Below, in pieces: positions 1 through 64,000 of a stretch of 64,000 nt of DNA. The position numbers and the translations under genes were made by a program. Under the pieces are notes generated by a model. It saw only the letters and a program-made list of their open reading frames with translations. It ran no database searches and was not told the DNA's origin. This DNA comes from an uncultured Candidatus Saccharibacteria bacterium. Its GTDB lineage: Bacteria > Patescibacteriota > Saccharimonadia > Saccharimonadales > Saccharimonadaceae. The stretch spans positions 125,753-189,752 of the forward strand of contig CAMVNH010000001.1 in assembly GCA_947168825.1 (NCBI GenBank). Reading direction: 5' to 3'. Each line of letters begins with the position of its first letter. Position 1 is the stretch's first letter.

Positions 1-143
1 TCGGAGATAGGGACTTCTTCTAAGGTGGCGGTAGGGGTGAGCAAAGAGAAAACGCTAAGGCCGAGGAAGATTAAGAAAAAGGTGAACACAATGCGGCGGG
101 CGGTATTGCTGGATTTGGTCGGTTTTTTATTATTATTTGGCAC
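1..143 (-). CDS. Partial membrane protein, N-terminus, probably FtsH-type protease
   Basis: A GTG start at 143 (minus) runs off the left edge. The visible 47 residues are a polar, basic head rich in Asn, Lys and Thr, then one strongly hydrophobic segment (VFTFFLIFLGLSVFSLL), then TPTATLEEVPIS. A short cytoplasmic head, one TM helix and an E/D-P-IS/YS-type motif match the start of FtsH, the membrane AAA+ zinc protease. AAGGGAG about 10 nt upstream can serve as ribosome binding site. The ATPase and protease domains lie outside the window, so the identity is inferred from the N-terminal pattern only; another single-TM protein is possible. Confidence 0.5.
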   Translation of the reverse strand, partial: MPNNNKKPTKSSNTARRIVFTFFLIFLGLSVFSLLTPTATLEEVPIS

Positions 144-182
144 GATAAATAACTCCCTTAACTTTAGCTATTATAGCATGCG

Positions 183-216
183 AGAAACAAAAAAACGAGT
201 AGTTTTACTCGTTTGT
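183..216 (-). terminator. Rho-independent terminator after tRNA-Pro(UGG)
   Basis: Perfect inverted repeat AAACGAGTA / TACTCGTTT at 193-214 with a 4-nt loop, followed on the minus strand by a T-rich run (A-rich 183-192 on plus). It lies 8 nt beyond the CCA end of the minus-strand tRNA, so it ends that transcript before the FtsH-like gene. Confidence 0.85.
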
Positions 217-221
217 CTTTA

Positions 222-297
222 TGGTCGGGGCGACAGGACTCGAACCTGCGACCTCACGGTCCCAAACCGCGTGCGCTACCAACTGTGCTACGCCCCG
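222..297 (-). tRNA. tRNA-Pro (anticodon UGG)
   Basis: Full cloverleaf on the minus strand: acceptor CGGGGCG/CGCCCCG, D-arm with GTTGGTAG, anticodon loop TTTGGGA giving UGG, T-arm GGTTCGAGTCC, discriminator A and encoded CCA (222-224). Followed by its own terminator. This is the general proline tRNA; a second proline tRNA (CGG) lies at 2940. Confidence 0.97.
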
Positions 298-332
298 ATG
301 TAGTACATTATAGCATAGTTCCTATTATTTTG

Positions 333-1430
333 CTAGTTTGAAATGCCGTGGTGTGCTGTAGGCGAACCCATTGAAAGAGGTAGGAAGGTGTAACCGTTTT
401 GTAGACCGTATTGAATAATGGTTTCAACAGCGGCGACGGAAAAGCCCTTGGTGTCGTGTTGCAGGACGACGTAGCTACCAGAGCCGAGAGCGCGAATGAC
501 GTTATTTGCAACTTGGCTAGAGGTGCTAGCGCCGCCAGCGTCACCGGAGGAAATGTTCCAGTCGAAATAGGCGAAGCCGGCATCGGTGACTTGGCGGGCG
601 AGGCGGCTCATGATGTGGGAACCGCCATCGTAGCCGCGGCTGACAGTGTTGGAACTGCCGCCTGGGAAGCGCATGAGGTAGGATTTGAGTCCAGTGGCGT
701 TTTCGACGCGATTTTGGATTTTGTAAAGGTCGGCGAAGAAGTTGTCGGTGGAGCTGTAGATATATGAGTAGCCGTGGGAGAAGGTATGGAGGCCAATGCT
801 GTGCCCTTCGTTGTATTCGCGGCGGAGGATGTCATCGCTGCCGGCTCCGGTGACGAAGAAGGTTGCTTTGACGTTATATTTTTTAAGCGTGTCGAGGAGA
901 GCGGAAGTGTAGATACTTGGGCCGTCGTCGAAAGTGAGATAAATGATTTTACTACCGGAGGTTGGGGCGGAAGATTGCTGGACGATGCGTTTTTTGACAG
1001 TAACAGTACGTTTGATCTCGCCAGTATTTCCGGATTCGTCGGTGGCAGAGTAAGTAATGGTATAGGTACCAGGTTCTTTAGAGCTGACTTCGCCTTCAGT
1101 CTTGACGGAAACTTTGTCGCAGTTGTCAACGGCGGAGGCGCCAGGGTCTTCAAACTTTTTGCCGTAGTCGAGTTTAATTTCTGCATCGCCGTTTAGGGTG
1201 ATGGTTGGCGGTTCATTGTCGCCAACGACGACACTAAGGTTTTGGTCGACAATGCTGCTATTTGGACAAACGGAAATAGTAGAAGAAGTGTATTCGGGTG
1301 ATTTTTGACCTTCTTTTACCGTTTCGCTGATTGGGCGAAAAGCGAAGAAGCTAAAACAAAGCAAGAAAACTAAAACGCTGATGAGTGAATAAAATAGAGT
1401 GATTGGTGGTTTTTTGACTTGGAGTCGCAT
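333..1430 (-). CDS. Membrane-anchored polysaccharide deacetylase with Ig-like domain
   Basis: 365 aa. Residues 12-30 are an N-terminal TM/signal anchor. Residues about 70-147 form a bacterial Ig/HYR-like (DUF5011-type) domain with the EDPGASAVDN pattern. Residues 160-365 form a NodB/CE4 deacetylase: TFDDGPS at 166-172 supplies the catalytic Asp and a metal Asp, H-x3-H at 215-219 supplies the metal histidines, and RFPGG near 254 is motif 3. CE4 enzymes remove N- or O-acetyl groups from peptidoglycan or surface polysaccharide. It overlaps the upstream glycosyltransferase by one base (TAATG), so the two are co-translated and may act on the same glycan. The exact substrate is unknown. Confidence 0.9.
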   Translation of the reverse strand: MRLQVKKPPITLFYSLISVLVFLLCFSFFAFRPISETVKEGQKSPEYTSSTISVCPNSSIVDQNLSVVVGDNEPPTITLNGDAEIKLDYGKKFEDPGASAVDNCDKVSVKTEGEVSSKEPGTYTITYSATDESGNTGEIKRTVTVKKRIVQQSSAPTSGSKIIYLTFDDGPSIYTSALLDTLKKYNVKATFFVTGAGSDDILRREYNEGHSIGLHTFSHGYSYIYSSTDNFFADLYKIQNRVENATGLKSYLMRFPGGSSNTVSRGYDGGSHIMSRLARQVTDAGFAYFDWNISSGDAGGASTSSQVANNVIRALGSGSYVVLQHDTKGFSVAAVETIIQYGLQNGYTFLPLSMGSPTAHHGISN

Positions 1431-2899
1431 TATTCCCTTTCTAGTTCAATGGCGAGGTAGTCACCATCAAAAATTTCATTTACGATACGGTAGTTTTCGA
1501 TTGGTGATTTGACGGAGTCTGAGTTTTGAGCGTCGGCGATATACCAGAAAGTTTGGTGTTGTTTTTGAAAATCTTTGAGGTCGGAGATGATGTGATATTG
1601 GTATTTTTTGACTGGGGCTTCGGAACCATATTGATAATCAATCCAATCGTTGGCGGTATAAACTGGATGTTCGTCGGTAGAATAGAAGACGGCGCTGTAG
1701 TAGTTCCAGATATTGTTGGTGAGGATAGGTTCTTTTTTATCGGCTAGCTGATTGACCATACTGATGATGCTTTCGATATTTTCTTCTGGAGTGCGAGTTT
1801 CGACGTTGACGATGCCGATGATGGCGGCGGTAAGAGTTAGGAGAGAAAGCGTAATTTTGAGAACAGGTTTTTTACTACGATAAAGGGCTATCATGGCTCC
1901 GATAAGGACCCAGATAAAACTGGAGGCGTAGAGAATGTAGCGGTTGACAAAGACCGGTGCGAACGGTGGGAGTGAGAGAATCATTAAGACTAGTGGCGGA
2001 ACGATAATGAAGATAAGTAAAGCATAAAAAGGTTGGCGAAGTTTCGATTGTTTTAAGATTCGATAGATTAGAGTTCCGGAGATAATGACGATTCCTAGAA
2101 AGACGGGGACGAGCCAGGAAGTAGTATTTTCGCTGTCCAAGAAGAAGAAGGTTTCGGTAAGATAGCTGACTGGCGTGAGAGCGGAGATGGCGGGAATCCA
2201 GAAGCCTTTTTGGACGTTTTGGATTTGCTGGAAAAGGAATGGTGTCCAGGCGGCGAAGATGATGATGGCGAGGAGATAGGTATTAAGTAGCGGTTTTTTG
2301 AGAGGGTTTTGTTTACGGACGAAGATAAGATAGATTAGGTGAGCAATCCAGGCGGCGACGACAAAATAATGAGTCCAGATTCCGAGTGCGAGAAGAATAG
2401 CGTAGAGAACCCAATAGCGTTTCTTGTTTGGGCTTTCGAGAGCGAGCTCGAGAACGTAAGTTGCGCCGATGACGATAGTGAGGGCTAGGGTATACATACG
2501 CATTTCTTGACCGTAGCGAATGAGGAGCGGGGAGATACTAAGGAGAGCGGCACTGATGGTGGCGGCCTTAAGGTTGAACCAACGTTTGACGAGATGGAAG
2601 ACAAGAATAATAGAGACGCCGCCGAAGAAAACGGACATGAAACGGAGGCTGATGACGGAAGTGCCAAAAATCAGAGACCAAATTTTGAGACAGAAATAGA
2701 AGAAAGGTGGATGAACGTCGGCGGCGGTAAGAGAAAGAATGTCGGTAAAATTTCCGCGGATTAAATAGGCAGAGAAGGATTCGTCGAACCAGACTGAACC
2801 ATTAATATTTATGGCACAAAAAAGTAGATAAATGAGACAGAATAGAAGTGGAACAAGCATACAGAAAAGATGGCTTTTCGATTTTCGGTGACCTGTCAT
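1430..2899 (-). CDS. Polytopic glycosyltransferase, PMT/ArnT-like (GT-C fold)
   Basis: 489 aa with about 10-11 hydrophobic segments. The first extracytoplasmic loop has WFDESFSAY, the Asp-Glu signature of GT39/PMT_2 enzymes, and VHPPFFYF follows further on. Such enzymes use polyprenyl-phosphate sugars to glycosylate proteins or lipids on the outer face of the membrane. The C-terminal 120 residues form a soluble outer domain. Its stop overlaps the deacetylase start, making a two-gene operon. The downstream tRNA-Pro(CGG) is divergent with only 40 nt between. Substrate not predictable. Confidence 0.85.
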   Translation of the reverse strand: MTGHRKSKSHLFCMLVPLLFCLIYLLFCAININGSVWFDESFSAYLIRGNFTDILSLTAADVHPPFFYFCLKIWSLIFGTSVISLRFMSVFFGGVSIILVFHLVKRWFNLKAATISAALLSISPLLIRYGQEMRMYTLALTIVIGATYVLELALESPNKKRYWVLYAILLALGIWTHYFVVAAWIAHLIYLIFVRKQNPLKKPLLNTYLLAIIIFAAWTPFLFQQIQNVQKGFWIPAISALTPVSYLTETFFFLDSENTTSWLVPVFLGIVIISGTLIYRILKQSKLRQPFYALLIFIIVPPLVLMILSLPPFAPVFVNRYILYASSFIWVLIGAMIALYRSKKPVLKITLSLLTLTAAIIGIVNVETRTPEENIESIISMVNQLADKKEPILTNNIWNYYSAVFYSTDEHPVYTANDWIDYQYGSEAPVKKYQYHIISDLKDFQKQHQTFWYIADAQNSDSVKSPIENYRIVNEIFDGDYLAIELERE

Positions 2900-2939
2900 A
2901 TAGATATTTTAGCAGTTTTTTGGTAAAATAGAAACATGT

Positions 2940-3015
2940 CTGGGTGTGGCGCAGTTGGTAGCGCGCAGCGTTCGGGACGCTGAGGTCGTCGGTTCAAGTC
3001 CGATCACCCAGACCA
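2940..3015 (+). tRNA. tRNA-Pro (anticodon CGG), prophage integration site
   Basis: Complete cloverleaf: acceptor CTGGGTG/CACCCAG, U8 present, D-arm with GTTGGTAG, anticodon loop TTCGGGA giving CGG, T-arm GGTTCAAGTCC, discriminator A and encoded CCA. An extended -10 element (TGG-TAAAAT, 2921-2929) sits 10 nt upstream. From 2949 on it is identical to the right prophage end. The integrated phage therefore restores a working tRNA here: the 5' end is host DNA and most of the rest was exchanged with the phage copy. Confidence 0.97.
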
Positions 3016-3019
3016 AGTA
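2949..3019 (+). repeat. attL, 71-bp direct repeat
   Basis: Identical over 71 bp to 33969-34039. It starts in the D-stem of tRNA-Pro(CGG) and runs 4 bases past CCA (AGTA). The repeat is unusually long for an att core and holds nearly the whole tRNA. Host sequence is to the left, phage to the right. Confidence 0.95.
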
Positions 3020-3093
3020 GAAGTAACTCTCCGTTCTGTAGCTGTAAATATGCTCTTTCGATATTTTGATTGTACCAAACTTGAGCTTTTTTG

Positions 3094-3930
3094 TCAAGAC
3101 GTATGATTAGCTAAATAAACTTTCTTTAGTTCCTCGTTACAGTTGTGATAATATGCCATCGTTGTATTGACGTGTGCGTGTCCCATAAGTCTTGCGACGT
3201 CCTGAATTGGGGCACCATTTTTTAGCAGATCAGTGCAGAAGCCATGTCTAAAAGTGTGTGGCGTTATTCTTTTTTGTATCCCAGCTCGTTGGTTTAGTTG
3301 GCGAATCATTAGCTGTACCGCAGATATCGATATTCTGTTATTTTGTCGTGACAACACGAGTGCAGCATTGCGATCTTCTCTTGTCGCAAGATATTCATTC
3401 ATATATTTTTTCGCTCTATCGTCGATAAAACAAAGTCTAATTTTCCCACCTTTACCTTTGATCGTAATATTACCGTCTTGAATTGAATCTCTGTTTAGTG
3501 ATACAAACTCAGATATGCGCATTCCCGATGCAAATAGGAACGACAGGATGAATTTATTTCTAGAACTCTGGGTTGCATTTATCAATCTATCTACATCATC
3601 TGGGGTAACATAGGTGGTTTTGACTTTCTCTTCTTTAGCCACTGGTATCAGCTCTGGTGGAAGGCATTTTATACCGAGGATCCGTGCATATCTAAATACT
3701 TGTTTCAATGTATTCATGTAACACCGTACAGTATTGACCCTCCTACCTCTTCCTACATACTCATAGTATGATCTAATGTCGCTTAGCGTTATATCGCTGA
3801 TGTTTTTATTATCAAAGAATACCGTGGCTAGATTCTTGTGATATCCGTATCTGTTATATGCGCTTTTTGATAGTCCGGCCATAACGATACGATCATTTCT
3901 ATATAGCTCATATGCTTCTGATATTTTCAT
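3094..3930 (-). CDS. int: Tyrosine-family site-specific integrase
   Basis: 278 aa. N-terminal SAM-like core-binding domain (about 1-100) and C-terminal catalytic domain with the full set: Arg138 in GMRISEF, Lys160 in IKGKGGK, His225 and Arg228 in HTFRHG, His251 in MGHAHV and Tyr260 in TMAYYH. It lacks an obvious extra arm-binding domain, so it is small, like XerC/D-type phage integrases. It lies 75 bp from attL and reads toward it, the usual arrangement for tRNA-targeted prophages. It should catalyse integration into and excision from tRNA-Pro(CGG). SD-like GGGGGAAAGAGA precedes the ATG. No separate excisionase is recognised; the 102-aa gene just upstream is a candidate by position only. Confidence 0.95.
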   Translation of the reverse strand: MKISEAYELYRNDRIVMAGLSKSAYNRYGYHKNLATVFFDNKNISDITLSDIRSYYEYVGRGRRVNTVRCYMNTLKQVFRYARILGIKCLPPELIPVAKEEKVKTTYVTPDDVDRLINATQSSRNKFILSFLFASGMRISEFVSLNRDSIQDGNITIKGKGGKIRLCFIDDRAKKYMNEYLATREDRNAALVLSRQNNRISISAVQLMIRQLNQRAGIQKRITPHTFRHGFCTDLLKNGAPIQDVARLMGHAHVNTTMAYYHNCNEELKKVYLANHTS

Positions 3931-3981
3931 TATATTCTCTTTCCCCCACCCATTAATTTTAAAGTGGGAGAACAGAGCGGG

Positions 3982-4290
3982 TTATCTACGGTTTTTGAGT
4001 AGTCTATTAGCTGACCAGATGAAGAATGCGTGCGAATTAGCTATATTAGGTCTTTGGGCAGATTCGATTCGTGAGAAAATTTCGTCTTCGCTCATATGCC
4101 ATGCGCACTTCCGATAAAACATAATACTTTCTGGATGTCCAAGCTTATCGATCATTCGATTTACTATTCTAGCTACTCGTTCTTGACTAGGACAACCAAT
4201 TATATCTTCCTCCCCTTCTATAGATCTATAGGGTTTTCTTTCAGAAAACTCTCTATAGACTATAGAAGAGATTTTCTCTGTTTTTCCCAT
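3982..4290 (-). CDS. Hypothetical prophage protein next to integrase
   Basis: 102 aa, not recognised. Basic N-terminus, acidic GEEDII stretch, then a helical region with WHMSEDEIFSRIE and a basic end (NRLLKNRR). It is the second gene of the left-end unit driven by the strong promoter at 4475-4503 and sits 51 bp upstream of int. Size and place would fit an excisionase or integration regulator, but no wHTH motif can be pointed out. SD AGGTATTTT-ATG region is reasonable (GGAGG 9 nt upstream). Confidence 0.7.
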   Translation of the reverse strand: MGKTEKISSIVYREFSERKPYRSIEGEEDIIGCPSQERVARIVNRMIDKLGHPESIMFYRKCAWHMSEDEIFSRIESAQRPNIANSHAFFIWSANRLLKNRR

Positions 4291-4442
4291 AAAATACCTC
4301 CATTTTTAAGCCGTCAAAAGGAACTCCGCTCTTCAGCTCCCGGCGGTTTTATGAGTCAGACTTTCAGAGCGTGAAAATCATGGCTCAGCTACCTAAATTG
4401 TCCATCAGAGAATTATTTAAGAATAAACAACTCCACCGGTGG

Positions 4443-4503
4443 CGGAGTGTTTAAGTGTCATCTAAACTAGTTTCATTATAGCAAACTTCAGTCAAAAAGT
4501 CAA
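4443..4503 (-). promoter_or_regulatory. Strong sigma70 promoter and conserved leader of the integrase unit
   Basis: On the minus strand, -35 TTGACT (4498-4503), 17-bp spacer, -10 TATAAT (4475-4480); start expected near 4468. The leader begins almost at once with a 25-nt element (4443-4467) that recurs with one change at the other prophage end (33879-33903). It can form a small hairpin (GTTTA/TAAAC). A second palindrome (CCACCGGTGG, 4433-4442) follows. The rest, to the ATG at 4290, shows no gene. Confidence 0.8.
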
Positions 4504-4537
4504 TAGATAACGGAGTGTGGTTATTTCCAAAATGGAA

Positions 4538-4561
4538 AAGTGGGGTCATTTAACCCCACTT
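4538..4561 (-). terminator. Rho-independent terminator
   Basis: AAGTGGGGT / ACCCCACTT, 9-bp perfect stem with 6-nt loop, followed on the minus strand by TTTTCC. It overlaps the stop codon of the 82-aa gene and separates the late structural transcript from the integrase promoter just beyond. Confidence 0.8.
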
Positions 4562-4794
4562 GAGATTTGGATAGAGTGTGCAAGATGTGCTTCAGCGTAT
4601 GCAACAACCTTAAGTGCGTTATCACGGCTTCCACGATAGCGGAATTCGATTTTATCGCCACAAAATTCCGGTTTTATGCCCATACGTTTCAGCTGCTCCA
4701 GCAACTCATCTCTCTTAGCTTCATTACGCTCATCCACGCTGCAAAATACGCTAAGCTGGTAGTCATTCAGTCCACTAAGATTCATAATGTACAC
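4546..4794 (-). CDS. Hypothetical small prophage protein
   Basis: 82 aa, not recognised. Starts MYIMNLSGLNDYQLSVF; a start at the second Met (4785) is also possible. Predicted mixed alpha/beta with a DERNEAKRDELLEQLKRMG helix and a KIEFRYRGS strand. Last gene before the terminator at 4538, downstream of the phage tRNA. GGGGAGGTGTACATT-ATG gives a good ribosome binding site. No function can be assigned. Confidence 0.65.
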   Translation of the reverse strand: MYIMNLSGLNDYQLSVFCSVDERNEAKRDELLEQLKRMGIKPEFCGDKIEFRYRGSRDNALKVVAYAEAHLAHSIQISSGVK

Positions 4795-4847
4795 CTCCCC
4801 TCTATATATTGGTAGAACTCCTAGACTTTAGATCTATTCGTTCCATA

Positions 4848-4923
4848 TGGTGGCAGGGGTTGGAGTTGAACCAACTTTGACGAGTTAATGAGACTCGCAA
4901 GATTACCGAATCTTCTCCCTGCT
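4848..4923 (-). tRNA. Phage-encoded tRNA with CAU anticodon (Met/Ile2 type)
   Basis: Minus strand: acceptor AGCAGGG/CCCTGCC with an A1-C72 mismatch, D-arm AAGA/TCTT with TTCGGTAA loop, anticodon stem CGAGT/ACTCG with loop CTCATTA giving CAU, T-arm GTTGG/CCAAC with TTCAACT, discriminator A and encoded CCA at 4848-4850. Position 8 is A instead of U. It sits between the 296-aa tail protein and the 82-aa gene. The unpaired 1:72 is reminiscent of initiator tRNA, but an Ile2 (lysidine) or elongator Met role is equally open. Confidence 0.75.
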
Positions 4924-4940
4924 ATGCCCCCAAATGAGGG

Positions 4941-5831
4941 CTAAGCCGTAGCTAAGCGATGGCAGCGAACGATTAGACCAATATCAAAATCTGGCGCTCC
5001 GCCTGCATTACCACTTTGGATAGCCCTAATAGTTACCGTCTTATTTGCTGAGGCACGACCTAAGAAAATTGCAGTCATTTGCTTGCCTGACCCGTCACCA
5101 CCAACAAGATTTCCAGAGCGATTCAAAAGGCTAGTGACATTAGATGTAGTGATATCTAGTGACATTGTACCGCCACTATATCCCCACTTGTAGCTAGTGA
5201 CTGCGATAGCTTCAATAATGCAAGCAGTGGTGGTGGTAAAAGAAACTGTACAAGGACTTTCATCTTTCTTATAGTAGAAAGCAGTAGACATAGAGCTTGT
5301 GTCAAGTTTATCGGCAGTAATAGCGCCGGATGCGATTTTGTCTGCAGTGACGGCCGATGGTCCGATCTTTGCTGATGTAACAGCAGATGAGCTAATTTTC
5401 GCAGAAGTAACAGCACCGGATGCCAATTGGGTTGAACCAATGATACCACTCTTTAACGCGCCACTTTGATCGTGCGAAACCAAAATGCCGTTGATTAAGT
5501 CTTCAAGCCAGCCAATTGTAGGGTTTAGTTGTACAATGTCGCCGACGGCGTTGCCGGTATCCGCAGCGCCGGCCAATCGAGTGAGGTTGGAAATTGTATT
5601 GCCGGAAACTACACCTTTCCAGTCAGTTTGACTTGCAGGGTTGATCGCTCCGGATGTGTCCAAACGATAAGTGCTAAAATGAACCGCTGTGTCTGTAGCC
5701 CATCCACTGAGGTCGGCACAGGTTAGAACCGAATCTCCGGCCGTTCTTTCTGCCGACACCACGCCGGTTGCAGGATAATTCCCGTTGCCGTCTGAGGCTT
5801 TGCTAAAATGATCTGTGATACTTGCTACCAT
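4941..5831 (-). CDS. Phage tail fibre/appendage protein with SAVTSAKI-type repeats
   Basis: 296 aa. The N-terminal half is globular; residues about 130-185 hold four tandem 9-10-residue repeats of the form (S/G)A(V/I)T(S/A)(A/D)KI, a trimeric-fibre shaft pattern common in phage tail proteins. The C-terminal 110 residues form a beta-rich head with a Gly-rich end, possibly the host-contacting tip. It is the last gene of the tail module, after the 676-aa protein. Receptor unknown. Confidence 0.75.
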   Translation of the reverse strand: MVASITDHFSKASDGNGNYPATGVVSAERTAGDSVLTCADLSGWATDTAVHFSTYRLDTSGAINPASQTDWKGVVSGNTISNLTRLAGAADTGNAVGDIVQLNPTIGWLEDLINGILVSHDQSGALKSGIIGSTQLASGAVTSAKISSSAVTSAKIGPSAVTADKIASGAITADKLDTSSMSTAFYYKKDESPCTVSFTTTTACIIEAIAVTSYKWGYSGGTMSLDITTSNVTSLLNRSGNLVGGDGSGKQMTAIFLGRASANKTVTIRAIQSGNAGGAPDFDIGLIVRCHRLATA

Positions 5832-5847
5832 AATAACTCCTTTCTTG

Positions 5848-7878
5848 TTAGCTTAAATCTTTGATCCCTATCGGTACATATTCGGCGACTACACTTGAAA
5901 GTCTGTAATCAACTCCGGCATCAGTTGATAAGACTCGGTAAGAAAACCATTGTACATCTTCATCTATCTCAATAATGATATCTTCATATTCACTTGAACG
6001 CCCTGTATCTGGGCTTGCATATGACACCTTACTCCAAGGTCTAGGTTTGCTCCAAGATACTCCAGCTTCGGACCAACCACAATTTGGAGCTAGAGAAACC
6101 TCGTTGCTAAATGATTTTCTAAATGTCATCTTGCCGTCTTCGGTGATGGTATCTACTTCAAAATTGATGTTACCTTGCGGATGAATTACTGTGAAAACAA
6201 TCTGAATAAGTCTTGCCCACTCACGATTGTCCTTGCTCCAACCAATTTGTCCAGATTCGACCTCTGTACGGAATGCACCATCGGCATCAAGAGATGCTCT
6301 ACGCCTAGATAATTCATAGACTTTATTATTCGAGAGAATTAGGAAATGCGTAGTTCCGGCATTGTCGTTATAGAGCATCATCCAATCAGCATTAATGTAC
6401 CACGAACAGATCCAAGCGCCTTTATGCTCGATGTCGAATATAAAAATGCGATTGTTTTTAGTGGAACCTACCGGCAAAGCCCAGTAAATACACCCCTCAT
6501 AGGCTAGACCAACGGCCTTATCCATTGTGGAATTATTCAAAAGTGAGACTTGATCACTAATAGTGTTAGAAATGCGACGAGTAGACAAAATATTCTGTAG
6601 GCTTGGTTGCGTGCCGGTAGTCTTGAAGCCGTCACGCGACGGGTAGTATAGCGAGTTATTGTAGATCACTACGCCATCTGGTGAATCTGTGCCATCAGTA
6701 CCGGAATCTTCAGTAGGAGACCAAACTACGAGCGTGGTGTCTCCGTAACTAACTGTAGAATAAGTAATATGATAACGTTTTCCGGAGCCATTAGAACTTT
6801 GAGTGAGAACCACAACTGTCGAATCGCCCTGTCCTTTGCGGAATGGCATTACTGAAATTGGCACTTCAGCGGTACCGGTAGCAATTGTGACATATCCGCC
6901 GCCATTACCCGGCGAAAAATCTAGTTCATGCTCGTAATCGCCGCCATACCAAACGTAGTAAGGATTATCCGGGTCGCCAACCATCCATACTCTTCCATTA
7001 ACTACTGTACCACGTTTGGCTTTTGGCCCAGCAGTAGAATTGTACTTTGGCATAGGCCTGGCAATATCGGTAGATTTTGAACCATCGTCAGTAAATGTTG
7101 TGACTGAAGGGTCAATATTAGCTTGAACTAAGTATAATTCCGGCTCGCCAGCGCCGTCTACTGCGGCACCGACATAAACATTATATCCAGTAGCGCCGGC
7201 TACTGCGCTCCAAGTTACCGTACAGGTGTCATCATCTTTCCAAAAATCTCGAGATTTATCAATCGCTTTTGATGTTACTGTGCTGCCAGCTGTTTCCCCA
7301 ACGGCAGAATTCGCAGTAACAGCATAATAAACTACAAAATTAGTCGGGCCATCGGTAAGTGAAGATGAGGCTGTTACCGTTGGGGTGTTAGGGGCGTTTA
7401 GTTCATTATAGGTCGTAATTGTCCAGGTTGACGGGTCAATAAACGAAAGATTATCTATGCCATTTAGCACAAGGACTTTCCCCTGAATCATAAGAAAATG
7501 AGCGTCAGCTTCGGTGTTGTAATTTTTACCACTGATTTTTGTCCAGCTTGAATCTTCGCCTTTAGCGTAATAAATATTTGCAACACCGCCGACTTCAATC
7601 ATAGCAATTAGATAGAAGGTTGGTTCTGCTCCGTCCATAACTTTGCACTCAAAAAGCTCGCCAAGAAAATTTCCGTTTTCAATTTGCGGTCCATATAATG
7701 ACATTGATGGACGCGGACGAACTACGCCATTTTGTTCTAATGTAATGTTGGCAGAATCCTGAAGCGCATTATCGACGAGCCTTCTAGCATCGTAACTAGT
7801 GACCGTACCAGCCGACCAATCCATTATGGACTTACGCTCAATATCTGGTGCCTTAGAGGCTTTTGGTGGTTCTATCAT
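5848..7878 (-). CDS. Phage tail hub/nozzle-like structural protein
   Basis: 676 aa, mostly beta-strand. The N-terminus has DARRLVDNALQDSANITLEQNGVVRPRP, a pattern seen in tail-tube/nozzle proteins of short-tailed phages (T7 gp12-like class), and residues about 190-285 form an Ig/FN3-like insert. The rest has repeated strand-turn units suggesting a beta-propeller. Its start overlaps the end of the 228-aa adaptor-like gene by 4 bases, the usual pairing of adaptor and nozzle. The call is from size, order and fold pattern, not from a decisive motif. Confidence 0.6.
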   Translation of the reverse strand: MIEPPKASKAPDIERKSIMDWSAGTVTSYDARRLVDNALQDSANITLEQNGVVRPRPSMSLYGPQIENGNFLGELFECKVMDGAEPTFYLIAMIEVGGVANIYYAKGEDSSWTKISGKNYNTEADAHFLMIQGKVLVLNGIDNLSFIDPSTWTITTYNELNAPNTPTVTASSSLTDGPTNFVVYYAVTANSAVGETAGSTVTSKAIDKSRDFWKDDDTCTVTWSAVAGATGYNVYVGAAVDGAGEPELYLVQANIDPSVTTFTDDGSKSTDIARPMPKYNSTAGPKAKRGTVVNGRVWMVGDPDNPYYVWYGGDYEHELDFSPGNGGGYVTIATGTAEVPISVMPFRKGQGDSTVVVLTQSSNGSGKRYHITYSTVSYGDTTLVVWSPTEDSGTDGTDSPDGVVIYNNSLYYPSRDGFKTTGTQPSLQNILSTRRISNTISDQVSLLNNSTMDKAVGLAYEGCIYWALPVGSTKNNRIFIFDIEHKGAWICSWYINADWMMLYNDNAGTTHFLILSNNKVYELSRRRASLDADGAFRTEVESGQIGWSKDNREWARLIQIVFTVIHPQGNINFEVDTITEDGKMTFRKSFSNEVSLAPNCGWSEAGVSWSKPRPWSKVSYASPDTGRSSEYEDIIIEIDEDVQWFSYRVLSTDAGVDYRLSSVVAEYVPIGIKDLS

Positions 7879-8561
7879 CTAAGTGCTCCTGCCTCAACAT
7901 AACTTCCACCGGAATTATGCCAATTCCCCCTAATATGTCTAACCTGACCAGCACGATTTCGCCGAATCATATCGGTCATAAGGTTGTTGGCCTCAGTGAT
8001 AAGATTGCCGTATTGATTTTGCTTAACAATATCATTTCGGATGTATTCGGCAGCACACATAAAGACTAACCATGTTGGGTTATCAACTTGAATATCATCG
8101 GAGGCACCCTCTAGGGTTTCCACATTCTTGAAAACCGGAGCATAGACCCTCCCACCGTATTCTACATCCTTGTCAGAAAATGATTTATTGAAAACTATCT
8201 GCCGACCAATGACTGCGCAATATCTTCCGACTGGATAATTTTGTAGGTCATCATAGGCCACAAGTTCATATTTGATTCTCTGGCCGTCAGTTGTCTCGAC
8301 AAATACGCTGTCTCCCTTAGCGGTTGAAACAGTATCAACCTCTTCGTCTAGATCGTATGAATCTTTTGTAGAGACTGTGCCAAGCGAGTAAGCCCTATCA
8401 TACAGTGAGTTCCAATGTTGCCCCGGTTCATGTTGCCATGCACTTTGGTACATATTGGCTATACCTAAAATTTTTTGCCATTTAGGGTTAGCTGTTGTTA
8501 TTTGATTAGCTTTGCCGGTAGCTTTTAGCATTACGGCGTCAATTAATTCTTGCAAAGTCAT
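7875..8561 (-). CDS. Phage head-tail adaptor-like protein
   Basis: 228 aa, alpha-helical at both ends with a beta middle. It starts MTLQELIDAVMLKATGK, similar in kind to gatekeeper/adaptor proteins that open with a short helix and an ALxxLG/DAV motif. It lies directly before the 676-aa nozzle-like gene, with 4-base ATGA overlap. It heads a transcription unit: the conserved leader motif (8579-8606) and an AAGAAGG ribosome site lie just upstream. Role inferred from order; a different tail component cannot be excluded. Confidence 0.55.
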   Translation of the reverse strand: MTLQELIDAVMLKATGKANQITTANPKWQKILGIANMYQSAWQHEPGQHWNSLYDRAYSLGTVSTKDSYDLDEEVDTVSTAKGDSVFVETTDGQRIKYELVAYDDLQNYPVGRYCAVIGRQIVFNKSFSDKDVEYGGRVYAPVFKNVETLEGASDDIQVDNPTWLVFMCAAEYIRNDIVKQNQYGNLITEANNLMTDMIRRNRAGQVRHIRGNWHNSGGSYVEAGALR

Positions 8562-8578
8562 ATAACTACCTTCTTTCT

Positions 8579-8606
8579 GCTAGCTCCGCACTTTTTAGGT
8601 AGCTAT
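8579..8606 (-). promoter_or_regulatory. Conserved prophage leader hairpin motif
   Basis: Minus-sense core CTAAAAAGTGCGGAG enclosed by TAGCT/AGCTA. TAATATAAA just upstream (8617-8628) may be a -10 region. The same core recurs at 21511, 23280 and 27467 (see findings). It lies in the 5' leader of the 228-aa adaptor gene. Confidence 0.5.
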
Positions 8607-8642
8607 TTCTACTTTTATATTATCACAAAGGTGCATCTTTTG

Positions 8643-8933
8643 CTATTCTTCCTCGTAGTCCGGATTCTCAAAGAATCCATCTTCGGCGGTATAGCAATAC
8701 TTTTCAGCTTTCACTTTTGCGGGAATCTCGATTGGCTCACCGATCTTAGCTTGTTCTGATCCGTCCACCTCTGCAATCTTGCCATCAGCATCATAAGCGT
8801 AGCAGGTAGTATTCGGATAGGCAGTGTCGTTTAATACCGAGTGCCAGTAGCCGTTGTCGAGAGTTGATAGTTCTTTTGCGAAGGCGATGATTCTGTCTTC
8901 TTCTTTAGTTGTGATGATATATTTTTTTGCCAT
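8643..8933 (-). CDS. Hypothetical small prophage protein
   Basis: 96 aa, acidic, not recognised. Contains IITTKEEDRIIAFAKELSTLDNGYW, a region with CYAYDADGKIAEV and an acidic tail FENPDYEEE. It resembles short accessory proteins found after fibre genes (possible fibre chaperone or tail-assembly protein), but this is inferred from place only. Preceded by AAAGGAG and 19 bp after the beta-propeller gene. Confidence 0.65.
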   Translation of the reverse strand: MAKKYIITTKEEDRIIAFAKELSTLDNGYWHSVLNDTAYPNTTCYAYDADGKIAEVDGSEQAKIGEPIEIPAKVKAEKYCYTAEDGFFENPDYEEE

Positions 8934-8952
8934 TTTAGGCTCCTTTCTTTAA

Positions 8953-10358
8953 TTATTCGCTTCCATTGGTATTTAATACCCAAACGTCACCGGCGGTAGT
9001 GTCGGTCAAAGACCCAGCTGTGAGCCCTAACATTTTTGGGGCACTCGTTGCTGGTCTAACTCTATATATTTGCGATAAGTCTGAAACTATACCATACAAA
9101 TAATTACCGGTAGCCGTGTGTGCCACAAATATATTATTCCCCACTACGACCGGAGATGACCCGCTACCACTATAAGCTATGCTAGAAATAGGTGTATCAT
9201 TCCCGATGGTGACCGTAGATCCTTCTATAGTTACTACAACGGCACTGAGAATGCCGTCCGCTGCTCGATGAGACACGAATACGTCTACTCCACTCGGCAA
9301 TACCACTGCCCCTGCACTAGTCTCTCCCCAGCTATATGTAGACAGTTGGGCTGAGTTTTCCACTGTTATGGTTGTTGACGCTACCGAAGCTACTAAATAT
9401 CCGGCGTTAGTGTTACCACCTCCCGTTGATACTAGAAATACATTGCCGTTCGTAAGCGTTACAGCGGTATAAAAATTATGGTATGTCCTACCAGTGATCA
9501 TCAACTGTGTGTCTGCACCCGCTGTTATGGTGTTCGTGCCAGATATGCTAGCGATAACTCCATAACATATGGCTCCAGGCGAGTCTGCGCTACTGCTTCC
9601 ATTATGACCTACAAACACTTTACCCGCATCTACTAATGTAGCGGAAACGCCACCACCAGCGAAATATGTCCTTGACAGCTGTGTGTCACTCGAAGCGATA
9701 TTTATCGTAGTCCCCGATACAATAATTACGATCCCTGCCAATTTGCTATCACTATAGCTGATATCGCGCCCTATATTATGTGCAATAAAAATCTTATTTT
9801 CACTGACCAAAGATGCTGATACCACATCGGTGCCACCATTTTGTGATGTGCTCAGTTGCGAGTCAGTACCAACCGTTATAATATCCCCAGATATAGTAAC
9901 TACAATGCCATATAGTGCTGCGGTGCTTAAATAGTCCCTCGGGTGGGCTATAAATACCTTGTTCTGAGAAACTAGAATCGCCGAAAGCCTGTTGTAACCA
10001 TAGTTATCATTGTAATTTTGGCATATCTGAGTGTCTGTCCCATACGTTATTGTAACGCCAGAAATTGTCACTACCACCCCATAAACATGACTACTATCAT
10101 ATCTGCCATCACCGTTGTGTACTACTAACACCTTGTTGTTTCCTAGTGAGACCGCAGATATCATGTCCCCACCATAAGTAGTATCTGACAGTTTAGTGTC
10201 TTCTCCTACTCCTGGGGCTTCACTGTTCACAAACTCCACAAATGTATTTGCGTCAATAGTACCACTACTAGCCTTATACTGTTCAATAATGCCGTTTACC
10301 ACGCTAATAGAACCACCCCCACCACCACCTCCAGAGAGCGGGTTTTTAATCAGAGCCA

Positions 10359-10359
<1 letters not shown>
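8953..10359 (-). CDS. Phage tail protein with seven-repeat beta-propeller
   Basis: 468 aa. Starts MALIKNPLSGGGGGGGS, a Gly-linker start typical of phage tail-tip proteins. Residues about 50-420 contain seven repeats of about 50 residues of the form (S)A-x-L-(7-9)-(K)VF(I/V)(A/G)H...(Y)G(I/V)V-x(3)SG-x(2)I-x(3)DTQ(L/I)S, predicted as a seven-bladed beta-propeller. The C-terminal 40 residues are distinct. It overlaps the end of the collagen-like fibre by one base (TAATG). A receptor-binding or glycan-binding tail part is likely; the ligand is unknown. Confidence 0.7.
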
Positions 10360-13475
<3,116 letters not shown>

Positions 13476-13501
<26 letters not shown>

Positions 13502-13901
13502 TATGACCTCCTTTCAAGTCATTATTAGTTTGCGGTTCGTCACTAATTATTTCGCAAGAAGTAACGACATTGGCTTTGCAAGAATAGTTTTTCATCTTAT
13601 GCATCAAGTCTTCATTTTCCTTATACCATTGGTTATACTCGTGAACTTTTTTCGTGACTTCACCGTTGCCGCCATTTTTGTGATATATCTCATATTCGTC
13701 TTGAATATTGCCGTAATTAACTGGGAATTTTTTGAATAGTTCCCAGCTTAGCTGGTCTTCCATGATCATTTGTAGAATAGATTGCTTCGCGGCATGTTTT
13801 TTGGAACGACGCGTCTGACTTATATATGTAATAATTGTAACTAGGGCTGGCACTCCTGTGACGATAAGACTTTTTATAATTTCCAGTGTTTGTTCGCTCA
13901 T
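13476..13901 (-). CDS. Small protein with one N-terminal TM helix
   Basis: 141 aa. Residues about 7-27 (IIKSLIVTGVPALVTIITYIS) form a TM helix, then a basic patch (RRSKKH) and an amphipathic region with FKKFPVNYGN and HEYNQWYKENEDLMHKM helices. Similar one-TM proteins occur beside fibre genes in Gram-positive phages; function unknown. A holin-like role is possible, but a better holin lies at 22110. Overlaps both neighbours by a few bases. Confidence 0.65.
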
Positions 13902-16900
13902 TTTTTAGATCCTTTCTTGACAGTGATGCTAGCTTTCTTTGGTGCGTAGCTGGCTAGTGTGGTTTTATTATTCTTGGAACGAGTTTTTTGCAGCTGACGA
14001 TTCGTGGTTGGGGCCTTAGTGGTTTTTACATCATATCCATAGCTACTATCCGAAAGAGATTTTGTAGCTTTGGCGATGGCAGTAGCTTCGGCCTGAGATA
14101 TTCCATCACTCGAGGAAGATTTTTTACTACTCTTTTTGCTTGAACTCTTGGTTAGGTTATTAATATTGCGGCCACGAGAATTATAAGTAGATTTACTGAT
14201 CAGACCAGCCTTGTACATTGCGTTATTGAGGCCATTTAGCATTCCAATAACTTTAGAGCGTTTCTCATTGTCTGTAATAGAGTTCAAATATTCCTGAATA
14301 TCAGCCTTAGTACCGGCTAGAGAATAGGCCTCTCGCACGTCTTTCGTCCAGTTCTTTGAAACACTTAGTTTCTCTAGTTCATTCTGGCGTTTAATCTTGC
14401 TCACGTCCGTAATCTTCCCATTCGCGGCATCATTATCATATTTTGCCTTGGCTAGATTGTATTCTGCAGAGGCATTATTGTAGAGATATTTATTCCAATC
14501 ATCGCTGGTCATAGAATTGTACTTTTCAAGAATGGTCTTAGAAGCACCCTGAAGATTGTCACTGATTTTGATCGGATTTTTGCGGCCATTGTTAGTGTTG
14601 CCGTAATCTAGAATATTACCAGAAAGCGTTCCGGAGATACCACCGTTGTCTTCGCTGTTGCTGCTATATGGCGTTTTGTTTTTCGTCATAACCGAAGTAA
14701 TGTACGAGTTTGCATTAAAGCCGTTTCTGATAATCTCAGTTTGCCGCTTTGACAATTTGTCGTCTCCAATCTCGCCAGTCTTATCTTGCTCTACCTTGGT
14801 AGCCATACTGGCAATACTCTTCATATCGCTGCTAATCGCCCTTAGTACCTTCTCTTTGTCAGAACCGGATAGATTGTTAAACGCATCAGTCTTTTTGACG
14901 TCTTCCTTATAATTTTTGGCAAGACCCTCGGCAATTTCATATTGGCTAGTAACGGTGCCGCTTAGGAATCGGCGATTGAAGCCACCGCCAAACATATTAC
15001 CGAAGCCGCCACCATCGCTCTTGTTATCTGGGTTGTCGGTCATAGTCCTAGTGAGATCTTTGGCAAGTCCACCGCCCCAGTTTTGGATGAAGTTATCAAT
15101 AACTGGAGCATCAATCCCAGTCTTACTTGCAATTATCCTGGCTGCCCCGGTCGTATATTTAGCACCCTTGTCTTCCGGCGCCTTTTCGCTGTCATAATCG
15201 CTGACTATCTCATTTCCGGTGTAGCTACTTTTGTTCATAGCGGTTTCAAGCACTGGCTTTACGATAGTTGGGGTAAGTTGATTGACTACTGGCAACATTC
15301 CGTTTTCAGAATTAGGTGCCTCAAGCCCAGTTGTGGCAGTAAAGATATCGCCGGCAAGCTGTGCAAAGTCCGAAGAATCTCCCTTGAGATTATTCACAAT
15401 GTCCATGATTGGATAGAGCATCTGTGCAACCGGTATTTTGATGACCCCTTCTATACGGTTTGTGTCTGGGTTATAGTGCGCATTTTCGGTTGGAATAATG
15501 ATATTCTGCCCCTTATCTGAATCATCAAGACGATCCCAAAGTTCTTTGTCTTGAGCTTCAAAAGCTGCCCTGGCAGCAAGGGCTAGGCCACCTAGGCTAG
15601 CCATCGCTAAAGTAGTGTGGACTGGACGTTCCTTAAATGAGTTTATCGTAATGCGTCCGCCTTGAATACCAGCGTTCAAGAATGGGATTACGCGGTTAAG
15701 AATTCTAGTCGTCGCGCCGGCTCGACCGAAGTTTAGAGTGTTATTCCTAGCAGCCTGTGCTTTTACTACGGCATCACCATCAGTACCAAAATATTGTTGT
15801 GCCCTGGTAAAGTATTCGGTCTTTCCAATTAGGTCAGCAAGAGCGTTGATGGGGTGCTTGGCTCTCTCCAAAGCCTTATCGCCAAGTTTAGAATCATTTT
15901 GTAACTGCTTAATCAGTTCGCCAGGTTTATAGCCGTAGGTTTGACGATATTCGTTGCCAATAATGCCAGCACGACTTAGCTCATCGCGGAGAGCTTTGCC
16001 TTTCTTCCCAGGCGAAAAAGTAGCTATTGTGGCATCCTTCAGCCCTTTAATGTTTGCGGTAACTTTACCAGTGACAACGGTTTGCATCTGATCACGCATC
16101 AGATTGGACAATGCAAATAGAGGGTTGTTTTGAGTAGCACCAGAGCGGAGCCATTTTGTAGGTGCACCAGCAATACGCAAAGCATACTCTGCAAAGTTTG
16201 GTAGCGTGCTATTTAGATTCTTCATTTCTTCAGCCACTAGCTTTGGCACTTCATAGCTAACCTTTTCGCCATCTACAAGATATGAAAGTTTATCGTAGCC
16301 CGGGAGTGGCTCCTGGCCATCCGCCAACACTTTTTCGTGGAAAGCTTTGGAATCTGTAATCAACTTAGCAGTTTTATTACGTTCAACTTCATTTATCATC
16401 CGGAAGGTATTGTTCATTAGCGATTCAATTGGATCCTCGATGGCCCTGTCGCTACCAGTTAACTTCTGCACCACGGTTTGCTTATCAAGGTTGCCTAGCT
16501 GTTTGGACTTAAAACCGGTTTTCTTTTCTAGTACATCAAATACCCGATTCATCGGTACGTAGTTCGGATTATCTCGGAGTAAATCGTTTTTCAATTTTTG
16601 ACTAATCAGACCATTATCTGCGCTATATTCGAGCATATCACGCGTATATTTACGAATGATTTGCTCTTGTTTGGCATATTTATCTCCGATGCGCGCAATA
16701 AGCGCTTCATCAGCAGCTCTACTACGTCCAGTTTTCTTACCCTGATCTGCGACCTCTAGTGCACGCTTAGCAATGAGATATTGCTGGAACTCATTCATGT
16801 CTTCGTCTGACATTTTGCCAATTTCGGTGAGCCCATGATCTTTCATGTACTGGCTTTTTTTAATGATACGGCGACCAACGAGATCTACACCTTCACGAAT

Positions 16901-19900
16901 ATTTAGACGTTCGTTTTTATCTTTGATATAGCGTTCATAAGCTACGGCATCATCAATTAAATAGTGTTTTAGCTCGGCAGTAGCGTCGGCGATACGCTCT
17001 TTCAGGGGAAGCTTACTGCGTTTCTGTTGAGCTGCTACTTGGTCTGAAACGTAGTGTTTGACGTCAAAGTTGTCTGGGAGTGATTCAGATTCGGATGCGT
17101 ATAAACGAGTGGTTTTCGCGTCTTGATTGATATTTTTAGGCTCCTGTAATAGAGGAACCTTCGCTGAAGCCGAATTCTGCTTTACATCGCTGCCACCCTG
17201 TGGCGTACCATCTGGTGCCTTGCTAAGTGGCTCTATGCCAGCAGATATTTCAGAGGCAACAGTAGTGCTATCAGAGGTATTATTAGGCTTAATGTTTTCA
17301 TTCTTTGAGACATAGTTTATTGTGCTATCAAGAATAGAACGAAATCCTCCTGGTGTCTCTAGGTTTTCATTGTATTGGCGCAGACTCTCTAAGCGTTGGA
17401 CGGCAGCATTTTGGGCAGTTTTTTTATTGGCGATGTTTGCCAGGGCCTCTTCTTTGCCTACCGCAATGTCCCAGTCCTCCTGGATCTGACGTCTTAGGGG
17501 CTTTCTGCCACCATTAGCATCGTAATATTCTTTATAGATTGGTTGATTGTACGAAATGCGTTTATAGCCACCGTCTGGGGTTGGAATGGTTTCTGTTCCG
17601 CCATTTACGTCCGCTCCAAGTAGCACTTTATAATATCCATCCACGATAGCCTTTTCATAGAGTCTTGCCTCCTTCGCATCATCGCTAGAAAGATTCTTGA
17701 AGACTTCTGAAATTGGTTTTGCGTCTTTGGATATATCATCCAGTGACATCCCGACTGGAATCTTTTTTAGCTTATCCTTGAATTTCTGGCTGATTTTCTT
17801 GCTAAGCTCCGGACTAAGGTCTGCAAGGCGAGTGAGTGCGTTGTCTGGATTGACGGATTTATTGTGTTGTGGTATACTGGTATTAAGAACTCCTAGTGGT
17901 GCGTCGGGGGAACCAGCGCGCGGGTTGACTAAGGAAGTGGCGGAGTTGTCAGAATTCGCAACTCTGGACTGGGTAACACCCCCTTCCTGATTAGCCACTA
18001 GGGGCGAACCAGGAAGACCGAGTAGGTCGCTTTTTTGTTGGCGCATTTTGCTCACTTCGTTGCTAGTGCGAGGCTCAATACTTTTAAGACTTGTTCCGCC
18101 ATCTTGCGCTAGACCAATTACCGATCCGCTGTACTTGCCCTCTCTATATGGTGCAACATTTACGGTATTGCCACCCTTGCCAGGCAATGATTCGGCGCTT
18201 GAATTTGTAAGAGAATCAAAGGCGATCTCAGCAATGCGTTTTGGTGTCATGACCTCTGGATTCTCTTTATAGCGATTGTTGAGATTATTGTTTACTGCGT
18301 TCTGATAGGCTATGACTTGCCTATTTGTGAGTGGCTCTAGCCCCTTTGCTTGTCTGACCATGTTGATATCGGCTAGAGTTTCTTTATTTATACGTACGAA
18401 ACGAATATTCCCGTCTGTGCCTCGCTCAATCCCACGCGCCAACCTATCTACTGCACCTCTATTTACAATCGTGCTATATGCGTTATCTGCTACATTTGCT
18501 ATCTTGCTTGCAGCGTTCTGGATTGGGTTATTTTTCGCCACATCTGCTAGCTCTCTGTCTGTTAGTCTGGTCTCCGTGCCGTCTGGGTTTTGTTTGAGGA
18601 TAGAGCCGTCGTCTGTGGTTCTGATACTCTCACCAGTGGAAAGACGGTTGATGTTTTGCATCGCCCTTGCTCTGCCGAGGTTAGCGACATCCATGCCAAT
18701 ATCTTGACCGAGGTTTAGAGCGAGGTCTTTGGCAAACTGCCCGGCGTCCATGTCGTGCCAATCTTTGTTTTGGGCGAGGTTACCTAATCCGGTTTGAAGA
18801 TAAGTAGTGGCGCCGGCCCACGGAAGCTCCTGCGCGGCATATTTGGCAACATCTTTAAGAGTGCCATTTCCGAGTCCTGGTCCAATGCCTTTGATTCCAG
18901 CTAATGAAAAAGCAGAGTTTAGCCCCGCCATACCCACTTCACCAACTTTTTCACTGTTAGTTTTTTCGCGAATATAAGCGTTACCATTATCATCGTAATC
19001 TAGCACCTTGTCGTTTAGCCCCTTGACAGCGTTGATGTCGTCCACCGCAGCTTTGGCAATGCCGTACTTGCCGGCTGTGCCGAGATTTAAGCCAAAGTTG
19101 GCGGCCGCTCCGAGTGCTGCATCTGCTATTCCCACTGCTCCGAGGTCTGTTCGCGTGTTGTTTTGTTTCTCGATTGCAGAATTAATCTTGTCTGCTTTGC
19201 CAGTAATCTGGCCGAGCAATTGTTCGAGAGAATTACCACCAATATCGCCAATAAAGCCACCGGTAGTGGCATTATCGGCAAGTTGACGAAGCAGACTCTT
19301 ATTCTTGTTTGAGCCGTAGCGAGTAAGTAGTGAATTTAAGTCCGACAGATAATTGATTGAATCTAGTGCTTCATTGTCTCCTTGTTTTGCTCGCTCTCTT
19401 TGGCTAATAATTTCATCCGATAAGGCTTTCCTGACATCTGCCTGTTGGTCTCCAGATGCCCTATTATATGAATCGAGCACAGAGCGGAAGCTAACTTTGG
19501 CTGCATCCATATTGCCATCCAGCACTGGTTTAAAAGTTTTTGACAATAAGATTTGGTTTCTTTCCGGAGCAGACTCATCAGATAGTGTACGCAGGCTTGT
19601 GGCTGCAGGTCGATTCAGACGCAGAGTATCGTCGCTATAATAGTTTTTGTCTTTTGCAGTATATTGCTCTAGCCCACGGAACATATTCGCGTTTGGACGA
19701 TTGTTGCTTGGTGTCGCAAAATCATTTTGGTGCGCCTCATCATAAAGTCTATTAGCCTGACCGATAGTCTGAGCATTTTTGATAGCACTAGCCTTAAGTG
19801 GTGCCCCAGTGCCACCATTATTTATGATATTCTTGGCACTCATAGTAGCTTTAAAGTCATCAAAGCTCATTTTGCCATCATTTTGGTTTACGCCACCATT

Positions 19901-20224
19901 TGCTTGGTTGATACGGCTAAGTGCCGAGTTAAAGTTGTTGATCCGATTAACTGAAGTTTGAATTGGCCGGATAACAGTATTATTTGTACGTACATCGAGA
20001 TTATTTAGAGTTTTCAGGGTGCTAGGTGCAGTGGGTCTAGAAGTCATGCTGACATTATTAGCCTTTGCAACCTGATTAACGGCATTTTGAATCCTATTGA
20101 CTATGCCGCCCTGTCCGGAAACTGCATTATTGGTTCGCACGTCAAGATTAGATAGTGAATTTAAGACACCATCATCTTGTCTCTTTTTCTTGGTTAAGCT
20201 AGACCACGACACCAGACCGGCCAT
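13898..20224 (-). CDS. Giant internal-virion/polyvalent protein (LPD38-like)
   Basis: 2108 aa, the largest gene. The N-terminal 130 residues carry three copies of an L-x-NLDVRTNN(A/T)V motif. Residues about 150-980 are polar and partly low-complexity; 1050-1300 are helical and basic (ERIADATAELKHYLIDDA). Residues about 1350-1600 match the large-polyvalent-protein-associated pattern LPD38: NNPLFALSNLMRDQ, then LNFGRAG near 1495 and VIPFLNAGIQGG. The tail (1830-2108) is Ser/Lys-rich and basic. Such proteins are packaged inside short-tailed virions and ejected with the DNA. No transglycosylase motif is evident. The frame is intact throughout. Confidence 0.75.
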   Translation of the reverse strand: MAGLVSWSSLTKKKRQDDGVLNSLSNLDVRTNNAVSGQGGIVNRIQNAVNQVAKANNVSMTSRPTAPSTLKTLNNLDVRTNNTVIRPIQTSVNRINNFNSALSRINQANGGVNQNDGKMSFDDFKATMSAKNIINNGGTGAPLKASAIKNAQTIGQANRLYDEAHQNDFATPSNNRPNANMFRGLEQYTAKDKNYYSDDTLRLNRPAATSLRTLSDESAPERNQILLSKTFKPVLDGNMDAAKVSFRSVLDSYNRASGDQQADVRKALSDEIISQRERAKQGDNEALDSINYLSDLNSLLTRYGSNKNKSLLRQLADNATTGGFIGDIGGNSLEQLLGQITGKADKINSAIEKQNNTRTDLGAVGIADAALGAAANFGLNLGTAGKYGIAKAAVDDINAVKGLNDKVLDYDDNGNAYIREKTNSEKVGEVGMAGLNSAFSLAGIKGIGPGLGNGTLKDVAKYAAQELPWAGATTYLQTGLGNLAQNKDWHDMDAGQFAKDLALNLGQDIGMDVANLGRARAMQNINRLSTGESIRTTDDGSILKQNPDGTETRLTDRELADVAKNNPIQNAASKIANVADNAYSTIVNRGAVDRLARGIERGTDGNIRFVRINKETLADINMVRQAKGLEPLTNRQVIAYQNAVNNNLNNRYKENPEVMTPKRIAEIAFDSLTNSSAESLPGKGGNTVNVAPYREGKYSGSVIGLAQDGGTSLKSIEPRTSNEVSKMRQQKSDLLGLPGSPLVANQEGGVTQSRVANSDNSATSLVNPRAGSPDAPLGVLNTSIPQHNKSVNPDNALTRLADLSPELSKKISQKFKDKLKKIPVGMSLDDISKDAKPISEVFKNLSSDDAKEARLYEKAIVDGYYKVLLGADVNGGTETIPTPDGGYKRISYNQPIYKEYYDANGGRKPLRRQIQEDWDIAVGKEEALANIANKKTAQNAAVQRLESLRQYNENLETPGGFRSILDSTINYVSKNENIKPNNTSDSTTVASEISAGIEPLSKAPDGTPQGGSDVKQNSASAKVPLLQEPKNINQDAKTTRLYASESESLPDNFDVKHYVSDQVAAQQKRSKLPLKERIADATAELKHYLIDDAVAYERYIKDKNERLNIREGVDLVGRRIIKKSQYMKDHGLTEIGKMSDEDMNEFQQYLIAKRALEVADQGKKTGRSRAADEALIARIGDKYAKQEQIIRKYTRDMLEYSADNGLISQKLKNDLLRDNPNYVPMNRVFDVLEKKTGFKSKQLGNLDKQTVVQKLTGSDRAIEDPIESLMNNTFRMINEVERNKTAKLITDSKAFHEKVLADGQEPLPGYDKLSYLVDGEKVSYEVPKLVAEEMKNLNSTLPNFAEYALRIAGAPTKWLRSGATQNNPLFALSNLMRDQMQTVVTGKVTANIKGLKDATIATFSPGKKGKALRDELSRAGIIGNEYRQTYGYKPGELIKQLQNDSKLGDKALERAKHPINALADLIGKTEYFTRAQQYFGTDGDAVVKAQAARNNTLNFGRAGATTRILNRVIPFLNAGIQGGRITINSFKERPVHTTLAMASLGGLALAARAAFEAQDKELWDRLDDSDKGQNIIIPTENAHYNPDTNRIEGVIKIPVAQMLYPIMDIVNNLKGDSSDFAQLAGDIFTATTGLEAPNSENGMLPVVNQLTPTIVKPVLETAMNKSSYTGNEIVSDYDSEKAPEDKGAKYTTGAARIIASKTGIDAPVIDNFIQNWGGGLAKDLTRTMTDNPDNKSDGGGFGNMFGGGFNRRFLSGTVTSQYEIAEGLAKNYKEDVKKTDAFNNLSGSDKEKVLRAISSDMKSIASMATKVEQDKTGEIGDDKLSKRQTEIIRNGFNANSYITSVMTKNKTPYSSNSEDNGGISGTLSGNILDYGNTNNGRKNPIKISDNLQGASKTILEKYNSMTSDDWNKYLYNNASAEYNLAKAKYDNDAANGKITDVSKIKRQNELEKLSVSKNWTKDVREAYSLAGTKADIQEYLNSITDNEKRSKVIGMLNGLNNAMYKAGLISKSTYNSRGRNINNLTKSSSKKSSKKSSSSDGISQAEATAIAKATKSLSDSSYGYDVKTTKAPTTNRQLQKTRSKNNKTTLASYAPKKASITVKKGSKK

Positions 20225-20227
20225 TTA

Positions 20228-21403
20228 CTATTCCTCCGTAGAATATGGATTTTGGTTCTTTTTACGAATTGATCTAAGTAGTGAGAGCAAGTTAGTGCTA
20301 CCGCTATTGCCGTAATCGTTGACCGTAGTTGTGAGGTCGGTATTGCCAGTATCGTATGTTGAGAGAGCTGGGGCTTCGTATGTGGCTGTCATACCAGTAT
20401 ATTGTGGCTTCTGATAGGTTCCGAGGTCACGAATTGTCTGATTGGCAGATTTAATGCGATTTGTAATATCGTTGATACTATTGCCAAGGTCTGCGCCGTA
20501 GGTAGCACGGTTACCATAAAGTTCGCTGAGCTGATCAAGTAAGTTGATGCGCTGTTTCTCAATGTTTTGTTTGGCACTCTTGATTTGTCCGGTTCTCCAG
20601 TCTTCAAGCTTCTTCTTATCATTTTCCCAGTCGTTTTTATAGTTGCCCCAGTCGGTGTCAAGATTTGCCTGGTTTTGAGCAAAAGTTAGCCCGGCGTTAG
20701 CATTCTCCTGGTCAGCCTGAGATTTAACGGCATCCGGAGCATTATAACGCGCAACTGATCCGCCACCGGCACCCATAGCACCAAGTACTCGAGTAAGTCC
20801 ACGCAAGCCGTGTGCAGCATTGTCGGTAATAGAATTGCGGTTAGTAATCAGCGACTGTAGGTTTTGTTTGGAACTATTGTCATATTCGCTTTGCGCCTTG
20901 TTGTAGGCAGACTGTTGTTCGTTTTTATAGGTATTGTAGTTACCCTCAATCTCGTCGAGGTCATTTTTAAGAGTATTCGACAGCTCATCAATAGCATTAT
21001 TCTTTTGAGAAATAATACCGTTATAATAATCGATCATGCGCTGTTTTTGGCGCTGTTCTTCGGCCGCCTTAGCTGCAGCCTGCTTAGCGGCAGTGGTGTC
21101 ATAAGTTCCACTCTGATTGACAGCGTTTTTCTTACCTACCAAGACCGCAGCTTGGGTTTCTGGGCTATATGAATCTGATGTGTTACCAGATTGCTGATTC
21201 AGCCATTGCTGATAATACATATCATTAACCGTACCAGCTTTTGCGTTCTTGCCATCAGTATAGTAAACAGAAGCATTGCGATCGCTAACTCCGCCATCGT
21301 TGCCGGCGTAGTTTAATAAATCTGAGGCGGTCTTAGAACCAGTCCCCGCAAGATAACTAAGCCATCCACGATAATCATTATTGCCAATATAATTTGTAGC
21401 CAT
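20228..21403 (-). CDS. Coiled-coil structural protein, probable internal virion protein
   Basis: 391 aa, Gln/Asn/Ser-rich. Residues about 100-185 and 225-325 form long heptad-rich coiled coils (AAKAAEEQRQKQRM; NDWENDKKKLEDWRTGQ); between them lies a Gly-rich hinge (LRGLTRVLGAMGAGGG). The hydrophobic GAMGAGGG hinge between helices resembles membrane-active ejection proteins. It is paired with the 2108-aa gene 4 bp downstream. Promoter and conserved leader lie upstream. Role inferred. Confidence 0.6.
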   Translation of the reverse strand: MATNYIGNNDYRGWLSYLAGTGSKTASDLLNYAGNDGGVSDRNASVYYTDGKNAKAGTVNDMYYQQWLNQQSGNTSDSYSPETQAAVLVGKKNAVNQSGTYDTTAAKQAAAKAAEEQRQKQRMIDYYNGIISQKNNAIDELSNTLKNDLDEIEGNYNTYKNEQQSAYNKAQSEYDNSSKQNLQSLITNRNSITDNAAHGLRGLTRVLGAMGAGGGSVARYNAPDAVKSQADQENANAGLTFAQNQANLDTDWGNYKNDWENDKKKLEDWRTGQIKSAKQNIEKQRINLLDQLSELYGNRATYGADLGNSINDITNRIKSANQTIRDLGTYQKPQYTGMTATYEAPALSTYDTGNTDLTTTVNDYGNSGSTNLLSLLRSIRKKNQNPYSTEE

Positions 21404-21510
21404 AAGAATCTCCTTTGATTAGGTTTGATTCTCGGCGTTTCGTGCTTTTTTGATAACCCGAGGGTGACTAGAGAATTGCACGAAGGTTAGCTTCTTTTTT
21501 GCTTTGCCAA

Positions 21511-21584
21511 GCCTCCGTACTCTTTAGGTAGACTATGCAACCTGCTAATACACTCATTGTATCATGTCACCGCTTTGGTGTCCA
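21511..21584 (-). promoter_or_regulatory. Sigma70 promoter and conserved leader motif of the internal-virion unit
   Basis: On the minus strand, -35 TGGACA (21579-21584), 17-bp spacer, -10 TACAAT (21556-21561). The leader then holds the recurrent motif CTAAAGAGTACGGAGG (21511-21533). A weaker related copy lies at 21436-21460. The ~150-nt leader to ATG 21403 has no ORF and starts with GGAGATT as SD. This promoter is divergent to, and overlaps, the plus-strand promoter at 21587. Confidence 0.65.
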
Positions 21585-21586
21585 TA

Positions 21587-21595
21587 TGATATAAT
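21587..21595 (+). promoter_or_regulatory. Extended -10 promoter of the plus-strand prophage gene
   Basis: TGA-TATAAT (21587-21595), an extended -10 (TGn + TATAAT) with no good -35. Start expected near 21602, which puts the whole pseudoknot-like leader (21614-21719) in the transcript. Confidence 0.65.
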
Positions 21596-21613
21596 AAAGA
21601 TATTCCATTTTAT

Positions 21614-21719
21614 TATTTCAAAGATAAGATCAACCCCTAAAGATGGGCTAATATTGCGTTTCAATGGTTGATCCCTTTGAAATAGAGTGGAATCGAAGCA
21701 ATGTTAGCCCATTTTTGGG
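21614..21719 (+). ncRNA. Interleaved long-stem leader RNA (pseudoknot or switch)
   Basis: Four segments in A-B-A'-B' order. A (21614-21635) pairs with A' (21666-21684): 10 + 8 bp with a 4x1 internal loop. B (21636-21657) pairs with B' (21698-21719): 22 continuous pairs, three of them G-U. A abuts B directly, and B' ends 1 nt before AGGAGG (21721-21726), the ribosome site of the gene at 21733. Either a long pseudoknot or two mutually exclusive hairpins; the G-U pairs favour plus-strand RNA. Confidence 0.75.
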
Positions 21720-21732
21720 CAGGAGGGAAGTT

Positions 21733-22071
21733 ATGATATTCACACTAATATACCTAGCTGGACTCATATCTATTATGTGCTGGGTGGTACTTGCATGGGT
21801 GAATTACAGAAAAAAACATCGCGTTCCGGAAGTTATCGAATACATACTCGGTTTCGCACTGCTAGTATTAGTATTCTTTGGTGGTACCGTAGCCCTAAAC
21901 AGCTACAAAAATCAAATTAATGCCGAACTTAAAGATGCACAATATGACCGTTGCACACGCTCCAAGCGTAAAGACGGTGAATACCTAACTGATGCCCAGT
22001 GCGAATATTTTCTCGACGTTATGAATGGCAAATATACGGATGAAGACGAATATATCCCGACAGATTATTAA
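21733..22071 (+). CDS. Two-TM membrane protein, lone plus-strand prophage gene
   Basis: 112 aa from ATG 21733, chosen because AGGAGG lies 6 nt upstream; an ATG at 21664 lies inside the leader structure and has no SD. TM helices at about 3-23 and 36-56, joined by a basic loop (NYRKKHRVPE); the C-terminal 55 residues are soluble and charged with two Cys (DRCTRSKRK, DAQCEYF) and an acidic end. Own promoter, structured leader and terminator, opposite to all other phage genes: the layout of a lysogeny-expressed 'moron', for example superinfection exclusion or host-surface modulation. A toxin of a toxin-antitoxin pair is an alternative. No family recognised. Confidence 0.8.
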   Translation: MIFTLIYLAGLISIMCWVVLAWVNYRKKHRVPEVIEYILGFALLVLVFFGGTVALNSYKNQINAELKDAQYDRCTRSKRKDGEYLTDAQCEYFLDVMNGKYTDEDEYIPTDY

Positions 22072-22102
22072 AAAATAAGGGCGGCTTCGCCCTTATTTTT
22101 TT
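22071..22102. terminator. Bidirectional Rho-independent terminator
   Basis: AAAAATAAGGGCG-GCTT-CGCCCTTATTTTT: a 13-bp perfect stem with T-runs on both strands. Ends the plus-strand gene (stop 22069-22071) and the minus-strand capsid-lysis unit (holin stop at 22110). Confidence 0.95.
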
Positions 22103-22109
22103 GTGGTGT

Positions 22110-22316
22110 CTAGCCTTCTGTTTTATCGTTTACTACCTTAGAGATACCAAACACTGCACCGAGGAATAGTTCCACTGCTACGAGTGTTGATAGGATGGCA
22201 TCAATCGGCAGATTCCAACCCCAGGCGGCGTTGAGTGCTGAAAGCAGCGAGCCGAAAGCAGGCAAAATGACTGAGATTAACCAACGCAAGGCTTCGTATA
22301 GTTTATGTGGTAACAT
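22110..22316 (-). CDS. Phage holin, r1t/phiLC3-like
   Basis: 68 aa with two TM helices (about 11-30 and 38-58) and a short charged end (KVVNDKTEG). The LPHKLYEALRWLISVILPA start and the GWNLPIDAI loop match small class II holins of Gram-positive phages (r1t/phiLC3 type). It lies directly after the amidase gene and before the terminator, completing a lysis cassette. It should form membrane lesions that release the amidase. Confidence 0.85.
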   Translation of the reverse strand: MLPHKLYEALRWLISVILPAFGSLLSALNAAWGWNLPIDAILSTLVAVELFLGAVFGISKVVNDKTEG

Positions 22317-22324
22317 AGTCCTCC

Positions 22325-23113
22325 TTATCCATTAAATCCATATTGTTGAAGCTTCTTGTAAGTAATCGGTCCAGTATTACCATCAGCAACAAGACCTGTT
22401 CTTCGCTGGAATGTCTTGATGGAATTGAAAATATTATTGCCATAGTAATTACCGAGAGCAAGCCGAGAAGTATAAGCTGGGAATGTCTTATACATAAATG
22501 CGGAAAGTCTACCGACACGAGCATCCTGGTCCCCTAGTCCCCAGTATCCTTTAGCTGGTAAGAAGCCTTGAGATGGTTGTGGGGTCGGGATTGGCGCTGG
22601 AGCAGGTGAGCTGCCATTGATAGCATTAGCCTTGGCTGCGATATCGGAAATGCGTGCTTTCAGATATGGACCAGGGCAGTCAGTATTAGCATACATAGAG
22701 TGCCAAGTAAGGTTTTTACCAGCCTCAAGCGTGCCTAGACCATTACGCTTAGCGATGTCGGCCACAAGCTTAACAAGACTGTCGTAAGCCGCGTCAGAGA
22801 CTGGCCAGTCTCCACCCATTGAGCTATTAGAAGTCTCGATAGAAACGGTAGTACAGTTTGACTTCCAGTTAGAGTCGCACCATGCACGGTCATCCTCGTC
22901 GACATACCAGCCAATCTTGCCGTCATTGCCGATGCCATAGTTGGAAGAACCACGGCGGCCAGCACGAGCAAAGATAGCCCCACAGGACTCAGCCGTTAGG
23001 ACACCACTCATATGGTGAACGGTGATGTGGTCAATTTTGTTCCCCCCACGGCCAGCCGTATAGTTGCCAGAGTGGGCTGGAACATGGACTACTGCTAAAG
23101 ATGAATGTGCCAT
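22325..23113 (-). CDS. Endolysin: N-acetylmuramoyl-L-alanine amidase with peptidoglycan-binding domain
   Basis: 262 aa. Residues about 1-165 are an amidase_2/PGRP domain: zinc ligands His33 (HITVHH), His138 (TWHSMY) and Cys146 (TDCPGPY), and Glu93 (SIETSN) as probable catalytic residue. A Pro-rich linker (PAPAPIPTPQPSQ, about 172-184) leads to a PG_binding_1-like domain with FQRRTGLVADGNTGP near 240. It should cleave the amide bond between MurNAc and L-Ala in the host wall, implying a conventional peptidoglycan in the host. No signal peptide; export through the downstream holin. It overlaps the small acidic gene by TAATG. Confidence 0.92.
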   Translation of the reverse strand: MAHSSLAVVHVPAHSGNYTAGRGGNKIDHITVHHMSGVLTAESCGAIFARAGRRGSSNYGIGNDGKIGWYVDEDDRAWCDSNWKSNCTTVSIETSNSSMGGDWPVSDAAYDSLVKLVADIAKRNGLGTLEAGKNLTWHSMYANTDCPGPYLKARISDIAAKANAINGSSPAPAPIPTPQPSQGFLPAKGYWGLGDQDARVGRLSAFMYKTFPAYTSRLALGNYYGNNIFNSIKTFQRRTGLVADGNTGPITYKKLQQYGFNG

Positions 23114-23250
23114 TATTTGTCCTCCTCAATTTCGCCTGGGCCCATATCCGAAAGGTCTCCAAGCTCTTTCTCGTCTTGAATCTCTTGACCGTTGTTCTTG
23201 ATGTCCTCCAGTAGCTCTTCTGGAGTAATAGTTTGGATTTCTTCTTCCAT
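23113..23250 (-). CDS. Small acidic prophage protein
   Basis: 45 aa, very acidic (about 15 Glu/Asp): MEEEIQTITPEELL...GDLSDMGPGEIEEDK. Clear ribosome site GAAGGG 6 nt before ATG 23250; its stop overlaps the amidase start (TAATG), so it is translationally coupled to lysis. It heads the unit after the leader hairpin at 23280-23310. Function unknown; a lysis-timing factor or capsid-associated peptide is possible. Confidence 0.7.
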   Translation of the reverse strand: MEEEIQTITPEELLEDIKNNGQEIQDEKELGDLSDMGPGEIEEDK

Positions 23251-23279
23251 AAGTTACCCTTCTTTTGCTTAGTATTTTT

Positions 23280-23310
23280 CCCAAGCTCTGTACTTTTTGG
23301 GTAACTTGGG
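23280..23310 (-). promoter_or_regulatory. Conserved prophage leader hairpin motif
   Basis: Minus-sense core CCAAAAAGTACAGAG enclosed by CCCAAG/CTTGGG (6 bp). It stands between the capsid gene stop and the small acidic gene. Here no clear promoter precedes it, so it may act on read-through RNA. Confidence 0.5.
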
Positions 23311-23336
23311 AGCTTTTTACTTTCTAGGTGGTGATA

Positions 23337-24275
23337 CTAGGCGCTCTGAGAGCCGCTGGTATCTTTGAGGATAGCAATAGCCTTGTTGGTGCCGTTAGCA
23401 TCAACCGCCCAACAACCTGGGCGGAAGAGACCACGAAGAACTGGGCCGTCAGCACCGGCAGTGATAGCAGATTGTCCGGTAAGAACGTAAGTCTTGTAGA
23501 GCTTGCGGCAGTCTTTCATGATACGCTTGTCCCAAAGAACGGCCTTGACAGTGCTATCAGTGGTGAAAGTGACCTGCTGATATGGAGCAGTGCCAGTAGT
23601 TGTCATAGTGCAGAATAGTTCATCTGGGAGTACAACAACATCGATGCCTTTGTATTTACCAATTACACCGTCAGAAATGATAGAATCATTTTTGTTTGGT
23701 GCGTAGATAGTAAAGAGTTTAGCATCAAGCTTTGGCTCTTCAGACGCTGGGATAAACAGAGCCTGGGTCTTAGCGTAGCTACGATTATTTTTGAGCTCTG
23801 CAATCATGCTATCAATACCGCCCATAATATCGCTGGAGTTGTAAGTAACGACATTTTTACCACCGTAGTTAGTGGCAGCAGCAATAGCAGTAGCCACACG
23901 AAGTTTGTCCATGAATGGAGCATAGCGTTCGCGGATACCAGTATTTAGCACCTCGCCAGCTGCAGCAAGAGCGCCAGCAGTATCGGTGGTATCAACGCTA
24001 GGAATTACCTTGTTAATCTGATAGAACAGGGTAACATCTTTACGGACGACATCAGATTTGACCGAGCTAGGGTCACTAAAGACTGCAGATGTATGACCAG
24101 CAAGGAAGTCAGAGGTATCAACTGTGCGGAAATACACAGAAGCGACACCGCCGTCTTCTTTGAAAGAATCTTCACGAGTGACATATTTCTCAGTGAGCGA
24201 AGCTTCCGAGAAAGCTTGGTTTAGTTTTTTAGCATATTTAGTTGCGTAATCTACATTACGAGAGTCAGTAGACAT
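23337..24275 (-). CDS. Major capsid protein (HK97-fold)
   Basis: 312 aa, directly downstream of the scaffold gene, as expected. The N-arm (1-60) leads into a mixed alpha/beta core: IRERYAPFMDKLRVATAIAAA resembles the spine helix, the segment around 160-215 (ALFIPASEEPKLDAKLF) the P-domain, and GKYKGIDVVVLPDELF / FTTDSTVKAVLWDKR the A-domain and late strands common to coat proteins of the HK97-fold. It does not look like a P22 coat with a telokin insert. The assignment is by order, length and fold pattern. Confidence 0.85.
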   Translation of the reverse strand: MSTDSRNVDYATKYAKKLNQAFSEASLTEKYVTREDSFKEDGGVASVYFRTVDTSDFLAGHTSAVFSDPSSVKSDVVRKDVTLFYQINKVIPSVDTTDTAGALAAAGEVLNTGIRERYAPFMDKLRVATAIAAATNYGGKNVVTYNSSDIMGGIDSMIAELKNNRSYAKTQALFIPASEEPKLDAKLFTIYAPNKNDSIISDGVIGKYKGIDVVVLPDELFCTMTTTGTAPYQQVTFTTDSTVKAVLWDKRIMKDCRKLYKTYVLTGQSAITAGADGPVLRGLFRPGCWAVDANGTNKAIAILKDTSGSQSA

Positions 24276-24317
24276 AATTTTCTCCTTTTGAAATTAAGTT
24301 AATCTGCGAGTAGTAAC

Positions 24318-25169
24318 TTAATAAACGGACTTATCAAAGCCTTTGAGAAAAGGATCGTCTTCATCATCTGATGAGCTTGCAACACTTCCGCCAACTACAT
24401 CGGCTGAATTCATCATGTCAACTGCCGCCTTTCGGCCAGCAATTTTACCAGTTGTTTCAGCGGATTTAGCGGCACTGGCTACAAGAGCGTAGACGTCATA
24501 GATAGAACCATGGCTACCAATGATTTCCCCGGTGTTTTTATCTTTGATGATCAGACTATCGGCAATTCGATTGGCTTGTTCAGCTAGATCTTTATTGTAA
24601 GAGTCGGATTCTTCATCAAACATCGGAAAATCTCTTAGCGCCTTAGTGGCTTCATCTTTTAGTCGCAAACGGTTGTCGACGATATTTTCGGTATACTCGT
24701 CCAGCTGTCTCTTGGCAAGATCAAGTTCGCGTTCAGCCTCAATACGTGCCAGTTTAGCTTCAGTTCGAGTATAATAATCGCCAGTTTCCGGATTTTGTTG
24801 CTCCATAAGAGCTTCGACCGTTGGAATATCATCTATGCTTTTAAGCTGATATTTCTGACGATTAAGCTCGGCAATCTCTCTCCGGAGCGCATTTCGTTCT
24901 GCGACTCTATCTCTTATCTCATTATTAAGTTGCTGCTTTCGCGTTTCAGCATTTTTGTGTGATGGTTCAGACGAATTCGCTTCGTTTACGGCATCATCTT
25001 CGCTTTTTTGCTCAGATTCACCTTCTGCATTCGGTTCTTCTTCATCTCCGCTAATTGCAAAGATGCCATCAGTGTTTGTTTCAGCGGTTGACGGCTCCGT
25101 TTTGGTATCAACATCCTCTACGTCAGTTGTACCGGTGTTTTTAACGTCAAGTTCAGCTTCTTCAGCCAT
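24318..25169 (-). CDS. Capsid scaffolding protein
   Basis: 283 aa, highly charged. Residues 1-80 are acidic and disordered; 80-190 form a long coiled coil (NEIRDRVAERNALRREIAELNRQKYQL; EAERELDLAKRQLDEY), and the C-terminus is short and basic (KGFDKSVY). An acidic N-terminus, coiled coil and basic hook just before the capsid gene are the hallmarks of phage scaffolding proteins, which guide procapsid assembly and then leave. The 100 bp upstream (25170-25270) hold a GC-rich inverted repeat but no gene. Confidence 0.85.
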   Translation of the reverse strand: MAEEAELDVKNTGTTDVEDVDTKTEPSTAETNTDGIFAISGDEEEPNAEGESEQKSEDDAVNEANSSEPSHKNAETRKQQLNNEIRDRVAERNALRREIAELNRQKYQLKSIDDIPTVEALMEQQNPETGDYYTRTEAKLARIEAERELDLAKRQLDEYTENIVDNRLRLKDEATKALRDFPMFDEESDSYNKDLAEQANRIADSLIIKDKNTGEIIGSHGSIYDVYALVASAAKSAETTGKIAGRKAAVDMMNSADVVGGSVASSSDDEDDPFLKGFDKSVY

Positions 25170-25270
25170 ATTTACTCCTTATTTTAACGTCTATCTTGGG
25201 CGACGATTCCCGGGGCGAGATTTGCCCTGTTCCTAGCTCTATCCTAATAAAGTTAGGGACAGGAAAAACC

Positions 25271-25564
25271 TCATTTACTGTACACTTTTGCAATTCTTTC
25301 TAGTCTTTTTACCTCCTTGTCTAGAATTTGTACGATACGCTTACTGACCGCCACTTCACGCATAAATTGCTCTGGGTTGTTTTCGGTCTTTATCGAATGC
25401 ACGCTCTCATAAAAAGCAATCTGAGCCTTCAATCTTTCAATTGTTTCTGAAATAATCGGCGATTCCTTCTCGTAGGCCTGCTTTTCTTTCTGAAAGCGTT
25501 CGTTTGCCTTACTCGACTTAGGTAAAAGCCGTTCTGAACTTGCCTGGTAAAAATTATCTTCCAT
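25271..25564 (-). CDS. Hypothetical coiled-coil protein between portal and scaffold
   Basis: 97 aa, almost entirely helical (NERFQKEKQAYEKESPIISETIERLKAQIAFYES; REVAVSKRIVQILDKEVKRLERI). Overlaps the portal end by 11 bases, so it is coupled to it. A head-assembly helper, small scaffold or portal-associated factor is plausible; no family recognised. Confidence 0.7.
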   Translation of the reverse strand: MEDNFYQASSERLLPKSSKANERFQKEKQAYEKESPIISETIERLKAQIAFYESVHSIKTENNPEQFMREVAVSKRIVQILDKEVKRLERIAKVYSK

Positions 25565-27452
25565 TCATAAACCTCCCGATCCACTCAATAATTCTCTCTG
25601 CCGGCACGCCGCGCCTTACTGCTTGCAAGGCCTGAATAATCATCTGATCCGGCACATTCATCTGTCTGAGTATGCGAGTGATTTCAATATCTTCTTCGTT
25701 ACTAACTTCTCCACTATCATCCTGCGTTGACTGTTCTACTATCTCCCCAGATTCCGGCTTGATATTATCCTCGCCCTCTGGCTGAGTGTAATTTTCAATA
25801 TTAACGGTCAAGTCTTCCGGATCTTCTACGCCACTATTGGACACGACTCTATTCCAAGCAGAAGCTAGCTTTTCAGCCGGGACGATTTGCGACAAAATTG
25901 GAGTAGCAGCCATCTGTAAGAGTAACTGCAAAGATTCAAGTTGTTCAGATTGGCCGTTAAGCTTGGAAGTACTTGCATCAACGCGGAAGTGAAGAGCTGG
26001 CGTAGCTTCGGTGTAATCAATTCGAATCTTGTCATCATCGCTAACAAACCCTTGCTCTAGTTTGCCACTTTTTTCCAGTTCACGAAGACGATTTGCGGTC
26101 TTTTTATCAAGCTGCAGTTCCTCCATCCCCTCACGCTCAGCAAAATAGACATTAATGGCTGTTTCAGCCCAGTTTTCGAAGAATGATTCAAAGTTCTTGC
26201 GCAGATAGTTGTCGTCAGCCGACATGATTTCCCGTTGCTGTTTAATTGCGGTTGGGGTCTTACCGAAGTTAGTGTCGCCGGAGATGGAACTCGATACGGA
26301 TGTATCTCCACCGGAATTGAACAGATTTAGTAGCTGGGTCTTATTCAGCGTATAGATGTTGGTATATTGAGTAAGCGCAGAAGTATCAACCGATAGAGGT
26401 TCTAGCTTATTCTTCGGGTCATCGCCCATCTCGACAATCGCGTTAGCCTCGTAGATTGCCTGGGTAGTATCTACATTACCATAAGCAAGCAGTGGTGGGG
26501 CTAAGCCTAATGCGCGGTTATACATGTAGGCTCGCATATCTCCATCAATCATATTCTGAAGTCCACCAACAAGCTCAATAATTGATCTGCCGAATGGGTT
26601 AGAACCATCCACATCGGCATAGAAATAGTCTACCGGTGGAAGGCCGCGTGGATCCTTATTCTTCTTGATACGAATGATAGATCCCTTTTCGCCTTGTGGG
26701 CAGCCAGTAAAGAACAACGCTCCAACGCCCTGCTGAAAGCCCATAATAACTTCGATTCCGGTTGAATCAACACCCGCTTTCTTCTCGGATTCAGTTACCG
26801 CCTCATCAGTTTTTGAAGTGGTCAACTCCCTCACTTTTTTAAGTTCTTTCAAATCCCAGGTCGATTCATGTTTTTCGCCGTTCTTCTTAGCGGACTGAGT
26901 GGCCTCCTCTTCGTTTTCGATGATTTGGTCAATAGTTTCTGGTTGCCACCAAGAACGAATGAAGAAATAGTCACATGAATAAAGTGATTTCTTGCCTTCC
27001 TGGAAGAAAATATCGCCATAGTATACTAATGTAGCATCGGTGGTGAACTCGCCATTATGCTTTACGAACGGTGTGTAAACCGCCTGACCACCGAAAGTTA
27101 GGCCATTTTCAATAGTAGTCCAAAACTTTTGAATCAAATCATAATCAGTATTAGCGTATGGGATGATTTTATTGAGCAGAATAAACTCAGCAACAATTGG
27201 CAGCCAATCATTATTATTGTCAGTAGAAACAACGCCGGTTGGTAGCTGTTGAATCACGCGTTTTGGTGTTTTCCGAATTAGTGAAGCCGTACTTCCGTCT
27301 GAGACGTTGGCATACCGAGTAGGTACATCTGCCGGTGCCTCATTACGCGCAATTCGTGCGTATTCATCAAAATCTCTACTCCAAGACTGAGTCCACGACT
27401 TAGCGCTTTGAAATTTTTTCCAGAAATTATCTTTTGTAAGAAACCTATTCAC
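25554..27452 (-). CDS. Portal protein
   Basis: 632 aa from a GTG start with GGAGG 6 nt upstream. Architecture is that of podovirus-type portals: an N-terminal helical part (SWSRDFDEYARIAR), a central wing with YFYADVDGSNPFGRSIIELVGGLQNMIDGDMRAYMYN, a stem/clip region near 330-420 (TQAIYEANAIVEM..TPTAIKQQREIMSADDNYLRKNFESFFENWAE) and a long acidic C-terminal extension (TQPEGEDNIKPESGE). The dodecameric portal is the DNA entry vertex and binds terminase. The gene follows terminase in the usual order and has its own sigma70 promoter (27502-27530). Confidence 0.88.
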   Translation of the reverse strand: MNRFLTKDNFWKKFQSAKSWTQSWSRDFDEYARIARNEAPADVPTRYANVSDGSTASLIRKTPKRVIQQLPTGVVSTDNNNDWLPIVAEFILLNKIIPYANTDYDLIQKFWTTIENGLTFGGQAVYTPFVKHNGEFTTDATLVYYGDIFFQEGKKSLYSCDYFFIRSWWQPETIDQIIENEEEATQSAKKNGEKHESTWDLKELKKVRELTTSKTDEAVTESEKKAGVDSTGIEVIMGFQQGVGALFFTGCPQGEKGSIIRIKKNKDPRGLPPVDYFYADVDGSNPFGRSIIELVGGLQNMIDGDMRAYMYNRALGLAPPLLAYGNVDTTQAIYEANAIVEMGDDPKNKLEPLSVDTSALTQYTNIYTLNKTQLLNLFNSGGDTSVSSSISGDTNFGKTPTAIKQQREIMSADDNYLRKNFESFFENWAETAINVYFAEREGMEELQLDKKTANRLRELEKSGKLEQGFVSDDDKIRIDYTEATPALHFRVDASTSKLNGQSEQLESLQLLLQMAATPILSQIVPAEKLASAWNRVVSNSGVEDPEDLTVNIENYTQPEGEDNIKPESGEIVEQSTQDDSGEVSNEEDIEITRILRQMNVPDQMIIQALQAVRRGVPAERIIEWIGRFMNGR

Positions 27453-27466
27453 CTAAAACCTCCGAT

Positions 27467-27530
27467 CGACTCTCGTACTTTTTAGATGAATCGTTACCCT
27501 AATTATATCACGCTTCTGCTAAGCGTTCAA
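27467..27530 (-). promoter_or_regulatory. Sigma70 promoter plus conserved leader motif of the portal unit
   Basis: Minus strand: -35 TTGAAC (27525-27530), 17-bp spacer, -10 TATAAT (27502-27507). The leader contains the recurrent hairpin motif (27467-27493), core CTAAAAAGTACGAGAG enclosed by CGATT/AGTCG, then GGAGG and the GTG start of the portal gene. This is the clearest case of promoter plus motif. Confidence 0.8.
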
Positions 27531-27810
27531 GTTTTGTGTAACACTTTATAACGAAGTAATATCCCTCACGATTGCCAGTGCGAGAAGTCTCTAGCTTAAA
27601 AGATGGCCTAACGATATCCGGATTATTCCTGACTTCTTCACTGAATTTCTCATATTCTGCAAGCTCCTCTTCGTGACTGCGCACCTTAACTCGAATTTCA
27701 ACAGTTCTACTAATGGGGAAATTAACCATCTTCTCTACAATATTTTCCTCAATTTCGTTAAAATTACCGTCTTTGTCTAATCCACGAGTAATAATTTTGC
27801 CAAATTCCAT
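27508..27810 (-). CDS. Hypothetical small prophage protein
   Basis: 100 aa from ATG 27810 (AGGAGG immediately upstream; the longer frame from 27834 has no SD). MEFGKIITRGLDKDGNF, beta-strand EIRVKVRSH, then a long polar helix (EEELAEYEKFSEEVRNNPD) and an ending strand YYFVIKCY. Lies between the nuclease half of terminase and the portal. No family recognised. Confidence 0.7.
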   Translation of the reverse strand: MEFGKIITRGLDKDGNFNEIEENIVEKMVNFPISRTVEIRVKVRSHEEELAEYEKFSEEVRNNPDIVRPSFKLETSRTGNREGYYFVIKCYTKLERLAEA

Positions 27811-27817
27811 ATGCCTC

Positions 27818-28450
27818 CTAAAATATCTTATCAATTATTCCAGTTCGATGACGAACCGTCATTTTGTTTGCGCTAGTAGAGTTTTCTGTTTGATATAATT
27901 GCCAGGCAATCGCAAGGCTCATTACTGCATCATCATGACAATTTGCGGCTGCCTCAGCTTTTCCGCGCTTATTGATAATGAATTTGCAGAGTTCATCAAC
28001 AGTGTCTTTATCGTAAATTCGAATTAAATCGTTATCTATTGCCTGTTTGAGATCGCCGAGGATCTGTGGCCTAGTCTGAACATTTGTGTCAAAACCGAGG
28101 CTATCGGTCATCGTCTCTCCATTTGCATCGCCAACTCGATATTTTTGATAGATCCGATACTTACCTTGCCGATTTAGCTTTTGGAGCCTGCTCATCTCAC
28201 TTGCCCCGCCCATATTGCGCTCAAATGCGACCACTGGCTGGACACCAGTTTTGTCAAAAATCCATTCTAGAGCCTGATGAATTAGTGGTGTCATATCTGC
28301 GGCAACGCCACGCATTTTGAATACCAAAGGTATATCTGCTCGGCTTTTACTGATAAACTGTCCAAAGTTCCTATCTGCACCCCCCTGAGCACAGTCTACT
28401 GCAACGACAAAGAACTCATTCCTTTCAATCTCTCTATAAAGCTGTAGCAT
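27818..28450 (-). CDS. Terminase large subunit, nuclease domain (separate gene)
   Basis: 210 aa, RNase H-like nuclease of TerL: VVAVDCAQGG with Asp19, AFERN with Glu77, and HDDAVMSLAIAW with Asp173/Asp174 as metal ligands. It lacks an ATPase domain; the matching ATPase gene ends 17 bases into it in another frame. Start ATG 28450 has GAGGTAG 5 nt upstream, so it can be translated alone by coupling. It should cut concatemeric phage DNA during packaging as a partner of the ATPase. Confidence 0.88.
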   Translation of the reverse strand: MLQLYREIERNEFFVVAVDCAQGGADRNFGQFISKSRADIPLVFKMRGVAADMTPLIHQALEWIFDKTGVQPVVAFERNMGGASEMSRLQKLNRQGKYRIYQKYRVGDANGETMTDSLGFDTNVQTRPQILGDLKQAIDNDLIRIYDKDTVDELCKFIINKRGKAEAAANCHDDAVMSLAIAWQLYQTENSTSANKMTVRHRTGIIDKIF

Positions 28451-29432
28451 ACTCTACCTCCTTAATCGGCTTCTTAATGCTTGCGCTATATCTAAGTAGT
28501 GCTTCATTATTGAAATAAGGATCCCCACCAAGCAAAAATGCTTCCGTATCAGTAGTTGGGTACTCTCGCATTTTGAGCTTGTCCTTCAGCCCGTTAGTTT
28601 TAGTGAAATGCCAATAAGCCTGCTCCCTAGTGATTTTCGGAACTTGGCTGTAATATTCCGGCATCTTCCAGTCTTTTGGTGGTGTCGCTTTATACGAATC
28701 AAAAAGATACCATGGTAGAAACCGACTTTTGAACTGACTAACACCATCCTTTCCGGCCTGATATTCTTCAGCAAAGAAGTTGTCTGCCACATTACCAGTA
28801 GTTTCCCTAAAGATTTTACCTATACCACTAGACACCTGCTCTTCTGCACCAGCTACTAACTCCCTAGCGTTCAAAGTCTCAGTATTATTGTAGAATGCTA
28901 CCTCGCTCCAGTGGATATTCTGCCTGGTACCACCACGACCGGCCACCTTAGCACCCGCCGTTAGACAGTCGTAAACTGAGCCATTCTTTCCCTCGATGAT
29001 CGTACCGCCAACATCTTTTTTGAGGAAACTAGCCCTAAGTTTCGGGATCATTTCCCGATCTGCAGGATTACAATAGTTTTTCCCAATAGTCGCTAATAGA
29101 TACGAATCAATAAATTGGTTCACTCTTTTGAATAGTTCTTCAGTATCTTTCTGCCTGAAAGAGTATACCGAAGAGTTTGCCAAACTTGCTAGCCCTACTT
29201 CACCCAAAATAAAGTCAACGCAAAACATTGCGTCAATCAGTGAAGAAAAGCCGAAGCGTCGAGACTTTAAAATATTCTCACGAATTGGAGTGTAATTTGC
29301 GCCGTAATCTTCGCGCAAAACATTATAATAATATTCCTGAATATTATTTAGCTTCATTGGGACTATTTCGCCGGTAATAGTAGTGATAGTGAAATACTTT
29401 TCAATAAAGCCTTTATAATCGATCTTAATCAT
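28434..29432 (-). CDS. Terminase large subunit, ATPase domain (separate gene)
   Basis: 332 aa. N-terminal ATPase motor of TerL: deviant Walker A (KSRRFGFSS, about 56-64), Walker B-like NIHWSEVAF near 173-181, coupling motif region IFRETTGNV near 209. It ends EVEYATAL with TAG inside the start of the nuclease gene. In most phages the two domains form one chain, so the split is notable. Overlaps TerS end by 8 bases. It should power DNA translocation into the procapsid. Confidence 0.87.
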   Translation of the reverse strand: MIKIDYKGFIEKYFTITTITGEIVPMKLNNIQEYYYNVLREDYGANYTPIRENILKSRRFGFSSLIDAMFCVDFILGEVGLASLANSSVYSFRQKDTEELFKRVNQFIDSYLLATIGKNYCNPADREMIPKLRASFLKKDVGGTIIEGKNGSVYDCLTAGAKVAGRGGTRQNIHWSEVAFYNNTETLNARELVAGAEEQVSSGIGKIFRETTGNVADNFFAEEYQAGKDGVSQFKSRFLPWYLFDSYKATPPKDWKMPEYYSQVPKITREQAYWHFTKTNGLKDKLKMREYPTTDTEAFLLGGDPYFNNEALLRYSASIKKPIKEVEYATAL

Positions 29433-29820
29433 TTTTCACAAACTCCCCACCGAAATTGGCCTTATTGATATTGAAATTGAACGATGTCCCGTTTTCTTTT
29501 TCAGTCATGCCCAAAATTTTAACCGCACGATCGTGTGCAGCAAGCTGAGTTTTTAGATCGTCGTGGCCTTTTTCATCAACTGCAGTCAAACCCCTCGCCA
29601 CTGGTTTAATGATTTTCTCTAATGTTATATCTTGTTTGTCTAATTCAGCCCTAAGGGCCTCTGCGACGGATGGTTTCTTCAGTACTCTACTTGCAATGGC
29701 GGCGGCATTTTCTCGAGATTGCGTATTATACGCCGCCATCGCAGCATCTGTACCGTTGCCTCCATTTGCGATATAATTTGCGACAAGCTGCTCTTCTTTT
29801 GTAGTCATCTTCTTCGCCAT
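29425..29820 (-). CDS. Terminase small subunit
   Basis: 131 aa from ATG 29820, chosen because GGAGG lies 5 nt upstream. N-terminal helix-turn-helix pattern (TTKEEQLVANYIANGGNGTDAAMAAYN) as in TerS DNA-recognition domains, central oligomerisation helices (LKKPSVAEALRAELDKQDITLEKIIKPVARG) and a C-terminal tail (FNINKANFGGEFV) that may contact TerL. Immediately upstream of the TerL ATPase gene. It should recognise the packaging site and load TerL. Confidence 0.88.
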   Translation of the reverse strand: MAKKMTTKEEQLVANYIANGGNGTDAAMAAYNTQSRENAAAIASRVLKKPSVAEALRAELDKQDITLEKIIKPVARGLTAVDEKGHDDLKTQLAAHDRAVKILGMTEKENGTSFNFNINKANFGGEFVKND

Positions 29821-29840
29821 CTTTACCTCCATAATCTTGA

Positions 29841-30107
29841 CTAATCTTTACCCTCTGTTTTTACGTTCACGCTTTCTGCTTTGTCGAGTGCGACCTCTTG
29901 TGCATCGTATTTCATAGATTTAAAATCAGCCAAAATAGTATCTATCGTCTTCTTTTGACTTACTTCAAAATCATCTGGAAAGTATCTGTATCCGGCTTGT
30001 GGCCTGAGGAGCTCGCAAAGGTTAATTAAAGCGTCTAACATCCGTACATATTTATCGAGCCTAACGATGCATTCTTTAGATTGTGCGACTTCAAATTTGC
30101 TGACCAT
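29841..30107 (-). CDS. Hypothetical small helical protein before terminase
   Basis: 88 aa, helical (QSKECIVRLDKYVRMLDALINLCELLR), Lys/Glu-rich end. Tight spacing (3 bp after the Stealth-like gene, 9 bp before the TerS ribosome site region) shows it belongs to this operon. No family recognised. Confidence 0.65.
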   Translation of the reverse strand: MVSKFEVAQSKECIVRLDKYVRMLDALINLCELLRPQAGYRYFPDDFEVSQKKTIDTILADFKSMKYDAQEVALDKAESVNVKTEGKD

Positions 30108-30110
30108 AAT

Positions 30111-30821
30111 TTATCCCTCAAATCTACTTCTCTCTTTAAACTTGCTACGAATGAATTCTCCGACTTCGCCTGGAAATGTTGAATCTTCGGTTGACAGGAA
30201 TATGCTATCACGATCGAATGATTGCCCAACTTCAAAGACTTTAACATCATCATGCTGCTTGCCACCAATTTCATGGAAGTTCCCGTAGAGAGTCCTCGTA
30301 CAATGTAACCCGGGAAAAGCACCAAGGATTTCTAGAAGTTTATGACGATTGAATAACATAGGCACATGGAGCTCGTAGCTATTAACTGTCATACCGAGAT
30401 CGCCCAATGCTTTAGTAGCTTTTCTAAGTTCTGTACTGTATTCGTTGGGTTTATTCTGAAACTTCATTTCAAGCTTGACGATATGCTCATAAAGTGGACA
30501 TCTAAACATTACTTCTAGGTTTTTTAATGGCTTCATTACAAAAAAGTCGTCATTAAATAGCACGAAATCTTCTGATATCTCATTATTAAGGCACACTTGA
30601 CGAAACATATTGCGCACCTTATCCCATTTCGTATTTCCGGTTTGCGAGATTTTGATAAGCCTGTCCGGCATAATACCATTTGGACACCCACCGTAAATCC
30701 ACACCTTTCGATGTGGAAAATTCTTCTCTACAGAGCGTAAGGAGTATCTCAACTCCTCATTATCGGAAGATTCTTTGACGAAATACACGATGTCGATATT
30801 TTTTAAATCATCGTCTTTCAT
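30111..30821 (-). CDS. Stealth-like sugar-phosphate transferase / glycosyltransferase
   Basis: 236 aa. IDIVYFVKESSDNEELRYSLRSVEKNF resembles Stealth CR1 (here the usual ID-V-WVDG is replaced by VYFVKE), and DFVLFNDDFFVMKPL matches the Stealth CR2 core with its FNDDFF signature. It also has a late conserved histidine region (NFHEIGGKQHDDVKVF). Stealth enzymes transfer hexose-1-phosphates in capsule or wall polymer synthesis. In a prophage it may change the host surface glycan and exclude other phages. It is placed among packaging genes, so it is perhaps expressed late and could instead decorate the virion. Overlaps VRR-NUC by 14 bases. Confidence 0.7.
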   Translation of the reverse strand: MKDDDLKNIDIVYFVKESSDNEELRYSLRSVEKNFPHRKVWIYGGCPNGIMPDRLIKISQTGNTKWDKVRNMFRQVCLNNEISEDFVLFNDDFFVMKPLKNLEVMFRCPLYEHIVKLEMKFQNKPNEYSTELRKATKALGDLGMTVNSYELHVPMLFNRHKLLEILGAFPGLHCTRTLYGNFHEIGGKQHDDVKVFEVGQSFDRDSIFLSTEDSTFPGEVGEFIRSKFKERSRFEG

Positions 30822-31236
30822 TCTGTATATCCTCTAATTTTAGATAATCGTCTATAATACTTTTTGCCTCAAAATATCCAACTGCGAATTCCGCTACAAA
30901 GCCCCTTTCTCGCAGCAGTTCCATTAGTTTGGCTTGTTCGGCGATATGTGGAGTTGCCCACTCGCCATTCTTCTTTTTGAGACGAGTACCTGCTTTTTTG
31001 AGCTCGATAAATAGCCCACACCACTGATAATCCCAACTTCCGTCAATGCAGCGTGGTACTGGATGAGCGATGAACATATCTGGCCAACCACGCAGACCAC
31101 CATTCTGCCGTTTCTGAATTGCTGCCTGCCTAGCAGTGAGCTTCACCCCAGAACCATAGTCTGAATGGAATACTACTCCGGGATAGCGCAAACGTAAATA
31201 GCCGGCCACTTGCTGTTGGAGTTCAGATTCGGTCAT
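30808..31236 (-). CDS. VRR-NUC domain nuclease
   Basis: 142 aa. VRR-NUC (PD-(D/E)xK) fold: Gln/Glu-rich first helix (ESELQQQVAGYLRLRYPG), GLRGWPDMFI with Asp53, FIELKKAG with Glu78 and Lys80 as catalytic residues, and a following helix with HIAEQAKLMELLRERG. Stand-alone VRR-NUC proteins are common in phages and act on branched or replicating DNA; probably a resolvase-like or replication-linked role with the ERF recombinase upstream. Coupled by ATGA overlap to the small TM gene. Confidence 0.9.
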   Translation of the reverse strand: MTESELQQQVAGYLRLRYPGVVFHSDYGSGVKLTARQAAIQKRQNGGLRGWPDMFIAHPVPRCIDGSWDYQWCGLFIELKKAGTRLKKKNGEWATPHIAEQAKLMELLRERGFVAEFAVGYFEAKSIIDDYLKLEDIQNERR

Positions 31237-31388
31237 TCTGCTATCGTCTCCCTACTCATAATTACAATCCCAACCACCACTAGCATTAATATGAATGTCC
31301 ATAGCGGCAGGGTTAGTGCCGCATAGACAAGTAGTGCTCCTAATGCGATTAGTAGAAACAGACTTACGACTGCCTCCCATGCTTTCAT
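31233..31388 (-). CDS. Small two-TM prophage protein
   Basis: 51 aa: MKAWEAVVSLFLLIALGALLV then a short loop and a second hydrophobic stretch LWTFILMLVVVGIVIM, charged end SRETIAE. GAAGGGGG serves as ribosome site; overlaps the neighbours by ATGA on both sides, which makes it a real gene in the string. Function unknown. Confidence 0.7.
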   Translation of the reverse strand: MKAWEAVVSLFLLIALGALLVYAALTLPLWTFILMLVVVGIVIMSRETIAE

Positions 31389-31612
31389 CTGACCCCCTTC
31401 CCAGTCTCTAGTAGGTCTTCTGTATCATTAATATCCTTATTCTCTTTTTCGTCCTTGGTCGGAGCGCGAAGTACCTTATCCCATCCAGCATAAGCATCCT
31501 CGATACCATCCATAAAGCGCTTGAAACTCGCCTTATCAAAATCCCTCACGATATCAAGAACCGTCTGGAATCTCCATTCCGCATCTGTTACTCTGCGCCT
31601 AAATAAACTCAT
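31385..31612 (-). CDS. Hypothetical small prophage protein
   Basis: 75 aa from ATG 31612 (AGGAGG 8 nt upstream; the longer reading from 31636 has no SD). MSLFRRRVTDAEWRFQ, helix VLDIVRDFDKASFKRFMDGIEDAYAGWDKVL, acidic end. ATGA overlaps on both sides. No family recognised. Confidence 0.65.
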   Translation of the reverse strand: MSLFRRRVTDAEWRFQTVLDIVRDFDKASFKRFMDGIEDAYAGWDKVLRAPTKDEKENKDINDTEDLLETGKGVR

Positions 31613-31935
31613 TTGAAAATACCTCCTATTAACCAAATTGCATACAGAACTGCGAGTACTGCCACAATTATTATTAGAACTATCTTTACTGGACTAATGC
31701 GATAAGCAAATCTTAGTTCGTCTGCCCATTTCTGATAATAGTTGTTTAATCTGCCTTGATAATCAACTTTCCAAAACTGCCGGTAGCCTAGATAGTCATC
31801 GGTCTTGCGCACTCTGCGCACTGTGGATGTACTGACACCAAACTTGTTGGCTATTGCTTGATAGTTGATATCTGGAAATCGATTCAGCTCTTTCTTGATT
31901 TCCCCATATTTTTCGAGTGTCACCTTTCCACTCAT
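31609..31935 (-). CDS. HTH protein with C-terminal TM anchor, candidate phage regulator
   Basis: 108 aa from ATG 31935 (AGGAGG 6 nt upstream; the frame extends to 31956 without SD). Residues about 8-45 form a helix-turn-helix of homeodomain-like/resolvase type (INYQAIANKFGVSTSTVRRVRK), followed by a basic-aromatic linker (YRQFWKVDYQGRLNNYYQKW) and a C-terminal TM helix (KIVLIIIVAVLAVLYAIWLIG). A membrane-tethered DNA-binding protein in the early operon may be the lysogeny regulator, as no CI-like gene is found. Confidence 0.7.
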   Translation of the reverse strand: MSGKVTLEKYGEIKKELNRFPDINYQAIANKFGVSTSTVRRVRKTDDYLGYRQFWKVDYQGRLNNYYQKWADELRFAYRISPVKIVLIIIVAVLAVLYAIWLIGGIFK

Positions 31936-31958
31936 ATAACCTCCTAAATAAATCATTC

Positions 31959-31988
31959 CTTGGGGTGGCTCTCAACTACCACCCCAAG
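31959..31988 (-). other. Stable hairpin upstream of the HTH gene
   Basis: CTTGGGGTGG / CCACCCCAAG, 10-bp perfect stem with 10-nt loop, no T-run on either side. Stands 20 nt before the AGGAGG of the HTH gene. A second IR (GTGGTGG/CCACCAC, 32016-32050 region) lies next to it. The 31957-32136 stretch has no convincing ORF. Confidence 0.6.
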
Positions 31989-32136
31989 ACTTATAAGCAC
32001 CTACTCTACGGTGCCGTGGTGGCCACGCTCGTAGTGTGCCCGACCACCACAGACAACGATAGGATATCGTGGCAGCAGCGTTTCGCGCCCTTTTTAACCA
32101 GCCTACCTCCTAGCTGGCACCACAACCCTATGTTGT

Positions 32137-32217
32137 CTATTTCTGCCCTCCTTTCCATTCCAGCCAACGCACCGGAACTCCCTTAAAAGTTCTCTTCGTA
32201 ACTTGCATTTTGCTCAT
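32137..32217 (-). CDS. Very small basic prophage peptide
   Basis: 26 aa, MSKMQVTKRTFKGVPVRWLE plus WKGGQK. AAGGAG ribosome site 8 nt upstream, ATGA overlap with the preceding 114-aa gene. Basic (pI high) with a VPVRWLEWKGG beta-like end. Could be a leader or a real microprotein; evidence is only the SD and coupling. Confidence 0.45.
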   Translation of the reverse strand: MSKMQVTKRTFKGVPVRWLEWKGGQK

Positions 32218-32558
32218 AGGAATAGCTCCTTGAACTTGTCTGCAGTATACCCATTGCGAATTTCTCCCATGATGTCGCTAGCTTTTCCCTTGGTTAGGTA
32301 GACCGTGTTTGGATCTTTGATCTGAGCCTTGATCCTATCTAATGCCAGTTCATATAGCTCGAATGGTAGGATTCGATAGTGCTCTAACGCTCCTTGATAA
32401 GCCATACGGAGAATGGAATCTGATGGATTTTCCTTATACGCTTCCCGCTCTCTTACGACTTTGTCTAGGCTAGTCATATGTGGCCGGTGGAGCTCCAGCA
32501 AGTGTAAAATTGTACCTAGCTGGTTATTGGTTGCGGGTTGGTCCCTCCAGTCTGTCAT
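32214..32558 (-). CDS. Hypothetical early prophage protein
   Basis: 114 aa. PATNNQLGTILHLLELHRP at the start and LTKGKASDIMGEIRNGYT near the end resemble the 'T-x2-Q-x-x-x-(I/L)' and 'LTKGEASKLI' motifs of short modules found beside ssDNA-annealing proteins. The C-terminal part of the upstream ERF protein (ASEKQISYLRTL...MTSQQISQMIERAK) has the same motif pair, so the two may share a domain. ATGA overlaps with both neighbours. Confidence 0.65.
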   Translation of the reverse strand: MTDWRDQPATNNQLGTILHLLELHRPHMTSLDKVVREREAYKENPSDSILRMAYQGALEHYRILPFELYELALDRIKAQIKDPNTVYLTKGKASDIMGEIRNGYTADKFKELFL

Positions 32559-32698
32559 TGTGTGACCCTCCTCATTGCGCTGTTGATGCTATCGATGCGC
32601 CGGAGAATGGCTTTCGAGACCTGTTCGGCTCTGGCGGCAGCTCCCACTCGAACTACCACCGCTTCTGCTTTGTCTTCACCTAAAATCTTGATCATCAT
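32555..32698 (-). CDS. Small early prophage protein
   Basis: 47 aa: MMIKILGEDKAEAVVVRVGA, then ARAEQVSKAILRRIDSINSAMRR. Starts inside the ERF stop (ATGA) and ends in the ATGA of the next gene. Helical and basic at the end. Preceded by GAGGACGAGG. No family recognised. Confidence 0.6.
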   Translation of the reverse strand: MMIKILGEDKAEAVVVRVGAAARAEQVSKAILRRIDSINSAMRRVTQ

Positions 32699-33273
32699 AC
32701 CTCGTCCTCCGTTGGTAGATTATCAACACTATCTTTTTCATCAAGGCGCTGTTTTGCGCGTTCGATCATCTGCGAAATCTGTTGTGAAGTCATGCTTTTT
32801 GCCTCGACCATGTACTTTTCGATGTCTTCTTCAGATACTCCGCCCTGCTTATACAATGTCCGCAAGTAGCTGATTTGTTTCTCGCTGGCCACGTGACAAG
32901 ACGATACCTGTCTAGGGCTCTGAGATGATGTATAGCCGCCACTAACTGGCTTAGACGATTCAACGCCTTTATCATCGTCACAAGCTACGCTCTGAGCCAT
33001 TTGGACGGTATAGCGACGAGCATAAGTTAGGGCCGAGCCGTACATTTGAGCCCGATTCATTCCTTTAGCTTCGAACTCCACAATTTTAGCCCCAATTTGC
33101 CAGTTACCGTCTCGATCGAGATATTCAATGAACTCGCCAAACTCAGTTGGCTTGACGCGCATAACTGGAATTTCGACGCCTGCTTCTGCTAAATCTGCAA
33201 GGCTAGAATACTTGTATCCATAACCATGAGAAGCGTTTTTGATGATTTTAGTGTTATTTTTTAAATCTGACAT
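32695..33273 (-). CDS. erf: ERF-family single-strand annealing recombinase
   Basis: 192 aa. YGYKYSSLADL near 19-29, the central beta region with FIEYLDRDGNWQIGAKIVE, and AQMYGSALTYARRYTVQMAQSVACDDDKG near 75-103 are the ERF-superfamily signature (G-x-TYARRY and the DDD end). ERF proteins anneal complementary ssDNA in phage recombination. The C-terminal 60 residues hold a Q-x-x-x-L module seen beside annealases. First recognised gene of the early unit. Confidence 0.9.
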   Translation of the reverse strand: MSDLKNNTKIIKNASHGYGYKYSSLADLAEAGVEIPVMRVKPTEFGEFIEYLDRDGNWQIGAKIVEFEAKGMNRAQMYGSALTYARRYTVQMAQSVACDDDKGVESSKPVSGGYTSSQSPRQVSSCHVASEKQISYLRTLYKQGGVSEEDIEKYMVEAKSMTSQQISQMIERAKQRLDEKDSVDNLPTEDEV

Positions 33274-33343
33274 GGATCCCCCTCTCCTCGTTTTGTTGGT
33301 TTTCTAAAATTTCATCCCAAAATGCAACTTTAATTTTACTCAT
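33254..33343 (-). CDS. Short peptide at head of the early operon
   Basis: 29 aa, MSKIKVAFWDEILENQQNEE followed by RGIHVRFKK. AGGAGA 7 nt before ATG 33343; its end overlaps the ERF start by 20 bases out of frame, so it may set ERF translation by coupling. Could be a leader peptide; evidence is the ribosome site only. Confidence 0.45.
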   Translation of the reverse strand: MSKIKVAFWDEILENQQNEERGIHVRFKK

Positions 33344-33364
33344 AATAATTCTCCTATCGTTGTC

Positions 33365-33903
33365 TCGCACCCTCGGCTCCGAACACTAGGCGAAAACATT
33401 TTGTGGGTGGGGGTTAAAAGGCTCGCTAATGTCCGGGGCTGAGGGTACGAATTAGTTAATAATAGTTCTGCGCACGATTCGGTGCTAAATAAGTGAGAAT
33501 AGTCAATTCTTCTTGAACATTTACAGATCCAAAATTAAACATACATAGCCACTCCACACTCTAAGTGAAGCAAAGGTCATACATAAATCACATTTTTGGA
33601 AGCAAGTTAGGAGAGTTATGAAAAAAACACACAACAAACTTGCTATTTGATATTACTAATTAGGTGCTACACATCCTATTACCCGGAGGTCTAGGGTTTT
33701 AGCACCGGATTGTGCGCAGAACGAATGCTGAGGCACTGCTATTCTCTGAGCTCCAACAAAACCTATTAGCTCGATTTCACAATGTCTCAGCGGTTAATAA
33801 TTCTTTATCGCAGAAACTTCCAGATTGTTAAGTTGCATAAACTCGGTTAACCGTAGCCGTTTATTTCCTCTACGGAGCGTTTAGATGACGCTTAAACACT
33901 CCG
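33365..33903 (+). ncRNA. Candidate large structured RNA at the right prophage end
   Basis: A 620-bp gene-free stretch rich in long complementary pairs: P1 33365-33384 / 33431-33450 (18 of 20 paired), P2 33465-33489 / 33698-33722 (25 bp, 208 nt apart), P3 33726-33735 / 33783-33792 (10 bp), P4 33791-33797 / 33847-33853 (7 bp), P5 33851-33856 / 33870-33875 (6 bp) and P6 33873-33883 / 33893-33903. In P1-P3 all six non-Watson-Crick pairs are G-U on the plus strand and would be A-C on the minus strand, so the RNA is read on plus. It stands just before the attR tRNA. No close homologue can be named; GOLLD/ROOL-like prophage RNAs are the nearest known type of object. Confidence 0.6.
33618..33650 (+). 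CDS. Possible 10-residue peptide in a hairpin loop
   Basis: MKKTHNKLAI with AGGAG 4-5 nt upstream. Both the ribosome site and ATG lie in the loop of AGCAAGTT/AACTTGCT (33601-33608 / 33637-33644), inside the long P2 interval of the structured RNA. Translation is uncertain. Confidence 0.3.
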   Translation: MKKTHNKLAI

Positions 33904-33940
33904 ATTGAACAAATAAAGGACTCCTCTATAGTCACTTCTG

Positions 33941-33949
33941 TGTTATAAT
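33941..33949 (+). promoter_or_regulatory. Extended -10 promoter upstream of the attR tRNA copy
   Basis: TGT-TATAAT (33941-33949), start expected near 33956, 4 nt before the tRNA-like sequence. The phage thus brings its own promoter for the tRNA copy in attP. Confidence 0.6.
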
Positions 33950-33959
33950 TGAACTATGT

Positions 33960-34035
33960 CAGGGTGGAGCGCAGTTGGTAGCGCGCAGCGTTCGGGACGC
34001 TGAGGTCGTCGGTTCAAGTCCGATCACCCAGACCA
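33960..34035 (+). pseudogene. tRNA-Pro(CGG)-like copy at attR, degenerate 5' end
   Basis: From 33969 on identical to the intact gene at 2940, including anticodon CGG and CCA. The phage-derived 5' end differs: acceptor CAGGGTG gives one mismatch with CACCCAG (A2-A71), and position 8 is G, not U. It can still draw a full cloverleaf and has a promoter, so low activity is possible, but loss of U8 argues for a non-functional copy. Confidence 0.75.
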
Positions 34036-34039
34036 AGTA
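33969..34039 (+). repeat. attR, 71-bp direct repeat
   Basis: Identical to attL (2949-3019). Phage DNA to the left, host DNA from 34040. Confidence 0.95.
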
Positions 34040-34086
34040 AGTCTGTCTGAATGATAGACTTGAACCGATGCGTCCCAAGGGGCAAA

Positions 34087-34112
34087 CGGTTCAAGTCCGA
34101 TCACCCAGACCA
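34087..34112 (+). repeat. Third partial copy of the tRNA-Pro 3' end
   Basis: 26 bp identical to the T-arm, acceptor 3' strand and CCA of tRNA-Pro(CGG), 47 bp beyond attR. Between lies a sequence that forms an 11-bp inverted repeat with it (GACTTGAACCG, 34058-34068, and CGGTTCAAGTC). Likely a scar of an earlier integration at the same tRNA. Confidence 0.8.
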
Positions 34113-34122
34113 TTTGTTGATT

Positions 34123-35322
34123 ATGGAATTTGAAGTTGTAAAAGAAATTGGAAATGGCCTAGGGCGGGCAGGCGTGATTCATACTCCGCATGGTGACATA
34201 AAGACACCGGCATTTATGGTGGTGGGGACGACTGGTGCGGTAAGGTTTATTTCCCCGCTCGATTTATCGGAGCTGTCGGCGCAAGCAATGTTATCGAATG
34301 GCTATCATCTGCGTCGTGAATCTTTCGAGATTGCAAAGGCCGGGGGGTTAGCGGCTTGGAGCGGATGGGACGGACCGACGCTGACTGATTCGGGTGGTTT
34401 TCAGGTGATGTCGTTGGGGTCTGGTTTAGGTAAAGTGGTATCGATGGAGCGTGAAAGAGGTGTAGCGAATACGGTGCATAAAGAAAGGTTGGCACACGTC
34501 TCTGACCGAGGTGTGGATTTTACGGACCCGTTTGATGGCAGGCCGGAGTTTATTGGTCCTGAGGAGTCGATGCAGATTCAGTGTCGGATTGGGGCGGATA
34601 TTCATATGGCGTTTGATGAGCTGACTTCGCTCGCAGATGACTACGACTATAATGTTGAGGCTCTAGAGCGGACGGAGAAATGGGCGGAGAGAAGTTTGCG
34701 TGAGCATTTGAAACTTCGTGACTCGCTAGGCTACAGACAATCGCTTTATGGTGTTTTGCAAGGTGGGCGCTGGGAAGATTTGCGGCGGAAAACGGCAAAA
34801 ACACTTGGAAAGATGAAGATTGATGACTGCGAGTTTGATGGTTTTGGACTGGGGGGAGCGTTTTTGAAGGAGGATCTTGGCGAGATTTTACGCTGGTGTA
34901 ATGAAGAACTGCCGTTTAATAAGCCAAAACATTTGCTTGGACTTTCGCATCCAGATGATATTTTTATCGGGGCGGAAATGGGAGCGGATACGTTTGACTG
35001 TGTAGCGCCGACACGCGAGGCCAGACACGGAAAGATTTATGCGCGGGATGGAGAGTATAACTTACGGAAATTTGCGGAAAGTGCGCTGCCACTGGATCCG
35101 TCTGGTTGTGACTGTGCGACCTGTCAATCTGGGATTACTCGCGGGGAGTTGCGTGCGTTGTGGAAATCTGGCGATGTTGAGTTGAAGCAGAAATTTTATA
35201 ATTTGGCGTCGGTGCATAATGTGCGATTTATTGTGCGTCTGACCGAAGAAATTCGCCAGAGTATGATTGATGGGCGATTTTACGAATTTCGTGATGAGTT
35301 TTTGAAGAAATATTATAGCTAA
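34123..35322 (+). CDS. tgt: tRNA-guanine transglycosylase (queuine tRNA-ribosyltransferase)
   Basis: 399 aa from ATG 34123; a longer frame from 34051 would be read through the att scar and is rejected. TIM-barrel TGT: LTDSGGFQVMSL with Asp89, YGVLQGG, FDGFGLGG, then DCVAPTREARHG with the nucleophile Asp near 290, and zinc ligands in GCDCATCQSG (328-335) plus His in ASVHN near 365. It exchanges G34 for preQ1 or queuine in tRNAs with GUN anticodons. No queuosine synthesis genes are nearby. The start has no SD. It is the first host gene after the prophage; its original promoter may have been displaced by integration events. Confidence 0.93.
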   Translation: MEFEVVKEIGNGLGRAGVIHTPHGDIKTPAFMVVGTTGAVRFISPLDLSELSAQAMLSNGYHLRRESFEIAKAGGLAAWSGWDGPTLTDSGGFQVMSLGSGLGKVVSMERERGVANTVHKERLAHVSDRGVDFTDPFDGRPEFIGPEESMQIQCRIGADIHMAFDELTSLADDYDYNVEALERTEKWAERSLREHLKLRDSLGYRQSLYGVLQGGRWEDLRRKTAKTLGKMKIDDCEFDGFGLGGAFLKEDLGEILRWCNEELPFNKPKHLLGLSHPDDIFIGAEMGADTFDCVAPTREARHGKIYARDGEYNLRKFAESALPLDPSGCDCATCQSGITRGELRALWKSGDVELKQKFYNLASVHNVRFIVRLTEEIRQSMIDGRFYEFRDEFLKKYYS

Positions 35323-35362
35323 GTTTCTTCGCTTGTGGTAAAATAGAGAAAAAGGAGGTCAA

Positions 35363-36451
35363 ATGTCACGAGCGATTGAGGTTGATACGAAAACATTTTT
35401 CAGATTTTGGTTGGTGATTGCTGCGATTATCGTCGGCGGTTTGTTTCTTTGGCGTGCTCGGACTGGTCTGATTATTGTTTTTGTGGCATTGTTTTTAGCG
35501 GTGGCAATTAATCCGCTAGCTAAGAAAATAGACCGCATCGATAAGTCACACGAAAGAAGGACACTGACCGTAGTACTAGCGGTTTCGTTGGTACTGGGGG
35601 TGATTGGGACGGTAATAGCGGTGGCGGGGCCGATGGTGGTAGGAGAGACGACGAAGTTTTTGTCGCAGGCTCCAGAGACGGTACAACAGGGTTTTGCGAG
35701 TTTTGGCGGCGCAAATCAGGTTGGTGAGATGTTTGGAATTGAAGATTTCTCCGAGCAAGTTGTCGAGATGGTAAAGAAATTTACCAGTAATTTTCTTTCG
35801 GACATATCAGGCATAGTCGTTTCATCAGTGAGTGCGATTGCTGGACTGCTGACGAGTGCTGTACTCGTGATAGTGTTGACGATTTTATTTTTGACCCAGG
35901 GGCCGGGGCTGCTGGAATCTTTCTGGAAGAAAGTTGAGAAACGAGACTCTGAGACTGGCAAGGTTCTAAAACGCGTAGTAACGAAGATTGCAGACGTGGT
36001 CGCGAAATATGTAACTGGTCAGGTGATGGTGGCGGCGATTGATGGATGTGTGGTGGGGCTGACCATATTTATTATGTCGCTAATCTTCGGGTTTTCGTCC
36101 GGATTTGCGATTCCGATGGCACTAATATCGATGGTATTCATCTTGGTGCCAATGTTTGGAGCAATCTTGGCGTGTGCAATTATCACACTGCTCTTACTGT
36201 TCCAGAGTCCGGCAGCCGGGATTTCTTTTCTAGTTTTCTATGTAATCTATCAGCAGGTTGAGAATAATATCATTGCGCCAAAAATTCAAGGGAACACGTT
36301 GCAGTTGCCGACGCTTGCGATTTTGATAGCGATGACGATTGGTATGTATATGTTTGGGCTGCTTGGTGTAATCGTCTCGATCCCAATTGCTGGCGTGATT
36401 AAGGTTTTAGTAGACGAATATCCGAACTTGCGAAAATTGCGCAGTAGCTAG
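35363..36451 (+). CDS. AI-2E/PerM family membrane permease
   Basis: 362 aa with about 8 TM helices: pair at 12-50 (FRFWLVIAAIIVGGLFLWRA), a large periplasmic-type stretch (90-150), and a conserved block with IPMALISMVFILVPMFGAILACAI and YVIYQQVENNIIAPKIQG, the latter being the family hallmark. Related proteins export small molecules or ions; the substrate is unknown. AAGGAGG lies 5 nt before ATG and TAAAAT (-10) 20 nt upstream. The stop overlaps the convergent cysS stop by 4 bases. Confidence 0.9.
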   Translation: MSRAIEVDTKTFFRFWLVIAAIIVGGLFLWRARTGLIIVFVALFLAVAINPLAKKIDRIDKSHERRTLTVVLAVSLVLGVIGTVIAVAGPMVVGETTKFLSQAPETVQQGFASFGGANQVGEMFGIEDFSEQVVEMVKKFTSNFLSDISGIVVSSVSAIAGLLTSAVLVIVLTILFLTQGPGLLESFWKKVEKRDSETGKVLKRVVTKIADVVAKYVTGQVMVAAIDGCVVGLTIFIMSLIFGFSSGFAIPMALISMVFILVPMFGAILACAIITLLLLFQSPAAGISFLVFYVIYQQVENNIIAPKIQGNTLQLPTLAILIAMTIGMYMFGLLGVIVSIPIAGVIKVLVDEYPNLRKLRSS

Positions 36452-37788
36452 CGAAGGTATTGCCAGATTGGTCCGTTTTCAGTATCAAGAATAGTGAGAT
36501 TTGATTCTGCGAGTTCGTCACGAATTCTGTCAGCCACAGCAAAATTTTTCTCGGAACGGGCGCGTTCACGCTCCTCGATGAGGCTGTCAAGATTTTTGGG
36601 TAGATTTTCTAGATCTGGGATGAGATTTAGTCCAAAGAGATCGTCGATGAATTTCCAATCTGCGAAACTTAGGTCAGTATTATCGATGAGCGCAAATGCT
36701 TCTGGTGAGTTAAGGTTATTGCTAACTTTTTCTAAAATTTGTACAGAGATAGAATCTTTGGAAGATATTTGGTAGGATTTTGCCGCTCGGTTTCGCCATT
36801 TGAGGAGGCGGTTTTTTGCGGCTGTTAAATCTTCGAAATTGAAGTTTCTGGTACCTTGGTAATGCCCCTGGAGAACCCAGAGCTTAAAGTCGAGCGGAGT
36901 GAAACCTTTCTCTTCGAGGTCACTTAAAGTATAGATATTGCCAAGGGATTTGCTGATTTTTTCGCCGTCGATAGTAATAAAATTACAGTGGAGCCAGAAT
37001 CGAGACATCTGAACATCAAAAGCAGCTTCGCTCTGGGCAATTTCGTTGGTATGATGAACGGGAATATGATCGATGCCGCCAGTATGAATGTCGAGTGGAA
37101 GGCCAAGCTCAGTAGCGGAAATAGTGGAACATTCGAGGTGCCAACCTGGATAGCCGGGACGACCAAGGTAGTCCCACTGCATAGCATGGTCTTCGCCTTC
37201 GCGTACGAACTTCCAGACGGCAAAGTCGGAGTTGTTTTGTTTTTCGGAATTAAAAGCAACACGAGCGCCGGCTTTCTGTTCCTCGAGATTCAGCCCAGCA
37301 AAATCAGCATATTTTTCAAATTTGCTGGTGTCGAAATAAATACCATCACTAGTCTCATAAGTATAGCCTTTCTCGGTGAGTAAGTTTACGAGTTTGATGT
37401 CTTGATCGATGTAATCAGTAGCACGGCAGATTTTTGAAGGTTCTTCGAGGTTCAGGCTGCGAAAATCTTTAAGAAAAGTGTCAATATAAAAATCGGCAAT
37501 TTCCCAGACGGTCTTCCCTTCTCTCTTGGCGCCTTTTTCGAGCTTGTCTTCACCATCGTCGCCATCAGAAGTAAGATGTCCGACATCAGTGAGGTTAAGA
37601 ACTCGGTTGACTTTATAACCGTTAGCTTTAAGCGTGCGGACGAGGAGATCCCAATAAACGTAAGAAGTGAGGTTGCCAATATGAGCAAAACTGTAAACCG
37701 TAGGGCCGCAGGTATAAATTTTGACATTTTCGGGGTCTTGTGGTTTAAAATTTTCAACTTTTTTGGTGAGTTGATTATAGAGCTTCAT
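36448..37788 (-). CDS. cysS: Cysteinyl-tRNA synthetase
   Basis: 446 aa from ATG 37788 (a longer frame to 37845 lies inside the upstream gene). Class I synthetase: Cys27 in YTCGPTVY (zinc), HIGN at 36-39, PGWHLECS with second zinc Cys, HTGGIDHIPVHHTNEIAQSEA, and EKISKSLGN near 277 as KMSKS motif. Catalyses Cys charging of tRNA-Cys. Overlaps the DHH gene end by 14 bases, forming a two-gene unit. The anticodon-binding C-terminus is short, ending ENGPIWQYLR. Confidence 0.97.
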   Translation of the reverse strand: MKLYNQLTKKVENFKPQDPENVKIYTCGPTVYSFAHIGNLTSYVYWDLLVRTLKANGYKVNRVLNLTDVGHLTSDGDDGEDKLEKGAKREGKTVWEIADFYIDTFLKDFRSLNLEEPSKICRATDYIDQDIKLVNLLTEKGYTYETSDGIYFDTSKFEKYADFAGLNLEEQKAGARVAFNSEKQNNSDFAVWKFVREGEDHAMQWDYLGRPGYPGWHLECSTISATELGLPLDIHTGGIDHIPVHHTNEIAQSEAAFDVQMSRFWLHCNFITIDGEKISKSLGNIYTLSDLEEKGFTPLDFKLWVLQGHYQGTRNFNFEDLTAAKNRLLKWRNRAAKSYQISSKDSISVQILEKVSNNLNSPEAFALIDNTDLSFADWKFIDDLFGLNLIPDLENLPKNLDSLIEERERARSEKNFAVADRIRDELAESNLTILDTENGPIWQYLR

Positions 37789-38770
37789 GTTTATACTCCT
37801 CGCTAATCTTGGTATAAGCAGTAATAAGTTCGCGGACAGTTTCATTATAGTCTAAATCATAGGTGCGAAAACCGGAAGCATAGGGATGCCCACCGCCGCC
37901 AAAATACTCGGCAATTTTATCAGCAAAAGGCGCTTCGCGAGTAGTGCGAATCTTGCCAGTAACCTTGCCATCGGGATAAGTCTTAATCGCGACGGCAATT
38001 TCAACGCCCTGGACAAGACGCAATTCTTCAAGAATAAGAACATTAGGATTATATTCGTCGGAATACTCGCGAATTTCTTCCCAAGGAATATGAACAGTAG
38101 CAAGCTTGCCATCATAAAAATACTCGACTTTTTTAATTAAATCAGCTTTATAATCTAAGATTTTGGGTGATTTTTTCATAAATTCGCGGCGAGCATCTTC
38201 CAGTTCTGCAATACTAACGTCATATTCAGTAAGTTCGGCAGCAGTGCGGAGGGTATCGGAAGTGGTAGACTCAGACGTAAAGCCGAGAGTGTCGGAAAGA
38301 ATACCATAGAGAAGATAGGAGGCAGATGTTTTATTGATCGGCATGTTTTGCTCGGCGGCGATTTTATAGATAAGGTCGCAGCAGGCGGGGAGAGTCTGAA
38401 TTAAACCTTGGTGCGCAAAGCTTAAATCATCTTCGGTCTCATGATGGTCGAGAACGAAAACCGGCTTCGTATTTAGAGTTTCGCGAATCGCTGAATCTTC
38501 CAAAAGTTTCGAGAGCAAAATATCGGCGGCGGTATCAACAATAATATACCCGTCGGCATCAAAATCAAATTCGTTTTCGACGAGGGACCAATCCTTCATA
38601 TAGTGCAAATACTTTGGGATATCAACCGGGCAGTAAAGCGAAACCGTCTTATCCTCCAGGAGGTAGGCAAGAGCGAGAGCGGAGCCGAGACTGTCGCCAT
38701 CGGGATTTTCAGCTTGGATAACGCAAATTCGCTGCTTATCCTTCAAAAATTCAGTAAACGTATCGTACAT
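37775..38770 (-). CDS. DHH/DHHA1 phosphoesterase, NrnA-like
   Basis: 331 aa from ATG 38770 (a longer frame to 38797 enters the operator). ENPDGDSLGSALALAYLL (DHH motif I with Asp), IIVDTA, VLDHHETED (the DHH core), and C-terminal GGGGHPYASGF of DHHA1. NrnA-type enzymes degrade nanoRNA and pAp; RecJ-like or c-di-AMP activity cannot be excluded. No SD; start lies 11 bp inside the palindromic operator/promoter region 38781-38819. Coupled to cysS. Confidence 0.9.
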   Translation of the reverse strand: MYDTFTEFLKDKQRICVIQAENPDGDSLGSALALAYLLEDKTVSLYCPVDIPKYLHYMKDWSLVENEFDFDADGYIIVDTAADILLSKLLEDSAIRETLNTKPVFVLDHHETEDDLSFAHQGLIQTLPACCDLIYKIAAEQNMPINKTSASYLLYGILSDTLGFTSESTTSDTLRTAAELTEYDVSIAELEDARREFMKKSPKILDYKADLIKKVEYFYDGKLATVHIPWEEIREYSDEYNPNVLILEELRLVQGVEIAVAIKTYPDGKVTGKIRTTREAPFADKIAEYFGGGGHPYASGFRTYDLDYNETVRELITAYTKISEEYKHEAL

Positions 38771-38780
38771 ATTAATAATT

Positions 38781-38819
38781 GTACCATTTATTGACAAAAA
38801 ATGGTACGCATGCTAAGAT
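38781..38819 (+). promoter_or_regulatory. Sigma70 promoter with overlapping palindrome
   Basis: Plus strand: -35 TTGACA (38791-38796), 17-bp spacer, -10 TAAGAT (38814-38819). A perfect 9-bp inverted repeat GTACCATTT/AAATGGTAC (38781-38789 / 38799-38807) encloses the -35 box and lies 11 bp before the divergent DHH gene, so one regulator could control both sides. Confidence 0.75.
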
Positions 38820-38825
38820 AAAAGT

Positions 38826-38935
38826 AAGAAAACCAACCGACTGAAAGGGCGCCTTTAATTGACGGACTTTCCAGGTGGGAAACCTGCTGGATAGGCGGAT
38901 GGTCGGGAAGCTCCGTAGGGAGTTTCCCGTTTTTT
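38826..38935 (+). ncRNA. Unidentified small RNA gene with promoter and terminator
   Basis: About 110 nt between the consensus promoter (38791-38819) and a strong terminator: 11-bp stem CGGGAAGCTCC/GGAGTTTCCCG (38904-38929, one G-U) with GTAG loop and TTTTTT. Inside are hairpins AAAGG/CCTTT (38844-38856) and CAGGT/ACCTG (38872-38886), and CCGACT (38837-38842), which can pair with GGTCGG (38901-38906) and would then compete with the terminator. No ORF with SD. Not 4.5S RNA (conserved apical motif absent), not 6S or tmRNA by size. Function unknown. Confidence 0.7.
38904..38935 (+). terminator. Rho-independent terminator of the small RNA
   Basis: 11-bp stem with GTAG loop and six T. Its T-run meets the stop of the convergent DUF3800 gene (38934). 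Confidence 0.9.
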
Positions 38936-39356
38936 ATGATGAAAAATTAAGTTTGTCGTAGATTTGTGCTAGGTACTGTTGTCTTTTTGTGGTGTAGTAT
39001 TCCATAGTTGCACCGGAAATCATATCTGCAAGCTGAATTAATGAATTGGATTTTGAATCAATGTATTTTAAAGTGTGAACGGAATTTTTTGGTAAGTTTT
39101 GTCTAAAGTACGCGCGGATTTTCTTTTGGTAAGATTTCCCGCTTTTGCCGTCGATATAGATGTTGGCATAAGATATTGGAAGATTGAGTAGAGATTTTAG
39201 AATTTCTTGGGTTGCTAGTTCTAAATCGTTTTGCGAGCTAAAAGAAATTGCGGAAATTATAAAATATCTACTGGCGCCTTTGGTTAGGGATATACCTGGG
39301 TCACCAGAATCGTCTATGAAGATAAATTGGCGAGGAGACTTAGGTGTCTTAGCCAT
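38934..39356 (-). CDS. DUF3800 family protein, short version
   Basis: 140 aa. FIFIDDSGDPG at 11-21 is the DUF3800 N-terminal motif (usually F-DESGD), and KYIDSKSNSLIQLADMISGA at about 100-119 is the C-terminal one with the conserved Asp. Family members usually exceed 200 aa; here the middle helical part is missing, so this may be an internally deleted or a compact form. The RNase H-like fold suggests a nuclease; such genes occur in defence islands and phages. No SD seen at ATG 39356. Confidence 0.8.
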   Translation of the reverse strand: MAKTPKSPRQFIFIDDSGDPGISLTKGASRYFIISAISFSSQNDLELATQEILKSLLNLPISYANIYIDGKSGKSYQKKIRAYFRQNLPKNSVHTLKYIDSKSNSLIQLADMISGATMEYYTTKRQQYLAQIYDKLNFSS

Positions 39357-39424
39357 ATAAGTTAGTGTAGCATGGCGAATTTTTCCAAGTCAAATGGTTA
39401 TGTTATTTTTTTTGAAAAAAGATC

Positions 39425-39453
39425 TTGCACACGTATTTTGCTCGTGCTAAAAT
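39425..39453 (+). promoter_or_regulatory. Promoter giving a leaderless transcript of the surface protein
   Basis: -35 TTGCAC (39425-39430), 17-bp spacer, -10 TAAAAT (39448-39453). The A of ATG 39460 is 7 nt past the -10 box, where transcription should start, so the mRNA would be leaderless. Confidence 0.7.
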
Positions 39454-39508
39454 AAAAATATGATTTCCACAAGAGGTAATAGGCTTTTACACAGATCTAG
39501 GTTTAGTT

Positions 39509-41515
39509 TTGTTGCTGGGGGGGGGGGGACAACTTACTAGTTCTTTTAGCATCTTAGCTACCTTCATTTTCATTTTCATTTTCTTCCCGTCTTTCCTACT
39601 TGCTTTCTTGATTGGATCTAACTTTGCCCCTGTTTCTAATAGCTCTGCGACAGGAGATATTTCCGTGGTAAATAATACTACCGGTTACTATGCTAGTATC
39701 ACCTCTTCTGGGGACATCGAATTAGATATTTCCTCTACTCCAGACGGAGACTATAAAACCGGAGTAGATACTCTCAGCATAGACACCAACACTAAAAACG
39801 GTTACAAACTCTATATCAGTACCATAGACCATAGCAGTGATTCCCCGGCTCTCCCTTCTGGTACTCCAGCTAACGGGCTTATCAACAGTGCCACTGGATC
39901 TTATATCTCTCCCTCCAGCGGCACTGTTAATGCGCCAGTTAGACTAGCCACTAACACTTGGGGATACGCTGCGAGTAGATCCACCAACACTGGTACTAAA
40001 GCCACTTACACTAACACTTCTGCCGCTCCTACGGAAGCCGCTGGTGGACAAGCTGTCTGGAAGGCTGTTCCAGTCTATGGCAGTGAAGACATCTTCTATA
40101 CCAACACCGATCCTACTAATGCTAGCTCTGGTTCCACTACCCCAGGGGACAGTAACGACACTAACGCTATAAACGTCTACTATGCCGCTAGCGCCAACAC
40201 AGGTCTTTCTTCCGGCATCTATACTAATACCGTAGTCTATACCGCTATTGTAGACGGAGGCTCAGACGAAACTGGACTAGCTGAAGCTTCTATCTTCCCG
40301 GTTTCGCAGGATGGGCTTGCGGCGGGGACAGAGGTGACGATTGCGACTGGGCTTTATCCGGGTTTTAGCGTAGATAATCTAGGTACGATTACGGTGACGA
40401 TTGGGGGACAGAGTTGTACAAATGTGACGCCGGTTTTGTCGGAGATTGGGAGTTTGAATATTACCTGTGATACCCCTGCGCAGACGAATTATGGAAGTTA
40501 TACGGTGATGGTGACAGTGGCAAAGTATGGTAAGACGTATACCTTAACTAATGCGTATGAATACGTCGATCCAACTCCACCTGCTTTCTTCACCATTACC
40601 AAGATGCAACAAATGACCCATGATATTTGTACCGATGCTAAGCTCCCTACCCCAGCAGCAAATGAAACCACTGCCCTTACCGCCTCTACTTGGGCTTCAG
40701 GTTCCCGTACCGGCATCCCAACCACCACCCTCCTAGACGACCGTGCTGGACAGAAATCCTATACTGTAAAGAAGCTCGCAGACGGTAAATGCTGGATGAC
40801 AGAGAACCTAGCCCTTCCTGCTGGAGCAGTCCTTAGTGCTTCAGATTCAGATCTTGATGGCGTAAAAGTATCTAGCTATACTATTCCAGCTAGTACTACT
40901 CCGTTTACCAATGATAATGATTTAGAGCAGATGTACGACCCAGTAGCTGGTGGTGGCACCACTACTACAAGTGTCGAAAAATATAGCTACAAAGTAGGCA
41001 ACTATTATTCTTGGCGTACCGCTACTGCTGGTACTGGTAGAGGCGCAGGATCAAACCCGGGAACCGGAGTACTAACTGATGTTTTCGGTACAGATATGAC
41101 AGTACGAAACAACAACACCCTCGTCTCCATCTGCCCTAAAGGTTGGCGTCTTCCAACTGGGGGTAACGATTCTACTGCCGGTACCACTGGCATCACTACT
41201 CCAGGCTCCACTACCAATCTCGTAAACGGAGACTTTACCGCTCTTTATCGGGCTTATGGTGGTACCGGTACATCAGGTTCAGACACCACTATGTATGCCC
41301 AGATGACTAACCCAAATTACGGCCCTAACTTCGCCCTCTCCGGCTACGTCTACACCAACGGTCAGGGCTACGTTAGTCGCATCAGCTTCTTCTGGTCTAG
41401 TACGGTGTACAGCTACAACATCGCGTACTACATGAGCCTGAATACGTCGTACGTCGACTCGCAGAACTTCAGCAGCAAGTACTACGGCCCAACGATTAGG
41501 TGCGTCAGTCGTTAG
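39509..41515 (+). CDS. Phase-variable, DGR-type secreted surface protein with FISUMP domain
   Basis: 668 aa when read from TTG 39509, but the natural start is probably ATG 39460, whose frame is joined only if the G tract (39517-39528) has 11 or 14 G; with 12 G the ATG frame stops at TAG 39538. Joined, it gives a basic head (MISTRGNRLLHRSRF) and a long hydrophobic signal segment (FIFIFIFFPSFLLAFLIG). Residues 40-260 are Thr/Ser-rich beta; 264-350 an IPT/TIG-like domain with deviant codon use; 370-668 a FISUMP-type C-lectin domain (VKKLADGKCWMTENLAL, ICPKGWRLPTGG, ending FFWSSTVYSYNIAYYMSLN...RCVSR). A surface adhesin or receptor for its host or prey cell is likely. No SD; see the tract and variable-region entries. 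Confidence 0.8.
   Translation: MLLGGGGQLTSSFSILATFIFIFIFFPSFLLAFLIGSNFAPVSNSSATGDISVVNNTTGYYASITSSGDIELDISSTPDGDYKTGVDTLSIDTNTKNGYKLYISTIDHSSDSPALPSGTPANGLINSATGSYISPSSGTVNAPVRLATNTWGYAASRSTNTGTKATYTNTSAAPTEAAGGQAVWKAVPVYGSEDIFYTNTDPTNASSGSTTPGDSNDTNAINVYYAASANTGLSSGIYTNTVVYTAIVDGGSDETGLAEASIFPVSQDGLAAGTEVTIATGLYPGFSVDNLGTITVTIGGQSCTNVTPVLSEIGSLNITCDTPAQTNYGSYTVMVTVAKYGKTYTLTNAYEYVDPTPPAFFTITKMQQMTHDICTDAKLPTPAANETTALTASTWASGSRTGIPTTTLLDDRAGQKSYTVKKLADGKCWMTENLALPAGAVLSASDSDLDGVKVSSYTIPASTTPFTNDNDLEQMYDPVAGGGTTTTSVEKYSYKVGNYYSWRTATAGTGRGAGSNPGTGVLTDVFGTDMTVRNNNTLVSICPKGWRLPTGGNDSTAGTTGITTPGSTTNLVNGDFTALYRAYGGTGTSGSDTTMYAQMTNPNYGPNFALSGYVYTNGQGYVSRISFFWSSTVYSYNIAYYMSLNTSYVDSQNFSSKYYGPTIRCVSR
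39517..39528 (+). repeat. 12-nt poly-G tract, phase-variation switch
   Basis: Twelve consecutive G between the leaderless ATG (39460) and the ORF of the surface protein. N mod 3 = 2 joins the frames; N = 12 gives a stop at 39538, and N mod 3 = 1 a stop at TAG about 24 nt after the tract. Slipped-strand change by one base would switch the protein on or off. A homopolymer error in the assembly is the main alternative. Confidence 0.75.
41390..41515 (+). other. Candidate DGR variable region (VR)
   Basis: The last about 42 codons differ from the rest of the gene: TAC, AGC, AAC, ATC, TTC and ACG codons dominate (for example TAC AGC TAC AAC ATC GCG). Runs of NNC codons are what adenine mutagenesis of AAC template codons gives. 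They code for the ligand-facing part of a C-lectin fold ending GPTIRCVSR, with an invariant GC-rich 3' end fitting an IMH site. Template repeat and RT are not in this window. Confidence 0.6.
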
Positions 41516-41595
41516 TGGCTAATATTCCGCAATGTTTTAACTGATTTGTCAAGTTATTGAATTGAAGAAGAGGAATAAACGCAAGAGTATTGTGC

Positions 41596-41601
41596 TATAA
41601 T
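41596..41601 (+). promoter_or_regulatory. -10 box of rmuC, leaderless start
   Basis: TATAAT with 7 nt to ATG 41609; no good -35 and no SD. Transcript probably starts at or 1 nt before the ATG. Confidence 0.5.
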
Positions 41602-41608
41602 ATAGGTT

Positions 41609-42811
41609 ATGAATATAGTGGAAGTAATGATTTTGATATTGTTGGTGGTGCTGGTCGGGGTTTCGATTATTTCCCTGCTAACAAAGAAGCAGAGTGGGGG
41701 TGATAGTGAAGTCAGGAAGCTAACCGAGAGCTTTGAAAAGATGTCGGAGCGGATGGCACGGGTAGAGGGCGAAGTTGATAAGTTGACGCCGAAGATTTCG
41801 CAGGAATTTCGGGAGAATCGCAAGGAGATTGCGGATAATCTGCAGGGGATTCAGAAGACTGTGGATGTGCGGGTGAAGAGTTTGCAGGATGACAACGCGA
41901 AGAAGCTAGAGGAGATGCGCGAGACGGTGGACGAGAAGCTAAAGGCTTCGGTTGAGAAGAGGTTTGATGAGAGCTTCAAGACGATTTCGGGACAGCTAAC
42001 GAAGGTCTATGAGGGGCTAGGGGAGATGAAGACGCTCGCGAACGGGGTGGGAGATTTGAAGAAAGTGATGGAAGGCGTGAAGACGCGGGGGATTTATGGG
42101 GAGGTGCAGCTAGGGTCGATTATCGAGGATATGTTGTCGAAGGATCAGTACCGAGAGAATATCGTGACGAAGTCGAAGTCGAATGACCGGGTGGAATTTG
42201 CGGTGAAGATGCCGGGTGGGGATGATGACCAGCCGGTGTATTTGCCGATTGATTCGAAGTTTCCGGTTGAGAACTATTCGCGGCTGATTGCGGCGTATGA
42301 TGCGGGGGAGAAGAGTGAGATTTTGAAGTTCCAGAAGGCGCTTGCGGACGACGTGAAGACACAGGCGAAGAAAATTCACGAGAAGTATATTGAGCCGCCG
42401 AAGACGACGGCGTTTGGGATGATGTTTGTGCCGACGGAGAGTTTGTATGCGGAGATTTTGCGGATTCCGGGACTGTCGGACGAGGTGAGGCAGAAGTTTA
42501 ATATTACGATTGCATCGCCATCGACTTTGCCAGTGGTGTTGTCGGGGCTTTTGATGGGCTTTCGGACGGTGGCGATTGAGAAGCGGTCGAGTGAGGTTTG
42601 GCAGACGCTGGGGGCGGTAAAGACGCAGTTTTCGAAGTTTGGTGATCTTTTGGCGGCGACGAAGAAGAAGATGTTGGAGACGGCGAATAAGATTGAGTCG
42701 GCAGAGACGACTTCGCGGCAAATTGAGCGGAAGCTGAAGAATGTGGAGGCGCTGCCGGAAAAAGAGAGCGCGAAGTTGATCGGTAATATTGAGTTAGATT
42801 CGCAAGAATAA
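41609..42811 (+). CDS. rmuC: DNA recombination protein RmuC
   Basis: 400 aa. N-terminal TM helix (3-24), long coiled coil (35-165: RKLTESFEKMSERMARVEGEVDKL), then the RmuC nuclease-like domain: TRGIYGEVQLGSIIEDML, VYLPIDSKFPVENYSRL and PTESLYAEIL are family motifs. RmuC limits inversions and processes replication intermediates. The coiled-coil part reads as a G-rich sequence, unlike the upstream surface gene. Probable leaderless mRNA. recR lies convergent 6 bp downstream. Confidence 0.95.
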   Translation: MNIVEVMILILLVVLVGVSIISLLTKKQSGGDSEVRKLTESFEKMSERMARVEGEVDKLTPKISQEFRENRKEIADNLQGIQKTVDVRVKSLQDDNAKKLEEMRETVDEKLKASVEKRFDESFKTISGQLTKVYEGLGEMKTLANGVGDLKKVMEGVKTRGIYGEVQLGSIIEDMLSKDQYRENIVTKSKSNDRVEFAVKMPGGDDDQPVYLPIDSKFPVENYSRLIAAYDAGEKSEILKFQKALADDVKTQAKKIHEKYIEPPKTTAFGMMFVPTESLYAEILRIPGLSDEVRQKFNITIASPSTLPVVLSGLLMGFRTVAIEKRSSEVWQTLGAVKTQFSKFGDLLAATKKKMLETANKIESAETTSRQIERKLKNVEALPEKESAKLIGNIELDSQE

Positions 42812-42817
42812 ATACTG

Positions 42818-43423
42818 TTATAGGTTGGTTCTGTTTTCGAGGGCGGCGGAAAGGGTGATTTGGTCGGCGTAGGATAGGTCGACGCCGAGAGGTAGGCCGC
42901 GGGCGAGGCGGGTGACTTTTAGGCTAGGTTCGGATTCGCTGAGCATTTTTTGGAGTAAGAGAGCGGTTGATTCGCCTTCGACCGAAGGGTTGGTGGCGAT
43001 GATGATTTCTTGGGCCGCGTCGGATTTGATGCGGGAGAGGAGTTCTTTGATGTGGAGTTTGTCGGGTGTGATGCCGTCGATAGGTGAGATGGCGCCGCCG
43101 AGGACGTGATAGGTTCCGTGGTAGCTTTTTGTTTGTTCGATGGCATAGATGTCGAGAGGCTCTTCGACGACGAGGATGGTCTGCTTGTCACGATCGGGGT
43201 TGGAATAGAGGGGTGAAACTTCTTCGGAGCTGTCGATGAGGGCAAAAGTGACGGGGCAGGATTTGACGTTTTCGTGGAGGTGGACTAGGCTATCAGAAAT
43301 AGAGTGGCTGAGCTTGGGGTTGCTTCTGAAAAGGTAGTAAGCATAGCGCTCTGCCGTGCGGGGTCCGACACCAGGGAGAAGACCGAGGGCGTCAATAGCG
43401 TCTTGAAGAGCTTTGGGCAGCAT
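42818..43423 (-). CDS. recR: Recombination protein RecR, zinc finger degenerate
   Basis: 201 aa from ATG 43423, which overlaps the YbaB stop (TAATG). HhH region LGLLPGVGPRTAERYAYYL (14-31), Toprim with ILVVEEPLDIYAIE (83-96), GTYHVLGGAISPIDGI (103-118) and a late NPSVEGESTA motif. Of the four zinc-finger cysteines only Cys56 remains (CPVTFALIDSSEEVSPLYSNPDRD region). RecR acts with RecO/RecF in loading RecA. The finger region has normal length but its ligands are substituted. ybaB-recR is a classic pair. Confidence 0.95.
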   Translation of the reverse strand: MLPKALQDAIDALGLLPGVGPRTAERYAYYLFRSNPKLSHSISDSLVHLHENVKSCPVTFALIDSSEEVSPLYSNPDRDKQTILVVEEPLDIYAIEQTKSYHGTYHVLGGAISPIDGITPDKLHIKELLSRIKSDAAQEIIIATNPSVEGESTALLLQKMLSESEPSLKVTRLARGLPLGVDLSYADQITLSAALENRTNL

Positions 43424-43719
43424 TACATTCCTAGATTGCCGAGTCCGGCCATCAATGGCTTCATTTTGTCGGTAGCGATTTCTTGGGCCTTGGCGTAGCC
43501 GTCGCGGAAGCAGCTTTCGATCCAATGTTCTAGTTCGGAAATGTCATCGAGATCGACACGTTCTGGGTCGATGGTGACTTTTTTGACTTTTAGTTCACCA
43601 GTGATCTGGACAACGACGGCGCCGTCGCCGGCTTCGACTTCTACGATTTCATTTTTGAGGTCTTTTTGTGCTTTGCGTAGCTGATTAATCATCTTCATTT
43701 GGTCAAAGGTCTGGCCCAT
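43423..43719 (-). CDS. ybaB: YbaB/EbfC nucleoid-associated protein
   Basis: 98 aa. MGQTFDQMKMINQLRKAQKD helix, VVVQITGELKVKKVTIDPERVD strand pair and a C-terminal helix with DKMKPLMAGLGN: the YbaB fold. Dimeric DNA-binding protein, usually just before recR as here. Start ATG 43719 with AAGGAG 6 nt upstream. Confidence 0.93.
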   Translation of the reverse strand: MGQTFDQMKMINQLRKAQKDLKNEIVEVEAGDGAVVVQITGELKVKKVTIDPERVDLDDISELEHWIESCFRDGYAKAQEIATDKMKPLMAGLGNLGM

Positions 43720-43728
43720 AAAAACTCC

Positions 43729-45165
43729 TTATTTATATATGTATATTCTATCAGAATTTGTTGATTTTGGCGAGGTGATAATACGAGAAAGTCGTTTGCC
43801 TTTGAAATCAGTATTCCATTTGCCGAGGGTGGCGATGACTTTGCCGGCTTCGGAGAGGTTGCTAGTAACGTGGTAGTCGGTGTGGCCTTCGAGGATGTGA
43901 TAGAAGTCGTATTCGAGGGTGCCGCCAGCAATGAGCAAGGTGCTGCCAGGCTCGACGTGTTCGTAAATTAGGGAGAGGTCGTTTTGGAACTCGTTGGCGA
44001 CTGCAGGGTTGTAGCGGTAGCCGAAAATATAATGGAAGGTACTAGAGAGGAGGATGATACCGAGTAAAAGTCCAATCGGGAAGATGCCGAAGATGCGAGC
44101 GTAGGGGTTTTCCGGGAAGAGACCATACCATTTTTCGAGGATGTAGCGGACACCATGTGCGGTTAGAATGGCGATTGGGAACATGATAAGGATGGCGCAT
44201 TCGGGGTTAAGACCGGTAATGATGACGGTAAAAATAATGAGGAGCGAGGCGATGGAGTTTCTGGAAGCAAAGAAGCCTTTGGTGGTGGAGATGAGACCGG
44301 TTAGGGCGAGAGCGAGGCTAGCAAGGCCGATCATTGGACTAAGGAAGGAGCTTTCGATGCCGCCAGTCCAAGAGAAGAAAGGTAGAAAACCACTAGTAAT
44401 GTTATTGAGGAAATTATTGGGGTTAGAGTTAGGCATGAAGAAGAGATTGTTGGCAACTTCTGGGTAAAGGCAGATGTTATGTACGATGAGGGCAATACCA
44501 GCAAGGACGATAGTGGTAGCAAGAATGAAGGGTATTCGAGGTAAATTCTTAATTGTGAAGCGAAGGTGTGGATGGGATATCGTATAAATAAAAATTACAA
44601 GAGCGAGATAGGCCATATAGGGTGTAAATAGAGAGAGGAAAAGGGCGGCAGCAAAGAAAAAACAATACGATGTACGTGGCTTTTTTACACCTTGGATTTT
44701 TGAGCCAAGCCAGAGTAAAAGTACTGGCCAGAATACGAGCATAATAAGAGGGGTTCCTGAACCTACTAGATAAAGGAAGGGTGCAGAGAGAACAGTAATG
44801 ACACTGGAAATTAGGGCGACGTTGTTTTTGAACCAGCGGTTTAGTAGGAGAATCAAGAGGATACCGAGGAAGACGCCGATAATCATGCTAGGAAGTTTAA
44901 TGGCGTAGGAGTAGAGACCGATAAATTTGATGGAGGTTTTTTGGAGGACGTGGTAAGGGAGATCGACGATTTCGCCAGTGAGGACTGTAGAGGGGCTAAG
45001 AGCGACGGAGTCGACCGCAGATTGCATTTCTGGCTCAGAAAGGCCGGCCGGGCTAAGAAGCGGGATGAGGAAAATTACGGCAAGAAAGGCTAAGGTTAGC
45101 AAAGTATAACCGATACCGAAGCGATGACGGTAGAGGAAGAGTCCAGAAATCTTATGCTTTTTCAT
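43729..45165 (-). CDS. Polytopic glycosyltransferase-like membrane protein
   Basis: 478 aa from ATG 45165, inside dnaB-side spacing of 13 bp; a longer frame up to 45312 overlaps dnaB and is rejected. About 11-12 TM helices; first outer loop holds LSEPEMQSAVDSV (acidic residue as in GT-C enzymes), and a C-terminal soluble domain with LIYEHVEPGSTLLIAGGTLEYDFY. GT39/ArnT-like dolichyl-phosphate-sugar type transferase is the best fit. Similar in plan to the 489-aa protein at 1430. Substrate unknown. Confidence 0.75.
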   Translation of the reverse strand: MKKHKISGLFLYRHRFGIGYTLLTLAFLAVIFLIPLLSPAGLSEPEMQSAVDSVALSPSTVLTGEIVDLPYHVLQKTSIKFIGLYSYAIKLPSMIIGVFLGILLILLLNRWFKNNVALISSVITVLSAPFLYLVGSGTPLIMLVFWPVLLLWLGSKIQGVKKPRTSYCFFFAAALFLSLFTPYMAYLALVIFIYTISHPHLRFTIKNLPRIPFILATTIVLAGIALIVHNICLYPEVANNLFFMPNSNPNNFLNNITSGFLPFFSWTGGIESSFLSPMIGLASLALALTGLISTTKGFFASRNSIASLLIIFTVIITGLNPECAILIMFPIAILTAHGVRYILEKWYGLFPENPYARIFGIFPIGLLLGIILLSSTFHYIFGYRYNPAVANEFQNDLSLIYEHVEPGSTLLIAGGTLEYDFYHILEGHTDYHVTSNLSEAGKVIATLGKWNTDFKGKRLSRIITSPKSTNSDRIYIYK

Positions 45166-45178
45166 TTTCTCTATTATA

Positions 45179-46537
45179 CTACGACTCGTGTTCCTTGTCG
45201 AGAGACATGAAGCGGAGAAGCTCTGGGTGGAAGTAGAGCTCGATCTTGCCGACTGGGCCATGACGGTGCTTGGCGACGATGAGCTCAGTAATATGGGTGG
45301 GTTCGTAGCCATCTTCGTTGTGGTAATAATCTGGGCGATGGAGCATCATGACAAGGTCGGCATCCTGCTCGATAGAGCCAGATTCGCGGAGGTCTGAGAG
45401 TACAGGGCGCGGATCGTCACGGCCAGTAACTTGACGGCTGAGCTGGGCCAGAGCGATGACAGGAACTTCGAGTTCGCGGGCGAGAGTTTTGAGACCACGG
45501 GAAATTTCGGTGACCTCTTGGACGCGGTTGCCAGCGTAGCGGTCTGAACCTTGGAGAAGCTGGAGATAGTCAATGATGATAAGGCCAATATCGTGATCAT
45601 GGGCAGCTCGTCTGGCTTTATTGCGAAGTTCTAGAATAGTCATACTACTAGTGTCATCGATATAGAGAGGGACTTCGTCCATTTCGCCGAGACTGTCGCC
45701 GATTCTGGCAAAATCTTCATCGGTAACGTTACCAGTACGAATACGCCAGTTGTCGACGCCGGAAACATCAGAAACCATGCGGTCGACGATTTCGCTGGCT
45801 GCCATCTCCATCGAGAAGAAGAGGACGCCACGCTTGTTGATAGTGGCCGCGTTATAGGCGATGTTTTGGGCAAAGGTAGTTTTACCCATAGCCGGGCGAG
45901 CGCCGATAATAATGAGATCGCCTTTTTGGAGGCCGGCGGTTTTCTTGTCGAGATCACGGAAACCAGTTTTAAGTCCGCGGAGGGCGCCTTTGTTTTTGTG
46001 AAGATCTTCGATACGGTTGTAGGCATCAACGAGTAGGCTACTAAGATCGGTGTAGTCGGTTTTGGTGGTTTTATCTGAGACCTCGAAGAGCTCTTTTTCG
46101 GCTCTACCGACTAGATCTCCGATTTCAGTGCTTTCTTCGTAGGCAGCGGTAGCGATGCTGGTGCCAGCTTTGATGAGTCTGCGACGGGTGGCGGCGGCAG
46201 CAACTAAGTCGGCGTAAGCGGTTGCGTGAGAAGCAGTTGGCACGAAAGTGGTGAGCTCGGTCAGATAAGGTGCGCCACCGATTTCTTTGAGGGTTTTTTG
46301 GCTTTTGGTTTCGGCGGTAAGGGTGAGGAGATCGATTGGGCGATGTGCCTCGTAAAGTGCAGTCATAGCACGGAAAATAGCGGCATGACGGTTGTCGTAG
46401 AAATCTTTGTATTTGACACGTTCCAAGACCTCAGGAAAAACATTGTCGGAAATCAAAATAGCACCAAGTAGGGATTTTTCGGCATTTAAATCCTGTGGGG
46501 GAATACGTCCGCTAGAATTAGAACGGGTCTCCGTCAT
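45179..46537 (-). CDS. dnaB: Replicative DNA helicase DnaB
   Basis: 452 aa. N-terminal domain (PPQDLNAEKSLLGAILIS, about 12-110), linker, RecA-like motor with Walker A GARPAMGKTTFAQN near 212-225, FFSMEMAASEIVDRM, Walker B LIIIDYLQLL, and QVTGRDDPRPVLSDLRESGSIEQDADLVMMLHRP. Hexameric 5'-3' helicase of the replisome. Overlaps the end of dnaX by 20 bases. No intein is present. Confidence 0.97.
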   Translation of the reverse strand: MTETRSNSSGRIPPQDLNAEKSLLGAILISDNVFPEVLERVKYKDFYDNRHAAIFRAMTALYEAHRPIDLLTLTAETKSQKTLKEIGGAPYLTELTTFVPTASHATAYADLVAAAATRRRLIKAGTSIATAAYEESTEIGDLVGRAEKELFEVSDKTTKTDYTDLSSLLVDAYNRIEDLHKNKGALRGLKTGFRDLDKKTAGLQKGDLIIIGARPAMGKTTFAQNIAYNAATINKRGVLFFSMEMAASEIVDRMVSDVSGVDNWRIRTGNVTDEDFARIGDSLGEMDEVPLYIDDTSSMTILELRNKARRAAHDHDIGLIIIDYLQLLQGSDRYAGNRVQEVTEISRGLKTLARELEVPVIALAQLSRQVTGRDDPRPVLSDLRESGSIEQDADLVMMLHRPDYYHNEDGYEPTHITELIVAKHRHGPVGKIELYFHPELLRFMSLDKEHES

Positions 46538-47888
46538 TAATCTTAACCTCCTGAATATCTGAACCCATTATATCAGAAATTTGGGAAAGTGTGGAGTCTT
46601 TTGTGGGGGAGGCTTGGCCGATACTTTGGTCGGCGTCGAGAATTTTGAGAGAATAACCCTCAGGGAGGTATTTTTTGAGGACTTCCATGTTGGCCTGGGA
46701 CTGGAGGATATTTTTATAAAAGGGTTTTTTGGGGATGACTTCGATAGTTCGGCCAGATAATCTATGGGCGGATTTTGCGAGAGTGTTGAAAATTGCCTGG
46801 TTGGCTGATTTCATAGTGGTTAGGTATTCATCCCAGTTGAAGGTATTTGATGAGGGTTTTTCTGGGGGGGTTGTTTCTGGAATGGAAGCTTCTGGAGTGG
46901 TTTTAGGTTTGGCTGCTGTAGGCGCAGGAGTGGCGGTAGTGGTGATTTGTGGGGGTAGGGATGCTAAGTTTTCGGTGAAAGCGAGCAAGAGCTTAGCTTC
47001 GGCGAAAGGAGCTTGGACTTCGGGCAGAGATTTAAGAAGGGGGAGAAGTGTGGCTTTTGGTGCCGCGATAATTTGACTAATAATTTCTTGGGCGATAATT
47101 TCTGGTTTGACACCACTGCTAAGGAGGGCTTTTAGGCGGTCGGATATTTCAGCAAGATTTCCAGATTCGTAAGCGTTGAATAGATTTTCGAGCTGCTGAT
47201 TTTCTGGGAGGCCTAAGGCGGAGATAATAGTCTGAGCGGTGATTTTGTCGCTAGAGAGATTTGTGACTTGATCGAGGAGGGAAATCGTGTCGCGGAATGA
47301 CCCGCCACCTCTAGAGACGATAATATCAAGGGCGTCGCTTGCGATGTCGATTTTTTCTTTATCGGCAATTGATTTTAGGTGATCTTTCATGGTCTTTGGG
47401 TCGGCGAGATGAAAAGTATAGACCTGGGATCTGGAGACGATAGTGTCGGGGACTTTATAGGCGTCGGTGGTGGCCATGATGAAAATGACGTGGCTAGGTG
47501 GCTCCTCAATGGTTTTTAAGAGTGCATTGAAGGCGGATTTTGATAGCATGTGGACTTCGTCGATGATGTAGACTTTGTACTTCCCTTTTGACGGAGCGAT
47601 GGCGACGTGTTCCCTGAGCTCGCGAATATTATCAACGCCGGTATTGCTGGCGGCGTCGATTTCGATGATGTCTGGGTAGCTATCTTCGAGTTCGTACTTA
47701 AAATCGTTGACTTCGTGAGCAAAAATACGAGCTACGGAAGTCTTACCACAACCGCGAGGCCCAGTAAAAAGATAAGCATGGGAAATTTTAGCGGTTTTTA
47801 GGCTTTTTGCAAGGCTACTTGTAACCTGAGGTTCACCGATGACCTCAGAAAGTTTGGTTGGACGATATTTACGATAGAGCGCCTTCAT
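46518..47888 (-). CDS. dnaX: DNA polymerase III subunit gamma/tau, no zinc module
   Basis: 456 aa. Clamp-loader AAA+: RKYRPTKLSEVIGE (7-20), Walker A GPRGCGKTS (43-51), IIDEVHML Walker B (108-115), sensor-1 MATTDAYKVPDTIVSRSQVYTF with SRC-like arginine. The four-Cys zinc module normally between Walker A and the EIDAASN motif is missing, replaced by 17 residues (HEVNDFKYELEDSYPD). The C-terminus (325-365) is Pro/Thr-rich, then a tau-like domain. It is followed by dnaB, and starts 1 base from the 172-aa gene stop. Confidence 0.95.
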   Translation of the reverse strand: MKALYRKYRPTKLSEVIGEPQVTSSLAKSLKTAKISHAYLFTGPRGCGKTSVARIFAHEVNDFKYELEDSYPDIIEIDAASNTGVDNIRELREHVAIAPSKGKYKVYIIDEVHMLSKSAFNALLKTIEEPPSHVIFIMATTDAYKVPDTIVSRSQVYTFHLADPKTMKDHLKSIADKEKIDIASDALDIIVSRGGGSFRDTISLLDQVTNLSSDKITAQTIISALGLPENQQLENLFNAYESGNLAEISDRLKALLSSGVKPEIIAQEIISQIIAAPKATLLPLLKSLPEVQAPFAEAKLLLAFTENLASLPPQITTTATPAPTAAKPKTTPEASIPETTPPEKPSSNTFNWDEYLTTMKSANQAIFNTLAKSAHRLSGRTIEVIPKKPFYKNILQSQANMEVLKKYLPEGYSLKILDADQSIGQASPTKDSTLSQISDIMGSDIQEVKINDGDPF

Positions 47889-48406
47889 TATAGGGCGGCC
47901 TCAACGGCAGCCCAGTTTGCATTCTCGTTGTTCGCAGGAATAATGACGGCGACCTGAGCGCCTTCTCTTAAGCGGAAATAAGTAACGGAAGCATAAAGTA
48001 CTTCATATTCGCGACCAGAAACTTCGACAAAGTATTTATCGTCGTGATGGGTCAAAGTGCCGATAACGGTCTTGCGCTCGACGGGACCAATCTGTTTATA
48101 GAGGAACTTGCCGTCTTTGGTAATAGTTAGCTTCATGATATCACCTTCGACAAGCTTAGACTTACTGGCGTAGTTCGCAGGAACAGGGTAGTTCTTGCCT
48201 TCTTGGTCAATCATAATCTGTCCGTCGAAGACGCCTTCGATTACTTTACCTTCTAGGTTAGACACGACCGTGTCTCTAGGGGCGGCGATAGTTTCACCAT
48301 CACCTAGTATGGAAATTAGGAGCTCTTTAGCGGCAGCCAAGTTCATCTCGGCTTCCTGAATCAGGCTTCGTAGTCTCTTTATTTGTTTTTCTGGTAATTC
48401 AGACAT
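47888..48406 (-). CDS. Conserved hypothetical protein upstream of dnaX
   Basis: 172 aa from ATG 48406; a GTG directly before is an alternative start. Residues 1-40 are a helical hairpin (EKQIKRLRSLIQEAEMNLAAAKELL); 55-172 are beta-rich with two related strands sets (VFDGQIMIDQEGKNYPVP; RKTVIGTLTHHDDKYFVEVSGREYEVL), like OB or SH3-type barrels. Its start overlaps nothing, and its TAA overlaps dnaX's ATG (TAATG). Position suggests a replication or RNA-linked role, but no family recognised. Confidence 0.75.
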   Translation of the reverse strand: MSELPEKQIKRLRSLIQEAEMNLAAAKELLISILGDGETIAAPRDTVVSNLEGKVIEGVFDGQIMIDQEGKNYPVPANYASKSKLVEGDIMKLTITKDGKFLYKQIGPVERKTVIGTLTHHDDKYFVEVSGREYEVLYASVTYFRLREGAQVAVIIPANNENANWAAVEAAL

Positions 48407-48444
48407 CACCTCGCATCCTGTCTGTTTAATCTAATATTAACATT

Positions 48445-48473
48445 ATAATATAGCAGACGTATATTTTTGTCAA
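48445..48473 (-). promoter_or_regulatory. Sigma70 promoter of the dnaX-dnaB operon
   Basis: Minus strand: -35 TTGACA (48468-48473), 17-bp spacer, -10 TATTAT (48445-48450); a second -10 candidate, TATAAT, is 3 nt further on (48442-48447). Leader about 35 nt. Confidence 0.75.
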
Positions 48474-48554
48474 TAGGTTTTAGGCAAAGTTTTACACAGA
48501 ATTTCCAGAGATGGAGCGAAAAGTGTTGTAAAAAAGACTATGGCGTTTGAGGTT

Positions 48555-48590
48555 AAAAAAAGAGTACGACCGCGTAGATCGTACTCTTCA
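48555..48590 (-). terminator. Rho-independent terminator of rplJ-rplL
   Basis: GAGTACGA/TCGTACTC (48562-48569 / 48579-48586), 9-nt loop, then seven T on the minus strand. About 25 nt beyond the rplL stop. Confidence 0.92.
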
Positions 48591-48613
48591 TAAAACAATT
48601 GGCTAAAATTAAA

Positions 48614-49000
48614 TTAGGCGAGCTCGACGGTAGCGCCAGCTTCTTCGAGAGCTTTCTTAAGAGCTTCAGCGTCGTCTTTAGCGACCTTCTCCTTAACGGT
48701 AGCAGGAGCGCCATCAACGATAGCTTTAGCTTCGCCAAGACCAAGGCCGGTAGCTTCTTTAACAGCCTTGATAACAGCGATTTTCTGAGCGCCAGCGTCC
48801 TTCAAGACGACGTCGAACTCAGATTTTTCATCGGCAGCAGCAGCGCCTGCATCAGCGCCAGCGGCTGGGCCAGCAACGGCGACTGCAGCAGCAGCCGGCT
48901 CGATGCCATATTCATCTTTGAGAACGTTCTTCAAATCGTTTACTTCGAGAACGGTAAGTTTAACTAACTCTTCAGCGAGTTTTTTAATATCAGTTGCCAT
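48614..49000 (-). CDS. rplL: 50S ribosomal protein bL12 (L7/L12)
   Basis: 128 aa. N-terminal dimerisation helices ([28 protein letters not shown]), Ala-rich hinge (about 36-58), and C-terminal domain [47 protein letters not shown]. Stalk protein that recruits translation GTPases. Behind rplJ with 29-bp spacing, in one transcript. Confidence 0.98.
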
Positions 49001-49029
49001 AATATATCCTTTCTATAGATGTTGCTAAT

Positions 49030-49551
49030 TTACTGTGCGTGAGCTTCTAGACCCGAAACGATGCCAGACAAGCCACCGGAAAGACCGGAGATGCTGTCGG
49101 TAACTGGGGAGAGAAGCTGGGCCACGACCTGAGCGACAAGCTCGTTCTTCGATGGAAGAGCAGCGAGAGCCTTAACTTCGTCGACAGAGAGGTTTGCACC
49201 ACTATCTGCGAACGCACCAGAAATCTGGAGCGCATCGTGACTTTTCGCAAAATCTGCGAGAACTTTCGCTGGGGCGACTTCGTCGCTATCGGATACGGCA
49301 TAGAGGAGCTGACCGGTAAGATCAGTCGTATCGGTATCCTTATAGACGGCGATTTCACCCATCGCAACTTTCACGAGACGGTTCTTGACGACCTTGATTT
49401 TTACGCCGTTCTCACGGGCGGTCTTGCGCAGATCTTGAAGTTCTGCGACGGTCAAACCCTGATATTTAGCGAAGACAGTCATCTTAGAATTGCTCAAAAG
49501 CTCAGTTAAATCAGCAACCAAAGTTTGTTTCTTATCTTTTGAAATTGCCAT
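49030..49551 (-). CDS. rplJ: 50S ribosomal protein uL10
   Basis: 173 aa from ATG 49551: GGAG lies 8 nt upstream, whereas the Met two codons earlier would be too close to it. AISKDKKQTLVADLTELL, MTVFAKYQGLTVAELQDLRKTARENGVKIKVVKNRLVKVA is the rRNA-binding domain; the C-terminus binds L12 dimers. Preceded by a typical L10 leader (49610-49690) through which L10-L12 complex represses its own operon. Confidence 0.97.
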   Translation of the reverse strand: MAISKDKKQTLVADLTELLSNSKMTVFAKYQGLTVAELQDLRKTARENGVKIKVVKNRLVKVAMGEIAVYKDTDTTDLTGQLLYAVSDSDEVAPAKVLADFAKSHDALQISGAFADSGANLSVDEVKALAALPSKNELVAQVVAQLLSPVTDSISGLSGGLSGIVSGLEAHAQ

Positions 49552-49609
49552 TTTCATGACTCCTTTGGTTAGATTTGCATTCAAATAATTTAGCCAATTG
49601 TTAAATTCC

Positions 49610-49690
49610 GTTACCAACCCTAAAAGAGATGTATCCTAGGTGGCATAATTAAGTGTCGTAACACCGCCACTGTCTTTGGTAACTTCTCTT
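49610..49690 (-). ncRNA. Ribosomal L10 leader (autoregulatory mRNA element)
   Basis: Minus strand: closing pair GTTACC (49678-49683) / GGTAAC (49610-49615), conserved AAAGACAGTGGCGG and TGCCACCTAGG segments pairing within, as in L10 leaders, which mimic the L10 site in 23S rRNA with a kink-turn. It lies between promoter and rplJ. Confidence 0.85.
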
Positions 49691-49719
49691 ATTCTATCAC
49701 AGTTTGGACAAAAAAGCAA
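49691..49719 (-). promoter_or_regulatory. Promoter of rplJ-rplL
   Basis: Minus strand: -35 TTGCTT (49714-49719), 17-bp spacer, -10 TAGAAT (49691-49696). The -35 overlaps the foot of the upstream terminator. Confidence 0.7.
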
Positions 49720-49737
49720 CCCCGCTTTCGCGGGGTT
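49718..49737 (-). terminator. Rho-independent terminator of the orphan two-gene cassette
   Basis: AACCCCGC-TTTC-GCGGGGTT, 8-bp GC-rich stem, with T-runs on both sides (TTGCTTTTTT on minus, TTTTT on plus). Confidence 0.9.
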
Positions 49738-49742
49738 TTTAA

Positions 49743-50240
49743 TTACCGAGTAGTGGAGCGCTTGTTCCCTGGCGGTATAGGCAAAGTTTTCACCGAGTCA
49801 AAAGGGTCACAGGCATAGAAAAACCAATGCTTGTATTTTGACCAGGAAGTTAAGACCTGATACATTTCCGACCATTCTCCGTCACGCAGAAGCTCACAGG
49901 GGAGCTCTTCAGTTATAAAGCGTGCGAATTCTTTAGCGGCAGGATTCAAGAAGCGGTTAAAAACCGTCTCCATTCGCTTTTCATAGGTATTACCCCTTAA
50001 TGGTCGACCTTCATGATCGCGGTATTTCTCCACGGTAGAAGGCGGGAACAGCTCAACCCAATGATTCGGGTCAAGTATTTCCAAAAAACGCTCAACGTTA
50101 AGATTGAGGTCAACAATAGGGTTGTCGATTCCGTCATTTAGTGCTATGCTAAGATTCTCTAACTCCATGAGTGCCGGAAGCTGCAAGCCAACCTTATTGA
50201 TGTCAACGTCGAAGTTCTCCTCTTCTTTTCTACTACTCAT
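49743..50240 (-). CDS. Hypothetical protein, second gene of orphan cassette
   Basis: 165 aa from ATG 50240 (GGAGG 6 nt upstream; the longer frame overlaps the previous gene). MSSRKEEENFDVDINKVGLQ, helical middle, LDPNHWVELFPPSTVEKYRD, aromatic stretch SWSKYKHWFFYACDPFDS, basic end. The motif L-(D/N)-P-x-(H/N)-W-x-x-(L/I)-F recurs in the partner gene (LNPQNWKTIFRSG), so the two may be distant relatives or share a domain. No family recognised. Confidence 0.7.
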   Translation of the reverse strand: MSSRKEEENFDVDINKVGLQLPALMELENLSIALNDGIDNPIVDLNLNVERFLEILDPNHWVELFPPSTVEKYRDHEGRPLRGNTYEKRMETVFNRFLNPAAKEFARFITEELPCELLRDGEWSEMYQVLTSWSKYKHWFFYACDPFDSVKTLPIPPGNKRSTTR

Positions 50241-50256
50241 TCTTTTTCCTCCAAAT

Positions 50257-51216
50257 TTATTCGAAAGTGAAGGAATCTTCCTTTTTTGCAAGCAGATCGA
50301 GAACTGACACGAGATTTTTCCAGGCGGAATTTCGCTGGCAAACAGGTGCAGTCCGACGAAGTTTACTTGCGACCCCAAGCAGAGTCTTTTTGGTCTGCTC
50401 TAAATCACCGCTCCTGAAAATCGTTTTCCAGTTCTGCGGATTCAGGGCACAGGCCAGTTCGCCGAGCTCTGCCTCGGAGAGGTTCTTTTGCAGGTCAGTA
50501 CTTTCGGTCTGAATGATAGTATCAAACTTGAGGCGCATGAGCGATTCGTAGTCCGATACCTTTCGACGCATGATCTCCTTAACGTACAAGGGACCATTGT
50601 AGGCCGAATAGTGCTTGCCGCGGCCATTCAAGATGGCCTTGCCAATGTCATGGCAGAGAAGCGAGAAATCAACCCCGTCAACGTCGAAGACGTCCTTGGT
50701 CGACCGGCCAGTCAAGGTGGCATAAAGGCTGTTGATAGCCTTGCCGGTAGGGATCTCCAGCTTCGTTAAAAGGGTGCGGACTGCTTCGGTGTCGCTGGCG
50801 TAAATTCGCTTAACCTCTAAACCTTCATGGTTGTAAAACGGAAGGTAAGAGTTGCCGTCGCTATCAACGGTGTGGTAGCGTACCAGCAAGTTCTTACAAT
50901 CGCGCAAAAACTGCCCAGGTATACATTCGCCGAGGCTGTCGCCCTTGCAATTCACTGCGAGGCCATTTTCGTCGACATAGTATCCGACGAGGAAGGCTCG
51001 AAGCGTAAACCTGTCGATCAGAAGATCTTCTTGTGCGGCCGATTGCATCACCTCTTCAGCTTCGTTTTCCGGAGTATATACAGGATTTACCCGTCCCCCG
51101 AAAAGTTGCACGATAGTGCGCTCAGCACTAGCCTGCTCTTTGTCAGAGTCAACGTGACTATAAGTCAAGTTAATCTCTTTACCGGATTGTTCCTTCACGC
51201 TAATCTCAATTTTCAT
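50257..51216 (-). CDS. Hypothetical protein, first gene of orphan cassette
   Basis: 319 aa from ATG 51216 (AAAGGAGG 7 nt upstream). The N-terminal 80 residues are beta and acidic; around 85-165 lie ENGLAVNCKGDSLGECIPGQFLRDC and LVRYHTVDSDGNSYLPFYNHEGL; then ASDTEAVRTLLTKLEIPTGKAINSLYATLTGRSTKD; the C-terminus contains LNPQNWKTIF and a basic KLRRTAPVCQRNSAWKNL. No TM, no signal peptide, no catalytic motif recognised. Strong promoter upstream, terminator after the partner gene: a self-contained cassette between rlmH and rplJ. Confidence 0.72.
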   Translation of the reverse strand: MKIEISVKEQSGKEINLTYSHVDSDKEQASAERTIVQLFGGRVNPVYTPENEAEEVMQSAAQEDLLIDRFTLRAFLVGYYVDENGLAVNCKGDSLGECIPGQFLRDCKNLLVRYHTVDSDGNSYLPFYNHEGLEVKRIYASDTEAVRTLLTKLEIPTGKAINSLYATLTGRSTKDVFDVDGVDFSLLCHDIGKAILNGRGKHYSAYNGPLYVKEIMRRKVSDYESLMRLKFDTIIQTESTDLQKNLSEAELGELACALNPQNWKTIFRSGDLEQTKKTLLGVASKLRRTAPVCQRNSAWKNLVSVLDLLAKKEDSFTFE

Positions 51217-51291
51217 AAGCGTTCCTCCTTTTTGTTCCACTACACTGCTTTTAAGTTACTAGGGTACGAAAAAATCGACCCCCATTTTTCA

Positions 51292-51320
51292 ATTATAGCA
51301 CAAACGCTATAAAAAGTCAA
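51292..51320 (-). promoter_or_regulatory. Strong sigma70 promoter of the orphan cassette
   Basis: Minus strand: -35 TTGACT (51315-51320), 17-bp spacer, -10 TATAAT (51292-51297), same hexamers as the prophage integrase promoter. Leader about 70 nt. Confidence 0.85.
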
Positions 51321-51324
51321 TGGT

Positions 51325-51756
51325 TTATTCGTGGTGGTATTGATTGCCAATAGAAATGCTATAGGCGCGATAAATTTGTTCAGCGAGGACGACACGCATA
51401 AGCTCATGTGGGAAAACCAACTTTGAGATACTCCAGACTAGCCCGGCTTTCTCTTTCACTTTAGGGTCGAGGCCGTAAGCGCCACCAATAATCATGACGA
51501 CGTCGCGGGAGGAATTAAAACAGCGCTCGAGACGAGTAGAAAGGTCGGGCGAAGAAAGGATCTCGCCTTTTTCGTCGAGAACGATGACGAAATCTTTGCT
51601 ATGAAAAGGCCACTCGGCGAGATATTTCGCCAAGTGGTCTTCATCCATAAATTCCCATTTTACATCGAAAGGCTTGCGCAGGCGTTTGTCATACTCATTA
51701 ACGCCGTTTAGAATCCAACTTTTGCTCGGTTTGCCACCAGCGATGATCCTAATCAT
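51325..51756 (-). CDS. rlmH: 23S rRNA (pseudouridine1915-N3)-methyltransferase RlmH
   Basis: 143 aa SPOUT methyltransferase: IRIIAGGKPSKSW start, FVIVLDEKGE, VMIIGGAYGLDPKVKEKA (SAM-binding knot) and the signature KLVFPHELMRVVLAEQIYRAYSI, ending NQYHHE. Methylates pseudouridine 1915 in helix 69 of 23S rRNA. Stop close to the cassette promoter; 15 bp after rplA. Confidence 0.96.
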   Translation of the reverse strand: MIRIIAGGKPSKSWILNGVNEYDKRLRKPFDVKWEFMDEDHLAKYLAEWPFHSKDFVIVLDEKGEILSSPDLSTRLERCFNSSRDVVMIIGGAYGLDPKVKEKAGLVWSISKLVFPHELMRVVLAEQIYRAYSISIGNQYHHE

Positions 51757-51771
51757 GCCTACATTATAACA

Positions 51772-52698
51772 CTAGTTATAGATGTTTTCAAGTTCGATGG
51801 ATGGGCCCATAGAAGTAGTCAGGTAGACAGACTTCACATAGGAACCTTTAAGAGAAGCAGGTTTTTGAGACTTTAGAGAGTTAAAGAATACCTCTGCGTT
51901 CTCAAGAAGCTTATCGGTGCCAAAGCTGACTTTGCCGAGACCAATATGAACAATAGCCTGTTTGTCGACACGATATTCGACTTTACCAGCTTTAGCCTCT
52001 TTAACGGCTTTCTCAATATCAGCGGTAACCGTGCCAGCCTTAGGGTTTGGCATGAGGCCTTTTGGACCAAGAAGGCGAGCAAATTTACCAAGTTTTGGCA
52101 TATAGGCAGGGGTAGAAATCAAGACGTCAAAGTCGATAGTTCCCTTTTCGAGGCGTTTGAGAAATTCTTCGTCCTCGGCAATATCAGCGCCAGCAGCGGC
52201 AGCTTTTTTGCACTCATCAATAGGGGCGAAAACAGCGACGCGGACCGTCTTACCGTTGCCGTTTGGCAATACGATAGTGGTACGAATATTCTGGTCAGCT
52301 TGACGTGGGTCAACACCAAGGCGAGCGTGAGCTTCGACGGTGGCATCAAATTTTGTAGTACTGGTCTTAGCAGCAAGATCAAGAGCATCCTTGAGAGAGT
52401 AGGCTTTTTTCTCGACTAATTTAGCGGCTTCTTGGTACTTCTTGCCGCGGCGCTCGATTTTTGGACGAGTGACAGGGGTAGCGCCTTTTGGCTTCTGTTC
52501 AGCTTCTTCGGCTTTTCTCTCAATTTTACGAGCCTGACGCTCTTCTTCAGCCTTAACCTCTTCGACGTGTTTCTTGGATTTTTTGCCGGATTTGGCGAAG
52601 TGTTCTTCTTCGACGACGGTTTCTTTAACCTCTTCGGTAGGGGTTTCGACGACAGCTTTGTCGACGATTTCTTCAGTCTTAGCAGCTTTTTCTGCCAT
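51772..52698 (-). CDS. rplA: 50S ribosomal protein uL1 with long charged N-terminal extension
   Basis: 308 aa; usual L1 is about 230. Residues 1-80 are Glu/Lys-rich and disordered ([35 protein letters not shown]); L1 proper starts with [24 protein letters not shown]. Motifs: [43 protein letters not shown]. The rplK (L11) partner is not upstream. AAGGATTATC-ATG start. Leader has a GGAGT/ACTCC hairpin (52727-52742), perhaps for autoregulation. Confidence 0.96.
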
Positions 52699-52767
52699 GA
52701 TAATCCTTTCTGTGGTGATAACGGAGTGTTTAGACTCCTCCCAACATGGTTATATAATATTATACTC

Positions 52768-52796
52768 ATTGTAACACAAATTGTCTGAAAAAGCAA
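52768..52796 (-). promoter_or_regulatory. Promoter of rplA-rlmH
   Basis: Minus strand: -35 TTGCTT (52791-52796), 17-bp spacer, -10 TACAAT (52768-52773), same -35 as rplJ. Confidence 0.7.
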
Positions 52797-52847
52797 AAAC
52801 CAGCCCTGGCTATTTCCATTTTTAGTCCATCGTGATAGAATACAGAT

Positions 52848-53342
52848 ATGACTACCCAAAATAACTACGCGTTTATAGATGGGAATAATCTTTATCTTGG
52901 GGTGAAATCTCAGGGAATGCGCCTTGATTATGGAAAATTACGTAAATATCTCAGAAATAAGCTCGGCGTAAGTAGAGCGTTCATTTTTATCGGGTTTGAC
53001 CAGAGTAATACCGTGCTTTATTCTGCGCTCCAGAAGTATGGCTTTACTTTGGTCTTCAAACCAACTGTAACTTACGTAGACGAATCTACTGGTAAACGTA
53101 CTATGAAGGGCAACGTAGATGCGGAACTAGTACTATACTCGGCGGCAATTGAGTACGAAAATTACGACAAGGCAGTGGTTATTTCTAGTGATGGCGATTT
53201 CGCTTGTTTGATGGATTATCTAACTAAAAATAATAAGCTGAGCAAGATTTTGACTCCTACAGACAGATATTCTAAGTTACTAAAACCATATAATGAATAT
53301 ATTTTACCACTAAAGGTAATTTCAAGACAAATCTGCAACTAA
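52848..53342 (+). CDS. NYN-domain (LabA/DUF88) RNase-like protein
   Basis: 164 aa. AFIDGNNLYLGV (first Asp at 11), FDQSNTVLYSALQKYGF, KGNVDAELVLYSA (second Asp) and KAVVISSDGDFACLMDYLTKNNK (third acidic cluster): the NYN/PIN-like metal nuclease fold, complete. Probable ribonuclease or RNA-binding factor. TAGAAT -10 (52836-52841) is 6 nt before ATG, so a leaderless mRNA is expected. It is isolated between the minus-strand rplA and the ricin protein. Confidence 0.9.
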   Translation: MTTQNNYAFIDGNNLYLGVKSQGMRLDYGKLRKYLRNKLGVSRAFIFIGFDQSNTVLYSALQKYGFTLVFKPTVTYVDESTGKRTMKGNVDAELVLYSAAIEYENYDKAVVISSDGDFACLMDYLTKNNKLSKILTPTDRYSKLLKPYNEYILPLKVISRQICN

Positions 53343-53458
53343 AAAACCGGCATTTGCGGTCGGTACGAGAACCTTAGGCTAGTCCGGTTATGGTGATATT
53401 TTTATACTACACTATGATGGGCTAGATGTCAAGTACATTTACGGCGAGAATCTTAAGC

Positions 53459-53493
53459 AAAAACCAGCTCCTTTTTACGGGAGCTGGTTTTTT
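53459..53493. terminator. Bidirectional Rho-independent terminator
   Basis: AAACCAGCTCC/GGAGCTGGTTT, 11-bp stem with T-runs on both strands, between the NYN gene (plus) and the ricin protein (minus). The rest of 53343-53525 holds an AACCGG/CCGGTT pair and no gene. Confidence 0.93.
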
Positions 53494-53525
53494 GTACTAG
53501 GCGTTTAAGCCTCTAAAGTGCTAGA

Positions 53526-56500
53526 TTATTCAGCAACTTCTACGATGCGGAATTTCTGAGCCTTAGTCTTGTTGCCCTTGTAGACGTGGATATTGGTATT
53601 GTCCTTAGTGTGACCACCGGCGACGTCTAGGTAGAGATCGCTGTGGGCAGACTTGAAGGAGAAGGTACCATCGCCGTTGTCTTCGATGATCCACTTCTGA
53701 GCAACGGTGCCGTTAGCTTCGTACTGCTGGACGTTGGTGCCGTTGCTGCGGCCAGCGCCTGCGACATCGATGGCTTTGCCAGAGTTGACGTTGGTGATGG
53801 TGTAAAGACCACCTTCGTTGACAAACTTGAAGGACTGAGCGTCAGTGTCGTTAGCAGTGTAGAGCTGGAGGTTTGCGCCGCTTTCAGTGCTACCACCAGA
53901 GATATCGAGTACCATGTTGGTATCGAGAGCAGAGTGGATAGTGTAGCTCTTCTTAGCGTTCAAAGCAATTGGGTCGCTGGTCTGGACAGGAGCGATGGTC
54001 CATGCTTGAGATGCAGTGTAGTTCATTTCATAAACCTGGACGTTAGCGCCATTCTTCTTGTTACCGCCAGCAACGTCGAGTACGAGGTTGCTATCAAGTG
54101 CGGAGACAATCATCCGGCCACCGTCTTTGTCTTCAAGGATTTCCCACTTCTGAGATAGAGTATCATTTTTCTCATACTGTTGGACATTAGTGCCGTTAGC
54201 AGCTACGCCACCAGAGATATCAAGAGCCTTACCAGAGCGGAGGTTGGTAATAGTGTAGAGACCATCTTCGTCCGCAGTGAATAGGAACTGTTGTGCTAGA
54301 GTGTCATTACTCTTGTAAAGCTGGGCATTAGCACCGTCATTGAGGGCAGCACCGTTGATATCGAGAACCATGTTGTCGGCAAGCTTGCTGGCCATGGTGT
54401 AAACACCATCTGCTATAGCTACGTGCTTGGTTACACGGACCTTGATAGTGGTGGTAGCTTTAACATTAGCACCGTCAGTCAAGTTGACTTTCACTTCGTA
54501 GTCGCCTGGCTTAGCGTCAGCAGCAACAGCGATTTGATAAGTGTTATTGGTCTTAGATACAGACTTCAAGCTAACTTTAGCGAGATCAGCTGCGTCTTCG
54601 GTAACATTAGAGGTAACTTCGGTCTTGATAGCGCCTTCAGTAGCCTTGATTTCGAATGCGTCGGAAGCTTCACCAGCTTCAACAGTTGTAGCTTCAACTT
54701 CAGAAGTGATGTAGACTTCAGCAACATGAACGGTAATGGTTGCTTTGATTTCGCTGGTACCACCGTTGTCTGCAATAGCCTTACTGTCAGTTAGGAAGTC
54801 ACTAACTTTAATGGTGATGGTGTCTTCTTTGTCAGATGAAAGGGTAAGCTTACCGTCTGCTTCATCGTAGTTCTTGAAGACGGAACCATCTTTGCTGTTG
54901 GCGCCAGTAACGCGAACTGTACCATAAGGGTCAGCAACGGCGATTTCTAGAGCCTCACCTGGAGCGACATAGTAATCAGCGTCTACGATACCATAGGTAT
55001 TGTATTCAATAGAGCTGGTAGCAATCTCTTTGTCGTTTAGGGTTTCAGTAACCTTAACGGTCTTCTTACCGAGTTCGGTTGGGGTGAATACGATGTTACC
55101 ACCGACTACCTCAACATCCTCGGAGTTGAAGCTGAGTTTACTATTTACGGTAGATACGTAGGTAGCTTTAGCGACTTCGCTAGTCTTGTCGATGCGGACA
55201 TAAGCTACTTCGTCATCGATAGCTTTGTCTTTAGCATAGGTATCAACAGGAATCTTAACCTCTTTCGTTTCGTTTGCAGCATCCTTTAAGACGAGATCCA
55301 AGGTTGCATGTTCGTTGACTGCCTTGGAAGTAATAGTCTTTGGATCAGAAGCGCTGTCGATATCTGCTGCATTACCAGCGGTATCAGGATAATGCTCTGG
55401 GTTGTTAAGGTCTACTTTGACGTCGGAAGGCACATCGATGGTATCACCTAGGTTGACAGTTTCCTTAGCCTCGGTGACACCTGTTCCTGCAGCTCTGTAG
55501 TATAGAGTAGCACCATTTACTTTGTAGGTGTGAACGGTGACGGTTTTCTTGAGATTGTTTGCGGCATTGTCTACATATTCAGCGACTGCATCTTCGTCGG
55601 TGATAATAGTACCGCCATTAGCAGGGCTGTAAACCCAAGCGTCTGTGTCCGCAGCGTAGGTAAGCACGGTAGTGCCGGCAGATAAGGAGGTTGGGGTAAC
55701 CTTGAGAGTGTCAGTTTCAACTTTATTTTCTGTGATACGTTCAACGGTTGCACCAGAGCCAGTAGTTTTGATTGGGGAACCCCAAGCGGTAGCAAGTTTA
55801 TCTACTACTGGAATAGTAACGAAGTTGCCGTCTTCATCTTGGCTAATTGGTGCCCAGACAGTAATAGCTGCTGGATCCACAACGTTAACCTTGAAAGATT
55901 TCTTAGTAGCAGATGCATCATTGAAGGTTAGTTCAACGGTGTAAGTGTCTGCTACGGCTGTATCGGCAACAGTAAGCTTGCCGTCAACAGTGAAGTTGAC
56001 ATCAGCTGGCGCATGACCGGCGGAATCTTTAACGGATACACTAGCAATGTTTAGGTCGGTATATTTATCGAGCTGAGTAGCAAGGCTCTTGGCGGTAATA
56101 GCGTCACCTTTCTTGACAAAGATGTCCTTAATGGCATTCTCTTCATCAAATGCACCAACGGTAAAGGTGGTTTCGGCACTCTTTTTACCATCGGCGGCGA
56201 CTGCAGTGACCTTATAGGAACCAACTTTCTTAGCAGTGAAATGATAATCAACAGTATCATCAGCGATACTTTCTTTGTTGTCACCCTTATTGGCGACAGA
56301 ACGGATCGAGAAGATGCTGTCGGCATCAACTTCCTCACCCTCAGTATCAGAACCGACGGTATTATCAACAACGACGAAGTCGAGACTGTTTGTCACACCT
56401 TTAACCGAGTTGGTAACACGGAAAGCCTGCTCAAGCTCATTATCAACAGATAGAGTAGTCTTAGCGGTTGGCGTAATAACGCTAGCTGGTGCTGCTACGA

Positions 56501-57176
56501 AAACTGAGCCACTAGCAAATACACCGCCAGCGATTGTTGCAACTGCGGATGGGTCGGTAGCGAAGACGCTGTTTCCAGAAACGGTAACACCAATGAGGTC
56601 GCTGTTCTTGATGGTAGAAACGCCAGTAAAGTCACCACCAGCAATAGTGACGGATGCAGCGTTGCTAGAAGCGGTACTATCAGCACTCTTGGCAATTAAG
56701 GTGTCGCCCGTGAATGTACCGCCGTTGATGGTGATATCGCCAGCAGCAGCACCATTGGTCTTATAAGTGACAATTGTGCCATCGTTAGCTTCAACAGTAG
56801 TCTTGTCGGTAATGTCGAAGACAACTTTGGCGCCGGCAGCTACGGAGATCGAAGCTTTCATGGAGCCTTTCTTCACGCCGCTATCGGTAATCTTTAGGGT
56901 ACCAGCTGATACCACAATGTTGCCAGTATAGCTATAACCGGCTAAGTCCATGGTGGTGTCAACAGTAGTATCGTTATCATCTGTCTTAGAAACCGTCAGA
57001 TTACTGGACAGGTTTTGACATAGAGTCAATGCGCCGCCCGTGGTTGCGGTTTGTGCAGAAGAACCATCAACAATGGTACAAGTATCTGCGTTTACATCCG
57101 GGCTGATAACTACGCCGCTGAGTGCAAGCACTAATGCGGAAAAGCCATAGCCGAAAGTTTTGGCGGATTGTTTCAT
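53526..57176 (-). CDS. Large secreted surface protein with two C-terminal ricin-type lectin domains
   Basis: 1216 aa. Signal peptide 1-30 (FGYGFSALVLALSGVVISPDVNA). Residues 60-230 have short repeat strands with GG(T/D/V)F(T/A) turns (right-handed beta-solenoid style); 240-900 a row of Ig-like/cadherin-like beta domains, Thr/Ser/Val-rich; about 925-1065 and 1075-1216 two beta-trefoil RicinB-type lectins with repeated 'LDISGG...NGTNVQQYE.N.T..QKW' (QxW) units. No LPXTG. Such a lectin-armed surface protein would bind glycans on another cell, fitting an epibiont that attaches to a host bacterium. AGGAGG and own promoter (57241-57269); leader hairpin GTAGAA/TTCTAC before the SD. Secreted and cell-wall attachment mode unknown. 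Confidence 0.88.
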   Translation of the reverse strand: MKQSAKTFGYGFSALVLALSGVVISPDVNADTCTIVDGSSAQTATTGGALTLCQNLSSNLTVSKTDDNDTTVDTTMDLAGYSYTGNIVVSAGTLKITDSGVKKGSMKASISVAAGAKVVFDITDKTTVEANDGTIVTYKTNGAAAGDITINGGTFTGDTLIAKSADSTASSNAASVTIAGGDFTGVSTIKNSDLIGVTVSGNSVFATDPSAVATIAGGVFASGSVFVAAPASVITPTAKTTLSVDNELEQAFRVTNSVKGVTNSLDFVVVDNTVGSDTEGEEVDADSIFSIRSVANKGDNKESIADDTVDYHFTAKKVGSYKVTAVAADGKKSAETTFTVGAFDEENAIKDIFVKKGDAITAKSLATQLDKYTDLNIASVSVKDSAGHAPADVNFTVDGKLTVADTAVADTYTVELTFNDASATKKSFKVNVVDPAAITVWAPISQDEDGNFVTIPVVDKLATAWGSPIKTTGSGATVERITENKVETDTLKVTPTSLSAGTTVLTYAADTDAWVYSPANGGTIITDEDAVAEYVDNAANNLKKTVTVHTYKVNGATLYYRAAGTGVTEAKETVNLGDTIDVPSDVKVDLNNPEHYPDTAGNAADIDSASDPKTITSKAVNEHATLDLVLKDAANETKEVKIPVDTYAKDKAIDDEVAYVRIDKTSEVAKATYVSTVNSKLSFNSEDVEVVGGNIVFTPTELGKKTVKVTETLNDKEIATSSIEYNTYGIVDADYYVAPGEALEIAVADPYGTVRVTGANSKDGSVFKNYDEADGKLTLSSDKEDTITIKVSDFLTDSKAIADNGGTSEIKATITVHVAEVYITSEVEATTVEAGEASDAFEIKATEGAIKTEVTSNVTEDAADLAKVSLKSVSKTNNTYQIAVAADAKPGDYEVKVNLTDGANVKATTTIKVRVTKHVAIADGVYTMASKLADNMVLDINGAALNDGANAQLYKSNDTLAQQFLFTADEDGLYTITNLRSGKALDISGGVAANGTNVQQYEKNDTLSQKWEILEDKDGGRMIVSALDSNLVLDVAGGNKKNGANVQVYEMNYTASQAWTIAPVQTSDPIALNAKKSYTIHSALDTNMVLDISGGSTESGANLQLYTANDTDAQSFKFVNEGGLYTITNVNSGKAIDVAGAGRSNGTNVQQYEANGTVAQKWIIEDNGDGTFSFKSAHSDLYLDVAGGHTKDNTNIHVYKGNKTKAQKFRIVEVAE

Positions 57177-57240
57177 ATCCTATTATTCCTCCTGTAGAAT
57201 AAGTCTCCACTTTTCTACAAAAATTAGTTGTTATGTCTCT

Positions 57241-57269
57241 ATTTTATATAGTCCAAAATAAAAAGTCAA
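57241..57269 (-). promoter_or_regulatory. Sigma70 promoter of the ricin surface protein
   Basis: Minus strand: -35 TTGACT (57264-57269), 17-bp spacer, -10 TAAAAT (57241-57246). The leader ends in a GTAGAA/TTCTAC hairpin directly before AGGAGG, which may modulate translation. Confidence 0.8.
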
Positions 57270-57306
57270 GCATTTTTTCCGGTTTTTGCAAGCATTTTGA
57301 AGCATC

Positions 57307-57336
57307 AAAAAAGAGCCATATTGCAGGCTCTTTTTT
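57307..57336 (-). terminator. Terminator at the end of the ribosomal operon
   Basis: AAAAAAGAGCC/GGCTCTTTTTT with 8-nt loop, 10 bp after the rpsH stop. Shows the ribosomal operon ends after S8 here. Confidence 0.95.
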
Positions 57337-57345
57337 GTAGAAGTT

Positions 57346-57747
57346 TTAGTAAACTCGGATGAGGATTTCTCCGCCGAGGCGAGCTTTCTTAGCTTCTTTA
57401 CCGGTCATCAAACCCTTTGAAGTCGAGATGATCACGATACCGCGACCAGATTTGACTACAGGGATGTCTTCGCAAGCTGTATAGATGCGGCGACCAGGCT
57501 TAGAAATCTTGGCGATTTCGTTAATGCGTGCAGGGGTACCTTCAGCGTTGATAGAAACATGGAGGATACCGCGTGGTTCTGCCTTCTCAATCTCGTAACC
57601 GTCGATATAGCCGGCTTTTTGTAAAACCTCGACGACTGCAACTTTAAGCTTGGAGGTTGGGACGCGAATTTCGGTTTTACCCACCATGATAGCGTTGCGG
57701 ATACGGGTGATGAGGTCAGCAATTTGATCTGTTGATTGTAATGACAT
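57346..57747 (-). CDS. rpsH: 30S ribosomal protein uS8
   Basis: 133 aa. TDQIADLITRIRNAIMVGKTEIRVPTSKLK start, and the C-terminal ISTSKGLMTGKEAKKARLGGEILIRVY signature binding helix 21 of 16S rRNA. Normal length. Last gene of the cluster; rplF, which usually follows, is not here. Confidence 0.98.
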   Translation of the reverse strand: MSLQSTDQIADLITRIRNAIMVGKTEIRVPTSKLKVAVVEVLQKAGYIDGYEIEKAEPRGILHVSINAEGTPARINEIAKISKPGRRIYTACEDIPVVKSGRGIVIISTSKGLMTGKEAKKARLGGEILIRVY

Positions 57748-57764
57748 AATCTTCTCCTTTCTCC

Positions 57765-58034
57765 TTACCAGCTACTCTTTGTTACACCAGGGATTTCACC
57801 CTTGCTTGCTTTTTCACGGAAATTGATACGCGAAAGACCGAAGCGGCGCATATAACCACGTGGGCGGCCATCAAGCAAATCGCGATTCTTGAGGCGAGTT
57901 GGGCTAGAGTTTCTAGGCAATTTCTGCAAACCTTCGAGATCGCCGGCAGCTTTCAAAGCGGCGCGCTTGTCTTTATACTTATCATACATTTTCTGTCGTT
58001 TAATGTCGCGGAGGACGGCTGATTTCTTCGCCAT
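57765..58034 (-). CDS. rpsN: 30S ribosomal protein uS14 (zinc-less form)
   Basis: 89 aa from ATG 58034 (AAGGAGG upstream; longer frame rejected). [51 protein letters not shown] and [20 protein letters not shown]. The zinc Cys residues are absent (C- form), as is the insertion-bearing long type. Confidence 0.97.
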
Positions 58035-58035
58035 A

Positions 58036-58608
58036 TTATTTACCCTCCTTCTCAAACGGCATACCAAAGAGTTCTAACAACTTTAGGCTCCCTTCTTTAG
58101 ATCCATTCTTAATAACAAAGGTGATTTCGAGGCCATGAAGAACGCTGGCGTCTTCGAAGGTAATTTCTGGGAAGACGGTCTGTTCTTTTAGTCCGAGACT
58201 ATAGTTGCCGTTGGCATCGAAAGATTTGCGTGAAACACCGTGGAAGTCACGTACGTGTGGCAAAGCGATGTTGATTAAGCGGTCAACAAACTCGTACATT
58301 TTTACGCCACGTAGTGTCGTAAGGTAGCCGATTGGGGCGCCCATGCCTTTTCTGATCTTAAAGGTAGCGATAGATTTCTTCGCAAGGCGAGAAGTCGTAG
58401 CCTGACCAGTAATTTTTGCGAGGGTCAAAGCGACGGTCTCGGTATAGCGTTTGTCGTCGCGCTTTTTGCCGACGCCGCAGCTAACAATAACCTTCTCGAG
58501 CTTTGGAACCTGGTTGATGTTCTCAAGTTTTAATTCTTTCTCAAGAGTTTTAACGATTTTATCGTTGTAGAGCTCTTTGAGTCTTGGTGTGTACTTAGTT
58601 TCTGCCAT
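58036..58608 (-). CDS. rplE: 50S ribosomal protein uL5
   Basis: 190 aa: [61 protein letters not shown], and a C-terminal INxxLFGMPF-like end. Binds 5S rRNA. Overlaps the L24 stop by one base. Confidence 0.98.
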
Positions 58609-58844
58609 TATTTCTTCTTACCCTCCACTTTCTTAAGGTTAGAGAGGTCAATGCCGACATGAATTTGCTTCTTGCCACCTTGTGGGTTGAACTGAGTACG
58701 TTTCATGTGGCGTTCGACTACGCCGATGCCTTCGATGCAGGCTTTGTGGCCTTTGACATCCATTTTTACGATTTTGCCGGATTTACCTTTGTGGTTGCCG
58801 GCGATAATGGTGACGGTGTCACCAGTTTTCAAACCTTGTGCCAT
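58608..58844 (-). CDS. rplX: 50S ribosomal protein uL24
   Basis: 78 aa, short form: KTGDTVTIIAGNHKGKSGKIVKMD is the KOW motif, then VVERHMKRTQFNPQGGKKQIHVGIDLSNL. Early assembly protein of the large subunit. Usual length is 100-105, so the C-terminus is trimmed. Confidence 0.96.
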   Translation of the reverse strand: MAQGLKTGDTVTIIAGNHKGKSGKIVKMDVKGHKACIEGIGVVERHMKRTQFNPQGGKKQIHVGIDLSNLKKVEGKKK

Positions 58845-58845
58845 T

Positions 58846-59214
58846 TTATAGTACCTCCGGTGCTAAGCTAATAATCTTGGAATATCCGAGGTCACGAAGT
58901 TCGCGGGGGACTGGACCGAAAACACGCGTACCTTTAGGGGTTTTGTCGTCGTTGACGAGAACGGCGGCGTTGTCGTCGAAACGGATAGTGGAGCCATCTG
59001 GGCGACGAATCTGACCGCGAGTGCGGACGATGACGGCGCGAACGACGGCTTTTTTCTTGACGTTGCCGGTTGGGGATGCGTCTTTGACGCTAGCGGTGAC
59101 GATGTCACCTACCCGAGCGTAACGAGCGCGGGTACCACCGAGGACACGGATTACTCCAAGTTCCTTGGCGCCGCTGTTGTCAGCGACTTTTAATCTAGTT
59201 TCCTGTTGGATCAT
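58846..59214 (-). CDS. rplN: 50S ribosomal protein uL14
   Basis: 122 aa: [27 protein letters not shown] start, [21 protein letters not shown] and RIFGPV-type end ([27 protein letters not shown]). Normal length and core motifs. Confidence 0.98.
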
Positions 59215-59217
59215 TTT

Positions 59218-59550
59218 TTATTCCTCCCCTTCTTCTTTCACCTTAGCGTCGGCGCCGACTTTCTCTGGCATTTCGACTTCGGTGACATTATCTTTAAGCT
59301 CAACGCTGCCGTGAGCACGCTCTACAATCTTGGATAGGTTGTAGGTCACGGTTTTGCTGAATGGGCGGCAAGCAACGATTTCGACCTTATCGCCTAATTT
59401 TGCCTCATTTTTCTCATCGTGAGCAGTGTATTTACGGGTTTTTGTGTACTGCTTGCGATAGAGTGGGTGGGTTTCGCGACTAGCGATCGAGACGGTAATA
59501 GTCTTATCGCGCTTGTCGGAGGTAACAATACCTGTGAGTGTTTGTGCCAT
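59218..59550 (-). CDS. rpsQ: 30S ribosomal protein uS17 with C-terminal tail
   Basis: 110 aa; core GIVTSDKRDKTITVSIASRETHPLYRKQYTKTRKYTAHDEKN and VEIVACRPFSKTVTYNLSKIVE. The last 25 residues are an acidic/basic tail (KVGADAKVKEEGEE) beyond the usual 85. It follows L16 by only 2 bp, so rpmC (L29) is absent from its normal place. Confidence 0.97.
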   Translation of the reverse strand: MAQTLTGIVTSDKRDKTITVSIASRETHPLYRKQYTKTRKYTAHDEKNEAKLGDKVEIVACRPFSKTVTYNLSKIVERAHGSVELKDNVTEVEMPEKVGADAKVKEEGEE

Positions 59551-59552
59551 GA

Positions 59553-59972
59553 CTAAAACTCCTCTCGTTTAACGATTTTACAACGGACCGGGAGTTTGTG
59601 GGAGGCGAGACGAAGAGCTTCTTTAGCCTGTTCTTCGGTCACGTCCGCGAGCTCAAACATCACGGTGCCAGCTTTAACTTTTGCTACGAAATACTGTGGT
59701 TCACCTTTACCACCACCCATCTTCACGTCAAGAGGTTTCTTGGTGACAGGGGTGTGTGGGAAGATGCGAATCCAGATTTTACCACCGCGTTTGATATAGC
59801 GGGTAATGGACTGACGGGCAGCCTCGATTTGGCGGGAAGTAACGCGCTCGTTGTCGAGCGACATTAGGCCCCATTCGCCGAATGCTACGTAGTTACAGCG
59901 GGTGGCGACGCCTTCGTTCTTACCTTTGCGTACCTTGCGGTGAGCGGTTTTTCTTGGAAGTAAAATAGCCAT
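59553..59972 (-). CDS. rplP: 50S ribosomal protein uL16
   Basis: 139 aa: MAILLPRKTAHRKVRKGKNEG start, VTSRQIEAARQSITRYIKRGGKIWIRIFPHTPVTKKPLDVKMGGGKGEPQYFVAKVKAG. Near the A-site; binds 23S rRNA. Normal length. Confidence 0.98.
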   Translation of the reverse strand: MAILLPRKTAHRKVRKGKNEGVATRCNYVAFGEWGLMSLDNERVTSRQIEAARQSITRYIKRGGKIWIRIFPHTPVTKKPLDVKMGGGKGEPQYFVAKVKAGTVMFELADVTEEQAKEALRLASHKLPVRCKIVKREEF

Positions 59973-59974
59973 GA

Positions 59975-60601
59975 TTATTTCTCCCCCTTATAAATCCAGA
60001 CCTTTACACCAACGATACCAGCGGTCGTAGGAGCATGGTGGCAGTAGAAGTCGATGTCGGCACGGAGAGTATGTAGAGGAACGGAGCCCTCGATAAATTT
60101 CTCACGGCGAGACATCTCAGCACCGTTCAAACGACCGGCGACTTCGATACGTACACCTTTCGCACCAGCGGCCATAGTTGACTGGCAAGCCATCTTAACG
60201 GCGCGGCGGAAATTCATGCGCTTACCGAGCTGGAAGCCGATGTTCTCGGCAACGAGCTTGGCGTTTAGTTCTGGTTTCTTAATTTCTTCAACGTTCAAAC
60301 GGACTGGCTGAGAAGTGAATTTCTCAAGCTCTTTTTTCAGTTCGTTGATACCAGCACCTTGCTTACCGATCACAGCGCCAGCTTTGTTGGTGAGAATTGT
60401 GATGGTAGTAAGGTTGCTACTTCTTTCAATATTGATTTTCGCGATGGTTGGGCGGCTACTAAAGCGCTTTTCGATAACTTCGCGAATCTTTGCATCTTCA
60501 ATCAGCCAGTTTTTGAAATCGGTTTTTCTAGTGAACCACTTTGAAGACCAATCTTTGCTGATTTGAAGACGATAAGACAATGGATTTACTTTCTGGCCCA
60601 T
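59975..60601 (-). CDS. rpsC: 30S ribosomal protein uS3
   Basis: 208 aa: MGQKVNPLSYRL start, KH domain with IHTARPGAVIGKxG-type GAVIGKQGAGINELKKELEK, and C-terminal GRLNGAEMSRREKFIEGSVPLHTLRADIDF, VKVWIYKGE. mRNA entry-channel helicase component. Confidence 0.98.
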   Translation of the reverse strand: MGQKVNPLSYRLQISKDWSSKWFTRKTDFKNWLIEDAKIREVIEKRFSSRPTIAKINIERSSNLTTITILTNKAGAVIGKQGAGINELKKELEKFTSQPVRLNVEEIKKPELNAKLVAENIGFQLGKRMNFRRAVKMACQSTMAAGAKGVRIEVAGRLNGAEMSRREKFIEGSVPLHTLRADIDFYCHHAPTTAGIVGVKVWIYKGEK

Positions 60602-61011
60602 TATTTATCCTCCTTCTTGACAGCTTTCTCTGCCGGTTTGGCAGCGGCTGATTTCTTTTCCTTTTCTTCACCAGCGACTTCGACGAAGATATTGCTGGAG
60701 ACTTTTTCGAACGGTAAAGCACGACCGCGGGAAGCTGGTTTGTAGCGGCGAATGCGCGTGCCAGCGGTAACCGAGATGCGAGCGATGCGAACGGTTTTTG
60801 GATCGATGGAAACACCACTGTTTAACAGGTTTGCATTTGCGGACTGAATCGCCTTCAAAACTGGGCGAGCAGCGCGGCGTGGGGTGTTTTCCAAGATGAC
60901 AACAGCGTCGGCGACGTAACGGTCGCGAACGAGACTGGCTACAACACCGGTCTTACGAGGCATACTATCGATACCTTTAATATAAGCGTGTGCAAAATGA
61001 GTTTCGGCCAT
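60601..61011 (-). CDS. rplV: 50S ribosomal protein uL22
   Basis: 136 aa: AHAYIKGIDSMPRKTGVVASLVRDRYVADAVVILENTPRRAARPVLKAIQSANANL and the exit-tunnel loop region TAGTRIRRYKPASRGRALPFEK. The Ala/Lys-rich C-terminal tail (KSAAAKPAEKAVKKEDK) is extra. Overlaps S3 by one base. Confidence 0.98.
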   Translation of the reverse strand: MAETHFAHAYIKGIDSMPRKTGVVASLVRDRYVADAVVILENTPRRAARPVLKAIQSANANLLNSGVSIDPKTVRIARISVTAGTRIRRYKPASRGRALPFEKVSSNIFVEVAGEEKEKKSAAAKPAEKAVKKEDK

Positions 61012-61013
61012 GA

Positions 61014-61292
61014 TTACTTACCTCCCTCAGCGGCTTTTTTACCGCCGTGACGCTTAAATTTACGAGTTGGAGCAAACTCACCGAGTTTGTGACCGACCAT
61101 GTTTTCAGATACGAAGACTGGCACGTGGACACGACCGTTATGAACGGCAATGGTGCGACCAACCATCTCTGGGGAGATTGTTGAGTAGCGAGCCCAAGTC
61201 TTGATGACGGTGCGATCATCGGCGGAGAGAGCTTCAATCTTTTTCTGTAGTTTGAAGTCCACGAAAGGACCTTTTTTGAGACTACGTGACAT
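61014..61292 (-). CDS. rpsS: 30S ribosomal protein uS19
   Basis: 92 aa: [73 protein letters not shown]. Typical length and motifs; forms the head of the small subunit with S13. Confidence 0.98.
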
Positions 61293-61295
61293 AGA

Positions 61296-62132
61296 TTATC
61301 TCCTCTTTCCTTCGTGGCGACTGCGCACGATGTATTTATTAGTTTTCTTATTACGACGGGTGCGGTAACCAAGCGTGAGCTGACCCCAAGGGGTGCGTGG
61401 TGCTTTACCGGAACCGTGGCGACCGCCGTCACCACCACCGTGTGGGTGGTCGGTAGCGTTCATGACAACACCACGGACGGTTGGGCGAATACCTTTACGG
61501 CGAACACGACCAGCTGAACCTTTCTTAACGTTCTGGTGCTGGATGTTGCCGACAGTACCGATACTAGCTTCACAGGTTAAGAGAACCTTACGCATTTCAC
61601 CAGATGGCATCTTAAGAGTGGCATAGCCGTTTTCTTTTGCCATGAGCTGAGCGGAAGAGCCAGCAGCGCGAACCATCTGAGCGCCACGACCTGGGGTAAG
61701 TTCGATTGCGTAAACGAAGGTACCAACAGGGATAGCTTCAAGGCTCATGCGGTTGCTTTCTTCAATCGTGGCCTCATCGCCAGTCTTGAAGGTTTTGCCC
61801 TTGGTCATGCTGGTGTCAGCAATAACGTAGTAGTAGACACCGTTCTGATCTTTCACACGAGCGATGCGTGCGGAACGGTTTGGATCGTACTCAATCTCTT
61901 CAATCGTCAGAGTGAGATTCTTTGGTAGGTTGTGAGTCAAGATACGATAATGGCGCTTGACGCCGCCGCCACGATGGCGAACGGTGATGCGGCCAGAGTT
62001 GTTGCGGCCAGCGTTCTGCTTTTTTGCTTTGGTCAAAGATTTGAGTGGTTTACGAGTAGTAATCTGATCAAAATCTTGGGTAGTTTTCTGGCGCTGGGCC
62101 GGAGTAGTTGGACGATATGCTTTAATCGGCAT
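61296..62132 (-). CDS. rplB: 50S ribosomal protein uL2
   Basis: 278 aa: MPIKAYRPTTPAQRQKT, NSGRITVRHRGGGVKRHYR, LPSGEMRKVLL region (LKMPSGEMRKVLLTC) and the C-terminal PHGGGDGGRHGSGKAPRTPWGQ loop with its conserved His, near the peptidyl-transferase centre. Full length. Confidence 0.99.
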   Translation of the reverse strand: MPIKAYRPTTPAQRQKTTQDFDQITTRKPLKSLTKAKKQNAGRNNSGRITVRHRGGGVKRHYRILTHNLPKNLTLTIEEIEYDPNRSARIARVKDQNGVYYYVIADTSMTKGKTFKTGDEATIEESNRMSLEAIPVGTFVYAIELTPGRGAQMVRAAGSSAQLMAKENGYATLKMPSGEMRKVLLTCEASIGTVGNIQHQNVKKGSAGRVRRKGIRPTVRGVVMNATDHPHGGGDGGRHGSGKAPRTPWGQLTLGYRTRRNKKTNKYIVRSRHEGKRR

Positions 62133-62527
62133 TATTTATCTCCTTTCTTTTCCGCCTTTTTGGCTGGTTTTTCAGTCTTCTCGGCGGTCTTTGCGGATTT
62201 TTTGGCGTCCTTTTTAGGCTCTTCGACTGGAGCCTCGATCTCTTCGAATTCGGCAACTTTAATCTTGTCGCCATCTTTTACGGTAACATAAGCAAATTTC
62301 TTATCTTGGCGATAAGTGGTGCCAGGATAAGCGTGCTTACCGCGGCTGAAGCGGGTTTTCTTGCCCTTGCGGGTAAGAACGCGAACAGAGGTAACGGTGA
62401 CCTTGAACTGCTCTTCTACCATCTTAGCAGCGGCTTGTTTTGAGGTACCTTCAGGGACCTGGAAAACGTAAGTGCGCTGAGCTTGCTGTCCGTAGGTTTT
62501 TTCGGTTGCGCGTGGGATAAGTTCCAT
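62132..62527 (-). CDS. rplW: 50S ribosomal protein uL23 with C-terminal extension
   Basis: 131 aa. Core: PRATEKTYGQQAQRTYVFQVPEGTSKQAAAKMVEEQFKVTVTSVRVL and GKKTRFSRGKHAYPGTTYRQDKKFAYVTVKDGDKI. The last 40 residues are Lys/Ala/Glu-rich (KKDAKKSAKTAEKTEK), an added tail. Docking site for SRP and trigger factor at the tunnel exit. One-base overlaps on both sides. Confidence 0.97.
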   Translation of the reverse strand: MELIPRATEKTYGQQAQRTYVFQVPEGTSKQAAAKMVEEQFKVTVTSVRVLTRKGKKTRFSRGKHAYPGTTYRQDKKFAYVTVKDGDKIKVAEFEEIEAPVEEPKKDAKKSAKTAEKTEKPAKKAEKKGDK

Positions 62528-63132
62528 TATGCTTCCTCCTTTCCGATCAGCCAGTTTTCAAGCTCTGGCAGAGCCTTCTCTGAAATAACGATTGTATCGG
62601 CATTCAAGATGTCGAAAACGTTCAGATAAGTTGGGCGAACAACCTTAACACTGTTCAAGTTATTAGTGGCGCGGAGAATCATTTCGGATTTCTCTGGCAC
62701 GATAAGTAGGACTTTTTTATCTAACGAAACCTTGGCAGTTTCGAAAATCTTCAAGGCTTCCTTAGTTTTGCCGTCTTTGATTGCGAAATCGGCAACTGTG
62801 ACGACTTTCTTGTCTTTGTTCTGGAGGCTAAGAGCCTGGCGAACAGCGACGCGCTTGCTGGTTTTGCTGAGGCGCTTGGTGAAATTCTCTTCACCGGTAC
62901 GACCGAAGGCGACACCACCATGGCGCCAGATTGGGTTACGGGTGCTACCAAAGCGAGCACGACCAGTGCCTTTCTGCTTCCATGGCTTCTTGCCACCACC
63001 ACTGACTTCGCCACGCTTAAGAGTTTTAGCGTGAGAGCTGCGGGAGTTTGCAAGATAAGCATCGTATGCAGTCTTTAATAATTCGTGATTTTCTACCTTG
63101 AGGGCGAAGATATCTTTGTTCAAATCTGCCAT
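62527..63132 (-). CDS. rplD: 50S ribosomal protein uL4
   Basis: 201 aa: LKTAYDAYLANSRSSHAKTLKRGEVSGGGKKPWKQKGTGRARFGSTRNPIWRHGGVAFGR is the exit-tunnel loop; C-terminal VVRPTYLNVFDILNADTIVISEKAL. In many bacteria L4 also represses its own S10 operon. Confidence 0.98.
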   Translation of the reverse strand: MADLNKDIFALKVENHELLKTAYDAYLANSRSSHAKTLKRGEVSGGGKKPWKQKGTGRARFGSTRNPIWRHGGVAFGRTGEENFTKRLSKTSKRVAVRQALSLQNKDKKVVTVADFAIKDGKTKEALKIFETAKVSLDKKVLLIVPEKSEMILRATNNLNSVKVVRPTYLNVFDILNADTIVISEKALPELENWLIGKEEA

Positions 63133-63133
63133 A

Positions 63134-63751
63134 TTACTCCTTTCCCTCGATAGTTACGATGCCCTTCTTAGGACCAGGGACGGCACCCTTAAGTCCGAGG
63201 ACATTATTTTCTTTGTCGATGTAGGCGACGACAAGGTTCTTAACTGTAACCTGGTCATGACCCATACGGCCTGGCATTTTCTTACCCTTGAAGACTTTTT
63301 GTGGATACATCGAACCGATCGAACCGACGCGGCGAATGTTACCCTTAAAGCCGTGGGTATTGCGAGACTCGTTGAAGTTCCAGCGCTTAACGGTACCAGC
63401 AAACCCTTTACCCTTGGAGATGCCGGTGATAGTGACTTTGTCGCCAAGGTTGAATTGCTCAACCGTGAGGACGTCACCAGTTTTTAGCTCTGGAGCGTCT
63501 GCAGTCCGAAATTCTTTCATGACTTTTGGACTGAGATTTTCTCCGGCCTTTTTGGCGTGACCGGAAACCGCCTTGCTCAGATTCTTACCCTGACCGTAAC
63601 CTAGCTGCACAGCGTTATAACCATCGGATTCGACAGTTTTAATCTGAGTCACTGTGGCTGGGCCGGCTTGGATGATCGTAACAGGGGTCACGATGCCATC
63701 TTCACCGATGATCTGGGTCATACCAATTTTGGTGCCTAGGATGACTTGCAT
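63134..63751 (-). CDS. rplC: 50S ribosomal protein uL3
   Basis: 205 aa from ATG 63751 (AAAGGAAA upstream; a longer frame enters the leader). MQVILGTKIGMTQI start, GISKGKGFAGTVKRWNF and GSIGSMYPQKVFKGKKMPGRMGHDQVTVKNL signature. First gene of the cluster; rpsJ (S10), usually before it, is not present in the 249 bp upstream. Confidence 0.98.
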   Translation of the reverse strand: MQVILGTKIGMTQIIGEDGIVTPVTIIQAGPATVTQIKTVESDGYNAVQLGYGQGKNLSKAVSGHAKKAGENLSPKVMKEFRTADAPELKTGDVLTVEQFNLGDKVTITGISKGKGFAGTVKRWNFNESRNTHGFKGNIRRVGSIGSMYPQKVFKGKKMPGRMGHDQVTVKNLVVAYIDKENNVLGLKGAVPGPKKGIVTIEGKE

Positions 63752-63940
63752 CTGTTTCCTTTCATTAATTTGATATTCTGTGTCATCTTTTGAACCCCGT
63801 AGGACTAGAAAAGAGCTCAAAACATGACTATTACTAGACTTATGGGCAGTTTCCATTGTGAAATGGGTGAAGAATCATGCATCTCACGCCAGACTTACTC
63901 GAACGTCTAGTCTGTATGTCCTACTTATTAGAATATACTG
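63752..63940 (-). ncRNA. Structured 5' leader of the rplC operon
   Basis: About 190-nt leader with a long-range pair GTAGGAC (minus sense, 63918-63924) / GTCCTAC (63799-63805) closing a 110-nt domain that holds AGACT/AGTCT and other small stems. No ORF. A likely site for ribosomal-protein autoregulation, but not matched to a known S10 leader. Confidence 0.45.
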
Positions 63941-63946
63941 TTTTCT

Positions 63947-63975
63947 AGTTTATCATAGAATCTATAAAAATGCAA
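63947..63975 (-). promoter_or_regulatory. Promoter of the rplC-rpsH operon
   Basis: Minus strand: -35 TTGCAT (63970-63975), 17-bp spacer, -10 TAAACT (63947-63952). Confidence 0.6.
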
Positions 63976-64000
63976 CAGAGTTTTTTAGATTGACTTTTTA

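Follow-up and report, generated by a model that had tools for sequence, protein, structure and literature searches.

A gene in a gut Candidatus Saccharibacteria genome ends in a real variable region written by a diversity-generating retroelement (DGR) with remote machinery, and we consider it highly probable that this segment is the variable region (VR) of a DGR target gene served by machinery elsewhere in the chromosome. Stacked on the same gene is a candidate poly-G switch, which we regard as the more surprising part of the finding. The DNA analyzed, hereafter the window, is a 64,000-nucleotide stretch (C1:125753-189752) of a Ca. Saccharibacteria MAG from the gut, a 578-kb genome in 8 contigs that is 87% complete. 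For a neighboring RmuC protein, the nearest named relatives are encoded in Ca. Saccharibacteria MAGs, mostly from ruminant gut.

The target gene occupies 39460..41515 on the plus strand, counted from an ATG at 39460 that is probably its start; a TTG at 39509 is no more than the earliest start codon within the long open frame (39464-41515). A -10-like hexamer, TAAAAT (39448..39453, plus strand), stands 6 bp 5' of the ATG, with the same leader in a paralogue on contig C8, and this placement would suit a leaderless-type start. Positions 40784..41509 encode a Fib_succ_major/FISUMP domain, matched by the profiles PF09603 (36.2 bits, cut-off 33.9) and TIGR02145 (53.9, cut-off 41.65). The predicted model of this domain resembles the DGR-diversified protein TvpA (2y3c, Z 7.9) and an Lcl domain (Z 8.1). 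A preliminary description of the window had proposed a C-type-lectin fold here; the FISUMP matches and these comparisons, in which all structure evidence comes from predicted models, weakly to moderately favor it. In relatives (L081, L089, and L096), the gene order cysS-DHH-rmuC-recR-ybaB-dnaB is found without the target, DHH being separated from rmuC by about 190 bp, which indicates that the gene is an insertion in the window genome. The stretch inserted between the DHH and rmuC genes, 38934-41515, holds the target and a 140-aa ORF. At L106, an Asn-rich frame (NNSSFNNGGSNGNYWSSSSNSSTNAYNLNFNSSNVNSANNNNRRNG) on the minus strand, 2623-2842 bases 5' of rmuC, resembles another DGR template.

The 3' end of the target gene shifts toward C-ending codons, as the preliminary description had noticed. 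In the segment it delimited (41390-41515), 21/41 codons end in C, compared to 189/627 before it (P=0.005), and the shift is stronger with borders corrected to 41339-41488 (31/49 compared to 176/610, P=1.8e-6). The peptide quoted for this segment, including its ending GPTIRCVSR, was correct. In kind, the segment is a DGR variable region as proposed, but the adenine-type changes span 41345-41490, such that ~45 bp at the 5' end of the variable part fall outside the proposed segment.

The plus-strand stretch 41330..41519 is homologous to a template, TR1 (C1:2183-2372, minus strand), and differs from it at 28/190 positions, 20 of which are template adenines (P=1.5e-6). These 20 changes lie in the variable region proper (41345..41490, plus strand) and mostly convert AAC to NNC codons. 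In a 103-bp core (41385..41487, plus strand), all 13 differences fall at TR1 adenines and the 64 non-adenine sites are unchanged. Differences confined to template adenines, as had been anticipated, are thus found throughout the core, but not in the stretch as a whole, where 8/28 lie elsewhere. These non-adenine differences are at template positions 11, 28, 39, 54, and within 158-164, with positions 55-157 clean, an adenine-only run longer than expected from chance placement (P=0.035). A mismatch block at 41488..41494 on the plus strand has five differences from TR1, four of them non-adenine, that change GQS to GPT. It is followed by a 25-bp tail (41495..41519, plus strand) identical to both TR1 and a second target on contig C4, which may act as an IMH-like homing-initiation end.

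The window and C4 target genes are 14% diverged just 5' of the VR, and given this divergence, the probability of so clean a core is 6e-5. We conclude that a TR1-type template supplied the core, and did so later than the separation of the paralogues. With eight non-adenine differences, the full 190 bp cannot recently have come from TR1 alone. The ends of the VR may be older, may lie beyond the last conversion tract, or may derive from a variant template; the last writing of this VR was probably partial, or old, or from a close TR1 variant. Within the genome, strong DNA matches to the VR were to DGR parts only, and a search of IMG/VR with the exact VR tail and RT1 peptides gave no match.

The preliminary description had predicted that other parts of the genome would contain a DGR-type reverse transcriptase (RT) and an adenine-rich near-repeat, and had set against its own reading a genome devoid of either one. 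Both are present, so the trans arrangement it proposed holds. Two DGR-type RTs are encoded, at C1:997-2124 (RT1) and C2:93399-94517, both scoring above the RVT_1 cut-off; an Avd-like gene and an AAC-rich template accompany each. The RT sequence contains IGNLSSQ, which fits the DGR motif [IVL]GxxxSQ, and YVDD is also present. The best solved match to RT1 is chain A of the PDB series 8ub7-8ube (E 3.7e-27), far above group II intron RT; these entries are titled as DGR ribonucleoprotein RT. Phage relatives of RT1 comprise 90 records at <60% identity, with 34-39% among the eight matches listed. TR1 (also L009:2183-2372) lies directly 3' of RT1 on the opposite strand, and TR2 (C2:94569-94752; L010:8570-8753) is likewise directly 3' of its RT and opposite to it. 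About 165 kb separates the window VR from RT1, its Avd-like gene, and TR1, which are grouped at an end of contig C1. The templates were also compared with other targets: TR1 and the C4 target differ at 23 sites, all adenines (P=3.5e-14), as do TR2 and a C2 target at 21/21 (P=1.5e-12), and for TR2 and a C3 target 28/39 differences are at adenines. Differences between TR1 and TR2 show no adenine bias. We looked for a third template in the assembled genome and found none.

The Avd-like genes (L009:162-1019 and L010:6553-7413) lie 5' of each RT and have about 285 codons. In the predicted model (mean pLDDT 90), the C-terminal half forms four helices, and residues 164-280 align with Avd (4dwl) at Z 14.1 and rmsd 1.9 over 109 residues; 8ub8 gives Z ~14, and a member of the S23 family (2gsc) matches the C-terminal half at Z 16.7. 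A sequence profile of the protein found nothing convincing in the PDB. By fold comparison alone, then, the accessory protein would have the Avd fold, a predicted helical bundle. Its additional N-terminal half, about 160 residues long, is conserved at the majority of RT loci. The first bases of contig C1 (L009:1-110) hold the end of a different gene, whose product finishes in GLTLRPVY, and then a TR1-type 3' region and a hairpin; this remnant is probably a truncated cis target of the first DGR. Contigs C3 and C4 likewise break at targets.

In the mechanism we propose, TR1 would be transcribed and its RNA copied by RT1 with errors at adenines, and the cDNA would home to the target gene and replace its 3' end, altering about 15 residues on the face of the C-type-lectin-like FISUMP domain, where the protein may bind a ligand. 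Two observations count against this reading, the eight non-adenine differences from TR1 and the lack of a strong hairpin within 300 bp 3' of the window VR. GC-rich 8-bp hairpins are found 3' of the VR at the C4 target, the C2 target, and the C1-end remnant, and are absent 3' of the templates; in phage BPP-1, too, a hairpin follows the VR and is missing after the template (PMC3240598). The DGR hairpin is important, yet not a strict requirement (PMC12875486). We considered whether the loss of a hairpin would prove a VR dead and rejected this, as many VRs of the genus have no clear one.

It is possible, if doubtful, that the VR is a retired one: TR1 once wrote it, the 3' homing region and the hairpin have since disappeared, and it is now drifting. 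The homology to TR1 stops at 41519, whereas the C4 target runs ~35 bp further, into its hairpin. The window VR has eight non-adenine changes, and Treponema denticola offers a precedent in a leftover remote VR with 19/21 changes at adenines (PMC4891356). The 25-bp tail of the window VR is intact, however, and because only 6/16 VRs examined at RT loci across the genus have a clear hairpin, its lack is weak evidence for retirement. We think it unlikely that a third DGR or template outside the assembly, with A at some TR1-G sites and with the GGCCCAACGATT block, writes the VR. The incompleteness of the genome, the contigs that end at DGR targets, the up to 4 RT matches in relatives, and the clustering of the non-adenine differences, as a different template would yield, all fit such a source. 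The assembled genome has no further copy of the ATTAGGTGCGTCAG tail, however, and the core matches TR1 perfectly at every non-adenine site; among the matching genomes of the closest relatives, we found no template with the GGCCCAACGATT block.

Two other origins have little to recommend them. The VR could have been copied from another DGR target by ordinary recombination in place of retrohoming, given that paralogous targets have long DNA stretches in common, but the 27 sites that distinguish the window VR from the C4 target show no enrichment for C4 adenines, and the window VR retains the TR1 base at several sites changed in C4, making this origin very improbable. Hardly credible is a FISUMP paralogue of the ordinary sort, unconnected to any DGR, in which the codons are simply biased: many FISUMP paralogues that have no template similarity do end in WSST...RCV, but TR1, an RT-adjacent template that matches at the DNA level with adenine-directed differences, already refutes this idea. 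We favor a VR served by remote DGR machinery, at the high probability given above.

Just after the ATG of the target gene is a tract of 12 G (39517..39528, plus strand), a candidate slipped-strand ON/OFF switch that is OFF as assembled. To read into the long open frame, the ATG at 39460 requires 11 or 14 G; the homopolymer length assembled for a MAG can be wrong by one. Slipped-strand mispairing at this tract would turn expression of the entire protein on or off. A C3 paralogue has 9 G and is ON (L012:4120-4128), and the C8 paralogue has 10 G and is OFF (L064:3011-3020); the genome contains three runs of at least 9 G, all just after the ATG of FISUMP genes. In relatives, 13/80 sampled tracts lie at the 5' end of a same-strand FISUMP frame, a biased rate as the sample was drawn mostly from genomes known to have FISUMP genes. 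L307 was left out of the 13, its FISUMP frame ending 5' of the tract. For nine of the 13, an upstream ATG is gated by tract length. By coordinates, two of these genes are cis DGR targets with a TR/VR pair, G019:C16 (13 G, ON) and G052:C24 (9 G, OFF), placing the same tract type on DGR targets of two other species, and tract lengths differ among paralogues and species. In some relatives (L318, L321, and L294), the tract has no upstream in-frame ATG, and at L318 and L320 it follows TTGACA and may occupy a promoter spacer. To our knowledge, a phase-variable DGR target is undescribed; none of the matches listed in a literature search combined DGRs and phase variation in one paper, which leaves absence unproven.

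Relatives of RT1 were found in 51/90 genomes of the genus and 3/60 outside it, and FISUMP matches in 50/54 genus genomes, with a maximum of 36 in one, compared to 0/36 others. Template orientation was assessed at RT loci with a TR/VR pair having at least 85% adenine-directed differences. All 18 testable loci of the genus have their template on the strand opposite to the RT and 3' of it, whereas in 4/4 controls from related phage DGRs it is on the RT strand. The opposite-strand templates include L009:2183-2372, L010:8570-8753, and those of 17 loci among L024-L052. We lean toward the view that in FISUMP surface proteins of gut Saccharibacteria, poly-G slippage selects the expressed paralogues and DGRs, acting in cis or trans, rewrite the binding face of some, with templates transcribed against the RT gene.

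The system resembles the DGR of Bordetella phage BPP-1 (mtd-avd-TR-brt) in its RT, its predicted Avd fold, its adenine-directed TR/VR differences, its C-type-lectin-type target, and, for part of the present set, a hairpin on the VR side. It differs in the template, which in BPP-1 is flanked by avd and brt on a common strand and here is 3' of the RT on the opposite one; in the ~160 extra N-terminal residues of the Avd-like protein; and in the 165-kb distance to the target. Remote and leftover DGR targets are already known from the Tvp proteins of T. denticola, with which the window gene has in common a remote target, the TvpA fold as modeled, and a partly mismatched, leftover-type VR (PMC4891356); here the domain is FISUMP with a poly-G switch, and two DGRs occur in one small genome. 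Trans action is known from Thiohalocapsa PB-PSB1, where VRs are served by an RT and template at another locus; a perfect match at all non-adenine sites, the criterion used there, is seen for the C4 target and not for the window VR (PMC10907252). FISUMP is also known as a DGR target domain from human-microbiome FISUMP/DUF1566 targets, which have the same Fib_succ_major domain and differ from the present case in host and in the 5' poly-G tract (PMC4159848), and DGRs are known in CPR (PMC8144416). Poly-G contingency genes, such as those of Neisseria, likewise have a length-dependent frame near the start of a surface-protein gene, but here a DGR variable region is in the same gene.

An OFF-state tract in an assembly may make DGR targets appear broken or escape gene annotation, and contig breaks at these repeats hide remote VRs. 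Saccharibacteria live attached to other bacteria and need host-recognizing proteins. Two mutation devices appear to act on one putative surface protein, a DGR at the 3' end and poly-G at the 5' end of its gene. That a small genome maintains two DGRs, remote targets, and a switch of expression in one gene family suggests strong pressure to vary a binding surface, whether for host switching or for phage escape.
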